From contig BDDD01006757.1 of assembly GCA_001972305.1 (NCBI GenBank), positions 22,040-86,039 on the forward strand: a stretch of 64,000 nucleotides of DNA, written 5' to 3'. The first letter of the stretch is position 1, and the number at the start of each line of letters is the position of its first letter. Under the pieces are notes generated by a model that saw nothing but the letters and a program-made list of their open reading frames with translations, was not told the origin of the DNA and did not search any database. Made by a program: the position numbers and the translations under genes. The DNA comes from Cephalotus follicularis (lineage: Eukaryota > Streptophyta > Magnoliopsida > Oxalidales > Cephalotaceae). Shown here piece after piece: positions 1-64,000 of the stretch.

Positions 1-494
1 CAAATAGCATCATGTCCGTCGCATGTCAAAGTTAGACCGGACACGAAATCCATGGTGATGTGCTCCCATTTCCATTCGGGAATGGGCAAAGGCTGAAGCA
101 AGCCTGTCGCTTTCCGGTGCTCTGCCTTAAGTTGTTAACAGGTGAGGCATCTCAATACAAACTCTGCGATTTCTCTCTTCATGCCAATCCACCAATAGCT
201 AAGTTTTAGGTCATGATGCATCTTCGTACTCCCTGAATGGATAAAGATATGAGATTTATGAGCTTGAGAGAGAAGCTTTTCCTTTAACTCGCTATCGATT
301 GGAATGCAGATTTTGTTCTTGTATCTCAACAACTCACCTGTCGAGAGAGAGAAATCGGGTTTTAAACCCCCGTCAGTTGCAGTAGCCACTTTCTGTAATT
401 CCATGTTCACTATCTGAGTATCTCTAATCTGGTCGAACAAAGCAGGTTGTACCTGGATGTGAGAAAGAGTCATACAAGACAACTTGCGACTCAA
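1..494 (-). pseudogene. gypsy-1 integrase, zinc-binding domain and start of catalytic core
   Basis: The minus-strand translation shows the HHCC zinc-binding region of retroviral-type integrase (His pair near HKSHIFIHSG, Cys pair in the ending RCLTC), followed toward position 1 by the first catalytic-core strand with a conserved Asp (ITMDFV). The rest of the core lies outside the window. In a live element this enzyme inserts the cDNA into the host genome. Family assignment is firm from the motifs; the element is a fossil. Confidence 0.85.
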
Positions 495-539
495 AGCATC
501 TGCAACAACATTTGCCTTTCCCGGATGATATTCAATGTC

Positions 540-1700
540 TCAATCACAATCATTAAGACGTTCAAACCACCTTCTCTGTCTCATATTCAGTTCCTTCTGT
601 GAAAAGAGATATCTCAAACTCTTATGATCAGTAAAAACTGTGAACTTGGTCCCATAAAGGTAGTGGCGCCATTTTCCAAGAGCAAAGACAATGGCCGCCA
701 ACTCCAAGTCGAGCACTGGGTAGTTTTCTTCAAGTGGTTTGATCTTTCTCGATGTATAAACTATCACTTTGCCGTATTGCATAAGACACAATCGAGACCT
801 TTCCCAGAAGCATCAGTATACACAACAAAGTCTTCGTTCCTGTCTGGTAAGGCTAGGATAGGAGCAGAAACCAATCTGTCTTTCAAATATTGAAAACTTC
901 CTTTACAATAAATATCCCACACAAAAGCAGCATTCTTCTTTGTCAATCTAGTCAATGGTGCAGCAATTCAGGAAAATCCCTAGACAAACCGATGATAATA
1001 CCCTGCTAAACCCAAGAAGCTGCGAACTTCGGAAGCATTCGTCGATTGTTTCCAATCTTTCACTGCCTCTATCTTTGATGGATCCATGGATAAACAATCA
1101 CCAGAAACAATATGCCCACGAAAAGCAACCTCCGATAACCAAAATTCGCACTTATCGAATTTGGCATACAATCGATGATCCCTCAATCTCTGCAATACAA
1201 TGTAGATGTATTGGGCATGCTCCTCATTGGTCCTAGAATAGACCAAGAGGTCATCAATGAAGACCACAATAAAATGATCCAAATACTGTCTGAATACTCG
1301 GTTCATCAGGTCCATGAAAGCTGCAGGAGCATTAGTCACACCAAAATGCATAACTAGAAACTCATAATGTCCATATCGCAATCTGAAAGAAGTCTTTGGA
1401 ATATCCTCTTGTCTGAATTTCAGCTGATGGTAGCCCGATCTCAAGTTGAGCTTAGAAAACACTGTCGCTCCTCTAAACTGATCAAATAACTCATTAATGA
1501 GCGATAGAGGGTACTTATTCTTCACTGTAACTTTATTGAGCTATCGATAGTCAATATACATACGGAGCGATCCATCTTTCTTCTTGACAAAGAGAATAGG
1601 TGCTCCCTAGGGCGAAGCACTAGGTCTTATAAAACCTTTGTATAGAAGATTCTGTAGCTGTATCTTTTAACTCTTTCAATTCTATCGGTGCCATTCGGTA
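540..1700 (-). pseudogene. gypsy-1 reverse transcriptase and RNase H
   Basis: Minus-strand translations contain the RT palm with FIDDLLVYS (the plant Ty3 form of the YxDD catalytic box) and the preceding LRSGYHQL block, near 980-1525. RNase H follows at 540-955 with [10 protein letters not shown] and the QRRW block. Together these copy element RNA into DNA. The order RT-RH, upstream of integrase, separates Ty3/gypsy from copia. Broken fossil. Confidence 0.9.
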
Positions 1701-1958
1701 CGGTGCTCGGGAAATCAGTGCAGTTCTTGGTATCAGGTCGATCACAAATTCTATCTCTCTGTCTGGCGGTAACGAAGTCAAATCCCGAGGAAAAACATCT
1801 CTGAACTCACAAACCACTGGAATATCTTCCAGTTTCGGCAGCCATCTATCTATATCGAGCACGTGTGCCAGAAATCCCAGGCATCCCTGTTGTAACAATC
1901 TGGCCGCATGCAAAGTCGAAATCATCGGAACAAACAATGGCTCTAAGGTGCCAAGGAA

Positions 1959-2340
1959 TCAGAAAGGTAGTCGTCCCGGAGGACTAAAAACCACTACTAT
2001 CCGATGACAATCCACTTGAGAAAAGCTAGCAGACAACCAATCCATGCCCAGAATCACATCTAGGCTATCCATCGGTAAAACAATAAGATCGACTAACAAG
2101 CAACGATCATCAATCTCTACAATACAATCTCTACATACTCGATCGGTGGTCCCTGACTCACCGAGAGGTGTGGATACCTCCATCAAAAAAGGAAGGTACT
2201 CAGGTCTCAAACCAACATGGGAGACAAAATGCAATGCAATGGATGAATGAGATGAACCCGGATCAATAAGGACCCGTGCTGGGAGTTGAAAGAGTCGAAT
2301 GGTATCGGTTCCATAGCAAAAACTCTAGCCTGAACTATCG
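1959..2340 (-). pseudogene. gypsy-1 aspartic protease region
   Basis: The ILGMDWL block typical of the C-terminal half of plant Ty3/gypsy retropepsins is visible, with the substrate-cleft strands upstream. It lies between the gag zinc knuckle and RT, as expected. This protease would process the Gag-Pol polyprotein. It is clearly related to, but distinct from, the protease of gypsy-2 at 6271-6668. Confidence 0.75.
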
Positions 2341-2406
2341 GAGCAGAACTCATAAGTTGTTTCCCTCTGGACTGCGAAGTCCCACGGGAAAAAGATGGTA
2401 CACTGA

Positions 2407-3640
2407 CTATCGGTCCCTATGAAGGTGATGCCCGTTGTGTCTGATACAATCCTCTAGGACGAGAACTCCGAGCACAGTCTCTAGCAATATGGTCAGAACC
2501 AGCACACACCAAGCAATGGCCCAAAAACCATCTACAATTCTAAGAAGTATGGTTGGTATTCTGACAATGAACACAAGGAACCGTAGCACTCTGATTACTG
2601 CTCCCAGAAAATCTGGAGGGTGTACCCTGACTAGGTGCTGAAGAACGGTCTCCTCGACTTGTGTTCCTCGATCTGCCTCTCCTCCGAGAACGGGATGAGT
2701 TCCCGCTACACTGGCTGCTACCATGAGAACCAGGAGAGGGACTACTATCTGTCTTCTACGATTTAGCATTGCCACTGTCACTACTACTCTGCCAAGAAGA
2801 AGGAGTAGGCTTGGTGCGGGCTATATCTCTCATCAGTTTACCCTCAGTTGCAAAATCCTCAAGCTGCATAGCTTGGGGAGAAATATACGATATGGAGGTC
2901 AATCCCAAGGGAGTCAAATGCCTCCTCAAATCCAATCTCAGTCCTCGAAGGAACTTCTTTGCTCTACGCTATTGGCCTTCCACTAAGTACGGGGCATATC
3001 GGGCTAGTTGCATGAATCTCGCCTCATACTCACCAGCTGTCATACTTTCCTGAACCAAATCAACAAATTCAATCTCTCTTCTATCTGCCTCTACCTGAGG
3101 GTAGTACCTTGTATTGAATTCTCTTTTGAAGGCATCCCAAGAGCGGGCTATACCATTTCTTGTCCAATCTGTATTCACCATAGCCCATCAGTGCTCAGCT
3201 TCTCCTTGGAGCATATACACTGCCAATACCAATTTCTATTCATCATCACATCCCATGACTTCAAAGATCTTTTCCAATTGAGCTAGCCAAGACTCGGCAA
3301 GAGTAGGATCAGGGAGTCCTACAAATGCTGGAGGCTATAACTTTAGGAAACGGCCCAACATGTCTTCCCTCCTTGGTCTACGTTCCGCTTGAGCATGTTG
3401 GCGTCGCATCAGAGTATGCATTTGTGCCATAGTGGAACACAACTGTCTCCAAACCTCAGGGTCAGCCCCGGCTGGTGGAGCATTAGGATCATACTCTGGA
3501 AAAACATTACCGGGTGCCAGGTCATTAACAACAGGAGCAGGGGCAGGAGCAGGAGCATTCCTTCCACCTCGACGGCCATGCCTTCCCCTATTGTTCATCG
3601 GTATAGAGGACAATAATGGGATGATCAGATACAATCTCTT
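2407..3640 (-). pseudogene. gypsy-1 gag (capsid/nucleocapsid) region
   Basis: The N-terminal part (about 3335-3640) begins MNNRGRHGRRGGR, a basic low-complexity start common in plant gypsy Gag. The retrotrans_gag core follows at about 2969-3181 (WDAFKREFNTRYYP, then QLARYAPYLV). A CCHC zinc knuckle with C-x2-C-x4-H-x4-C spacing (CLVCAGSDHIARDC) lies near 2470-2515. This is the particle-forming, RNA-packaging protein of the element. Broken fossil. Confidence 0.85.
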
Positions 3641-3760
3641 TCAATTCCAGTATCACTCTCTTTTCCAATAACAATAGAAGGAATAGATAAGGACCTATAT
3701 CATGAAAATTCATTCAATCAATTTCAGTCAACGCATTAATATATTTCGCTAGCAGGCCAA

Positions 3761-3778
3761 CCAATGTCTCCGATACCA
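3761..3778 (-). other. gypsy-1 primer binding site (initiator-Met tRNA type)
   Basis: On the minus strand TGGTATCGGAGACATT lies three bases inside the LTR edge. It resembles the usual plant PBS TGGTATCAGAGC, complementary to the 3' end of tRNA-iMet. Its position fixes the 5' LTR at 3782-6270 and the element's orientation. Confidence 0.8.
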
Positions 3779-3781
3779 TTC

Positions 3782-6270
3782 TGTAACACCCCGCGTCCGG
3801 AGGAAGGACACGTGGCATTACTCTCAATCCAATATACAATACAATGGTCGGGACTAACAATATAAAAATACGGAAAACTGAAAACTTTTCAATACATGTC
3901 ATATGCGGAAGATACAGTACAGTAATCCATTCACGCGATACAAAATGGTACGATACCAATCATTACAATACAAAACATGTTCGGTTACAATACGATGCCA
4001 GACATTTCATTTCAATACATTTTAATACAACACTCATCACCAGTCTCATTGGTACAAACTGAGATACGGTCCTGTCACATCAAACAGTCATGCCGAACTT
4101 CAATCCTTCTATTCGCTGTTACCTGCTGCCCTACCTATGCCGCACATAAAAGTACAACACAGCCCCACCCCGAAGGATGTGGTTAGCCATAAGGCTAAGC
4201 AGAAACCCCATGTAGCATGTATGCATGTACAATGTGTAATATCGATGACAGTCTATGCAATATAAATGTGCGGTGTACAATATAAATGCATGATATGGCA
4301 AATCCATGAATATAATTGGCGATCTGAATATCCGTATGACACTGGCCCATAACATATATAATAATCAATACATGGTAGACACTCAATGGTGGTGTATCAA
4401 ATACCCAATCAAACAATCATATCCTATAGAGCATGCGACCTCGGGTCAGTACAATGTCAATCAATAGTAATGATCAATCCCACGGAAGGTAATCCTTCGG
4501 AAAACGTGGGAGATCTATCTACTGTTCCCAGATTGATCAGGTCTGGAACTCGTTCATCTTCCAGCCTATGGCTGGGTCAATACAATATCGATGAGCTACA
4601 ACCATGGGGGAGCTACTATACCGTTAGGGAGTTACGACCCTCCGGGAGCATCAATAGTCAATCAATAGTAGTACTGCTCGTCAGCAGATCAATACAATAC
4701 AATACAATAAATGAAACGATCGACAGAATAGGTGGACAAAGTCAATAACCTAACATGCTGACATGAATCATAAGGTCGCTCTATTGGATCCATACAATAC
4801 AATCAATCTGTCAGTACAATGTCAATGCAATGTCGATAAGTGGTGATGTCTAATGGAGAACTGGGAATGTGCGTCCAATGTTCCGAACTTAGACTCACGA
4901 CACTTATGACACAAGCAATCAATCAATAGCCAATAGACGGTGACAATCAGATAACGAGGTAGGAAAGAACATATATCTGGTCATAGAGAGTCACTGGGTC
5001 ATCACTTATGGCTCAAGTTATCACTTTATCAATTTATCAATTCAATCTTTAAAAACCCTGTAAAACTGTGTTTCAAATACTTGAATACCTCAAGTGAGTC
5101 TCCGGTCAAGCGACAATGTGAAAAGGAGTTGAAAACTAGTTTTAAAACATCTAAAAGTTTCATTCAACTCGAAAGGCATCGATGTCCTTGGCCAAAGACA
5201 TCGATGCGTATTAGGGCATGCCTTAAAAATAGTAGAAGGACATCGACGTCTTTAAAAGACATCGATGTCTTTCTCTGTGTATGTAAAGTTCTGGGCGAAG
5301 ACGTCGATGTCCTTGGACAAAGACGTCGATGCGTTTCAATAAAAATAGTCTGGGAATGCGCATCGATGTTCAGCATCGATGTCTTCTCTGGGGAGAAGAC
5401 ATCTCAAGGCAAAGACGTTGATGTCTTTCAAAGACGTCGATGTCTTTCAAAGACATCGATGTCTTTGCTGCGGAATCAAGGATGCTGCATTCTAAAGCAA
5501 AAGACATCGATGTCCATGGGCTGGGGATCGATGTCTTTGCTGGGCATGGCCAATTTTTGTGCAGAAAACCAGCAAATCTCAAGTCAAAATCCATTTAAAA
5601 CCCATTCTTTGAAAACCAAGGGTTAAAATTAGTTTTTTAAGGTTAGTAAAACTTGTTACAACCTTCCAATATCAGTTTCAAACTTCCTAGATCAGCTAGA
5701 TCAAGGGAATCAATAAAAACCCTAGTGTCGCAATTCAATACAATACAATCATTCAATCAATCCTGCAATTCAATCAATCAATCAATTAAGCAACAGGCAA
5801 TACAAGTAGAGAAGTCCTACCTATGACGAAGCTTCAACGGTTGAGCTTCCAATCAATCAATCGGTTGAGAAACATGAAGAATCCACTGCTATCTTGCTCA
5901 AACCAAGGAAATGTGAGACTTCAATTGTTATTTTCTGTTGGAGATGCAAACCGGAGCTGCTATGGGGAAGGAGGTTGCCGACTAGGAGAGAGAGGAGGAT
6001 AATGATAGAGAGAGGGAGAAGAATGAGAAAATGAAAGAATGAGAAAATGAGAGAATGAGAGTAAAGAATTGACTTATATAGTCAATTCTGCCGATTCTCC
6101 AAAACTCAGCCCAAAATCCTGACTATACATGCATATAATCAATACAATAACAATAGGTATAGGAATACCTCATTTCAATACAGTACAATACAGTTCAATA
6201 TGATACAATACAGTACAATATATGCATGAACAGTGTTCAATAGTACAGAAAGGGAATTCGGGTCGTTACA
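3782..6270 (-). repeat. gypsy-1 5' LTR (2489 bp)
   Basis: Bounded by TGTAACACCCCGCG on the left and GGTCGTTACA on the right, i.e. TG...CA on either strand. The minus-strand start TGTAACGACCCG is common in plant Ty3/gypsy LTRs. A minus-strand TATA-like box (CTATATAAG) lies near 6070-6080, followed by a CT-rich leader (5985-6060 read on minus). The LTR carries many CAATACAAT-type short repeats and a palindromic minisatellite at 5160-5540. A related LTR fragment sits at 24424-25218. Confidence 0.88.
5160..5540. repeat. Palindromic ATCGAT-centred minisatellite in the gypsy-1 LTR
   Basis: About a dozen copies of a short self-complementary unit, with consensus like AAAGACATCGATGTCTTT and variants GACGTCGATGTC and GGCATCGATGTCC, spaced irregularly. 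Several units are near-perfect palindromes and three run head to tail around 5415-5465. It lies downstream of the presumed LTR transcription start, so it would be in the RNA leader and could fold into serial hairpins. Confidence 0.85.
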
Positions 6271-6668
6271 GTTACGACCTTCCGGTTACAATCCACGTAA
6301 GCATAGTGTGCCGCTAACCAATCCATTCCCAGTATTGCGTCAATTTCTCCCATCGATAACACTATCAGATCTGCCAATAGAATATGTCCATCGATACCAA
6401 TAATGCAAGACTTACACACCCATTCGGAGGTAACAAACTCTCCTACTGGTGTGTTAACTTCCATAACAAATGGTAAAGGCTCGGGTTCCACATTCAGTCG
6501 TTGTATAAAATGCAATGCAATATAAGAATGAGATGAACTGAAGTCTATGAGGGCCTGTGCTTCACAATGAAATAAGTAAACAGTACCTCCAATAACCGAG
6601 GTAGATCCTGCTGCAATTTGCTTGTCCAAAGCGTACACTCTACCTTGCACGGTAGTTGTTGATCCCAT
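6271..6668 (-). pseudogene. gypsy-2 aspartic protease region
   Basis: Minus-strand translation shows a retropepsin-like stretch from ALIDFSSSHSYIALHF to the conserved ILGMDWLAAHYA block. It runs straight into the edge of the gypsy-1 LTR at 6270, marking the nested insertion point. The bases next to the LTR are GTTAC; the matching target-site copy would lie left of the window. Confidence 0.8.
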
Positions 6669-6789
6669 TGGTTGTTTCCCACGGTCTCCTCGTCCTGAGC
6701 TAGTGCTAGGACGGCCCTGACATTGCTATCCAGTATTAGGATTTCATTGGGAACCTCCCTGTGAAGGAGCCGCACTCTGTCCTAACTTA

Positions 6790-8060
6790 TTACCATAACC
6801 ATACCTTCCGTAAATACATTCTGCAACCTTATGATCCATAGCTCCACATATCATACAATTTCTATCCTTTCACCAACAATCATCAGCGGCATGGTTCGTA
6901 CGCTGACAATGTATACATGGTTCATAAGAGGCCTGACTGTTGGACTCGACAAGTCTGGAATGACCTTTCTGTGGGGACAGCAAGCCTCGATCTCTTCGTC
7001 GAGAGCCATGACCTCTTCTCCTTTGTTGTCTCCCAAATCTGGGAGGACCCGCTGGACTGCCAGTACTGGGTGAGGATCCACTCTGACCAGGGCTACTACT
7101 GTACCTCGATTTCTGGGATTTATTACTACCACCAAAACTTCTGCCAGATTGTCCACTTGGGGATACCATCTTTTATCTCTCGTCTGGATCCTCAATCTCT
7201 GTATCTCATTCATCACAACTTCAATGTCTCTAGCTCTGCTAGACACCTCAAGAAGAGATCTCAATCGGAGAGGTACCAGCTGCTGTCTAATCTCAGGTTG
7301 GTGGCCAATAAGGAACTTCTTGGCCTTTCTGGTTTCTGTGTTGACCATATGGGGAGCTAATCTTGATAATTCCACAATTTTGGCCTCATATTGGCCCACT
7401 GTCATGTCACCTTGAGTTAGGTTGAGAAATTTGGCTTCTCTCTTGTCCACTTCTGCTTTGGGATAGTACTGTTCATTAAATTCCTATTTGAATTTGTCCC
7501 ACGATCTGACTATCCCTGATCGTTCCCATGAATCACCAATCATTTTCCACCAATGATCTTCTTTGCCCTGCAGCATATATGTGGCGAAGAGTATTTTATG
7601 AGAGTCAAAACATTCCAGTATTGTGAAGATCTTTTCAATTTGCATTATCCATCTCTCCGCTGCTATAGCATCTGCAACTCCGGTAAACACTAGGGGATTC
7701 AATCTCAAGAACCTGGCTAAGGGATCCTCTAGGTGTGAAGGTTGATCGACTGGTCTACTTACTATCATCGAACGCCTGAGGGGTCGTGTAGCCGGTGGTT
7801 GCTTAGGTGCTTCAGCCGCTCGCCTACTAGGTCTGGCAGCTGTGGTCTGTTCCAATATGGTAGCATGGCGCTGCATAAATTCACTCATCTGGGCCATCAT
7901 TGCCCACATCCATCTCATAAGACCCCTAGACTCCCGTCTATCAGGGTCTGCAATTTCTGCCTCTTGGGCTACATTCGCTTCTTCTGCATCTCTACTTGCT
8001 CAAGTACATCTACTCGATGACTCGACTCTTGCTCCTCGTGCAGTTCTACATCGATGACCA
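6790..8060 (-). pseudogene. gypsy-2 gag region with two CCHC knuckles
   Basis: Gag core at about 7484-7918 (WIMQIEKIF, then WDKFK) and 7320-7450 (TQGDMTVGQYEAK, ELSRLAPHMV). Two C-x2-C-x4-H-x4-C zinc knuckles are readable near 6790-6915 (CIHCQRTNHAADDC and CMICGAMDHKVAEC). The N terminus lies just left of the PBS. Particle-forming protein of a plant Ty3 element; broken fossil. Confidence 0.85.
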
Positions 8061-8170
8061 TCCATTTTTGCTTCTGTATAACAACAAAGGGTTAATATCA
8101 CTCATTCTATCCGCATGTAATCAACTTTATAAGCCAAGGACTCATTACTGGCATACCCAGCGTAGCAGAA

Positions 8171-8187
8171 CCATGGCTCTAATACCA
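8171..8187 (-). other. gypsy-2 primer binding site (initiator-Met tRNA type)
   Basis: Minus-strand TGGTATTAGAGCCATGG lies four bases from the LTR boundary at 8192. It differs little from the usual TGGTATCAGAGCC iMet site. It sets the orientation and the inner LTR edge. Confidence 0.82.
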
Positions 8188-8261
8188 AAAATGTAACACT
8201 CCAAACCCCAATGGTCAACCCCCAAGGTTTAACGCGCTACCACAATATCATTCAATAATTT

Positions 8262-8352
8262 TTTTGACGATTAAGTCTCAATCCTTGTTTTGATGATAAC
8301 ATATTTGCATCTAACTAAGTTACTTGATGTGCAAGGAATTACAAGTTGAATA
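8262..8352. repeat. 90-bp interspersed repeat inside the gypsy-2 LTR
   Basis: The stretch around AATCCTTGTTTTGATGATAA recurs in reverse complement at 15424-15512 with only a few differences. It includes the flanking GACGATT(A/T)AGTC on one side and a TTACTTGATGTGCAAG-like block on the other. It looks like a shared LTR-derived piece inserted into or retained by both sequences. Confidence 0.75.
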
Positions 8353-9744
8353 TCAAAGTCTAAAACCATTGATATAATAATGCATGCAGAAATTCAATAA
8401 CATTAAATATTCATGGATAAAACCCAGTTCATACAGTCATTATTTAATATAAAAGCTCTACCACAAACCGGAAAATGATAGTACAGTCCAATCAGTAACA
8501 CTCCTGGGTCGTCGAACCGCAACTTGAAGGAGGAGACTTACCCCAGTTCAGTTTTCTACTTGTTGCGAAGCTCCACCTGTACCTGACCCATTACATTACA
8601 ATGCAATGGGTCAGTAACCACTGGTTGTGTGAGAACCCCTACCCATGCATGTGTGGAGTGCAATGCAGCAGATATAAATATGTATGCAATGAGAGATGCA
8701 GTAAGAACAGTACAGTCTATGTAATACATTCAAAATAACAATACATTTCGTTAACAGTCATTCATTCCATAACATTCCGTAACAGTCATTATAAATCCTT
8801 TCGCAACATTCCTACTTAAGGAGGAGCGGTAACGCACTCCAGACATTGAAGATAGAGAAGCTGGGAGGAATAAACATTATAATTTAGGCAGACCGGTTCC
8901 TCAGGTCCTCAGCTTCAGGAAGAGCAATATACGCACTCTAGGCATTATAGGCAGAGGAGAGGAACATAGACATTCATTATACAGTATCAGTCATTCAATT
9001 AATGTGGCTCATCTTGGTCGGTGATCCACTAGCTCATCTCAATCGGTGATCCATTGGGCTATCTCGGTGACCCACCTGGTTCAGCTAAATTTGGTGACCC
9101 ATTAGGTCATCTCAGAAATAGCCTTACTGGATCATATCGGTCGGTGATCCCCGTAGGGTTCATCTCGGTGGTAATCCAGTACAGTACATTACACTACGCT
9201 ACATTAACATTTCAGTACATTACAGTTCATTGTGCGGTCTGCCTTTTTAGTACATTCACTACACTACATTCATTTATCATTCACCTCAGTATTTCATTTA
9301 CCTATTCATGTCAGCATAGTAGTATGCTTTAAGACACATGCAATTACATGCATGGGTGCATGGCGCAGGCACACAAAATTCACCGTTCGAGCGCATACTC
9401 TTAACTCTACATGCATACCCAGAACTCATGCATGTTTGGCACTAGGCTCACCCCCGTCATTGCCTATCCCAGATACATAGCGCACGAAGCAGCCTACTTG
9501 GGACGTATGGAAGAGGATGACGCATGCTCAAGGGACATGGTTGACTCACGAGTGCAGGCTCGGGTGCGTGGCAGAGGACAGTTCCATGGATGCAGGGTGG
9601 CTCTGGTGCTCTACTATGGCGCATCCTCGAGCTTATGGCAGAGGAGAGTTCAGGGGCGCCAAAGTGGAGAGCTCTGGCGCTATGCCATGCTTGGGACGCA
9701 TGGCATGGCTTCCTCAGACGCATGAGACTGGTGTGTCCTCGCAA

Positions 9745-9990
9745 TGTCCTCTGTAATGGCACTGGTGCATCCGCAGCGCTTGGCAGAGGACAATGGTGTC
9801 CTCCGCACTTGGTGTCCCTGGGCATTGTAGTGGTGCTTGACGCATGCATAGGACAATGGCGTCCTCCGCACTTGATGTCCCCGGGCATTGCAATGGTGCG
9901 TGATAAATGGACGGAACGCATGTGTCCTCCACACTTGTCCTCGGGTGTTTAGCACTGGTGCATCCTCTGCACTTGTCCTCGGGCGTGGCA
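9745..9990. repeat. 63-bp tandem repeat in the gypsy-2 LTR
   Basis: Two clear units begin with GGACAATGG at 9788 and 9851 (period 63) and share GTCCTCCGCACTTG and GGGCATTG blocks. Partial units flank them on both sides. It occupies a place in this LTR comparable to that of the ATCGAT palindrome array in gypsy-1. Confidence 0.75.
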
Positions 9991-10920
9991 CCTCGGGCGT
10001 CTTTACAGTGGAAGCTCAGCGTCATTGCATGCACAAGACGCATGCAGGGGACAGTGCAGAGCTCAGCACTGGCGTCTTCAGCACCCTGGCAAGGTCACTT
10101 CTGCACAGGGCATCTGGGCATGTGACGTCAAAGTGCATAACGCACTGCTCAGTACTTACAGGGACACACAGCAGTGACGCTTAGCGCGATGTACCAGGAT
10201 GCACGAATGCGTGCTCAGGCGTGCGTGTATCAAACAGTGTCCAGGGAGTAATTATTCACATTCTATGCATTTCTAAGGCATTCATTCTATACTAACAGCA
10301 GCACAACATATTAATTAAAATTACTAGGGAGTGCTGGTAGGAGATCCTACCTTAAATTAGCGAGATTACAGTGCTTCTCCTTTGCTCGACACAACTCCTC
10401 AATTGCTCCTTTTCCTTCACTGCTTCTTCTTTCATGGCTCCTTTGAGATTGAGAGTGGAAGATTTAAAGATAAGAGGAGGGAGACAAGAATGGCATGTCT
10501 TTGTCTCCTTTCCCAAATAAAATCAGCAGAAATCATCCCCATACTCTCGCTCTTCTTTTTATAGCCAAGAAAGAACTCTCTAGAATTCACTCCACACTTC
10601 CAGTCAATGCTTATTCACTGTGGGCTGCTGAATACGACCCAGCCTCTATTTCCTTCTTTGGACCCAAAGTCCCCTTTTTCTCTTTTATACCCAATTGGTC
10701 CAATATCAACACATTTAAAGTCATTTCTTCCTTTATTTGCAAGCCCAAATATTATTTTAGTCCAATACCATAAAATCCCACTCAAGGTCGAAAAACCATT
10801 TCTTTATTTATTCAATTCCAGTCCAATAACAACTACATTTTGGGCCCGAAATATCGTTCCTTAGAATACTGTACATTTATACATACATATTTTATTTACA
10901 AAAATTCTGGGTATCACACA

Positions 10921-12650
10921 AGAAGATGTTCCATCGTATCAAAAAAGGATGGAGAAAATATCTTCTCCATTTTACAAATTGTTTGCACAATTTTACTCTA
11001 GAGCAAGTCCATCTTCGCAGCACTGTTCGATGTTGAGCATAAATTCCGAAAAAAAATCACTGACCTCTGTCAATCCGTCAATGATATTTCTTGGCAGGAA
11101 CTCAGAAAATGCAATCAGAAGAAGCCTCTGCATGAAGACATGGCAATCATGGCTCTTCAATCCTAAAACCTTTCACTCTAAAACATTCACACACTGAGAT
11201 ATGTTTGAGGCGTATCCATCCAGAAACCTAATCTTTGTCATGCATTCACAAACTTGTCTGACCTGTTCACTGTTTAGTGAATATTTTGCTGGTGGCAATA
11301 TGAACCGCCCATCCACCTCTTCTGCATGCAGTTCAGGTCTTATTCTCAACTCTTTCAGATCAAGTCGAGTTTGTACATGGTCCTTAGATTTTCCCTTCAC
11401 ATTCATGACTATGTTGAATATATTTTCAAACACATTCTTCTCGATGTGCATGACGTCCAACTTGTGTCTGACTAGTACTTTACTCCAATAAGGAAGTTCG
11501 AAAAAAATACTTCGCTTAGTCCAATTGTGTACTCTCCCAAACCCAAGAATCTTACTAGTTGGTACACTTTTTCAAAACACAACTTCATTCAACTCAGGGA
11601 GTTGATCCTCTACCTCTTCCCCTGATAACCTCTCCACACCCACCTTGGTCACCCGTCGACCCTTCAAGAATTTTTTATTGTCTCTTCTAAACTGGTGTCT
11701 GTGGGCAACAACTGACGATGACAGTCAAACCATGAACATTTCTGAAAATGCTTCAATCTAAAACCCTTAGTCCGACCCATGCAGTTGGGGCATGCCAAAT
11801 GACCATGAGTACTCCAGCCTGACAGTTTTCCATAGGCAAGAAAGTCACTAATCGTCCACATTAAAGCTTCCCTCATCTAAAAGTTCTTCTTGTGCGATGC
11901 ATCATTGGTTTCAACTCCAGTTTCCCACAACATCTTCAACTCGTCAACAAGTGGACGCAGAAACACATCAATATCTTTCCCTGGGATTTTTGGTCCAGGT
12001 ATAATCAAGGACAAGAACATGAATGGCTTCGTCATACACAACCAAGGGAAAAAATTGTATGGGAAAACAAAAACAGGCTAGCAAGAGTAAACACAACTAC
12101 TAACCCCACAAGGACAAAACCCATCCTTTGCTATTCCTATTCTAACATTGCCAACCTCTATAGCAAAAGATGGAAAAGTAATAGAAAAGTGCTTTCAAGC
12201 TTCCCCGTCAACCGGGTGTACCATTCCCACTTCGTCACCATCGTTATCCTTCCTCTTCTTACTACGCCACATCATATCAGCAGATGTTATGTATGATTGA
12301 AACAATCTCTGAAGTCTTGGTGCCACTGAAAAGTGACGCAAAACCTTGTAAGGTACATGTTTCTTTCTCTTTCCGCCACCGCTAGGTTTGAATCTATGAT
12401 GGTTACATGTTGGACTCTCTGTAGCACACTTGTGCCAATCCCTGTAATACAACATACAATCATTGACACATGCATCTATCTTTTTGTAGCCTAATCCCAA
12501 TGTCTTCATAATTTGTTTTAGCTTGTAATAAGACTCCTGCAACTTCTCATCCATAGGCATTCCACTCTTAACGATCTGAAGAATTTCCTCGACCCCTTTG
12601 TTAGGAATCTCATACTTGGACTTGACATTCATGAGTCGCGTCATCATAGA
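10921..12650 (-). pseudogene. CACTA-1 TNP2-type transposase remnant
   Basis: Four TNP2 family blocks are readable on the minus strand in the right order: LGLGYKKIDACVNDCMLYYR with KVLRHFSVAPRLQRLF (12195-12647), ALMWTISDFLAYGKLSGWST plus a Cys-pair segment and FDCHRQLLP (11664-11876), DVMHIEKNVFENI with the following RLDLK and LPPAKYSL blocks (11173-11460), and a MQRLLLIAF-like block near 10921-11150 that stops at the gypsy-2 LTR. These belong to the Transposase_21 (TNP2) family that cuts CACTA ends. The blocks are separated by frame changes and stops, and the C terminus is lost to the LTR insertion. Confidence 0.88.
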
Positions 12651-12844
12651 CAGCTTGGTGTGTTTTTTACAGCCATTCCATAATGGTTCATCCGCATCCT
12701 TAAGCAGGTCATAGAAATTCTTTGCATTGGGATTCAGAATTCATCGGCCGTCTCGTCATGTTCACGAGTATCAAACTCGAACCCCCAGCATCCATTACGA
12801 GATCAACAAAAGGATTGCTCGAACTCGAGGGGTCTGGCTGCTCT

Positions 12845-12956
12845 ACTGCAGCCCGACGACGTTCCCTCATTTCCCCATGTTGATCCTACAACGTGTAATT
12901 ACTGCAGCCCGACGACGTTCCCTCATTTCACCATGTTGATCTGACAACGTGTAATG
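12845..12956. repeat. 56-bp tandem duplication inside CACTA-1
   Basis: The block beginning ACTGCAGCCCGACGACG at 12845 is repeated at 12901 (period 56), ending in GACAACGTGTAAT and CTACAACGTGTAAT versions. It lies just downstream of the TAD-coding segment on the minus strand and is a local slippage-type duplication. Confidence 0.85.
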
Positions 12957-13175
12957 GAGGGTGAAACCATTCTTCAACAAATGTAACTGCACTTCAGATC
13001 GAATTCCAAATGCCCTTAACTTGCAACGTTTGTAAGGACACTTTATCGTACTATTACAGACAAACTCTTCATTTGAGAATGAAAAATCTAGAAAACCGAG
13101 CACACCCCTGTTAAATTCCTCCGTTAGTAACACCCGGACAACCCGCCTACTCATCCAACTCTTATCTACAGACAT
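12867..13175 (-). pseudogene. CACTA-1 transposase-associated domain (TAD)
   Basis: The minus-strand product begins MSVDKSWMSRR and continues with GVLGFLDFSFSN, a Cys pair in IKCPYKRC, then EVQLHLLKNGF and HYTLSDQHGE. This is the family pattern of the N-terminal transposase-associated domain found upstream of TNP2 in plant CACTA proteins. The start Met fits the family start. It is separated from TNP2 by a frame change and the 56-bp duplication. Confidence 0.85.
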
Positions 13176-13975
13176 TTTTTCTACAAGTAGGGTAGAAGAT
13201 TGTTTGATTCAAGTATTCTTTTCTCAAAATGCATTGACAGACGTGTATCTCACCACCTAACTCTAAAAGGTATGGCCCTATTCCATTTCTGACTACGTAC
13301 CTCCACTAATATCGTTATCCCACGTGCATAGTTCACTCCGAGAAAATTTCGGCAGCATCTCCCCACGGTTCCTCAAATACACGAATTAAACTGAATTAAT
13401 CGGTTTAATTATGCATCCGAGGAACATGTTTAAGGAGTGTAACCAAAACTTTCTTGAAGAAAACTATGTACACAAAATAACAATATATCCTACAGTGGAC
13501 GTACGTATGCGAGAACTGTCCGAACTGGTCAATTCATGATTCACTCCTATTGAACGAATCATGAACGGGAATCTAAGGTTTCTCTCAACTTTAATCATAA
13601 TAGGTAACTAAACTCTACAATAAATTTAAACATGATAAACCATCAAAGTTTCATTTTTATATAAAACCTACAAGATACTTCAGAATCATGAATTCTACAA
13701 CGACAACGGACATTTTACTTCACTCAGAATTTATACCGCACATCAAATCATTCGTACAATAAGTAATTTGTTTCTATACAATTCAAAAATCTAATCAATT
13801 ATTACCCGCATACACATTAAGTATATTACAAACAGTAAGTAATGAAATCAGAAACAAGTGAAATAATACAATATCAAATAACTTGTTTATATATATACAC
13901 ACTTTGTTTTTTATTTGAGATTTTTGACTCACTCAACTTGGAGCTCAAGGGACGACCAATCCAATTGAAGAATTA
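13176..13975. other. CACTA-1 5' region, no recognisable gene
   Basis: AT-rich sequence between the transposase-associated domain and the LTR-like debris. I see no coding similarity, RNA gene or clear repeat. Probably the transposon's upstream noncoding region. Confidence 0.5.
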
Positions 13976-14653
13976 TAAATTTATTGTTGATCCAGATTCA
14001 CACATCAATAACCAACTCGAAAGGCATCAATGTCTTTGAGAAGACATCAATATCTTTACACAAATGCATCAATGCTTTTGAAAGAAAGCATCAATGCTAT
14101 TGTGTGCTATACTCACAGTGGCCAATCTTTTGAGCTTTGATGCATTAAAATGAAAGCATCGATGATTTCTATAATTGCGCCGACCCCCAAAGGAAAAGCA
14201 TAGACGTTATTGGGCGTGGGACTTAAGGGATTAAAAGGCAAAGCATCGATGCTTATGGGCAAAAGCATCGGTGCCCTTGTCGAAATAGCGTTAACGCTAT
14301 CCAAAAGCGTCGACCATTGTCTATAGTCAATCCCAAAGGTCTTAAACTCAATCATTCGGTAATTTTTTTTGTAAAAACTAATCATTTCACACTTTAAGCA
14401 AGTCTATCAGTCATCATTAATCTAATTAAAATATCGATTTATTTATTTCAATTCAGTTTAGAGAATTTAGGTCAAATTGCTCTATTTTCAATTCAAGCTC
14501 AAATACATCAAATATCAAGTAACCAATCACTTTATATTCAATCAATACATGCATATAAATAACTATATGTTATTTATAAAGTCTGTAAACCATGTATGAT
14601 ATTTTCTAATTCAGTTTATATAATAATACATAATAATACATGTATATATATAT

Positions 14654-14692
<39 letters not shown>

Positions 14693-14860
14693 GGAGGTTG
14701 GATCTAGAAATTAATACATAAAATCCAAGCTTTGATGTTGGCTGGAGGAGAAGAAAGAAAGAAAGAGAAGGAGACCGACAGTGAGAGAGAGGGAGAAAGT
14801 GAGGGCGAGCGGCGGTGAAAAAAAAAGAGAGAGAGGAAAAAAAGAAAAGGCCGGGTAGTA
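13976..14860 (-). repeat. Diverged gypsy-LTR-like debris with ATCGAT/ATCAAT palindromes
   Basis: The junction AACTCGAAAGGCATCAATG matches the start of the minisatellite in the gypsy-1 LTR (AACTCGAAAGGCATCGATG at about 5166). It is followed by units such as AAAGCATCGATGCTT (14150-14330) and then, as in gypsy-1, by an AT-rich stretch and a GA-rich leader-like tract (14745-14835). I infer a decayed relative of that LTR lying in CACTA-1. No LTR ends could be fixed. Confidence 0.5.
14654..14692. repeat. (GT)n/(AT)n compound microsatellite
   Basis: About a dozen GT units followed by about eight AT units. The open frames over it are low-complexity artefacts. Confidence 0.9.
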
Positions 14861-14990
14861 TTATGGTAAAACACGGCGAGGGCATGGATAGGGCAACAGT
14901 GCCCTCGTCATGCCTTTTTTTAAAAAAAAATTTAAAAAAATCTCAACAACGGGAATTACGGTACCCTCGCCATTTACCCTCGCGGTTACC

Positions 14991-15006
14991 TATTTTTCTT
15001 GTAGTG
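14991..15006 (-). other. CACTA-1 terminal inverted repeat
   Basis: Minus-strand CACTACAAGAAAAATA, the canonical plant CACTA end. The next three bases outside (GGT) would be the 3-bp target duplication; the partner end lies left of the window, so this cannot be confirmed. Confidence 0.85.
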
Positions 15007-15009
15007 GGT

Positions 15010-15900
15010 ACATCTTACTCTCTCCTTAAAAACAAACTTATTCTTAACCTCGAACATCAGTTTTGGCACATTACTCTGATGAGTAACACTGACTTAATTG
15101 TCAAAGAGTAGCTCCGGGGACCACCTCGGGCTACTTTCTAACCTTTAACTGTATTGCAAATCTCCTATCCACCTGACTTAGACTCAAAAACTACCACCTC
15201 ATGCTCTTTTTTTTCGTTTATCTTGAAAGGAGTCGATGTCTTTCTGTACGGACGTCGATGTCATTACTGGAAGGACGATGTCTTCATTATAATTTGATCT
15301 TGTAACTTCTGACACTAAAGACGTCGATGTCTTTTTGGAAGGGATCGATATCTTTCTGTACGGACGTCGATGTCATTTCTTGAGAGTCGATGTTTTTTTC
15401 TGCAGATGGTATTTTGCCTTGGTATTGAACTTGTAATTTCTTGCACATCAAGTAAACTTGTCAAATGCAAATATGTTATCATCAAAACAAGGATTGGGAC
15501 TAAATCGTCAACAATGGGGTTGGGTCTGGTGTGCTGGGGAGGTGATGGCGGTCATGTCGGTACCTTCGCCGACGTCAAATCGGCACTGACTCCGACGGCA
15601 GGAGGCAGAAGGCAGAGAGAGAAAGTCGGGGAGAGAGAGAAAATGGCAAAAATAAGCATTTTTGGCATTTTCCCATATTTAACCCAAAAAAAGACTGGGT
15701 TTTTGCCCAGAATTTAACCGATACGGACAGAAATTGGATGTTTAGGACATACCACTTGGCTTATTTTCTGAAATCAACAGTCATTTCAGTAAAATATCAT
15801 TCAATTTACGAAAAAGAAAATTAATTTCTTATGCAAAAAATCATCAGAATAAAATCATAAAAATTCATTAATGTCATGATGCATATGTAACAAAAGTCAG
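15010..15900 (-). repeat. LTR-like mosaic with GACGTCGATGTC units
   Basis: Contains repeated GACGTCGATGTCTTT-type units (15225-15400), the reverse complement of the gypsy-2 LTR's 90-bp block (15424-15512), a GC-rich piece (15540-15620) and a GA-rich leader-like tract (15600-15645) followed by GGCATTTTCCCATATTTAACC. This arrangement resembles the transcribed part of a gypsy LTR in minus orientation. Ends and family are not determined. Confidence 0.45.
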
Positions 15901-17650
15901 AAAAAACAGACTAACAGCTAGACAAACAGATTGCCACATAGGCCCCACAGACACAGACCGTTCTAGGACACGATGTCACAACATGTATATTGATTTTATC
16001 CATATTGGGCAAGTTCATTATAGTGAAATAATTTTTTGCCAGTGGAAAATTAAAATTGATAATTTTGTGTTTAAAACAGAGTAATGTTATGGATAACAAA
16101 CAAAAAACATAGCATTTACAACAATTCTTGATATGTCATAACAAAAGAAGTAAAATTAGAAGATACCATCATTGAATTGAATTAAAAAATGTGATGTATC
16201 ATAAACTCAATAGATAATATCAATTACTTCTTTCTTAGTTGTTATCTATAATATTATTTTTTAAAATATACAAACTCCTCTTAACTGAAGTCAATCTTAT
16301 CCAATGTTCCAATAATTAAAGGGTTTGATGCAGCTTCAGCCTCCAAGCAGGAAGCAAACAATACTAGGGTCTAGAGTTGGGCCATATGATCGACAAGCAA
16401 TATTGCTATAGCAGTGGGTGCAAAAGATCAATGAGTGGATTTTGGGCCTGCACTGGCACTCAGTGACCTCGCATCAATGAAACACGGTTTTCCAATTTGC
16501 TAGGCCATACATATGTAACCAAGTAGAATTATATTATTGTTATACTGAGACCTGACATAGTAAATTTTGGCATCGTGCAAGGTGTTTCTCATCATTTTGC
16601 TTTCTTTAGAATCAATCCAAAACTCCAAGCTATAATTTGTCTAAGCCAAAACTTGAGATAATCTTAAAATTTTATAAAACTTGAAAGAAAAAAAAATATA
16701 AATCTTAAAAATAAAATAGTTGTATTGTCTACGTATATATTGCATCATCAATGGAAGGATGTGCGCCGGCCCATTTTTAGTAACTTTATAGCGCAAGAGA
16801 CAAAACGAATGTTTTGGAAACTAATGATAGACTGTAAGCAGATGTGGGTTCACTTTCAACTTCTTAAAGTAAGAAGCCTTATCATGCCTTTAAGGCTTTA
16901 ACAAAGTTTGTTCTCATGAAAAAATGATTCATTATGCCTCTATGATAAAATCTTAGTTTTGAAAAAATCAATTTTAAAAACTAATTCCATAATTTGGGAA
17001 ACTGTATGATTATAACATTATCTTATTCTTATACAATAATATTTTTGTAGATCAAATCGCTCTGGATAGTCTTTAAATTTTTCTCTTATCTTATTTTAAA
17101 CAATTATCCAATCACTCTGAATGAGTGGATGATTTTTAATTCTTTTCGATAAATCATCATATTGGGTCAATAAAAACATCATATTGATGAGACTTTTAGA
17201 AAAACTAATCCTAAAAACTAGCTCAAAAAATTCAAGAACCCAAAATCTTTTATGGCAGTTACGTTAGTTGATGCGGTTGCCAGTTAGTCTGTTGGTCTTC
17301 ATTAAGCATAAAGTAGCTAAAGCAACGAGGAACAATATATACAAAGATCGAGGAGTCCGTATATATGAGGTATAGTTGTACGATAACTAGGGGTACATGC
17401 ATAGAAGGGAATTGAAGAAAGATAAATAGTTGAAGATATGATTCCAAATTTGCTTGCTCAGGAAACTTGGGACCTTATTTTTGGGGATTGCGTAAAGCAT
17501 AATAGAGCCTGCACGTAGATAAATGGTCTCACGTATAGAGGACACGTGATCCGGTAATTGGTCCCTTTGGTCCACTAAAGAACAGGCAAATTCATTTCAT
17601 TGGAAGCACGCATGAGTAATTTTTAGGAACTGTATGCACGACTGGATTTT
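15901..17650. other. AT-rich intergenic DNA, nothing recognised
   Basis: No coding similarity, RNA gene or clear repeat seen; only short chance open frames. Confidence 0.5.
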
Positions 17651-17846
17651 CGAATTTAACCGTTTGATATATATATATATATTAAATATTTTTAATTATT
17701 TTATTTTAATATAATGAGTTAAACTAAATACAGATAATGATAAAATTTGTTATTTCAAGATGAAATAATTAAAAATATTTAATTAATTTAAAAATTAATA
17801 TATACATATATCATATATAGATTGATAAATCTAACGATTAGATTCG
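17651..17846. mobile_element. MITE-like inverted-repeat element (about 196 bp)
   Basis: The ends CGAATTTAACCGTTTGAT and, in reverse complement, CGAATCTAATCGTTAGAT form imperfect terminal inverted repeats. Inside them a perfect 21-bp inverted repeat pairs 17681-17701 with 17763-17783, and the centre (TATTTCAAGATGAAATA) is palindromic. The whole unit could fold into one long hairpin. No coding capacity. The DNA transposon superfamily is not determined, and no convincing target duplication was found. Confidence 0.6.
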
Positions 17847-18618
17847 TAAAAAATAAGACCCTTATAAAAAAACAACTTCTTTTTTTTTTTTTTAAATGAT
17901 CAAATTCAGTACATACATACATATATAGAATTACTTCCACTTTGATATGATAATCACGATTGTTGGTGACCATTATGCATGGCATGCTTGTTATGAGTTA
18001 TGACTTTAATTATTATGAATGATTTAATTTTCTTATGTCTTGGAATTTGTAAAAAAAAATTTCAAGCTATGCGTACTAAATTTTAAACTATTTTGAGGAG
18101 TGCTATATGATCATTCCATTAATATGTTAATTTTATTTTTTTAAATCTATCTCTTAAATTTGATATATTATTTTTATAGATTATGCATGTCATTTTTTAA
18201 ATCAATTGAATATCTATAAATATATTATTTACATATAATAAATTAAGTTATATTTATAATTTTTATATATACCGATGAATTTGTCACCGGGGATGTTTGT
18301 TTTGCACAAAAGACACTAGCAAATGACACTAGCAAATGATTTTAATGTATACTTCGATTGCTGATTATTATGTCAACACCTTCATGATAAAGAAATGTAG
18401 CTCAGTTAAATATTCCTTGCACATATATAATTAATTAATGTCTGACTAATTATGCCAAAGATTGGCTGGAGTTCTCCTCATTCAAAATTATTACATGCAT
18501 TCATTCACACCTCTATCTTGAATTTCACTTCAATTAAAAATTAACAAATCCAATCTTTCTTTTGTTTTTTTATTTATAAATCAATTTAAGTGATATAATA
18601 AGTATCTATAATAACACC

Positions 18619-18864
18619 ATAAGGTCGTTTGTTACGAGAGTATCTCAGATAGTCCCCAACTTAGGAGCTATCTGAGATACATTTCTAAATTGATTCTTTT
18701 TTTTTTAAATTTTTGTATGAATATTTTAGATAATATAATACAATAGTAAAAATTTAGATAGATAAATAATTTTATAAATCGATATACTAAATAGATTTAT
18801 ATTTACACATACCCTTGTATCTCACATACTCTCTCTAATATAACAGTGTATCAAGCGACCATAT
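18619..18864. mobile_element. MITE-like element with inner 13-bp hairpin
   Basis: Terminal inverted repeats ATAAGGTCGTTTGTTAC and (reverse complement of the right end) ATATGGTCGCTTGATAC match at 14 of 17 positions. Near the left end GTATCTCAGATAG (18640-18652) and CTATCTGAGATAC (18668-18680) form a perfect 13-bp stem with a 15-nt loop. No open frame. Probably a non-autonomous DNA transposon. Confidence 0.55.
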
Positions 18865-20890
18865 AAGTATTATATGAGTTGGTATTGCAAAGCATAGCAT
18901 ATAATTGGTCACCTAATTAGTATAATAAACTGAAACAAAAACTGATATAATTATTATTCATTTTATTATTTAGATGATATGTTATTTGCTATACATTTGA
19001 TTAATACATTTTTTACGGTTGTTAATCTATATATAAAATTAAGTAATCAATCTGAATATCAACTATTTTATAGATATATCTTAAATTTTATACTGTATGT
19101 ATCAAAAAAACAGACATTCAATCTTACAGTAAATACGAGAGAGTATGATATGAAAATATTCAAATATAAGTAATCATTCTTAAACGTTTTAGGTTTTACC
19201 ATCTAAGTCTTCAATTGTGATTGACAGTTAGAATGATTGTTAAGATAGGATGAGGTAAAACATAGCGGAGAGTGAGACACATAAATGAGCGGGGTTTTGG
19301 CTGGTGGGGATGATTTAAATTGGTGGCAATGCATCTACATAATCACATGCATGCTTGGAGATGTTTCATGGGGTCACAATTCATGGGTGTGTTGTTGAAC
19401 AACAGCTCAATTATTTGATGACGTGGTCCATATCTTAGATTTGGTTGGTATATATAGATTGGACACTTTAATTTGCTGTGTTATCCAGCAATCCTTAATG
19501 CCCCAAGCTGTAAAGCACACCGCCCTAACTGTTTGTGACTTCGATAATAAAACCATTTGTTCTTTTGAAAAGTATGAGTCTCATTCAACTTATATTGGAT
19601 CTTAAATTTATTATCTAGCTACTAACATTCATAAAAAAAATTCCTTTTGATTTTACCCCAATAGAAAATTCAAGTAATTAAGGAGGGTGTGTCATGAATA
19701 TAACCCTTTTTTTTTTTTTTTAATCCTTACTATAGATCTAGTTAGTCAAATTGTTATGACCAAAAACTACTTTACAGAATTACTAAATCGACACTACTTT
19801 ATTTAACTGAGCCAACACTACTTTATTTAGTCGCCGAGCTTACGTTACTTTATTAGGTTAACAGTGAAGGTACATCATTCTCCATTATAAATAAAAAATT
19901 CTAAATTTATGAAAAGAGATGTTAAATAACTTTAATTTTTACATATATTTCATAAATACTACAATCAATTTGAAATATAAATTCATCATCATAATCATTC
20001 CGGAAACAATCCTGATGCAATCGATTTTCATTTTTACAAATTTAAAGGAGTAAAATTATCAATTACCTCGTTAGAAACCGGGAATCATCAAATCGAAAGA
20101 AACTAAAATTTGAAGCATCAACACAAATTATGTCACTTGCCTACCCTAAAAAAGTCTAAAACCACTCAAGGTAAACATAGGATAATATATAAAGTCATTG
20201 GGAGAAGACTATTACTATGTTCTCTGATAGGATTTAGGTGTGGAAATTTTAATACTTAATCTCTCCTCTTTAGCATCTTTTAGAGTCGAGAGTGCCGGGA
20301 CCATTGACTTAAGAGTAAATATATATAATATAATGCCAAAGGAATGTGATACCATACTATCTTTGAACTTTGAAGGGAGAACAAAATGAAAATGTGAGTC
20401 TACTAAAGTGTACGGCTAATGCACGGCGTAATACGTGGAGCGATGAATGCGGAAAACTTGTTTTGTTAAACCCCCCTAACAAGTAACAACTACTTCCTTT
20501 TGAATTTGCATTTTTTTAGTAAAACTTTTAGTGGATAAATTCGGATATATCTTTTATATTATTTTTTATAATTTAATTTTTATTGGTGTTGTAGGATATA
20601 TATACCTCTCTAAATAATCAAATCATAATAGTGAATAAATCGATGCATCTTTTTTTTTAATTTTCATAAATAAATTGTTGGAGCGTCAATAAGTTTCACT
20701 ATAATTGTAGTGTTTTTTTAAGTGATACTATAAATATTAACTCAATCTTAAAAGAATTACTCGCATGCTTTATTTGTTATTTGCTACATCAATGATGTTT
20801 TTCCAAACCTCGGTTATGATATACTAAATATAACAAATGAAATTTGATCAAATTCTAAACAGTGTTATTATTGTTATCAATAATGATATG
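18865..20890. other. AT-rich intergenic DNA
   Basis: No gene recognised. A degenerate CACTACTTTATTTA-like unit occurs two to three times at about 19785-19860. Poly-T tracts occur near 19708 and 20650. Confidence 0.5.
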
Positions 20891-20903
20891 AAGTATAAAT
20901 GAT

Positions 20904-21066
20904 TTGGTATCACAAAAGATATTGTCAAAATTAATAGTGTTTAAAAAAATATCAATGATTGTTGACGCAGAAAATTATTCCTCAACAGTTCTCCGGCGTG
21001 GGGAGGGTTTATTTGTTTGGGAAAAGACGACGATGCTCCGAAGAGTGTTCTACGGTGGTCTACTTC
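20904..21066 (+). pseudogene. Possible host exon interrupted by CACTA-2 (left part)
   Basis: The CACTA-2 target lies in sequence that stays open in two plus-strand frames across the empty site. A possible acceptor (GACGCAG) precedes it near 20972. Past the insertion the frame continues into about 26803-26960, in one frame with a hydrophobic stretch (YFLISLVFLAYTV). By eye, most differences between the two copies of the right flank are silent in that frame. I do not recognise a family, so coding status is only suggested. Confidence 0.3.
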
Positions 21067-21310
21067 CACTACTAGAAAAAGGAAATTTCCCGACCGCCCT
21101 TTTTGCCGACCCCTATGCCGACCGCTTTACCGACCGCTCTAGCGGTCGGTAAATGCCCTTAACTGAAGTCGTGTTGATTTCCATCGGCAACCGCAGTATT
21201 TTGGAATTACCAATATTATTATTTATTTCTATTTAGCAACCGCCGTTTTTGTTTTGCCGACCGCTATGGCGATCGGTAATTGTCTTATTTCGAAATAAAG
21301 CAGATTGCTT
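21067..21310 (+). repeat. CACTA-2 left end: terminal and subterminal repeats
   Basis: After the terminal repeat come CCGACCGC units in both orientations, including the palindrome-like CCGACCGCTCTAGCGGTCGG at about 21127. Such arrays are typical transposase-binding regions of CACTA elements; binding here is inference. The following stretch (21330-22300) has two 28-bp direct repeats beginning GATCGCTCCAAGCTC (about 21420-21475) and otherwise unrecognised sequence, possibly 5' sequence of the captured gene. Confidence 0.8.
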
Positions 21311-22302
21311 TTGATCAGTTCCTTTTACACGGTTCCCTTTTTTTTTATAACTTCATCGCTCTCTGTCTTCATCTTCATCGCTTTTGGTCATTCAAATCTG
21401 TCTGTTGTCAACTCCAAACCGATCGCTCCAAGCTCGAAGCTCCAAATCGATCGCTCCAAGCTCAAAGCTCCAAATCGACCAACTTTTTCTGTCTATATCC
21501 TCTCGATCACTCCAAGCTGCAAATCGATGAACGGTTGCTTCCAGATCCAATTTCAGGTACCGTTTTCACTCAATTTTTTTATGCCTTTCCCACATGAGAC
21601 TATAGTAGCTGTTGGTTCTTGTCTGATCGGATCTGGCACCGTCTTGTGTCCGATCTGCTTTGCCCATTTTGAGGATTTAATTGTAGCTGTTGGCATTTTG
21701 ATGATTTAATTGTAATGTTTCAGTTTGACTATTGATTTTTCATCACTTTTGATTAAACTGATGTTGTTGTTTGCTTTGCCCATAATCATGGTCTTGATGT
21801 GTTCTGTTGCTGCATTTATGCCTCTAATGTATTACTTTATGTCAACGTATTGGTTCTCATTTAGACCAGGCACATTCAAGTTGAAAATAAATTGCTTCTT
21901 TGTGGTAATTGTTGTTACTTTTTTTTGGGGGTCAATGGCATAATCAATGTTTGAACTATTCTAATTGATCAATTTAGTGCATCAACTATTTATATTTCTG
22001 AATTAAGGAAACACACAAGATTTGGGAGTTTGTCACCTCATACGATCGTGATCATGGTTAAATGATATGCTACCGCCTCAACTGCTTAGGCTCTTGGTCC
22101 TATTTTTATGTTAAACATCCATATATTAGCCCTGGTTTATGAATATTAATGAATGGATTCCATGCGATGCCCGTAGAAAGTGTTTTTTTGTGTGTAATTA
22201 AAGCCACTCCATACCAGGATTAACTTCGAACAAGTGCTGAGCATAAATGGATTCCATGTGATTGCTTCGCGTGTGCATTGATTTTTGTTCCTCTTTTCAC
22301 AG

Positions 22303-25300
22303 GTTGGTGATGATGTTACCGTGCTTGATGCCTCTGGAAAATTTGTCATGCCAGGTTTGTTGTTCCTTCCTTATTGCTTCCTTTTGACCTTTATGTGTTC
22401 TAATAGATTGATCATGTTTTTTTAACTGTCGTAAGATCCTTTATACATGAGGAATTGATCCTCATACACACCTTGCTATGGATTGTATGGATTTTTTGAG
22501 TACTCAGACCGTTGATGACTTCTTCAGTGGTCAGGCTGCGGCACTGGCAGGTGGAACAACTATGCACATTGACTTTGTTATACCGGTTAATGGTAATCTA
22601 ATGGCAGGTTTTCAAGCCTATAAAAACAAAGCTAAGGTTTCTTGCATGGATTATGGTTTCCATATGGTTATTATCAAATGGGATGACGTTGTTTCAAGGG
22701 ATATGGAAATTATGGTTAAGGAGTAACCACTGTTGTTTCATCTTACCCTATTGGATGAAGGCGAACAGCTTCTTCTAGATATTTCTTGATTATTGAACTA
22801 AACAGAGTCATTTTTTGTTTCCCAACTTGCAGGTATCAACTCTTTCAAATTTTTCATGGCATACAAGGGGGCACTAATGGTCAGTTATGAGCATTGATGC
22901 GTTGGAAGAAGTAACAAAAGCTCGAAAATCAGGTTTTATAGAAATGTTCAACATTTTGCAATTCTGTTTATTGAGCATTAATGATACGGTAGTAGTATTA
23001 ATTTACTGTCTTAGAATACTGGTGTAGACAATATGATCTATACACATATAATGATGCCTTTTATTTTTTACATGTATAAAGGAAACTATTAGCACTTTCA
23101 CTAACTAATACAAAGACTAGGAGAATAGATGATAGCTTAATCAGTAATAGAGTTAATTGAACAATTATATGAGAGAAAACTCTAACAAGGGCCTCCACAA
23201 CTTTAATGTGTAAACATTTAGTTCATTTAAAGTCGCAAGAGACAGCCAGAGTTTTGATGATCCTACACCTTTCCTTTATTATTCTTTTATGAATGCCGAT
23301 GAGTAATTGGGTTCAGTTCCAAATTAACTATGGTCAATAATTGTATAACAAACTAAGGATGGGTTTTAGGTTTGAGGTTTCTAATATATTGGTCTATATG
23401 CATTGTTTGCTATTATTATCAATCCATTCTTGCTTTCTTTAATAAACATATTACCTACTCGCCCCAAAAGGTGATAGCATTCCTTGTTTGATGCTGACCT
23501 TGATTTAGCTGCATGGATGCTCCAAAGTGCATTCATTAGGTTCTTATGAGTTTTAATTTCTGATTTTAGCTTCAAGTCTAGTAGAAGAGACGAAAGGAAC
23601 AAAGGCAATAATGAATTTGTTGATTCTGTCTTATCTATCTTTTGATGAAAGACGATTGAGACAAGAAAGCTATAAAAAACACAAACACACACATACACAC
23701 AAAAACAAACGCACGCATGCTTGCAAACAAAACTACACACAATCACACACACACACAAATACGACAAATGAAATGACCAACACTCCACAACATGTGTTTC
23801 CACTTTATAGAAATCAATGTATTAGATTTGTGCATAATATTGAAGTTCTTTGTCTTTGTTTTTTAAATTCTAAAAAGATATTTAACTAAATACTCTGGTT
23901 TTTTTTTTCTATATTTTTTTGGATAGATAGGATCGATGGTTGGGTTGGGTTGGGTTACACATCCAAGGATAGCGCTCCGAAATCCCCTATACCCCTTCCC
24001 CCAAATCCGTCATGGAAACTGACAATGTAGGTATTGAGGAGAGGATGCATCTGGTTTGGGATACAATGGTGGTAAGCCACTATGGAGTTTTAGCTCAATC
24101 CTTAAAATTGAAAGTCTGGATTAGTATTATTGTTCTTCTGTAAACACTTTGCCTTTTTAAGACTCAAATTTTTAATATCTTTCAGGAATCTGGCCAAATA
24201 TCCGCCACTGACTATGTCCGGTTAACAGGCATTGAATGGTATGCTCTTCTGGGATTCTTTCAAGTAAATTATGATCATCATGCAAATATTACAAAGTATC
24301 TGAAGTTGCAAAGAGAAATGTTAGGAATTTTTTTTACCTGTTTGAACACTGGTATTTTATTTCTTATTTTACAGTGCTAGGATCTTCAACATATATCCAA
24401 GAAAAGGAGCTATACTTGCTAGGTGTAACACCCCGCGCCCACAGGGCAGACACGTGACATTACTCTCAATTTAATACACAAAATAATGGTCGGGACTAGC
24501 AATATAAAAATACGAAAAAACTTAAAACTTTGCAATACATATCAGTTGCGGAAGAAACAGTACAAATCCATCCATACAGTATAAAGCAAAGCTTTTACAA
24601 TACAGTCTTTTACACTACATCATCAATCCTTCAATACAGTATTACAATACAATACATAACAAATCAATCCTTTTGCTACGATGTCTCAATCAGCTTTGCG
24701 ATGCCCAAACGGTCATACAATCGAGTCGAGTCTTCAATCTTTCTGTCCGCTGCTACCTGCTGCCCTACCTATGCCGCACATAGAAGGTACAATAAAACCC
24801 CACCACGAGGATGGGGTTAGCCACACTGGCTAAGCAGAAACCCCATGCAGCATGTATGCATGTACAATGTGCAATATCGGTGACAATCTATACAATATCA
24901 ATGTGCAGTGTACAATATCAATGCATGACATAACAAATGTACATGTACAATTGGCGATCATACTATCTGTATGACAGTGGCCCATAACAGAGCATACGGA
25001 TAGGATCTATAATAATCAATCAATGGCAGACACTCAATGGTGGTGTATGAAACACCAAATCAATCAATCAATATCCTATAGAGCATGCGACCGAGTCAAT
25101 ACAATGTCAATCGGTTAGCGGTGATCAATCCCACAGAAGGTAGTCCTTCAAAAAGGGTGGGAGATCTATCTACGGTTTCCAGATTGATCAGGTCTGGAAC
25201 TCTAGATCTTCCAGCCTACTGGGTCTGATGCAGATATAATCATACTCAACCCAAACTCAAGCTTCAAAATAAGTTCAAGCAGTCACCACTCCAGAATAGA

Positions 25301-25957
25301 TACAAACATCTATGAGGGTTGGAGAGGGAAGGTAATTTTTAAATATTTTATTCTCTTCATTGACTTTTGAGGGAGGTGCAATTTTGTATGAGAAGGGTGA
25401 CATGGGGCCATATTTCTAAAATTGTTGCTCTATGAATCCTAGTATATGAAGTTACTGCTTCATTTGAAAGTTTATAAGAACTGCTGTGTCGAGAACAAAA
25501 GATATATATTCTTACTAAGGTTAAATAAGATTTTTACGCGGATTTTCGAATGGATCATTTGAAGACATACTCTTGGTTTGACCCTTGAGTTTGTCATGAC
25601 CCTATGCAATTGAAACATTCCTTGCTAAGCTTTGTTCAATGTAATCAAGGTCTTTCTAATAGATGCCCGTGCCTTGGACTCTCTCCCCCCCCTGTATGTG
25701 TGTGTGACACATAACATCCTCAGTCTTCTCATGCTTTGTTTTGTTTCATAGTCTTTGCTATGTTTTCTCAGGGAAAAGTTGAAGTGACAATTGCTGGTGG
25801 AAGAGTTGTCTGGGAAAATGATGAACTGAAGGTTGTTCCTGGTTCTGGAAAGTACATAGAGATGCCTCCCTTCAGTTATCTTTTTAATGGGATTGAGAAA
25901 GCAGATGCTCGGCATCTATCCTCGCTCAGAGCTCCAGTGAAGCGTTCCAATTCTTGA
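22303..25957 (+). pseudogene. PYD2: Captured dihydropyrimidinase gene fragment, copy 1
   Basis: Exon-like blocks with intron borders encode dihydropyrimidinase: VGDDVTVLDASGKFVMP (22303-22354); IDPHTH to SRDMEIMVKE (22452-22723), including the His-x-His metal-ligand motif; GINSFKFFMAYKGALMV fused to MSIDALEEVTKARKSG (22833-22932); EERMHLVWDTMV (to 24071); ESGQISATDYVR (24186-24238); ARIFNIYPRKGAILA (24375-24420), resuming at 25219-25331; and the C-terminal exon (25772-25957). The family enzyme hydrolyses dihydrouracil in pyrimidine catabolism. The first exons are absent, the central catalytic part is missing at the fusion in exon 3 (which also shifts frame), and a later exon is split by a 795-bp LTR fragment. 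It cannot encode an active enzyme. The family identification is firm. Confidence 0.88.
24424..25218 (-). repeat. gypsy-1-family LTR fragment inserted in a PYD2 exon
   Basis: Begins TGTAACACCCCGCG exactly like the gypsy-1 LTR at 3782 and follows it closely, with blocks such as ATGGTCGGGACTA, TGCTGCCCTACCTATGCCGC and AGATCTATCTAC, up to about position 4570 of that LTR. It is absent from the second PYD2 copy (30805), where the exon is continuous. The bases CTAGG and CTGGG border it. A partial LTR, inserted after the CACTA-2 segment was duplicated. Confidence 0.88.
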
Positions 25958-26334
25958 TGGTACCAGTAACACTTGTCTAAATAAAGTTGGAAGGAAAATT
26001 ATATACAATGCTTGTGAAGTTTGTTTGATTTTTCTTGATATTTAATAAACACAGATGAGTAAGCTCTTAATCACTGTAAAAAAAACATGTAAATTCTATC
26101 ATTAAGTAGAATGAATATGTTTTCCATTTTGGCGAAGTTATGATTTATTTTGCTTGCTATTCTGATCTTAAAAGAATAAACGGAAGTCATGAGTCAACAT
26201 AGTAAAAAATGATTCTAATATTTGTTGAAGAATACAGAAACTGTTTAGTTCTCTAGTGATGAACATGTCTCATCTACGGGTAAAAGCCATAAATCTATAA
26301 TTATGTCTAATTACGTAATGATGATCAGAGATTT

Positions 26335-26799
26335 AGTGAGTGGTCGGCACAACAATTCCCGACCACTACAACAATTCCCGACCGCTATAGCGGTCGGCAA
26401 ACAACTCATAAAATTAATCAAATTTCAAAAATTTATTTTATTTCCCGACCGCTTTTCAAACATTACCGACTGCCGGAACGGTCGGCAAACCTTTATAAAT
26501 TTTATCAAATTTCAAAATTTATTTTATTTCCCGACCACTTACAACATTCCCAGACTGCCAGGGCGGTCGGTAAAACCCTTATAAAATTAATTTTTTCTGA
26601 CACCGATCAACAGCAACCGCATCCCTTACCGACCGTTTTAGCGGTCGGTAAATGATAAAGGCGGTCGAGGAAACGGTCGGGCTATAATCGGTGACCCAAT
26701 TATAAGCGGCCGTCATTGCGGTCAGCGCGACGGTCGGGGAAACCTTTCGCCGACCGCTTTTAAGGTTTTCGGTCGGGAAATGGTCTTTTTCTAGTAGTG
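26335..26799 (+). repeat. CACTA-2 right end: subterminal and terminal repeats
   Basis: At least eight CCGACCGC or GCGGTCGG units, several as short palindromes (CCGACCGCTATAGCGGTCGG), spaced through 26340-26780 and ending in the 15-bp terminal repeat. This mirrors the left end. Confidence 0.88.
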
Positions 26800-27250
26800 T
26801 TCCTGATTTCTCTGGTCTTCCTTGCATACACAGTGAACAAATTGTCGAAATCCCAGGAGTTTTACTCCCGAAGACCCTTGTGTTTGACAGAGAAGAAAAG
26901 TATATATATGTGAGAGAAACTGATCAACCCTGGTATATTCTGTGTATGGAGTATTTATAGTCTTCTTCTTGGTCGTAACTGCTTGCATCATGGTGAAGTT
27001 ATTGGTCCCTAGAAAATTGTCTGATTTACGGCGGTGTTTCCTTATCTCCTCCTTTTCCTTATCTCATTATTTTTGTCATTATGACCATGATCTGATAGAG
27101 AATGAATTATCTCCTAGTTTATCTCCACAAATGAAAGAGTTCTTGAACGGTTGAATCAGTGCCTCAGTAATATAAGAATTTTTTTAATATCAATAATATT
27201 TTAATAATACATATACTTGTGATATTACATCATTTATAATTAATAATATT
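26800..27250 (+). other. CACTA-2 right flank, possible continuation of interrupted host sequence
   Basis: Starts with the TTC target duplication. Open plus-strand frames run through it, including one near 26942-27154 with a hydrophobic stretch (FIVFFLVVTACIMVKLL). The same flank recurs at 32400-32844. Family not recognised; it may be part of an old gene or chance open sequence. Confidence 0.35.
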
Positions 27251-27255
27251 AGACT

Positions 27256-27479
27256 TGTTATAAACTTAAGAGGTTAACTCACAAAAGAAGATTATACTAT
27301 AAAAAGATTCAGAGAGAAATTAAGAGAGAAAGTAAGAGAGAATAAAAGTTTTTCTTATTATGAATTCCTTAACTTCTTCTTAACAATACATTCATATTTA
27401 TAGGAGTTTAGGGGTTGTTGGAATAGTGTTTGATTGTTGGAATAGTAATTCACTATTCATGTTTGACAATTTTACAATA
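27256..27479 (-). repeat. copia-A 3' LTR (224 bp)
   Basis: Starts TGTTATAAACTTAAGAGG and ends TTTTACAATA on the plus strand. Next to it on the inner side lies CTCCCCATTG, a GGGGAG polypurine tract on the minus strand, as expected before a 3' LTR. Matches the LTR at 36115-36357 and the partial one at 32845-33046. Confidence 0.85.
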
Positions 27480-27712
27480 CTCCCCATTGAATTTCTATTC
27501 CATATTACTATGACTGCCTCGTTAAAACTTTATTAGAAAAAACCCATTGGGATAAAAACCTTTGCGAAGGAAAAAGAGTACAGTCTCCCCCTGAAACAAA
27601 ACTTCACAAGTTCTTGAACTGTATTAATGAAGATCTTTAATCTGACGCATCCCAATATCATGTCTGAGCTTCTTGAATGTAGTACCCGGTAATGCCTTCG
27701 TAAATAAATCCG

Positions 27713-28200
27713 CTAAATTGTCACTTGATCGGATTTGTTGTACATCAATATCACCATTTTTCTGACAGGTCTTGTGCAGTTTGCAAGATACAATAGTGCT
27801 CCAATTGCGCTAAGATAAGGAACTTCAGGTCCAATGATTTCTTCTCCTTCTTCTTGAGGATGAAATGGATCTTTCTTGGCATCAGTAGATCGAACTACCA
27901 TTGGAGTGCTCAGAGGATAAGCTTTGTCCATGTTGAATCGACTAAGAACCTTTTCAGTGTATGTGGATTGATGGATGAAGATCCCAGATGATATGTGCCT
28001 CACCTGTATACCAAGACAAAACTTTATTTTTCCAAGATCTTTCATTTCAAACTAACCTTTTAAATAGGTTGCAGTCTTTGTAAGTTCTTCAAAAGTACCT
28101 ACAAGATTTAAGTCATCCACATATACTGCAATAATAACACATCCATCGTTAGATTTTTTTGATAAAAATACATGGACATATTTGATCATTTGTATATCCT
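27713..28200 (-). pseudogene. copia-A reverse transcriptase C-terminal part
   Basis: The minus-strand translation has the copia RT catalytic box (AVYVDDLNLVG, about 28110-28145) followed by MKDLGKIKFCLGIQV and the PYLSAIGALLYLAN block that leads into RNase H. Typical plant copia. Fossil. Confidence 0.85.
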
Positions 28201-28209
28201 TCTTTGATT

Positions 28210-28536
28210 AAATATTCACTTAGTCGATTGTGCCCAAGCATTCAATGCTTTTGGCAGTACAACAGCTTTCAAGTGCTCAAATCTATCATTTAGGTTTTGC
28301 CACAATTTAAGTGGATTTTTAACAGTTAGATACTCATATTTCAGGCCATCATCAATATAATGCCTTAAGAAAATCAATGCAATGGCGCGTTCCTCATTTG
28401 TTGCTGCAGTTTCTTCCTCAATTGTGTGCCTTAATTTCTTAGCACTCAAATGCAGTTTCACATCAAGTACCCAAGATAGATATTTCTTTCCAGAAATATC
28501 AAGGGCAATGAATTTCCGATTCTCAATGTTTTCCAT
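28210..28536 (-). pseudogene. copia-A gag N-terminal part, extra copy
   Basis: The product begins MENIENRKFIALDISGKKYL and closely matches the gag start at 35546-35785. It is a UBN2-type copia Gag N terminus (WVLDVKLHLSAKKLRHTI). Its presence next to the RT part shows the element's rearrangement. Fossil. Confidence 0.85.
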
Positions 28537-28603
28537 TTTTACACTGAATCAAAATATAAAATAAATGTCATTTAAACATAATAAATAAAAAAAGTTTACT
28601 GTA

Positions 28604-28770
28604 ATAAAAAAAAATTCGGGACCTCATTGGTGCAATCATAGGCCACGCTCACTTTCCCCATATTTAATCAGAGCATGAGACCACTTGAGCATAATGGGGC
28701 TTGCCGAGACTCGAACGTCGGACCTCATGGATGAACGAGCGGCTTCCTACCACTAAGTCACCACCTCAAG
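28604..28770 (-). mobile_element. tRNA-derived SINE in the copia leader (copy 1)
   Basis: On the minus strand a pol III box A-like GACTTAGTGGTAGGAAGC is followed about 35 bases on by a box B GACGTTCGAGTCTCG, then a tRNA-unrelated body and a T-rich tail (about 28604-28615). The total is about 165 bp, the size of plant SINEs. It lies between the gag start and LTR-proximal sequence. The same unit recurs at 35852-36019, so it predates the duplication of the leader. Confidence 0.7.
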
Positions 28771-29153
28771 TGATGATAATCGTTTCCAAGATTAAATATA
28801 TATACATATATGATAATATCCTTACTTACATTATTAAATAGATCAAATGATAGATAATTACAATAATTAAAGTTGATCATAAAGTAAATAATGTAAATAT
28901 ATAAAGTAGTAAACGGGTTCTCACCTATACATCGTAAGGTGATACCGTTAGATATTAAATATATAGGTTCCCACTAAGTCTCGGACAATTCCAGTAGACA
29001 AATGGTACCTTAAGAACAATAAATCATTATAATGTTTCACACCACGTATATGGCGATTCGCACAGATAAGTAATATGCTGAAGTAATAATAGAGACATAC
29101 ATTTTCATACTCTGTCGGTACTCCGTACGAAATATGAAAACGCGAAACTTTAT
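28771..29153. other. AT-rich junction segment between copia leader and CACTA-2 copy
   Basis: The left part matches the leader of the copia element (GATGATAATCGTTTCCAA). The rest (about 28810-29153) is AT-rich and not recognised. It ends where similarity to CACTA-2 begins (TAGATATTTCTTG). Confidence 0.5.
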
Positions 29154-29210
29154 TAGATATTTCTTGATTATTGAACTAAACAGAGTCATTTTTTGTTTCC
29201 CAACTTGCAG

Positions 29211-31543
29211 GTATCAACTCTTTCAAATTTTTCATGGCATACAAGGGGGCACTAATGGTCAGTTATGAGCATTGATGCGTTGGAAGAAGTAACAAAAGCT
29301 CAAAAATCAAGTTTTATAGAAATGTTCAACATTTCACAATTCTGTTTATTGAGCATTAATGATACGATAGTAGTATTAATTTACTGTCTTAGAATACTGG
29401 TGTAGACAATATGATCTATACACATATAATGATGCCTTTTATTTTTTACATGTATAAAGGAAACTATTAGCACTTTCACTAACTAATACAAAGACTAGGA
29501 GAATAGATGATAGCTTAATCAGTAATAGAGTTAATTGAACAATTATATGAGAGAAAACTCTAACAAGGGCCTCCACAACTTTAATGTGTAAACATTTAGT
29601 TCATTTAAAGTCGCAAGAGACAGCCAGAGTTTTGATGATCCTACACCTTTCCTTTATTATTCTTTTATGAATGCCGATGAGTAATTGGGTTCAATTCCAA
29701 ATTAAATATGGTCAATAATTGTATAACAAACTAAGGATGGGTTTTAGGTTTGAGGTTTCTAATATATTGGTCTATATGCATTGTTTGCTATTATTATCAA
29801 TCCATTCTTGCTTTCTTTAATAAACATATTACCTACACGCCCCAAAAGGTGATAGCATTCCATGTTTGATGCTGACCTTGATTTAGCTGCATGGATGCTC
29901 CAAAGTGCATTCATTAGGTTCTTATGAGTTTTAATTTCTGATTTTAGCTTCAAGTCTAGTAGAAGAGACGAAAGGAACAAAGGCAATAATGAATTTGTTG
30001 ATTCTGTCTAATCTATCTTTTGATGAAAGACGATTGAGACAAGAAAGCTATAAAAAACACAAACACACACATACACACAAAAACAAACGCACGCATGCTT
30101 GCAAACAAAACTACACACAATCACACACACACACACACACAAATACGACAAATGAAATGACCAACACTCCGCAACATGTGTTTCCACTTTATAGAAATCA
30201 ATGTATTAGATTTGTGCATAATATTGAAGTTCTTTGTCTTTGTTTTTTAAATTCTAAAAAGATATTTAACTAAATACTCTGGTTTTTTTTTTCTATATTT
30301 TTTTGGATAGATAGGATCGATGGTTGGGTTGGGTTGGGTTACACATCCAAGGATAGCGCTCCGAAATCCCCTATACCCCTTCCCCCAAATCCGTCATGGA
30401 AACTGACAATGTAGGTATTGAGGAGAGGATGCATCTGGTTTAGGATACAATGGTGGTAAGCCACTATGGAGTTTTGGCTCAATCCTTAAAATTGAACGTC
30501 TGAATTAGTATTATTGTTCTTCTGTAAACACTTTGCCTTTTTAAGACTCAAATTTTTAATATCTTTCAGGAATCTGGCCAAATATTCGCCATTGACTATG
30601 TCCGGTTAACAGGCATTGAATGGTATGCTCTTCTGGGATTCTTTCAAGTAAATTATGATCATCATGCAAATATTACAATGTATCTGAAGTTGCAAAGAGA
30701 AATGTTAGGAATTTTTTTTTACCTGTTTGAACACTGGTATTTTATTTCTAATTTTACAGTGCTAGGATCTTCAACATATATCCAAGAAAAGGAGCTATAC
30801 TTGCTGGGTCTGATGCAGATATAATCATACTCAACCCAAACTCAAGCTTCGAAATAAGTTCAAGCAGCCACCACTCCAGAATATATACAAACATCTATGA
30901 GGGTTGGAGAGGGAAGGTAATTTTTAAATATTTTATTCTCTCCATTGACTTTTGAGGGATGTGCAATTTTGTATGAGAAGGGTGACCTGGGGCCATATTT
31001 CTAAAATTTTTGCTCTATCAATCCTAGTATATGAAGTTACTGCTTCATTTGAAAGTTTATAAGAACTAATGTGTCGAGAACAAAAGATATATATTCTTAC
31101 TAAGGTTAAATAAGATTTTTACGCAGATTTTCGAATGGATCATTTGAAGACATACTCTTGGTTTGACCCTTGAGTTTGTCATGACCCTATGCAATTGAAA
31201 CATTCCTTGCTAAGCTTTGTTCAATGTAATCAAGGTCTTTCTAATAGATGCTCGTGCCTTGGACTCTCTCTCTCCCCCCCTGTGTGTGTATGACACATAA
31301 CATCCGCAGTCTTCTCATGCTTTGTTTTGTTTCATAGTCTTTGCTATGTTTTCTCAGGGAAAAGTTGAAGTGACAATTGCTGGTGGAAGAGTTGTCTGGG
31401 AAAATGATGAACTGAAGGTTGTTCCTGGTTCTGGGAAGTACATAGAGATGCCTCCCTTCAGTTATCTTTTTAATGGGATTGAGAAAGCAGATGCTCGGCA
31501 TCTATCCTCGCTCAGAGCTCCAGTGAAGCGTTGCAATTCTTGA
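29211..31543 (+). pseudogene. PYD2: Captured dihydropyrimidinase gene fragment, copy 2
   Basis: The same exon blocks as copy 1 from the fused exon onward: GINSFKFFMAYKGALMV/MSIDALEEVTKA (29211-29310), EERMHLV (to 30455), ESGQIFAIDYVR-like (30570-30622), ARIFNIYPRKGAILAGSDAD and on to the end of that exon uninterrupted (30760-30916), and the C-terminal exon (31358-31543) ending at the same stop. It shares the central fusion with copy 1, so that defect predates duplication. It lacks the metal-binding His-x-His exon. One stop is visible in the EERMHLV exon (TGG in copy 1 is TAG here). Pseudogene. Confidence 0.87.
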
Positions 31544-31924
31544 TGGTACCAGTAACACTTGTCTAAATAAAGTTGGAAGGAAAATTATATATAATGCTTA
31601 TGAAGTTTGTTTGATTTGTCTTTATATTTAATAAGCACAGATGAGTAAGATCTTAATCACTGTAAAAAAAATATGTAAATGCTATCATTAAGTAGAATGA
31701 ATATGTTTTCCATTTTAGCGAAGTTATGATTTATTTTGCTTGCTATTCCGATCTTAAAAGAATAAACGCAATTCATGAGTCAACATAGTAAAAAATGATT
31801 CTTATATTTGTTGAAGAATACAGGAACTGCTTAGTTCTCTAGTGATGAACATGTCTCATCAACGGGTAAAAGCCAGAAATCTATAATTATGTCTAATTAC
31901 ATAATGATGATCAGAGATTTAGTG

Positions 31925-32399
31925 AGTGGTCGGCACAACAATTCCCGACCGCTACAACAATCCCCGACCGCTATAGCGGTAGGCAAACTACTCATAAAAT
32001 TAATTAAATTTCAAAAATTTATTTTATTTCCTGACCGCTTTTCAAACATTACCGACCGCCGGAATGGTCGGCAAACCTTTATAAATTTTATCAAATTTCA
32101 AAATTTATTTTATTTTCCGACCGCTTACAACATTCCCAGACCGCCAGGGCGGTCCGTAAAACCCTTATAAGATTAATTTTTTCTGACACCAATCAACAGC
32201 AACCGTATCCCTTACCGACCGTTTTAGCGGTCGGTAAATGATAAAGGCAGTCGGGGAAACGGTCTGGCTATAATCGGTGACCCAATTATAAGCGGCCGTC
32301 ATTGCGGTCAGCGCGGCGGTCGGGGAAACCTTTCTCCGACCGCTTTTAAGGTTTTCCCGACCGCTTTGGTGGTCGGAAAATGGTCTTTTTCTAGTAGTG
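31925..32399 (+). repeat. CACTA-2 copy: right subterminal repeats and terminus
   Basis: The same CCGACCGC/GCGGTCGG array as 26335-26799, with point differences and one extra unit near the end (CCGACCGCTTTGGTGGTCGG at about 32357). Confidence 0.85.
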
Positions 32400-32844
32400 T
32401 TCCTGATTTCTCTGGTCTTCCCTGCATACACAGTGAACAAATTATCGAAATCCCAAGAGTTTTACTCTCGAAGACCCTTGTGTTTGACAGAGAAGAAGAG
32501 TATATATATGTGAGAGAAACTGATCAACCATGGTATATTCTGTGTATGGAGTATTTATAGTCTTCTTCTTGGTCGTAACTGCTTGCATCATGGTGAAGTT
32601 ATTGGTCCCTAGAAAATTGTCTGATTTACGGCGGCGTTTCCTTATCTCATTATTTTTGTCATTATGGCCATGATCTGGTAGATAATGAATTATCTCCTAG
32701 TTTATCTCCACAAATGAAAGAGTTCTTGAACGGTTGAACACGTGTCAATGCCTCAGTAATATAAGAATTTTTTTAATATCAATAATATTTTAATAATTCA
32801 TATATTTGTGATATTACATCATTTATAGTTAATAATATTAGACT
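32400..32844 (+). other. Duplicate of the CACTA-2 right flank
   Basis: Matches 26800-27255, including the TTC at the transposon edge and AGACT beside the LTR. The short indels between copies include an ACACGTGT stretch present only here (about 32738-32745) and a CTCCTTTTCCTTAT stretch only in copy 1. Confidence 0.85.
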
Positions 32845-33046
32845 TGTTATAAACTTAAGAGGTTAACTCACAAAAGAAGATTATACTATAAAAAGATTCA
32901 GAGAGAAATTAAGAGAGAAAGTAAGAGAGAATAAGAGTTTTTCTTATTATGAATTCCTTAACTTCTTCTTAACAATACATTCCTATTTATAGGAGTTTAG
33001 AGGTTGTTGGAATAGTGTTTGGTTGTTAGAATAGTAATTCACTATT
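32845..33046 (-). repeat. copia-A third, partial LTR
   Basis: Starts TGTTATAAACTTAAGAGG after AGACT and follows the 27256 LTR to CACTATT, where it passes directly into copia coding-region sequence. It marks the right edge of the duplicated CACTA-2/flank/LTR segment. Confidence 0.85.
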
Positions 33047-33128
33047 AACTTTAATATATCGATAGAGCTTTCACTAGTTTTAGATATATCAATTCTTGCT
33101 GGAGCATTCACAGCTGGTATATAAGATT

Positions 33129-34625
33129 TTACCACTTTTTGAGGATCATTAAATGCATCTGACATTTGATTAGCAATATTCTGCAAATTAATGATCCTTT
33201 GAACTTGTAGTCCACATTCATTTGTACGTGGATCAAAACTATGTAATCTTGATGCTTTTCATGAATTTTCATTTCATTTTTCAATAAAATCTTGTCTCCC
33301 CCTAACACTGGGAAAACCAATTCATCAAAGTGACAGTCTGCATAATGTGCAGTAAACATGTCACCTGTTAATGGCTCAAGATACCTTATAATTGATGGAG
33401 AATCAAATCCCACATAAACGCCAAGTCTGCGTTGTGGTCCCATTTTACTCCACTGAGTAGGTGAAATAGGACATATACTGTACATTCAAACACTCTTAAG
33501 TGGGATATGTTTGGTTCTTGACCAAGAACAAGTTGCAATGGAGAATATTTATGATATGCAGTCGGTCTTATACGTATAAGAGCCGCAGCATGCAATATCG
33601 CATGTCCCAAAACTAAAATGGGTAACTTTGATCTCATCAATAAAGGACGAGCAATCTGAAGTCTCTTTATAAGAGATTCAGCTAACCCATTTTGGGTGTG
33701 TACGTGAGGAACATGCTGTTCAATGGCAATTCCTATTGCCATGCAATATTCATCAAATGCTTTGGAACAAAATTCAGCAGCATTATCTAGCCGAATAGAC
33801 TTTATAGGATGATATCTGAGCCAATAGTCTCACAAATGCAACATTGCGAGTTGAAAGTAAGCATACATACGACCATCTTGTCGATGCATCTATTAAGACC
33901 ATAAAATACCGAAATGGTCCAGATGGTGGATTAATCGGTCCACAAATATCTCCTTGAATTCTCTTTAAGAATTTTGGAGATTCTACAACCACTTTTATTG
34001 TAGATGGTCTTATAATGAGTTTTTTTTGCGAACAAGCAACATAATGGTTCTCGTTATTCAATAGCATTTTCTGCTTTTTAAGTGGATGGCCATGTGAACT
34101 TTCAATTATTCGACGCATCATTGTCACACCTGGGTGACCTAGCCGTTCATGCCAAATCATGAACCCTTTTGAGTCTATGACTTTTGAATCCACAACATTA
34201 TGAGATTCAATTGCTCTAATTTTCATAACGTATAGTCCAGAAGAAAGTCCAGGGAGTTTCTCCAGTATTTTCTTTTGGCCGGAAGCATTACCAGTGATAT
34301 AAAGATATTCTTTGCCATTTTCATTTGTGATTTCATTATGATAACCATTTCTGCGAATATCTTTGAAACTAAGCAAGTTTCTTCTAAACTTTGTCGAATA
34401 TAAAGCATTTATGATGCGTATTTGTGTTCCATTTGATAACATAAAACTGGCCATCCCAGAACCTTCAACTAGGTCTGATGTACCAGAAATTGTTCCAACA
34501 TTAGCCTTTGCTATTGTCAAATGTGAAAAATATTTTTCATTCTGGAGTATTGTGTGTGTTGTTGCACTGTCAGCTATGCATATATCTCCAATATCCATTG
34601 TATGATGATCTATAGATAAAAACAC
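33129..34625 (-). pseudogene. copia-A protease and integrase
   Basis: Minus strand: a protease-like active-site region (CIADSATTHTIL) near the right end, then the GAG-pre-integrase His/Cys region (WHERLGHPGVTMMRR), integrase core start (GDICGPI and MVLIDASTRWSYV) and core end (VPHVHTQNGLAESLIKRLQ), then the post-core MYSICPIS/GVYVGFDSPSII block. The protease-integrase order is the copia hallmark. Broken fossil. Confidence 0.87.
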
Positions 34626-34717
34626 ACATGTTATTGATAAATATAACTATGTTACATTTATTATTTCAAAAGCACTTTATTCAAAAGTAATAAACATTAA
34701 AACAATGGCATACAATA

Positions 34718-35785
34718 TCAACCGAGATGGAAGTTTTCGTCAGCAATCACTTGGTCCATTTTCTCATTTGGATCAACTAATAAATCATGAATGTCCAAAT
34801 GAGTTGTACCCATTGAAACAAAGTCTGATTGTGTAATTTCCAGAGAATTACAATGACCGATAAAATTTGTTTCAATTTGTTTGCCTTTCTCTTTTAGAGA
34901 CGCTTGGTACAAATCTACCCAATGCTTCACTGTGCGACAAGCACGGTACCAATGACAGTCCATACCACATCGATTGCAATTTCCCTTTTTACTTTGGGCT
35001 TGTCCAGCATTACTGGATTGTCCAGGATTACGCCACTTTTGACGTTGTTCTGTATCAGGATTTTGCCATTTCATGTTATTATTATTGCGTGGCCCCAATA
35101 AATTTTGATTTCTTCCATTGCCACGTCCTCTTCCACGTCCTCGTCCACGCCCTCTTCCTCGTCCTCTAAAATGAGATGGAGTTGCATTTACCTCTGGTAA
35201 AGAGGCTGAACCAGTCGGACGACTGTGATGATTTTGCAGGAGTAATTCATTATTTTGCTCCGCAATAAGAAGAGATTCAATCAGTTCACGATATTTCTTG
35301 AACCTGTGCAACCTATACTGTTGTTGCAGTAACACATTGGATGCATGAAATGTTCGATATGTTTTCTCCAGCAATATATCATCGGTGATAACTTCACCAC
35401 ACATCTTTAATTGTGATATAATTTTGAACAACGTGGAATTATATTCCGAAACTGTTTTAAAGTCTTGAAATCGTAGCTGTGCCCAATCATTCAATGCTTT
35501 TGGCAGTACAACATCTTTCAAGTGCTCAAATCTATCATTTAGGTTTTACCACAATTCAAGTGGATTTTCAACAGTTAGATACTCATATTTCAGGCCATCA
35601 TCAATATGATGCCTTAAGAAAATCAATGCAGTGGCGCGTTCCTCATTTGTTGCTGCATTTTCTTCCTCAATTGTGTGCCTTAATTTCTTAGCACTCAAAT
35701 GCAGTTTCACATCAAGTACCCAAGATAGATAATTCTTTCCAGAAATATCAAGGGCAATGAATTTCCGATTCTCAATATTTGCCAT
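34718..35785 (-). pseudogene. copia-A gag
   Basis: UBN2-type copia Gag: N terminus IENRKFIALDISGKNYLSW (35546-35785), middle with PKALNDWAQLRFQDFKTVSE, an Arg/Gly-rich run (about 35105-35170 in plus coordinates), and a C-x2-C-x4-H-x4-C zinc knuckle (CNRCGMDCHWYRAC, about 34935-34980). Packaging and particle protein. Fossil. Confidence 0.87.
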
Positions 35786-35851
35786 TTTTACACTGAATCA
35801 AAATATAAAATAAATGTCATTTAAACATAATAAATAAATAAAATTTACTGT

Positions 35852-36019
35852 AATAAAAAAAAATTTGGGACCTCATTGGTGCAATCATAGACCACGCTCA
35901 CTTTCCCCCGACATAATCAGGGCATGAGACCACTTGAGCATAATGGGGCTTGCCGAGACTCGAACGCCGGACCTCATGGATGAACGAGCGGCTTCCTACC
36001 ACTAAGTCACCACCTCAAG
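35852..36019 (-). mobile_element. tRNA-derived SINE in the copia leader (copy 2)
   Basis: The same unit as 28604-28770 with a few base differences. Box B-like GGCGTTCGAGTCTCG and box A-like GACTTAGTGGTAGG are clear on the minus strand. It lies between the LTR/PBS zone and gag, so it would be in the element's RNA leader. Confidence 0.7.
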
Positions 36020-36114
36020 TGATGATAATCGTTTCCAATATTATATATATATATTTGAAAGACTAATTCAAATTATTTCAAATCTCAGTTGGGTAGAGTC
36101 TTGTACTGATAACG

Positions 36115-36357
36115 TGTTATAAACTTAAGAGGTTAAATCACAAAAGAAGATTATACTATAAAAAGATTCAGAGAGAAATTAAGAGAGAAAGGAAGAGAGA
36201 ATAAAAGTTTTTCTTATTATGAATTCCTTAACTTCTTCTTAACAATACATTCTTATTTATAACAATTTAGGGGTTGTTGGAATAATGTTTGGTTGTTGGA
36301 ATAGTATTTTGTTGTTAGAATAGTAATTCACTATTCATGTTTGATAATTTTACGATA
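36115..36357 (-). repeat. copia-A 5' LTR (243 bp)
   Basis: TGTTATAAACTTAAGAGG to TTTTACGATA, followed by AGACT matching 27251-27255. Differs from the 27256 LTR by about 10 base changes and an extra TTGTTGGAATAGT-like unit. On its inner side GTACTGATAACG is PBS-like on the minus strand (GTTATCAGTAC), a variant of the iMet pattern. Confidence 0.83.
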
Positions 36358-36362
36358 AGACT

Positions 36363-38425
36363 ATTATTATTAAATGAATAATAATAAGAAAGTGAGGTGC
36401 CCGTTTTGCAGCTCTAGTGGATAAGGGTTACCTGTTATGTCATCTGATTGACTAAAACCAATGTAGTGGACTTTTCGTTGGCATTGAACTAATAAAATAT
36501 TTTCAAGAAATCCTACATACAAGAGATTAAAAGATGCATGAATGTTTCTCGCCGATATCCCACTATTTTAAGTTGATTGATTCTAAAATATTGACCAAAT
36601 CTATTTTGAGTTGATATTTCTTATATATTGATGGATAAGACTAACAATGCCTCAGTTCGACCCCTGGACCCTGATCTATCGTAAGGCTATTAATATTATT
36701 TTATAAGTAATGTTAAACGTTTTAATAATTTACTAATTTTTTTTTATCTTATTCGATGTGTATATGGTATATATTTCTTTATTTATAAAACAAAATATAA
36801 CTCATTCATGTGTTTTGTTATTCAGGTGCCCACTCATATATTTTATAATTTAAGTTTATTTACGTGTAATGACACATCAATTAAAATTAAAAATTTAATT
36901 AAAAATTTGAAGTGTATAACATTACTCTTTATCACTAATACTATACATAAGTGTTCAAGTATATATCGTCAAATCCATTCGAAGTCACGTACAATAATGC
37001 ATGTACGGGAATGTTGTTGTGTACTAAAATTGTACCACTGTTGTCAAAGGAGAAAGAGATCCTCACTGCCAATTTCACAATCTCAACCACACACTATTGC
37101 CAATTACCAAAACCCATATCAACCGTACCTCCTCCAAGTCAGCTACAAAATACCTTAATAACTATTGACCCATGACATTACTGCACCCACCAAAAAAAAA
37201 AAAAAAAACCACACCAAAATCAGATTATGATTAATTCCAACAAAAATAAAACAAACATAAAACAACAAACATCTGCGACATGTAATTGATTTCCCCTTTC
37301 CTTTGTTTTAATTGGTGTTAAGATTGACGATTACTTCAAAAGACCAATATTATGACTTCTATGTTGAGAAAGTCAGAAGTTGGCTATTTGTTTTGAACCT
37401 GAAATTCTATTTCTTTAATCCTGTTATGTGAAAGTGGGGAGTCTATTGATCAATATAGTGAAATTATTGTTACTGGACCCCTAGATTGGGTGAACCAGAA
37501 TAAATTTTGTATTTTGTTAATTTAATTTTGTATTTTCTTTATTTATATAATTGCTTATTCGACAGGTATCTATATTTATTGTTTAATCGGAATCTAAAAA
37601 AAATGAGATTAGGAGATTGTGAGAAATAAAAAATATGAAAAAAAAAAAGAAAAAAAAAGTGTTTGAAAAAGAGACGGCGCTTTAGTTACAACTTTTTGCT
37701 TTTTTCTTTTTTTTTTAAATGAAGAAGAAACGAAAACAAAGTTGTAATTTGTATCTACAAATGAAAACCGAAGCAATATTTTAAAATCAGGATCGATTAA
37801 AATTGAAGTTGGTGCTCTTAACTAAACTCTAGAGTATAGAGTTCAAACAATAAAAGTACCCCTTGACCTTTATTATTTATAGCTAAAACCTAAGGGAATT
37901 AAGAATAATAACCTCACAAAAAATTTCGAAATGTGATTATGCTAATACTAGAGCTTCATAATCATTATAATTTATAAGCAAGCATGCTTCCCTATATCCG
38001 TACAATTAATCATCCCACACTTCCCTCCGGTTTTAAAGCCCACCATTGCACATTGTATCAAAAATTCAAACAGAGGAAACCAAAAAGAAAACAAAATATG
38101 TAATTGATGGCACAACTTGCAATTCAAGCAAAGCTGTCTCTTATCATTCCATTAACACCCCTACCTTTTAAGCTAACCCCACATCTTTTATCAACAAAAT
38201 GGCCAAACCCTATGGACAATTATGTCCAAAGAGAAGTAACTAATACTTTATGTAGCTGAAATAGATTACCGCCAAACCAAAGGAACAGATATATTGAAGC
38301 TTTGTTTATTTATTTATTTTTTTGTGTGCTAGTTAGTTAAACAGACAAGAACAACAAAAATTAAGGGTGATAATTTCGTCCCCCACTTTTTGACATATGC
38401 ATTACACCTCTTTGCCTCTCTCTCC
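36363..38425. other. Intergenic DNA upstream of the expansin gene
   Basis: AT-rich, with poly-A tracts near 37189-37207 and 37637-37660. No gene, RNA gene or clear repeat recognised. The last few hundred bases are the likely expansin promoter. Confidence 0.5.
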
Positions 38426-38433
38426 ATAAATAG
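38426..38433 (+). promoter_or_regulatory. TATA box of the expansin gene
   Basis: ATAAATAG lies about 105 bp before the start codon, preceded by a pyrimidine-rich CTCTCTCTCC patch common in plant core promoters. The start of transcription would fall near 38455-38465. Inference from position and motif. Confidence 0.6.
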
Positions 38434-38537
38434 CAGTCCACACTCTTCATTCTCCTCACACTCCCTCCAAAAATTTTCCCTCTCTTTTACTTCTTATTTT
38501 TCATTTATTTCAATTAGCTGTAGCATAGTGAGGAGTA

Positions 38538-39853
38538 ATGGCTAGTGGGGTTGTCATTTATGTGGTCTCTTTGGTTCTCCTTTTGGCTCTTGTTGAGGCT
38601 AGAATTCCAGGTGTTTACACTGGTGATGCATGGGAGAGTGCACATGCCACTTTCTATGGCGGTAGTGATGCCTCAGGAACTATGGGTATTGTGTCATAAC
38701 TAAACATTGTCTTCTTCGATTGCTATTGTTTTCTTTCAAGAGGCTATCGATTTGTTTCCCTTATTTTCTTTACCATTCTTTAGTATATTATCTCTTTTAA
38801 AGCATAACCCCGTGAATATATAGATCTCTTGCTACATTTCCCATATAAGTAACAACATACATAACGATTATTAATTGCAAATTTTTGCATAAAAAAATCA
38901 TAAATTTGCACCCCAAAACCAACTAACATAATACCTTTCAACCAAAACAAGAAAACCCACTTCTCCATTTGCACCTAAAATCTTAATTAATGCCTCAAAA
39001 TCTTATCTTTTCTTCATTTTTTTTAGGTGGAGCATGCGGCTATGGCAACCTGTACAGCCAAGGCTATGGTGTGAACACTGCAGCACTAAGCACGGCCTTA
39101 TTCAACAATGGGCTTAGCTGTGGTGCTTGCTTTGAGATCAAGTGTGCCAATGATCCACAGTGGTGTCACTCTGGCAGTCCATCAATCTTGGTCACTGCCA
39201 CCAACTTTTGCCCACCAAACTTCGCTCAAGCCTCCGATAATGGTGGATGGTGTAACCCACCTCGTCCTCACTTCGATCTAGCAATGCCCATGTTCCTCAA
39301 GATTGCTGAGTACCGAGCTGGCATTGTCCCTGTCTCCTATCGAAGGTAATGAAAAAAGAATAAACTCTGTTCTCTCTTTGATTCATAATGTTATCTATTG
39401 TCACAATAATTCATAACTTTTGTACCTTAATTTGTAGTCTAGGACTAGTATTTTATGTAGTAGAACAGAAACATTAAATTAACTGCAAATTAAGATAAGA
39501 AAAAGAGCTAACAAGATTATTTTTCATATAATTTATTTTATAGGGTGCCATGCCGTAAGCAAGGAGGAATTAGGTACACAATCAACGGCTTCCGTTACTT
39601 TAACTTGGTATTGGTAACGAACGTGGCGGGTGCAGGTGACATTGTGAAGGTTATGGTTAAAGGCTCAAAAACAGAGTGGATGAGCATGAGCCGCAACTGG
39701 GGTCAAAACTGGCAGTCAAATGCGATTTTGGTTGGTCAGTCACTCTCCTTTAGGGTCACAGGCAGTGAAAGGCGCACCTCCACTTCATGGAACATTGTCC
39801 CAACCAATTGGCAGTTTGGTCAAACTTTCACTGGAAAAAATTTTAGGGTCTAA
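38538..39853 (+). CDS. EXPA: Alpha-expansin, three exons, intact
   Basis: Exons 38538-38685, 39027-39345 and 39544-39853 join in frame with GT/AG borders to 258 residues, the usual EXPA length. A signal peptide (hydrophobic [14 protein letters not shown], cleavage likely before RIPG) sends it to the cell wall. The double-psi beta-barrel domain (about residues 45-155) has the conserved Cys set ([36 protein letters not shown]) and the HFDLAMPMF motif. The C-terminal CBM63 domain (about 165-255) has the Trp residues in NWGQNWQS and the end [15 protein letters not shown]. The intron positions fit alpha-expansins. Expansins loosen walls at acid pH without hydrolysis, during growth. It most resembles the EXPA4/EXPA6/EXPA16 type; the exact orthologue is not settled. 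No defect seen. Confidence 0.97.
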
Positions 39854-41151
39854 TTGTTAAGACTGTTTCTTTGTTACTTTTGGCGCTTTTTAATTTTTGC
39901 CTTTTTTTTTTATTTATTTTTTTGAGGTGAAAGAATGAGAAGATAAGTGTGTGGGGGTAGAGGTGAAACTTTTTGACTTTGGATAAGGGTAAAAACCTAA
40001 AAAGGAGGAGGCGAAAGTGAAATGTAAGAGCTGAAGTGGCTGCTAACTCGTGTAAGCCCGCAGCTTTTGGTTACTATTAAACTATTTACAATGTTATGGT
40101 TACATGGAAATCTATACGAGTTAAAATGTGTTCTATAATGACTGAGCTCTTTCTATTTTGGAGTTAGTTAACCCCAACACATACACGTTTCAACGTCTTA
40201 CTCATAGTGCATGCTCGGCTGCAATTTAACATTTTTTCAAATTTACAGAAAAAAAAAAAAAACGCCTACATTGGTAAAATTCATTACCAAAACAACATGA
40301 GAACACAATCAACAAGTCACCCAGCTGCATCAGTTCTTTAAGCCTACACAGTGAAGTTCAGTAGCAGATATCCATCTTAAGTCTTAGGAACTTACATTAG
40401 TATATGCAAACTGAGCGTCAACTCTCCAAGACCTGCAAAATGTGATAAAAACATTTTTTTTCTCAGCTGAGATAATAGCTGCATGCTCTCATGAATGTCT
40501 TATGCCAGGTGATGCTCTATGTAAGTACAAAAGATAAGTTATGGGCGTCAATTACTCCTGCTTATTTATTTAAAGCCTTATAGATTTGACTACGCTAAAA
40601 TGGTGAAGATCCAAGTTAATGGTCTTGCAAAATATTTAACGCTTAAGCGCAAAACAGGCATCCTGTTGAAATGTATACCTTAGGTAATGACGGATGCAAG
40701 CTTCCATCTTGTTCATGTTCGAACAGGATGTACGTTTCTGCGTTTGGCATGCCATGAAATATTCAATGGCAAATACAAAACTACAATAAACTTTACATTC
40801 ATCTTGTACTTAATGAGAAAGTCATATGGGTCTCTTTGACAATTTATCAAACACCTGGTGGGCACTTGTTAAAAATAGTGAAAAAAATAACGAACAAGTA
40901 CAATTGCTTGACACAAATTGTGAGATGGAATCAGTAGATAAAAGGATGATTGCAAAACCCGACATCTGTGGATACCATCCCTACGGTTGTCTGGCCGCTG
41001 CCTAATCACAAACTTCATTTGTTTTCCATTGAAAAACAAAGAAGCAATAGTGCTTTAGGCATTCATTATAGCACCGTTGTTTATATGAGAAAAACCATCC
41101 GAATAAACTGCTTTTCTCATATAAAAAAACACAACAGATGCAAAAAACTCA
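39854..41151. other. Expansin 3' region and intergenic DNA
   Basis: The first 250 bases are the likely 3' untranslated region (T- and A-rich, no single clear polyadenylation signal chosen). Beyond that no gene is recognised. A splice-bordered minus-strand stretch near 40394-40434 was considered but not supported by neighbours. Confidence 0.45.
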
Positions 41152-42653
41152 AACACAAACATAACATAAAAGCAATAATATGTATAAAAAAGGACATAGA
41201 TGGGCTCATATCAAGTGTATAGTTTAAAGGACTGTCATTGTGGGAAACCCAAATGAAAATAAAGGAAAACATATAAAAAAAATGAGACAGAAGCAACAAA
41301 TTTTTGAGACACCAAAGCCTGGTAAAGAGAGGCGGCGTCTCATATAAATTTGTGTTTCTTCAATCTTTTCTTTCTGTTTTTGCCTTTAATCAAAATGGGT
41401 ATGTTATGGTTGTAGTTATATCACCCACTCAAGCCTCTCTCTTTATAATCATAGCCCCATAAACCCAAGAATTTTATGATGTTGAAGAAACATAATTTAA
41501 ACTCCACAAATAAGGTTCAAGTGTTTTTGACATTTTGCAATGAAGCTGCAATCTAGGGTTTTGCAAGAGCTCTGTTTGTTTGGATGAGATGTATATATAG
41601 TAAGAGCCAGGATATATTGACAAAATAGAAAGTTTTTCACATACACAAATCAATTGAATAGACATAGGTCACATATAAGGACGTTGAAATATATATATTC
41701 TACTTAAGATAAGTGATACCTCATATAAGGATGTTATATTCTCAATCAGGAGTGACAACGTGGGTCATGACACGTGAATCTGACTTAAATCTGATAAGAT
41801 AATAAATTAAATGGGTTTAGTTTAAATTTTATCTAATTATATCAGTATTAACTCGTATAACTTAATTTGAGTTGGATTCATATTCGGGTTAATTCGACTT
41901 CGACCCGCTAAATACAATAAAACCCAACTCAAACGATAACGATACAACCCGTTGACACAAATTGTCATCCCTACCCAAAACCAATTCATCAACTTCCACC
42001 CCTTTTTTTTTAATTTAGATTTTAATTGATTGATTTCTCTCATTTTGGTTTTAATCTCAATAACTGTGCTGTCGAAAAAAAAAAAATATCGTTGGGTCCA
42101 CTCGCTGTTATTGTAAGTTTTCTATTATTAATTTTAGCTACACTTAAGACTCTTTTTATAAATCACTATTATGATATTTTAATATGATAATCAATATTTA
42201 ATAGGGATAATGGTTATCTCGACACAAAACACTAACATTTGTTCTTCGCCGTTAAAACCACGCCATTCAGGGATAAATTTACTTGACATCCTTTAACAAA
42301 CGATGTCACTTCAATTAAATAACACACCCAAAAGTCAAAATCTCTATTCAATTTAATAATAAGTATTTTAATTCAATGAGTGACGAGATTTAAGTATTTG
42401 AACTCAAATGCTTTCATTTCTTAAATCCACTTAATTAAAAGATTAAGCAGACAATCACAGTAGTAATTAGTTATCATTATACACCTTATGCATAAACAGA
42501 CAGGGAGTTCAATCACCAAACCATTCATAAGAAACAAAAACAAACTTGGCATGCACCCTTAAATGGTTAATAGTAACAGAAGATTAGAGAACAAACTTGT
42601 CATTACAAACATATAGAGTGAGACTAATAACAGATCTAATCTCTGACCCCACG
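41152..42653. repeat. 1.5-kb tandem duplication, copy A
   Basis: The block from AACACAAACATAAC to CTGACCCCACG is followed immediately by a second copy (period 1502). The copies are nearly identical apart from small indels and scattered substitutions. No coding sequence; a MITE-like unit lies inside. The very short similarity at the join suggests a simple duplication, not a transposon. Confidence 0.92.
41748..41972. mobile_element. MITE-like unit in tandem copy A
   Basis: The ends AGGAGTGACAA and TTGTCATCCCT are imperfect inverted repeats, and the interior has GGGTCATGACACG and CCCGTTGACAC-type GGGTC/GACCC words common in a widespread class of plant MITEs. About 225 bp, noncoding. Family assignment is tentative. 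Confidence 0.5.
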
Positions 42654-44128
42654 AACACAAACATAACATAAAAGCAATAATATGTATAAAAAAGGACATA
42701 GATGGGCTCATATCAAGTGTATAGTTTAAAGGACTGTCATTGTGGGAAACCCAAATGAAAATAAAGGAAAACATATAAAAAAAATGAGACAGAAGCAACA
42801 AATTTTTGAGACACCAAAGCCTGGTAAAGAGAGGCGGCGTCTCATATAAATTTGTGTTTCTTCAATCTTTTCTTTCTGTTTTTGCCTTTAATCAAAATGG
42901 GTATGTTATGGTTGTAGTTATATCACCCACTCAAGCCTCTCTCTTTATAATCATAGCCCCATAATCCCAAGAATTTTATGATGTTGAAGAAACATAATTT
43001 AAACTCCACAAATAAGGTTCAAGTGTTTTTGACATTTTGCAATGAAGCTGCAATCTAGGGTTTTGCAAGAGCTCTGTTTGTTTGGATGAGATGTATATAT
43101 AGTAAGAGCCAGGATATATTGACAAAATAAAAAGCTTTTCATCAATTGAATAGACATAGGTCACGTATAAGGACGTTGAAATATATATATTCTACCTCAT
43201 ATAAGGATGTTATATTCTCGACTAGGAGCGACAACGTGGGTCATGACACGTAAACCTGACTCAAATCTGACACAATAATAAATTAAATGAGTTTAGTTTA
43301 AATTTTGTCTAATTATATCAGTATTAACTCGTATAACTTAATTTGAATTGGATTCATATTCGGATTAACCCGACTTCGACCCGTTAAATACGATAAAACC
43401 CAACTCAAACGATAACGATACGACCCGTTAACACGAATTGTCATCCCTACCCAAAACCAATTCATCAACTTCCACCCCCTTTTTTTTAAATTTAGATTTT
43501 AATTCATTGATTTCTCTCATTTTGGTTTTAATCTCAATAACTGTGCTGTAGAAAAAAAAAAAAATCGTTGGGTCCACTCGCTGTTATTGTAAGTTTTCTA
43601 TTATTAATTTTAGCTACACTTAAGACTCTTTTTATAAATCACTATTATGATATTTTAATATGATAATCAATATTTAATAGGGATAATGGTTATCTCGACA
43701 CAAAACACTAACATTTGTTCTTCGCCGTTAAAACCACGCCATTCAGGGATAAATTTACTTGACATCCTTTAACAAACGATGTCACTTCAATTAAATAACA
43801 CACCCAAAAGTCAAAATCTCTATTCAATTTAATAATAAGTATTTTAATTCAATGAGTGACGAGATTTAAGTATTTGAACTCAAATGCTTTCATTTCTTAA
43901 ATCCACTTAATTAAAAGATTAAGCAGACAATCACAGTAGTAATTAGTTAACATTATACACCTTATGATAAACAGACAGGGAGTTCAATCACCAAACCATT
44001 CATAAGAAACAAAAACAAACTTGGCATGCACCCTTAAATGGTTAATAGTAACAGAAGATTAGAGAACAAACTTGTCATTACAAACATATAGAGTGAGACT
44101 AATAACAGATCTAATCTCTGACCCCACG
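42654..44128. repeat. 1.5-kb tandem duplication, copy B
   Basis: Second unit of the duplication starting at 41152; 1475 bp. It differs by a few small deletions (for example near 43140 and 43190) and substitutions concentrated in the MITE-like part. Confidence 0.92.
43224..43448. mobile_element. MITE-like unit in tandem copy B
   Basis: Duplicate of 41748-41972 with point differences, many in CG contexts (CGACCCG versus CAACCCG), as expected of methylation-driven decay. Confidence 0.5.
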
Positions 44129-44770
44129 GAATGTGATCCACAGGAAAAGGTTGTTTGCAATGTTTTCAAGCTGAGAGGACTACATGGTCCTAGTACATTT
44201 GTGCAAAGAAACTGCTCGAAGATCATATATGGAGAGATACATAATTAGTAGACATCTACAATGATAATCCCCCCTCAAACCCTTCACTAACAGTAAATTC
44301 TAAAAAATCTAAAGAGAAGTGCTTGACAAATCCACGTAGTATCCACTATCTTATAGAGCGACCGTATCTTCAAAAAACAGACATTTCGCGTAGCAACTTT
44401 CTGCTACCTTTTTACATGTACCCATCATTAATTTCCTTCCTATCCCTACAAGAGAAATCATTCCTTCCATGAACATAACTGTTCGTGGGCCGTGGGAGAA
44501 CTTCTAGATCTTCATCTGGTAGAAAAGAGCAATATTAACCCCAACAAATCTGTGGACATAGTACCACATCAACTGGTTAGCATGAGCAGTTTGTAACACA
44601 ACCTGCAATACTAGTAATAAATAGAAAGTCAAGAAGAGAAGCTTCATTGAAATTTATTTTAGTAAAGACTATATATTAGTGATTTGTTATAAATTCCAAT
44701 TGATGCAAAGATATAAGAATTTAACAGATGAACAATTACTTTCACAAGATACAAGAATAGATTAGATTTG
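44129..44770. other. Intergenic DNA left of the FDM-type fragment
   Basis: No gene recognised. It ends where the segment shared with 52579 onward begins. Confidence 0.5.
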
Positions 44771-44992
44771 AACATCCATAGAGAGATTTATCCGAACGTC
44801 TCATGAAGATATTTTTACAAAACATCATTTATGGTGTTTAAAAAAACATAAATGATATTTTGATGACTCACTTATGATGCTATCACACTTCAATTAAACA
44901 ATACATATCATGATAAATTGTTAAGAGTACAATTAATCAAGATACTAGGCCCAAGTTGACATATACTTAACGTCCAATGATTAGTACCAACA

Positions 44993-46848
44993 TCACATAC
45001 GCCTTCTCTTGGGCTTACGAGTCTTTAATTGCTTGATTATGTAGTGAATCACCTCTTTCAAGGAAGCTCTCCTATCCTCCTTGAAGTTCCAGATTTCAGG
45101 AACCGGATACCTCCCACTAGGGTTGTATTCATTCACTTCCACCAATGCTCTGGTGACAGCCTTGTACACATCCTCACCATAAATACTACTCAACTCCTTC
45201 AAATTTTCATCATTATCATCTACTATTTCCTGCATTTTTCAGCCATTAAAATCCAGATAGTGCATTACATGAGAAGGCATTTGGGAAGGAAAAAAAATCC
45301 ACTTTGTTATTCATAGTGTTTGAAATGAATGATCACCAACTGTGTTTTGATGTTCCATAAATAAATGTACTTTAACCATCAAATGCCCGAAGCTTTTAGA
45401 TGGATAATATCATCTTATGAAATTAAAGTTGTCTACTAGCCATGGTGACGGCTCTCTTTTAGCCTATTGGTCCCATCCTGTGTAATGGCCAACAGGGGAA
45501 GGTCGGGAGTTGATATTGGGTTATACTTGGTCCTAGAAGAAGGTTGACTAGCTCTTATGTCTAAACACATAATTATGGGTTAGCTCGATATAGTGGCGAG
45601 GTGTCAAGTTTATTTCAGGGTATGCAAGGTCAAGGTCAATTGATTTTTTCATTTTCAGAGTATGCAATATTACATGTAAAAAAAGTTAAAAAAATTATTT
45701 GTAAATTATTTTTACCTAAAACTCAATAAGGAGGCTTCGCCTCTGGCTCAATACTTCTTGGAGTTGAAAAATTGAAATCCATGACTGATAAATTCCTGAG
45801 GCAAGCACCTACTGCAGTACATCTTAAGTGGGAGTATGTTCCTTAGATATTGTTAGATAAGAAGAAAAGAGAAAAACATGTAAGCAAACAATTATTTGAG
45901 GTCTAATACTGAAGGCAGCTGCTACTATCAATTTTCCAAATTATTTCCAATTACAATGAGAAGAAGAGATAATGTTGACTAAGAGTGAAGATGGTTGACT
46001 AATGCTGGAAGAAGAGATCAGTTTTCCTTCTTGCTTCTCTGAGGATCAGAGGAGTTGTTAGAGATTTTGGACAGAGGATATTATCTTTTATGCAATTATT
46101 TATCCAATGCTGCTAAAACCAGTAACTAAAAAGATACTCTTTGTTCTAACTTCACACACCAAAGCTAGTCAATGCATAAACCGCCACACATTTGAGTCTA
46201 TAAAACCAAAATCCCATCAGATGAGTGCATGTATAAATATTCTCAAGTGATTCAAAATTTTAAGAAAAAATAGCATAAGGTTTGGTAGGTGTAGGCACAT
46301 ACTTGCAGACTGTCATGGAAGTGATTTGCTTGAAAGGGTGCCAGTTGGAATCCCTTACTTTATCTTCCCACAATGAGCATAATTTAGCAGATATGTCCTC
46401 CCAGTATTCGGATGAGAACCTTAATTGGCACATATTTTGAAAAGACTTTCGATCAATCTCACCCATTCTTTTGATTCCGATTGTTGTTCGGCCATTCAAC
46501 ATGTCTTGCAAACCCTGTATATCGAAAACCGGGAATCATTCCATTAAGTACCTAAGTGCTTTAATTTGAAGACAGATTTATCAGGGAAAAAAGAAAACGA
46601 AGAAAACAAATATTACTTTTTTTAATAGAATTTTGTAAAAAGGAAGCAAAGGATACACTTAATAATTCTTTGCGAGCGTCCTGCAGCTCTTGGTTACTCC
46701 GTAACTCTCTAAGAATCAGAGAGCCATTGAAGCTTTCCAGATCTTGAATTGCATCCTTTTTCTCCTCCAACTCTTTCCTCAGTGCACAAATCTGATCATC
46801 TGAATTCTTATTATTTTCAGGGTTTTGATTTTTCAACTTCTCTCTCGA
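44993..46848 (-). pseudogene. FDM/IDN2-type XH-domain gene fragment, copy 1
   Basis: Three exon-like blocks on the minus strand. 46657-46848 encodes coiled coil (ALRKELEEKKDAIQDLESFN, then NQELQDARKELLS). About 46300-46514 encodes the first XH half (GLQDMLNGRTTIGIKRMGE, KLCSLWED, WHPFK). 44993 to about 45230 encodes the second half (EIVDDNDENLKEL, EVNEYNPSGRYPVPEIWNFK, stop at 44993). FACTOR OF DNA METHYLATION/IDN2 proteins act in RNA-directed DNA methylation, pairing through the XH domain. The first intron junction (AAGT/GGT) keeps frame; the last junction is uncertain, since the obvious GT/AG pair would create a stop. The zf-XS and XS domains are absent, so this is a C-terminal fragment, likely a pseudogene. 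Confidence 0.85.
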
Positions 46849-47443
46849 CTGCATAAGATATAACCTGAATTGTGAAGCGACCTTTATGAAAAGACATAGT
46901 TCTACTCCTAATCAAGAAAAAGTTGACAAAAAAGCTATATGGAGTATTAGATTAAAGCAAAAATGTCGATAAAGGCAGCCAGAAGTGAGTCACAAACAAG
47001 GATGACTTCCTGTACGCATTGTTAGAGGACTTTTAGATTAAGGAGGAGATAATTTAGCATGCCATTGCATGCAAATAACACCAAAGCGAGATATCGTGGA
47101 CTCGTGCATGACACGAAAAGATTTGGTTTTAAGTGAACTAGTGGAGTACAAACAGAAAATACAATTATTACATAGCATAATTCTAAATATCAGTAGCTCT
47201 GTCTCTGTTGACACTATACATTAGTATGAAATAAGAGCAAAAATTAATAAAAAAGTGAAGCATATGAAAAAGAGAGTTTCATCTATCATATTTAAGCTTG
47301 TCAAGGAATTATAGATTAAATATGGTTGGCATCATTTTAATAGGGACACATCCAACATGTTAATGTATATTGCTATTATACTTAGTATTCCTGTCGTACT
47401 TATTCTTATTATGCTTAGTTTTCTTATTGTACTTAATATTCTT

Positions 47444-47879
47444 TGTTGAAAATTAAAAGGATCATATGTGATATTAGAACACAATAATTAATGAGTAATG
47501 ATCGTACCTGGTTGAGCCATGTTCAACTGTGCAGCGAAATATCAAAATCAGTGCGATCCTAGATCAAACAGACAGGTCTTCCCTTCATTTTCACCAGAGA
47601 AAATGTGGTTCTTAGATGTGAATCGAAAATAACTCTTGGTGACAGGAGAGGGGACCTAGCCCGATATATATATAGTAAACGCTATCATGCCCATCAGGTC
47701 ACTAAAGCCCACACTAACCACAACCCACATCTACAACCTGGAGTGCGTCAGCCCATACAAAATAGATCGCTTAAGGGCTATTAGACCATAAGCCCGTCTC
47801 ACGGATCATTATCCTACCAGTTTTATAAAATAAAAATAACAATTAATGGAAGCCCAATATTTTATAAATATTTCCAACA
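47444..47879 (-). repeat. copia-B LTR (a), 436 bp
   Basis: TGTTGAAAATTAAAAGG to ATATTTCCAACA on the plus strand; the minus sense starts TGTTGGAAATATTT. A TATA-like ACTATATATATATCGGG lies on the minus strand near 47665. It has several base states not shared with LTRs (b) and (c), and is 13 bp shorter. Confidence 0.88.
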
Positions 47880-48599
47880 TTCTCCCACTTGGGCAACATT
47901 AATTGTGGTTTTAAGAATTTGAAAAACAGTTTAGAAAACGACTCTCTGGTAGAATGACAAAATTTTTAATCATTGGCGCCATAGTTTCAAAACATGATCC
48001 TGAGACAATCACTTTATAAATGATCCGGTCACATAAAGCAATCAAATATAGAATCATAGCGTCTTTATGTCGCCATTAACATAAGACCATCCATGGTTAC
48101 ATATGCCAACAACTCTACTGACATGGATCTAGATGTGGCAGTGTGGCAATGAAACAGCATACAAAATGTGATATCAAAACATGTTATTCATTGTCAGTCC
48201 TCGATTTCTCTGAAACAAAATGAGAAATCCTAAGACTTCCCAAGGAAGCCAGTATGTCTCGATTAAAATATCCATGGATTACAAAATGTGTTATCAAGAG
48301 ACATATACAACATGCTTAAGACAGACACCAGTCTCAAGACTTTATGCAAATGATATATATGTCATAAACACAAATGTGCACATAATCCGGATTTTAACCA
48401 TATGATATATCATAAACACAAATGTGCACATAATCAGGATATATGATAAACAATAACAAAAATGATAATCATCAATTATCATAAAATCATAAATCCAAAC
48501 ATAGGAGTTCATAACAAAGCATATGAAAACAACATGACATATTAAGTCCAACATACATATGCTAAACTCCCACTGTTAAAGTACATCAAAAGAACTTAT

Positions 48600-48860
48600 A
48601 ATGATCGTTTTATCAACATGTCTAACAAAATCAGATGGCTCAAGTCCCTTATCAAAGGTAAGCAATCATATCCATAGTGGTAATGTGAACAAAGACAACA
48701 CACCATGCTTAACCCACTCTATAACCTTAAAAACTTAAGGTTGATGTACTTGGCACCATATGAATACTTCATATTCTTTGTAAAGAACAATGAAGCTATA
48801 TTGTCACACTTAATATATAAGGTAATACCTTAAAGTCATCAATATTTGTGACAAAATAAT
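48600..48860 (-). pseudogene. copia-B RNase H-like remnant
   Basis: Minus-strand words such as CDNIASLFFTKNMKYSYGAK resemble the plant copia RNase H region (CDN, then SKN..YS.GAKH), followed at a distance by a GLEPSDFVRHVD-like piece. This matches the expected 3' position beside the polypurine tract. Very decayed. The same remnant is in the duplicate near 56400-56640. Confidence 0.55.
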
Positions 48861-49762
48861 CATGCTTAAGAAATTAAACATTAGTACCTCAAGGATTTTC
48901 AATACGATGATATTGACATGCTTTAGATCTTAAAACTTTAAATGATGTGAGCTCACCAGTAAAAACAAACATTACGTCACAAATAACAGAATTAAGTCAT
49001 CAATAACACACAAAAGAGATGACTATCCACAAAGTGACTTTTATTAACAATGGTGGTATCATTACGAAAGTCACGGAAACCTTTTATACCACATAGGTAC
49101 ATGACCACCAATCATTATGGTTGTCAACAATAATATCAATGGATATGTCATCACACAGTTATGACAAAGGAAATAACTCTCACAGATCAAGTGCATCATG
49201 AAAGCCTAAATTATCTCTGATTCAAAATAAAACATAATTGACTTAATTCTTTGATCTAATAATTACCATAACAACTCTGATTAGACAACACAATAAGAAA
49301 TAAATAATATCTATCTTTTATAGTCTATTATACAACATTGTCTAACTATCAAGTGTTCGATTAAACTTAGTATATGTATACTAACTTGTGCCTTTACATA
49401 TTTTCAAAAGTTATCACAAAAGTGTGAAACAATAAAAATTGAAAAATATCTCAATTTTAACTCAATTGCCAAAATAATGATTGTCAAAATAATGACTATC
49501 ACGAGGTGATACATTACTCCACACTCCCACTGATCTTATGCATCACCAAAAGCATCAAGATGTTTACACACATAGGATACACAATAAACACAAAATATAC
49601 GTGAATTTTCAAATTGTGTAAACTTTTTTCCAAAAGGTTGCAATTGCTATATCAACGGTTTATACGCACAAAACTTAAAATGTATAAATAGTTGTTCACA
49701 AAAAATTTTACCTCTAAATTGTTTCAAAATTCCACAATCTTGATGCAATACAATATCATTTT

Positions 49763-52578
49763 TGTAATATCCCGTTTTTTCGTATAGAATTTTTGGGCTT
49801 TTCGATTTTTTTTGTGTGGGCTGTCGATTTTTTTTCGGTTTGTGGACTGCCCATTTTCGGTATGTTTTGCTTTTGGCTAGGCTAAGCGGGTTTTGGCCTT
49901 AGCCTAGTGGGTTTTGATATTAAGTGTATGAATAAATAAAATAATTTTTGGCTTTTTGTTTATTTGTTAAAACCCCTTTTCAGCACTTTTAAGCAATTAA
50001 AAACCCTAATTTTACATTTAAAAAGTGTTTTCTCTCTCTCTCTCCCTCTCTCTCCCGTTCTCTCTCCCCTCTCTACCGCTGTCACCGACGTCGGCACCGA
50101 TATGGCGCCGGCGAAGGCACCTTCGAACCCCCATGGTCTCCTGAGTCCACCGGACCCAACCCCTGCACCGGCCAACGTCTCCACCGGCGTGCGCAACGTC
50201 TTCTCTCTCTCGGGTCTGTTTGATGTCGATTCTCCCGCTCCGGTGATCGGCACGACAAGACAATCACATATTCGGCATCCTGGAATCGAGAGGAAGCAAA
50301 CCCGACCAGCCCCGACCCTTGGCGACGCCAGAAAAGTAGATCGGCGCAAAGTCCAGCCATGGTCAAAAGCGTCTGTTCCAGCCAAACGCGGCGGTTTCAT
50401 GGCAAACGCACCCTGGATATGTGATCCACGGCCTCAAACGCTCCAGATCGGCCCTTCTCAGCGTCTGACTGGCGACGCCTGACAGACACGCGCCGGCCAG
50501 CGGCGGCGCGTGAGCCCAGGAGCGGCTGTCTCCGGCGACTTGTTTCGGACAGTTTTTCGACTCCGCTCTTCGCATAGGTGTGATCCGTTCCAGTTCTGCG
50601 ATGTGATTATGGCTTTGTGCTCCGTTTCGACGGCTTTCGGTAAACTCTGAACCTTACTTCGTTACATTCTGTTTTCGGTTGAATTATGTATTTATGTAAT
50701 CGTTTTACGATATTATGAGCTGAACTAGTATTATGATTCGAAATTGGATGAACTGGACAAATTGGACTTACCTTAGCGAATTCGAAAATATGTTTAGAAG
50801 AGACTTCTGCGAATTGGACGTATCAAACCTATTGTTATCTTATATGGTTATGATCAGTGTATAATGACCCATGAGTCGAGGTCTGATTTTATTTCAAATC
50901 TTTATGAGAACGATTTTATTTCTGTTAGATGTTTCCAATAAACGATGAGCGGTCTAGAGAAGTCTCGATATATATTCTTGAGGTTGTTTTGGTGATCGCA
51001 TGAGGTACGGATAACTCTTTCTTTGATACCCTCGTACTGGTTTGTTAAAGAATAAATTTCAGCTTTATCTTTCGTTATTGTACGTATTATCTTTGCTTTG
51101 GATTTCTCTGTCAGTTTTATTGAAATAAAGTCGGTTATGTTTTCTTTTGTACGGATGTCCTTCCTTGGCTATCCTTCTGATATTATTTGAGATAATTTCA
51201 GATTCTGTATTTGGTATGGATCTCATTTCTTGATTATCATCGATCGGTTTTTGATTGAATAAAACCCGTTTTATTGCCTAATGGATATGTACGAACACTA
51301 TCACTCTTGGGCTATCTGATTTTATCGAACGAAAATCAGTTTTGTTTTATGCAATGTTCTTTCGGTTTATGAACTCGGTTATGTTTTATGGTTTCGATAT
51401 GTTTCGAAAATAAAGTTGGTTTTGACATTATAAATGCTTCCGACTTTATATATATATGATATGAAATGTATGTTATGATACCGTTGTGAGCGGTTTTCCG
51501 ATATGTTTTGTGAAAGCATATTTTATGTGATTTTAAATTCATTTTGATAAATCAATATTTTCTAAATGATTAAATACTGAGTATTGTATTCACCTATGAG
51601 GCGTACCATAGGCACGTCGTAGGCCTGGCACGGGGACGTGATACTTCCGTAGCGGTGTGATTAGACTACGACGTCTCTGAGTGTATGAATAAATCCCATA
51701 AGGTGGATTTATGGATCCGCTATGTATGATAGAGGCGTATGAATCGATTATAGTTTATGTGATCTGAGATGTGATCAGATATGTGATCGGATATGTGTTA
51801 TGTGAGAATTGACTATGTAGTGCCGTACACTTCAATTCTAGTGGGCATATGGAATTAGCTACTCCCTTGCCATATGTATTCTGATATGTGATATGTGGCT
51901 CAGTATGGAACTATGTTTTGAAAGGTTTGTCATACGTTTTGAAAGTTATGAATTTGATTTTTATGAAAGTTCATATGTGATTTCAAAGAATGTTTAAACT
52001 GATATATTGCTTAAGATTTCTGTTTTGAGTTAACTTTTGAAATCTTACTGCTTTTAAATTATCATTTATCGTTTACTGTTTTTTTTTGTTCCATAATCTG
52101 TTTGTTTAGTACAGTTCAGAAACTATTTTCTTTTGTTTCGTAAATTGTTCTATTCTGTTTCGTAGAGTGTTTCGTTTCGTTGAATGTTTTGTATCGTATC
52201 GCATTTATTTCAGATACTGTATTGAGCATGATATTGTTTTGTTTCGGATACCGTTTCGTTTTGGTAAACTGCTTTATTTTGGATACAGTTTTGTTTCGTT
52301 CTGTTATGATTCGTAACTGATCTGTTATGATTAGTAACTGTTCTGTTTTGTTTCATAAACTGTTTTGTTTTGATTCGTATTTATGTTGTTTCGTAACTGA
52401 TTTGTTTCATAAACTGTTCGTAAACTGTTTTATGATTCTATATCAGTACTGAGGTTTGCTCAGCCGCGTTTTTGTTTTCCATGCGGCAGGTTTTCAGGGA
52501 CAGCATGGGCAAGTGTGATGAGAGAGTTACTGATGGGTGTCGTTAGGCCGAATCAAAATTACCCTAATCTAACAATTA
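49763..52578 (+). repeat. Ty3/gypsy-type LTR, truncated, at the duplication join
   Basis: Begins TGTAATATCCCG exactly where similarity between the two 5-kb copies ends. It has features of a long plant gypsy LTR in plus orientation: a CT-rich leader (50030-50075), a GC-rich zone (50080-50560), a degenerate TTTTGTTTCGTAAACTG repeat zone (52080-52440), and a distal CTGAGGTTTGCTCAGCCGCG/GCAGGTTTTCAGGGA block. Its far end abuts the second FDM segment without a clear CA end. The open frames at 49960-50480 on both strands follow base composition and match no family I know. Confidence 0.65.
52080..52440 (+). repeat. Degenerate TGTTTCGTAAACTG-type repeats
   Basis: Many imperfect 18-25 bp units of the form TGTTTTGTTTCGTAAACTG inside the truncated LTR. 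No coding meaning seen. Confidence 0.7.
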
Positions 52579-52800
52579 AACATACATAAAGAGATTTATC
52601 CGAACGTCTCAAGAAGATATTTTTACAAAAAATCATTAATGGTGTTTAAAAAAACAAAAATGATATTTTGATGACTCACTTATGATGCTATCACACTTCA
52701 ATTAAACAATACATATCATGATAAATTGTTAAGAGTACAATTAATCAAGATACTAGGCCCAAGTTGACATATACTTAACGTCCAATGATTAGTACCAACA

Positions 52801-54656
52801 TCACATACGCCTTCTCTTGGGCTTACGAGTCTTTAATTGCTTGATTATGTAGTGAATCACCTCTTTCAAGGAAGCTCTCCTATCCTCCTTGAAGTTCCAG
52901 ATTTCAGGAACCGGATACCTCCCACTAGGGTTGTATTCATTCACTTCCACCAATGCTCTGGTGACAGCCTTGTACACATCCTCACCATAAATACTACTCA
53001 ACTCCTTCAAATTTTCATCATTATCATCTACTATTTCCTGCATTTTTCAGCCATTAAAATCCAGATAGTGCATTACATGAGAAGGCATTTGGGAAGGAAA
53101 AAAAATCCACTTTGTTATTCATAGTGTTTGAAATGAATGATCACCAACTGTGTTTTGATGTTCCATAAATAAATGTACTTTAACCATCAAATGCCCGAAG
53201 CTTTTAGATGGATAATATCATCTTATGAAATTAAAGTTGTCTACTAGCCATGGTGACGGCTCTCTTTTAGCCTATTGGTCCCATCCTGTGTAATGGCCAA
53301 CAGGGGAAGGTCGGGAGTTGATATTGGGTTATACTTGGTCCTAGAAGAAGGTTGACTAGCTCTTATGTCTAAACACATAATTATGGGTTAGCTCGATATA
53401 GTGGCGAGGTGTCAAGTTTATTTCAGGGTATGCAAGGTCAAGGTCAATTGATTTTTTCATTTTCAGAGTATGCAATATTACATGTAAAAAAAGTTAAAAA
53501 AATTATTTGTAAATTATTTTTACCTAAAACTCAATAAGGAGGCTTCGCCTCTGGCTCAATACTTCTTGGAGTTGAAAAATTGAAATCCATGACTGATAAA
53601 TTCCTGAGGCAAGCACCTACTGCAGTACATCTTAAGTGGGAGTATGTTCCTTAGATATTGTTAGATAAGAAGAAAAGAGAAAAACATGTAAGCAAACAAT
53701 TATTTGAGGTCTAATACTGAAGGCAGCTGCTACTATCAATTTTCCAAATTATTTCCAATTACAATGAGAAGAAGAGATAATGTTGACTAAGAGTGAAGAT
53801 GGTTGACTAATGCTGGAAGAAGAGATCAGTTTTCCTTCTTGCTTCTCTGAGGATCAGAGGAGTTGTTAGAGATTTTGGACAGAGGATATTATCTTTTATG
53901 CAATTATTTATCCAATGCTGCTAAAACCAGTAACTAAAAAGATACTCTTTGTTCTAACTTCACACACCAAAGCTAGTCAATGCATAAACCGCCACACATT
54001 TGAGTCTATAAAACCAAAATCCCATCAGATGAGTGCATGTATAAATATTCTCAAGTGATTCAAAATTTTAAGAAAAAATAGCATAAGGTTTGGTAGGTGT
54101 AGGCACATACTTGCAGACTGTCATGGAAGTGATTTGCTTGAAAGGGTGCCAGTTGGAATCCCTTACTTTATCTTCCCACAATGAGCATAATTTAGCAGAT
54201 ATGTCCTCCCAGTATTCGGATGAGAACCTTAATTGGCACATATTTTGAAAAGACTTTCGATCAATCTCACCCATTCTTTTGATTCCGATTGTTGTTCGGC
54301 CATTCAACATGTCTTGCAAACCCTGTATATCGAAAACCGGGAATCATTCCATTAAGTACCTAAGTGCTTTAATTTGAAGACAGATTTATCAGGGAAAAAA
54401 GAAAACGAAGAAAACAAATATTAATTTTTTTAATAGAATTTTGTAAAAAGGAAGCAAAGGATACACTTAATAATTCTTTGCGAGCGTCCTGCAGCTCTTG
54501 GTTACTCCGTAACTCTCTAAGAATCAGAGGGCCATTGAAGCTTTCCAGATCTTGAATTGCATCCTTTTTCTCCTCCAACTCTTTCCTCAGTGCACCAATC
54601 TGATCATCTGAATTCTTATTATTTTCAGGGTTTTGATTTTGCTACTTCTCTCTCGA
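52801..54656 (-). pseudogene. FDM/IDN2-type XH-domain gene fragment, copy 2
   Basis: The same three exon-like blocks as 44993-46848. Both XH blocks (stop at 52801; second block about 54108-54322) are identical in translation to copy 1. The coiled-coil block (54465-54656) differs at a few sites (SFNGPLI versus SFNGSLI) and has changes at its 5' end that alter the reading there. XS and zf-XS domains are absent here too. Being so similar to copy 1 it gives no separate evidence of function. A likely pseudogene. Confidence 0.83.
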
Positions 54657-55210
54657 CTGCATAAGATATAACCGGAATTGTGAAGCCACCTTTATGAAAA
54701 GACATAGTTCTACTCCTAATCAAGAAAAAGTTGACAAAAAAGCTATATGGAGTATTAGATTAAAGCAAAAATGTCGATAAAGGCAGCCAGAAGTGAGTCA
54801 CAAACAAGGATGACTTCCTGTACGCATTGTTAGAGGACTTTTAGATTAAGGAGGAGATAATTTAGCATGCCATTGCATGCAAATAACACCAAAGCGAGAT
54901 ATCGTGGACTCGTGCATGACACGAAAAGATTTGGTTCTAAGTGAACTAGTGGAGTACAAACAGAAAATACAATTATTACATAGCATAATTCTAAATATCA
55001 GTAGCTCTGTCTCTGTTAACACTATACATTAGTATGAAATAAGAGCAAAAATTAATAAAAAAGTGAAGCATATGAAAAAGAGAGTTTCATCTATCATATT
55101 TAAGCTTGTCAAGTAATTATAGATTAAATATGGTTGGCATCATTTTAATAGGTGCAGAAGGACACATCCTTCTTATTATGCTTAGTTTTCTTATTGTACT
55201 TAATATTCTT

Positions 55211-55659
55211 TGTTGAAAATTAAAAGGATCATATGTGATATTAGAACACAATAATTAATGAGTAAGGATCGTACCTAGTTGAGCCATGTTCAACTGTGCA
55301 GCGGAATATCAAAATCAGTGCGATCCTAGATCAAACAGACAGGTCTTCCCCTCCTTTTCATCAGACAAAATGTGGTTCTTAGATGGGAATCGAAAACAAC
55401 TCTTGGTGACAGGAGAGGAGACCTAGCCCGATATATATATAGTAAACACTAATGAGCCTTCCCATCATGCCCATTAGGTCACTACAGCCCACACTAACCA
55501 CAACCCACATCTACAACATGAAGTGCGTCAGCCCATACAAAATAGATCACTTAAGGGCTATTGGACCATAAGCCCGTCTCACGGATCATTATCCTACCAG
55601 TTTTATAAAATAAAAATAACAATTAATGGAAGCCCAATATTTTATAAATATTTCCAACA
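55211..55659 (-). repeat. copia-B LTR (b), 449 bp
   Basis: Same ends as LTR (a). It shares with LTR (c), against (a), the AATGAG(C/T)CTTCCCATC stretch, GCAGCGGAAT and CCCCTCCTTTTC. It therefore looks like the original 3' LTR partner of (c). Confidence 0.87.
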
Positions 55660-58319
55660 TTCTCCTACTTGAGCAACATTAATTGTGGTTTTAAGAATTT
55701 GAAAAACAGTTTAGAAAACGACTCTCTGGTAGAATGACCAAATTTTAAATCATTGGCGCCATAGTTTCAAAACATGATCCTGAGACAATCACTTTATAAA
55801 TGATCCGGTCCCATAAAGCAATCAAACATAGAATCATAGCGTCTTTATGTCGCCATTAACAAAAGACCATCCATGGTTACATATGCCAACAACTCTACTG
55901 ACATGGATCTAGATGTGGTAGTGTGACAATGAAACAACATACAAAATGTGATCTCAAAACATGTTATTCATCGCCGGTCCTCGATTTCTCTGAAACAAAA
56001 TGAGAAATCTGATTTCTCTGAACAAAATGAGAAATCCCAAAACTTCCCAAGGAAGCCAGTATGTCTCGATTAAAATATTCATGGATTACAAAATGTGTCA
56101 TCAAGAGACATACACAACATGCTTAAGACAGACACCAGTCTCAAGACTTTATGCAAATGATATGTCATAAACACAAATGTGCACATAATCCAGATTTTAA
56201 CCATATGATATATCATAAACATAAATGTGCACATAATCAGGATATATGATAAACAGTAACAAAAATAATAATCATCAATTATTATAAAATCATAAATCCA
56301 AACATAGGAGTTCACAACAAAGCATATGAAAACAACATGACATATAAAGTCCAACATACATATGCTAAACTCCCACTGTTAAAGTACATCAAAGGAACTT
56401 ATAATGATCGTTTTATCAACATGTCTAACAAAATCAGATGGCTCCAGTCCCTTAATCAAAGGTAAGCAATCATATCCATAGTGGTAATGTGAACAAAGAC
56501 AACACACCATGCTTAACCCACTCTATAACCTTAAAAACTTAAGGTTGATGTACTTAGCACCATATGAATACTTCATATTCTTTGTAAAGAACAATGAAGC
56601 TATATTGTCACACTTAATATATAAGGTAATACCTTAAAGTCATCAACATTTGTGACAAAATAATTATGCTTAAGAAATTAAACATTAGTACCTCAAGGAT
56701 TTTCAATACGATGATATTGGCATGCCTTAGATCTTAAGACTTTAAATGATGTGAGCTCACCAGTAAAAACAAACATTACGTACACAAATAACAGAATTAA
56801 ATCATCAATAACACACAAAAGAGATGACTATCCAAAAAGTGAATTTTATTAACAATGGTGGTATCATTACGAAAGTCACAGAAACCTTTTATACCACATA
56901 GGTACATGACCACCAACCATTATGGTTATCAACAATAATATCAATGGATATGTCATCACACAGTTATGATAAAGTAAATAATTCTCACAGATCAAGTGCA
57001 TCATAAAAGCCTAAATTATCTCTGATTCAAAATAAAACATAATTGACTTAATTTCTTGATCTAATAATTACCATAACAACTCTGATTAGACAACGCAATA
57101 AGAAATAAATAATATTTCCCTTTTAGAGTCTATTATACAACATTGTCTAACTATCAAGTGTTCGATTAAACTTAGTATATGTATACTAGCTTGTGCCTTT
57201 ACATATTTTCAAAAGTTATCACAAAAGTGTGAAACAGTAAAAATTGAAAAATATCTCAATTTTAACTCAATTGCCAAAATAATGATTGTCAAAATAATGA
57301 CTATCACGAAGTGATACATTACTCCACACTCCCACTGATCTTATGCATCACTAAAAGCATCAAGATGTTTACACACATAGGATACACAATAAACACAAAA
57401 TATACGTGAATTTTCAAATTGTGTAAACTTTTTTCCAAAAGGTTGCAATTGCTATATCAACGGTTTATACGCACAAAACTTAAAATGTATAAATAGTTGT
57501 TCACAAAAAATTTTACCTCCAAATTGTTTCAAAATTCCACAATCTTGATGCAATACAATATCATTTTATTCAACCATCCTTTATAAAATAAGAGTTAAAA
57601 CAAATTTGTATCAGAAGATTCATCTTTATAAATTTTTCATATCTAAATAACAAAAGATAAATTTATAAAGTTTCAAAATAAGGTAGATAAAAATAATCAA
57701 TTTGAAAAGAACTAAGAAACAATAATTCAAAACATAGTCAACAAATTCAACTATTCATTGGTAATTATAAATCTTTATTATTTCTTAGAACTCTTCTTTC
57801 TTTAAAAAAAAAAAAGAATTTCAACTCTCTAATTTTACCAAAGGCATTTAAAAGAGACAATAATCAAATGCCTTTATGTACGAAAATGGTTGATCAAATA
57901 AATGATAATAACTAATACTAAATTAGTACTGTTGAAAGTTTGGATAACAAAAATTGTTTAAAAACATAATTACTAGCACAATCAATTCCAAAAAGATTGA
58001 TACAACATATCCAAACTTTCTTTAAAATAAATTACATAAGATCTACAGAAGTGTTAAAAACGAGGAGTCTATTTTATTTGGCACAATAACAATAAGGCAC
58101 AATATTTTTACAACGTCCAAAATGAACTAATGAACCAAAATAGACTCATCGAGTAAATCACACAAAATTGCTAATGCAATTACCATCTAAGAACAAATTA
58201 CACTGTATATTCATCATAGATCAGATTTAAACATTCATATAATCAAAATTAGTGATGATAATCCATTGATTTCGTAATAATGAAAGATACTCAATGAGAC
58301 TCCTAATGCATTGACTACA

Positions 58320-60095
58320 ACCTCACCTGTGGGCAGAGAATGCAGCTTGCAGTAAAATATTCCAACATAGGTCAACCATAAAATCCATAACATTAAAATC
58401 CAATGCTTTGGTTAAAATCTCACATTTGGATAGAGATTGTAACACGCAGTAGGATATCAGAAAAATAGGTTAACCAAAAATCTCATAATAATACTTCAAA
58501 CATTTTCATGGACATCAAGCAACAAAATAATATGTATCCATAATAATTCATGCTTTAGCTTATAAATACAAAGAAGACACGACACACTAATGTGTCTCCA
58601 TAAGTATGATGTTTACCGTAGTCTCAAGCATAATCAAATAAATCAAGAAGCATTATTCAACATAAAAATCCAATAGTTGAGCGCATATGCTATATTAACA
58701 AAATTATAGCATACTCAAATCTTTCCACTCAAGATAACTATCTATTGAACTTTATAATCATGACATAGTACCGATACACTTAAATGTAACAAAACATGAC
58801 CATACAAAAGTATATTAAAAAGAATATCATATAGGTCATTAAGTGCAAACAGAATAATAGTTATTAGCACATATGAATGAAACAATTACACAAATATGAT
58901 CATTCATATTTTAAAATTTTTATCGGATTTTCTTTTCTTACTTATACACAATGAGAATTTAAACACAATTTCAACTAACGATAAGTAAAACTTATCATAT
59001 TATTGAATTATACAATAACTCATGATATATGTATCGAAACATATATAGATATTTATATTTATGACCATCCAAAAGAAACTTCCAACATAAATGCAATCAT
59101 TACTTTCAATAAATACTCATAATTAAGTTATCATATTATGAGTCTAAAAACTAAAAGGAAGTTTCAGCAAAAAGATTGTATTTGTAATTTACTGACTGAT
59201 TAAAATCACTATTTCAATCACAAAATAGATGGCCTCAAAAATAATAGACGGAATGCTCAAAATTTTAGTTGAAATTGAAATTTCTCACTTAATATATAAT
59301 AAATATATTGCAATAGTCATGCATAAATATTAGTATATTGAATATGCATGTATGTAATAAGTTTCATTTTTAACAATTTTCTATTTTAACCATTGTCAAA
59401 CACATTCTCACACATGAACAATTATATATTCTCCCACTTTTATGTGTGAGTGATGAACATATTGAGACAATATAACCGTAAGCATAATGGTCAACTCGAA
59501 TGATGTATAATACTATAAGGTTAAAAAATAGAAAAATTGAGCATGACTAAATAATAAATAATAATATTTTCAAAATGTCATGTATTCATATAAAGAACCT
59601 ATTAATATTCTTACCCAGAAAAATTAATTTTAATATTCATTTACTTCATACCATAATACAATAGGCTCAAATAAAGTCAAAAATCACATACGTCATACTT
59701 ATCATGCCAAATCAAGAAAACTATGCAAAAATAGCATAATAAAAAAGCAAATACCAAGACATATTATTCACAGAGAAACAAACTGTCCAAGATAACAATA
59801 AAAATCACATGTCAATAATGTGAGTAATTTTAATTTGAATATGCTTGGAAACAAAATAAGTAATATTCATCACGAAAATCCAGGCGCATCATTATATAAT
59901 CACATTTGGGCAGAAAATATAACATGCAAATAGGATTTCCTACATGAAACCAACAATCGAGTATACATCGATATTCGAATAGTTTATCACCTTTGGGCAG
60001 AAAAACATTCTAAACCGATGCACACCCTTAAACAAAATGTTTCATGCAAACCACCAAATTAAAACATCAAATAACCACCTTTAGGCAGGAAATTT
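58320..60095 (-). repeat. Dispersed TTTTCTGCCCAAAGGTG motif, five copies
   Basis: Plus-strand words CACCTGTGGGCAGAGAA (58325), CACATTTGGATAGAGA (about 58422), CACATTTGGGCAGAAAA (59905), CACCTTTGGGCAGAAAA (59989) and CACCTTTAGGCAGGAAA (60077). In most copies an AA(T/C)ATGCA-like word follows. Spacing is irregular. No function assigned. Confidence 0.6.
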
Positions 60096-60631
60096 AATGC
60101 AATAATTCAGATTTCATTCCGTAACAAAAGCATGAGAAAATCCCAAAAATTCCTAAATGGTCCACTTTGGTGTAACCGTGAACAAATGGAATTAACTCAA
60201 ACTGGAACGTATAAACAATCTTACCCACAAAGTAAATGTGCATACTAGGGTCAAAATGTATGCACGTGATCTCACAAAATGAGATACACTAACAAAATGT
60301 ACCTCGTTGGATCACAAACAATCCATATTGTAATAGCACAAAATTCAGACAAGTTTAAAGCACACACAAAAGTTGGAGAGTACAGTAGATTAATAATTGA
60401 AATAGGGAGAGTGACTACTGTTAAAAGATTTTTCATATATAATAATAATTTTCATAAAAATTATTTTTCAAAAAACAGTATTTAACTATTTTAAATTAAT
60501 TTTTATGAAAATAATTCTGAAATAAATACTTCTGGTATCCAAAAAATTAATTAAAAATTACCAAAAATTTTATCTCGCAGAAAAATGGGGAAACCCAAAA
60601 ATTTGGACCCAAAATCGCACAAAAATAGAGA

Positions 60632-60672
60632 GCACGCGCCCACACGCGCTAGGAGCGCGAGTGGGCGTGTGC
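60632..60672. other. GC-rich 19-bp hairpin in the copia-B leader
   Basis: GCACGCGCCCACACGCGCT (60632-60650) pairs with AGCGCGAGTGGGCGTGTGC (60654-60672), 17 of 19 positions, across a 3-nt loop AGG. It stands out in AT-rich surroundings about 600 bp from the PBS. Confidence 0.75.
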
Positions 60673-61268
60673 AGCAAGCACTGTTGATGCGCCATCAACC
60701 TCTTGCGGGTCGATTTTGACCCGCCAAACCCGAAACGCGACCCAGTTTGCGATCCTATGCAAACCGGTGATCCAAGCCATAAAATCTTGTAATACAGATC
60801 GCGTTTTAAAGCGCACTGTCAGACAATTAGAACAACTAAACCAATTTCTCAATCCAGCAACTAAAACAACAAGAAATCGAAGAAAGAATTTCGGGTTTTA
60901 AATCCTAAACGCCGAAACTGGTTTTCGTCAAATTCGCGGCCAAAATCACAGTGTTTCCAGAATCAAACGGCACTGTTTTGTTCTATATCATGTAAGAAAC
61001 ATATTTAAAGCCACAGATCGAATTAAAACAACGGGAAACAACAGATTCGATCGATTTTGGGAAGTTTAGATCCGAAAATTTCAAATCCATATATCTCGGC
61101 TTATTGGTCATGAAAACTTATGATCTATATATCAAATCGAAGAGTGAAAAGAGAGGAACAAAAACTCTGAAGAAATCGAAACTAATTATTCACGTTTTAA
61201 AAACTGAAAGAAATTGAAAACATGAATTTCAATAAGAATTATACAAATCAGTCCTAATTCGCATATAA

Positions 61269-61282
61269 CCGCTCTGATACCA
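61269..61282 (-). other. copia-B primer binding site
   Basis: Minus-strand TGGTATCAGAGCGG, the standard plant PBS for initiator-Met tRNA, two bases from the LTR at 61285. Confidence 0.92.
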
Positions 61283-61284
61283 AT

Positions 61285-61733
61285 TGTTGAAAATTAAAAG
61301 GATCATATGTGATATTATAACACAATAATTAATGAGTAAGGATCGTACCTGGTTGAGCCATGTTCAACTGTGCAGCGGAATATCAAAATCAGTGCGATCC
61401 TAGATCAAAAAGACAGGTCTTCCCCTCCTTTTCACCAGACAAAATGTGTTTCTTAGATGATAATCGAAAACAAATCTTGGTGACAGGAGAGGGGACCTAA
61501 CCCGATATATATATAGTAAACACTAATGAGTCTTCCCATCATGCCCATTAGGTCACTAAAGCCCACACTAACCACAACCCACATCTACAACCTGAAGTGC
61601 GTCAGCCCATACAAAATAGATCACTTAAGGGCTATTGGACCATAAGCCCGTCTCACGGATCATTATCCTACCAGTTTTATAAAACAAAAATAATAATTAA
61701 TGGAAACCCAATATTTTATAAATATTTCCAACA
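61285..61733 (-). repeat. copia-B LTR (c), 5' LTR, 449 bp
   Basis: TGTTGAAAATTAAAAGG to ATATTTCCAACA. It lies outside the PBS, so it is the 5' LTR in minus sense. TTCCT follows it. Confidence 0.9.
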
Positions 61734-61925
61734 TTCCTATTATGCTTAGTATTCTTATTGTACTTAGTATTCATATTATACTTATTATTCTTATTATATT
61801 TAGTATTTCTAACCCTATATAATGGTTCTCTTGTATACTCTTTTAGTTAAGAGACACAAAAATTAATACAAACATATTTCTCGTTTTTATTGCGTAATAT
61901 TTGTATCATGATATTAAAGCATGAT
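61734..61925 (+). repeat. Older copia-type LTR end and PBS-like site
   Basis: Degenerate TTAGTATTCTTATTATACTTA units (also at 47380-47443 on the other side of copia-B) lead to a TATA-like CCCTATATAATGG, a TCTTTTAGTTAAGAGA stretch and ATTTCTCGTTTTTATTGCG, typical of a copia LTR end. ATCATGATATTAAAGCATGA follows, resembling ATCATGGTATCAGAGC. I infer an old plus-strand copia LTR that served as the target of copia-B. Fossil. Confidence 0.4.
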
Positions 61926-62400
61926 TGTTGTTAATCCCGAAGGATACTAAACCACTTTGGATAGCATCGATCCTGTATATTATTTACTTTCTTTTCTTCT
62001 GGTGTTACCTAGTTCATGACACACCCCCATGGGAAAACGATCTGGATCCACAACCCCAAACGTGGTGGGTTCCCGATCTGGATCGGGAAAAGTGGCGAAC
62101 CCAGTGTCACAATGGAAGGTCGTAATAATTGGAATATTTGTTTTAGAATTTGTTTAAGTAATTAACCTTTTTGTCTCATATTATAGTTATTTCACCTTTT
62201 TAAAATGTTTTAAGTCTCCATTTTTTAAAATAAGTTGTACTTAGATATATTTGTACATGTATTTTTATGAAAACACCAAGGGAACGCTATCGAGCGTACC
62301 ATTACCCCAACAATCCAACTAAGCCCAACTTTATGGCACGACGTACGGGAGATGTTATCGTACCCCATCACCGTACTTGAATCCTGAACCATAGCATACC
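61926..62400. other. Unassigned DNA
   Basis: Possibly internal sequence of the older copia remnant; contains GATCTGGATC words near 62038-62085. No gene recognised. Confidence 0.4.
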
Positions 62401-62411
62401 ATAATTAGGTA

Positions 62412-62580
62412 ACAATGGTGCCACTTAGCTTAAGTGGTAAGGGTCTTGATAGTAAACATCAGGTCTTGGGTTTGATTCTCTTTGAGAATGCCCACCTACA
62501 GATAAGATTGGGGGATTCAGGGGAAGAAAGAGTTACCTATGTTGGGTATCCTAATTTTTTTTATAAAAAAAAAAAAAGTC
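62412..62580 (+). mobile_element. tRNA-derived SINE
   Basis: Box A-like TTAGCTTAAGTGGTAAGG and box B-like CTTGGGTTTGATTCTC lie at pol III promoter spacing on the plus strand, followed by a body and an A-rich tail (62565-62578). About 170 bp. No clear target duplication found. Different from the SINE at 28604. Confidence 0.65.
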
Positions 62581-62766
62581 AATTTCAATGGGGTAACATT
62601 TTAATTTGATTATTTTGTTATGTAGAATTATAATATTTCATGTTTTCAAGTAGTTAAAATCAGAGAAGTTCCAACAGAAAATTGAGAATTGATAGACATT
62701 TAATTTTTTAGACACATAAACAAGGCCAACATATCAAGTCTGAGATAGGTCATGCAGGTGAAACAT

Positions 62767-62906
62767 GTTGGATACTTGGGCATCTAATAATATGTTTTAA
62801 TATAAGCCCAATAAGTAAAGGCCTAAGACTTGGGTCTATCTGGACTAGAACCCATAATAAGGTGAAACCCTATTATAAATATAAGTGTGCTAGTTGGAGG
62901 CAACAC
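62767..62906 (+). repeat. Short LTR-like unit (about 140 bp)
   Basis: TGTTGGATACTTGGG to TTGGAGGCAACA, TG...CA ends, with a TATA-like CTATTATAAATATAAG about 35 bp before the end. The size fits a solo LTR of a very small (TRIM-like) element. It abuts the copia integrase at 62907. Low certainty. Confidence 0.35.
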
Positions 62907-64000
62907 TGCGGAGTATTCCAAACTTGATACAAAGGGTGTAATGCTTCAAGCCATACACACTAACCTCTCTTAATACAGATAAATACCTCAACAATCTTGA
63001 AGCATTAGTAGATAGATCCAAAAACCTGTTTGCAGCACTATTTTCTGCGCAACCTAGGTACACACAAGTGTTGGTTCGAGTTCCCACCTTAGGTCTCCTA
63101 GGGTCTTGTATGCGTACATAAGCTATACAGCCCCAAGTCTTGAGAGTGTCATATCTACAAGGATGTTTATGCCATAATTCATAAGAAATTAAATTTAATT
63201 TAGAGTGTGACATTCTATTCAGGATGTGATTAGCAGTTAAAACTGCTTCCCCCCAGTAGGAAGTAGGCATGCCAGCTGTCAATAACATAGAGTTTAACAT
63301 TTCAGTTAACGTCATGTTCTTACGTTCAGCTATGCCATTTGATTGAGGTGAGTAAGGAGCAGTAGTTTCAAGTATTATGCCCTGAGAGGCACAGAATTCC
63401 TTGAACTCTGTCATTGTGTATTCTCCTCCTCTATCACTCCTAAACCGTTTAATTTTCAAGTTTAATTGATTTTCCACACGATTTTTGAAAATTCTAAACT
63501 TATCAAAAGCTTCGTCCTTCGATTTCAACAGATAAACATGACAACATCTTGAAAAATCGTCTATGAAAGTAATTAGATACTTCCGACCTCCACGAGTTGT
63601 GAAATTTTTGAAATCACATAAGTCAGAATGTATCGATTCAAGAAGTTGTGTACTCCTAGAAACCGACTGAAAAGGTTTTCTAGTAATCTTAGTCTGAGCA
63701 CACACTTCACATCTGCTAAATCGAATGAAAGTATTTAATGGTATATTATGAGTTTTAGCTAATTGAAGTATTTTTCTGTAATTCACATGTCCAAGTCTAT
63801 TATGTAATAACTTATGATCAATTAATGTTGAATTCATATGGCATATAGTGTCATTAGCTAAACTCAATCTATACATACCATCAATCAGAAATGCACAACC
63901 AAAATAAGCAGAATTAACAGATAAAGTTACTCTACCGTTCATAAAAGAAGTGCACATGCCAGCTTTGTCTAAAAGACTAATAGAAATTAAATTCTTATTA
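62907..64000 (-). pseudogene. copia-C integrase region, partial element running off the right edge
   Basis: The long minus-strand product has the GAG-pre-integrase His/Cys region (HNRLGHVNYRKILQLAKTHN, then CEVC), the integrase core with its acidic residues (HSDLCDF, FIDDFSR, FRSDRGGEY, TAPYSPQSNGIAERKN) and the post-core ELWHKHPCRYDTLKTWGCIA and VYLGC blocks. This is a different plant copia family from copia-A. RT, which should follow to the left, is not present. Fossil, at least one break. Confidence 0.9.

What the first reader, a model, noticed from the sequence alone, without database searches (positions are those of the whole stretch)
21067..26799. Pack-CACTA: a transposon that has captured a multi-exon PYD2 fragment
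Perfect 15-bp CACTA termini, a TTC target duplication and rich subterminal repeats enclose at least seven exon blocks and the introns of dihydropyrimidinase, and no transposase. Introns are kept, so capture was at DNA level. The fused exon (GINSFKFF.. joined to MSIDALEE..) shows the central catalytic exons were lost before or soon after capture.
Basis: partly seen in the sequence, partly recalled or inferred. Interest (0 to 1): 0.75.

Follow-up and report, generated by a model that had tools for sequence, protein, structure and literature searches.

The report
Jumping gene carrying stolen PYD2 exons
A plant CACTA transposon here carries a broken piece of the host enzyme gene PYD2, copied as DNA from an intact gene elsewhere in the same genome, spread to many places and then whittled down by shared deletions; it is a well-resolved example of a known kind of gene-carrying transposon.

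Summary
The finding holds. Window 21067-26799 is a complete non-autonomous CACTA element: perfect 15-bp ends, TTC target duplication, subterminal repeats, PYD2 exons with introns, no transposase found. The donor was identified: an intact 13-exon PYD2 gene on contig C239 (537 aa, TIGR02033 628 bits). The captured block runs from its intron 2 to 385 bp past the stop and aligns through the introns. The same right-hand cargo junction occurs at 19 places on 17 contigs: one capture, then amplification. Between them the copies read keep every captured exon (E3-E13), so the central exons were lost after capture, by two separate deletions whose junctions recur at other loci. A 10-bp deletion removing the exon-4 splice donor is in 10 of 10 copies covering it, and private substitutions look neutral: no sign that the cargo is kept as a gene. 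C940, with the same left end and a 574-codon transposase frame, is a plausible autonomous partner. The left junction holds a second captured fragment and a 17-bp templated repeat, favouring copy-type capture by template switching. Known kind (Pack-CACTA); interest moderate. No RNA data were available.

The parts
21064..21066 (.). left copy of the TTC target site duplication
   Evidence: read directly
21067..21081 (+). left terminal inverted repeat CACTACTAGAAAAAG
   Evidence: exact match
21082..22004 (+). the CACTA family's own left end: subterminal CCGACCG repeats and leader, shared with other elements
   Evidence: 21285-22004 or part of it at 36 places on 34 contigs that have no PYD2 match, among the 40 best of 462 candidates scored; same end in C940
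22029..22249 (+). second captured genomic fragment, about 220 bp, 90% like C1172:452155-452376, with sharp borders
22246..22262 (+). 17-bp repeat of 22152-22168 at the left cargo junction (templated insertion); exact in C2969, one mismatch here
   Evidence: (family D17)
22259..26343 (+). captured PYD2 block, colinear with C239:775248-781694 (intron 2 to 385 bp beyond the stop), minus internal deletions
22303..22354 (+). PYD2 exon 3 (complete)
22449..22723 (+). PYD2 exon 4 with a 9-bp insertion; its splice donor is removed by a 10-bp deletion, leaving an in-frame TAA
22833..22932 (+). fused exon: first 51 bp of exon 5 joined to last 49 bp of exon 6
   Evidence: same junction in C532, C652, C8787 and in the second window copy
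24012..24017 (.). junction of the deletion that removed exons 7-9 (parent positions P4342 to P6050)
   Evidence: same site in C2969, C532, C1372, C5095
24031..24071 (+). PYD2 exon 10
24186..24238 (+). PYD2 exon 11
24375..25331 (+). PYD2 exon 12, interrupted by the insertion below
24424..25219 (.). about 800-bp insertion of a high-copy repeat (TGTAACACCCC...), absent from the parent and from the second window copy
25772..25957 (+). PYD2 exon 13 with stop codon
26344..26784 (+). CACTA right subterminal region; the cargo junction at 26343/26344 recurs at other loci
26785..26799 (-). right terminal inverted repeat
26800..26802 (.). right copy of the TTC target site duplication
29154..32399 (+). 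second, left-truncated copy, from a local duplication of 22776-27457 (element plus flank) as 29154-33046

Best explanation
The feature is a Pack-CACTA element. SHOWN: its cargo is a 6.45-kb stretch of the intact PYD2 gene on C239 (intron 2 to 385 bp past the stop, introns included), minus deletions, set between the family's own left and right ends. The same right junction at 17 contigs means one capture followed by amplification. Descendants lost parts of the cargo by internal deletions, some in copies that then moved again: P4342-6050, then P1949-3093 (both in the window copy), then a left-side deletion in C532, C652 and C8787. The window copy lost a further ~148 bp, then its 3' part plus flank was duplicated locally; an ~800-bp insertion in exon 12 is in the first copy only. 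Copies that cover exon 4 share a broken splice donor and the cargo evolves neutrally. INFERRED: capture was copy-type, by template switching during repair of a gap inside the element (about 0.6 against 0.3 for two flanking insertions); movement used a transposase in trans, e.g. from a C940-type element; transcription from the element's left end would read PYD2 in sense, but no expression evidence exists.
For: Ends, TSD, repeats. Donor gene: 13 exons, all 12 introns GT-AG, 537 aa, TIGR02033 628.2 bits against cut-off 393.25; best PDB relatives 2ftw and 2vr2 are dihydropyrimidinases. Block limits and introns. One capture: right junction at 19 places on 17 contigs with up to 2 mismatches (8 exact), reversed control 1; left junction at 3 loci, and three more keep the left filler up to a later deletion. 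Mobility: four loci with both ends and equal triplets: TTC (window), TAA (C532), ACT (C1372), TAA (C2163). Deletions after capture. Neutrality: private changes 105 of 8866 exon sites and 294 of 26561 non-exon sites (p=0.56); 22 of 104 private coding changes synonymous against 25.4% expected (p=0.37). Direction: the parent has a 186-bp insertion with 8-bp duplication CTTTTGAG that the 8 copies covering the site lack; the parent's 9.2 kb has no terminal repeat within 2 mismatches. Partner: C940 has the terminal repeat, the left end and an open Transposase_21 frame of 574 codons about 3.5 kb in, same strand. Template switch: second fragment and 17-bp repeat.
Against: The substitution tree does not group the window copies with C532, C652 and C8787, with which they share a deletion; it puts them with C5095 (81) and C2969 (70), and several nodes are weak (12 to 66), so recombination or gene conversion between copies is likely. 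Left ends vary more than the cargo (C3585 against window 78% over 463 bp, but 94-97% in the cargo), so ends may have been exchanged. C2163, C5095 and C8787 carry PYD2 but are not among the 19 right junctions (C2163 matches only to P7743, the C8787 contig ends early, and C5095 matches only to P6424 in the stretch read). Six loci (C3988, C1820, C28, C4538, C2893, C6133) were not read; C6133 rests on one 2-mismatch pattern match only. The right end of C940 was not located. No transcripts, small RNAs or other accessions were available.
Confidence: 0.9

Rival explanations
1. Same element, but capture by two neighbouring CACTA insertions flanking PYD2 that lost their facing ends and then moved as one (the tandem-insertion model for Pack-CACTA).
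For: The structure left end / host DNA / right end fits; the model is described in PMC13317346 (passages) and PMC8903248 (passages).
Against: The left junction holds an unrelated 220-bp fragment with sharp borders plus a 17-bp templated repeat, more typical of template switching (own knowledge). The 9.2 kb read at the parent have no CACTA terminal repeat within 2 mismatches.
Confidence: 0.3
2. The cargo is a functional chimeric gene, kept by selection and driven by the element's left end.
For: The cargo lies in the same sense as the transposase of the related C940 element. Pairwise copy-parent dN/dS of 0.35-1.02 (0.39 for the window copy) looks like constraint at first sight.
Against: Private changes show no constraint (omega 1.05 unweighted, 1.27 with transition bias); exon 4 has lost its splice donor in 10 of 10 copies covering it; 6 of 15 copies carry stop codons made by substitutions; none of the copies read shows the whole set of exons, though several were read in part only.
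Confidence: 0.03
3. The repeated PYD2 sequence acts in trans: transcripts of about 20 copies feed small RNAs that dampen PYD2.
For: Many copies, 94-98% like the parent in the exons.
Against: No RNA data at all; the two window copies are direct, not inverted, repeats.
Confidence: 0.08
4. PYD2 fragments spread by ordinary segmental duplication, and CACTA ends are incidental.
For: One local duplication does exist, at 29154-33046.
Against: On 17 contigs the PYD2 block meets the CACTA right end at the same junction, and the four elements with both ends read have their own 3-bp duplications.
Confidence: 0.02

Closest known systems
Pack-CACTA elements (PMC8903248, passages read; the 2019 Arabidopsis paper PMC6379663 is cited there and but is not held)
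   Same: CACTA terminal repeats, TSD, host gene DNA, no transposase, small families of copies
   Different: Here the donor gene is intact and identified, the copies trace to one capture, 11 exons of one gene were taken, and their stepwise loss can be ordered
Tgm-Express1 of soybean (PMC1947982, passages read)
   Same: 5.7-kb CACTA element carrying gene fragments with introns
   Different: Tgm-Express1 holds fragments of five unrelated genes and its exons appear in transcripts of the host gene; here one main gene plus a 220-bp fragment, and no transcript data
CACTA-captured genes of bread wheat chromosome 3B (PMC4290129, passages read)
   Same: CACTA capture of genes, some present in several copies, with apparent exchange between families
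   Different: That study infers purifying selection on most captured genes from dN/dS to a homologue; here copy-parent ratios are partly in that range but changes private to the copies are neutral
Grapevine transduplications (PMC2528002, passages read)
   Same: CACTA and other DNA transposons that carry and amplify host sequence, exons and introns in some
   Different: No ordering of cargo loss in the passages read

Membership tests
CACTA (En/Spm) superfamily | terminal inverted repeats beginning CACTA | tested here: met
   15 of 15 bp at both ends
CACTA (En/Spm) superfamily | 3-bp target site duplication | tested here: met
   TTC/TTC; also at C532, C1372 and C2163
CACTA (En/Spm) superfamily | subterminal repeats | tested here: met
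CACTA (En/Spm) superfamily | related element with CACTA transposase in the genome | tested here: met
   C940: same terminal repeat and left end plus open Transposase_21 frame; its right end was not located
Pack-CACTA | carries host gene DNA with an identifiable donor | tested here: met
   C239 PYD2
Pack-CACTA | no transposase of its own | tested here: met
   8 frames of at least 100 codons, no transposase match in Pfam at E 0.01
Pack-CACTA | mobile: found at several sites with their own TSDs | tested here: met
   four loci with both ends; 19 right junctions
Processed retrogene carried by a transposon | introns absent | tested here: not met
   introns retained
Functional dihydropyrimidinase gene | complete exons and splice sites | tested here: not met
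   window copy: exons 1, 2, 7, 8, 9 absent, 5 and 6 partial, exon 4 donor deleted
trans-silencing locus | small RNAs matching PYD2 | not testable with these tools
   no RNA data

The most novel reading that the evidence does not exclude
A single captured, intron-bearing PYD2 block, read in sense from the element's own left end and spread to about 20 loci, is a dispersed trans-acting source of small RNAs that tunes pyrimidine catabolism by targeting the one intact PYD2 gene.
Probability: 0.08. Interest if true: 0.65.

Novelty: new member of a known kind. Interest (0 to 1): 0.4.

Why it matters
Here the intact donor, one capture junction, the derived copies and the order of deletions all lie in one genome, so capture, amplification and decay can be told apart; in my judgement that is rarer than the element itself. 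It also shows that pairwise dN/dS between a captured copy and its donor (0.35-1.02 here) can look like selection while changes private to the copies are neutral, a caution for calling captured genes functional on that ratio.

Tried and rejected
Segmental duplication as the general cause, a retrocopy, and a functional gene were rejected for the reasons given above. A search of the papers for the terminal sequence gave none; CACTA with dihydropyrimidinase gave one paper, in which the passages seen do not link the two; the listings of the other searches showed no report of PYD2 in a CACTA element; unlisted papers and papers outside the library were not seen. A Transposase_24 profile gave only 6 weak matches and did not help to find a partner; the C2969 peptide upstream of its cargo had no Pfam match, nor had two window frames (11173-11571, 12195-12740). 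The left regions of C2163, C204 and C321 (97% alike) were read but their origin was not traced. The species was not identified and no date is given, because a substitution rate would have to be assumed. Rows dropped: blast pieces under 84% identity or 60 bp, and contigs with under 200 projected sites, were left out of the copy comparison; sites covered by fewer than two other copies were left out of the private-change counts, and the two window copies were not counted against each other there.
Full report
WHAT WAS CLAIMED AND CHECKED. The element at 21067-26799 has perfect 15-bp CACTA ends, a TTC duplication and dense CCGACCG-type subterminal repeats. The 15-mer is a true repeat end in this genome: 440 forward and 472 reverse exact matches, against 3 and 4 for the reversed pattern. 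Eight frames of at least 100 codons inside it or across its ends gave no transposase in Pfam; two gave weak matches below the curated cut-offs (SLATT_4, DUF1163), taken as chance. The genome is 1.58 Gb in 9746 contigs; the window is C6753:22040-86039.

THE DONOR GENE. Searching the genome with the internal DNA and with the dihydropyrimidinase model TIGR02033 pointed to contig C239, which has the fullest set of matches. On the reverse strand of C239:773791-783016 (P coordinates, P1 = 783016) I read 13 exons with 12 GT-AG introns and a 537-aa open frame from P766 to P7384. The protein scores 628.2 bits on TIGR02033, cut-off 393.25; its best solved relatives, 2ftw and 2vr2, are dihydropyrimidinases. 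That 9226-bp stretch has no CACTA terminal repeat within 2 mismatches, and one within 3. The 48 matches lie on C239 and 18 further contigs, the window's included; none of the copies that I read shows the complete set of exons, but several were read only in part.

THE CAPTURE. The block shared with the elements runs from P1323 (intron 2) to P7769 (385 bp past the stop), exons and introns alike. The right junction (PYD2 to CACTA end) was found at 19 places on 17 contigs with up to 2 mismatches, reversed control 1; 8 of the 19 are exact. C6133, with 2 mismatches, has no other support in my calls; C2893, exact, has a right end but no match. PYD2-bearing C2163, C5095 and C8787 are not among the 19. 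The left junction was found at C2969, C3585 and the window; C532, C652 and C8787 keep the same left filler up to a later deletion. This is best read as one capture. The donor carries a 186-bp insertion with an 8-bp duplication and inverted ends (hAT-like, by recall) in intron 12; the 8 copies that cover the site lack it, as expected if the gene is the source and not a descendant.

AMPLIFICATION AND DECAY. Both ends with equal flanking triplets were seen at four loci: window TTC, C532 TAA, C1372 ACT and C2163 TAA, whose left repeat has two mismatches. Complete exons per contig: C2969 3-6 and 10-13; C204 5 and 7-11; C321 5, 7, 8 and 13; C2163 5 and 8-11. So exons 3-13 were all captured. Deletion junctions at the same site in different loci, with a few substitutions nearby, give an order: P4342-6050 (window, C2969, C532, C1372, C5095); P1949-3093 (window, C532, C652, C8787); then a left-side deletion (C532, C652, C8787). 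The nesting rests on C532, since C652 and C8787 do not cover the first site. C1521 and C126 share another deletion, P3062-6058. Deleted copies therefore moved again. Both window copies lack a further ~148 bp (P3622-3770) that the parent and other copies covering it have. The breakpoints have short shared letters, typical of end joining or slippage; that is inference.

NO SIGN OF FUNCTION. A 10-bp deletion takes out the exon-4 splice donor in 10 of 10 copies that cover it and leaves an in-frame TAA. Substitutions found in one copy only: 105 of 8866 exon sites and 294 of 26561 non-exon sites, p = 0.56; of 104 in whole codons, 79 change an amino acid, 3 make a stop and 22 are synonymous, against 25.4% synonymous expected with the intronic transition bias, p = 0.37. 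Pairwise copy-parent ratios were 0.35-1.02; I infer that they are low because the donor's own branch is constrained, since 10 of the 19 coding changes common to all covering copies are synonymous. Six of 15 copies have stop codons made by substitutions. Divergence from the donor is 2.2-5.8% in exons and 3.2-6.2% outside; the window copies differ by 2.0%.

HOW IT MOVED AND HOW IT WAS LOADED. The first 720 bp of the queried leader (21285-22004), or parts of it, recur at 36 places on 34 contigs that have no PYD2 match (40 best of 462 candidates scored). One of them, C940, has the terminal repeat, leader segments 93-94% identical and an open Transposase_21 frame of 574 codons on the same strand, about 3.5 kb from the repeat; its right end was not located. 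Between leader and PYD2 lies a 220-bp fragment 90% like C1172 and 85% like C616, with sharp borders against C1172, and then a 17-bp repeat of part of that fragment (exact in C2969, one mismatch here), joined to PYD2 at TGAT. This suggests template switching while a gap was copied. The alternative of two flanking insertions (PMC13317346 and PMC8903248, passages) is not excluded.

RESULTS AGAINST A SIMPLE STORY. The tree places the window copies with C5095 and C2969, not with the loci sharing the P1949-3093 deletion; several nodes are weak (12 to 66). C3585 is 78% like the window in the left terminal region but 94-97% in the cargo. Exchange of ends or gene conversion between copies is likely.

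THE WINDOW BEYOND THE ELEMENT. 22776-27457 is repeated at 29154-33046 (95-98%), flank included, so the second copy arose by local duplication, not transposition; the ~800-bp insertion in exon 12 is only in the first copy.

COMPARISON. It meets the tested features of a Pack-CACTA element. Similar cases are Tgm-Express1, wheat captured genes, grapevine transduplications and Chenopodium CACTA elements, all known to me here from passages, not whole papers. I count it as a new, unusually complete member of a known kind.

Noticed in passing
window 29154-33046: Local duplication of the element's 3' part, its right flank and a following LTR-like repeat, 95-98% identical to 22776-27457.
   Followed up: yes
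window 24424-25219: About 800-bp insertion in exon 12 beginning TGTAACACCCC, a high-copy repeat in the genome (many 92-95% matches).
   Followed up: partly
window 11173-13208 (-) and 14992-15006 (-): Frames that look like a broken CACTA transposase (by eye), one with the Transpos_assoc domain PF13963, and a terminal-like CACTACAAGAAAAAT nearby.
   Followed up: partly
window 27256-28550 and 32845-36350: LTR-like repeat TGTTATAAACTTAAG at 27256, 32845 and 36115 around minus-strand frames that look like Copia gag and pol (by eye); rearranged.
   Followed up: no
G000:C239 intron 6 (about P4787-4972): The donor intron holds a peptide that looks like an hAT transposase dimerisation region (by recall); the surrounding stretch was carried along in the C321 copy.
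   Followed up: no
L020 (C652:190769-194659), upstream of its cargo: A frame that resembles a pentatricopeptide-repeat protein (by eye) lies beside the truncated left end of this copy.
   Followed up: no
L048 (C2163), L047 (C204), L042 (C321): These three copies share a different 1.4-1.7 kb left region (97% alike) of unknown origin in place of the window's left part.
   Followed up: no
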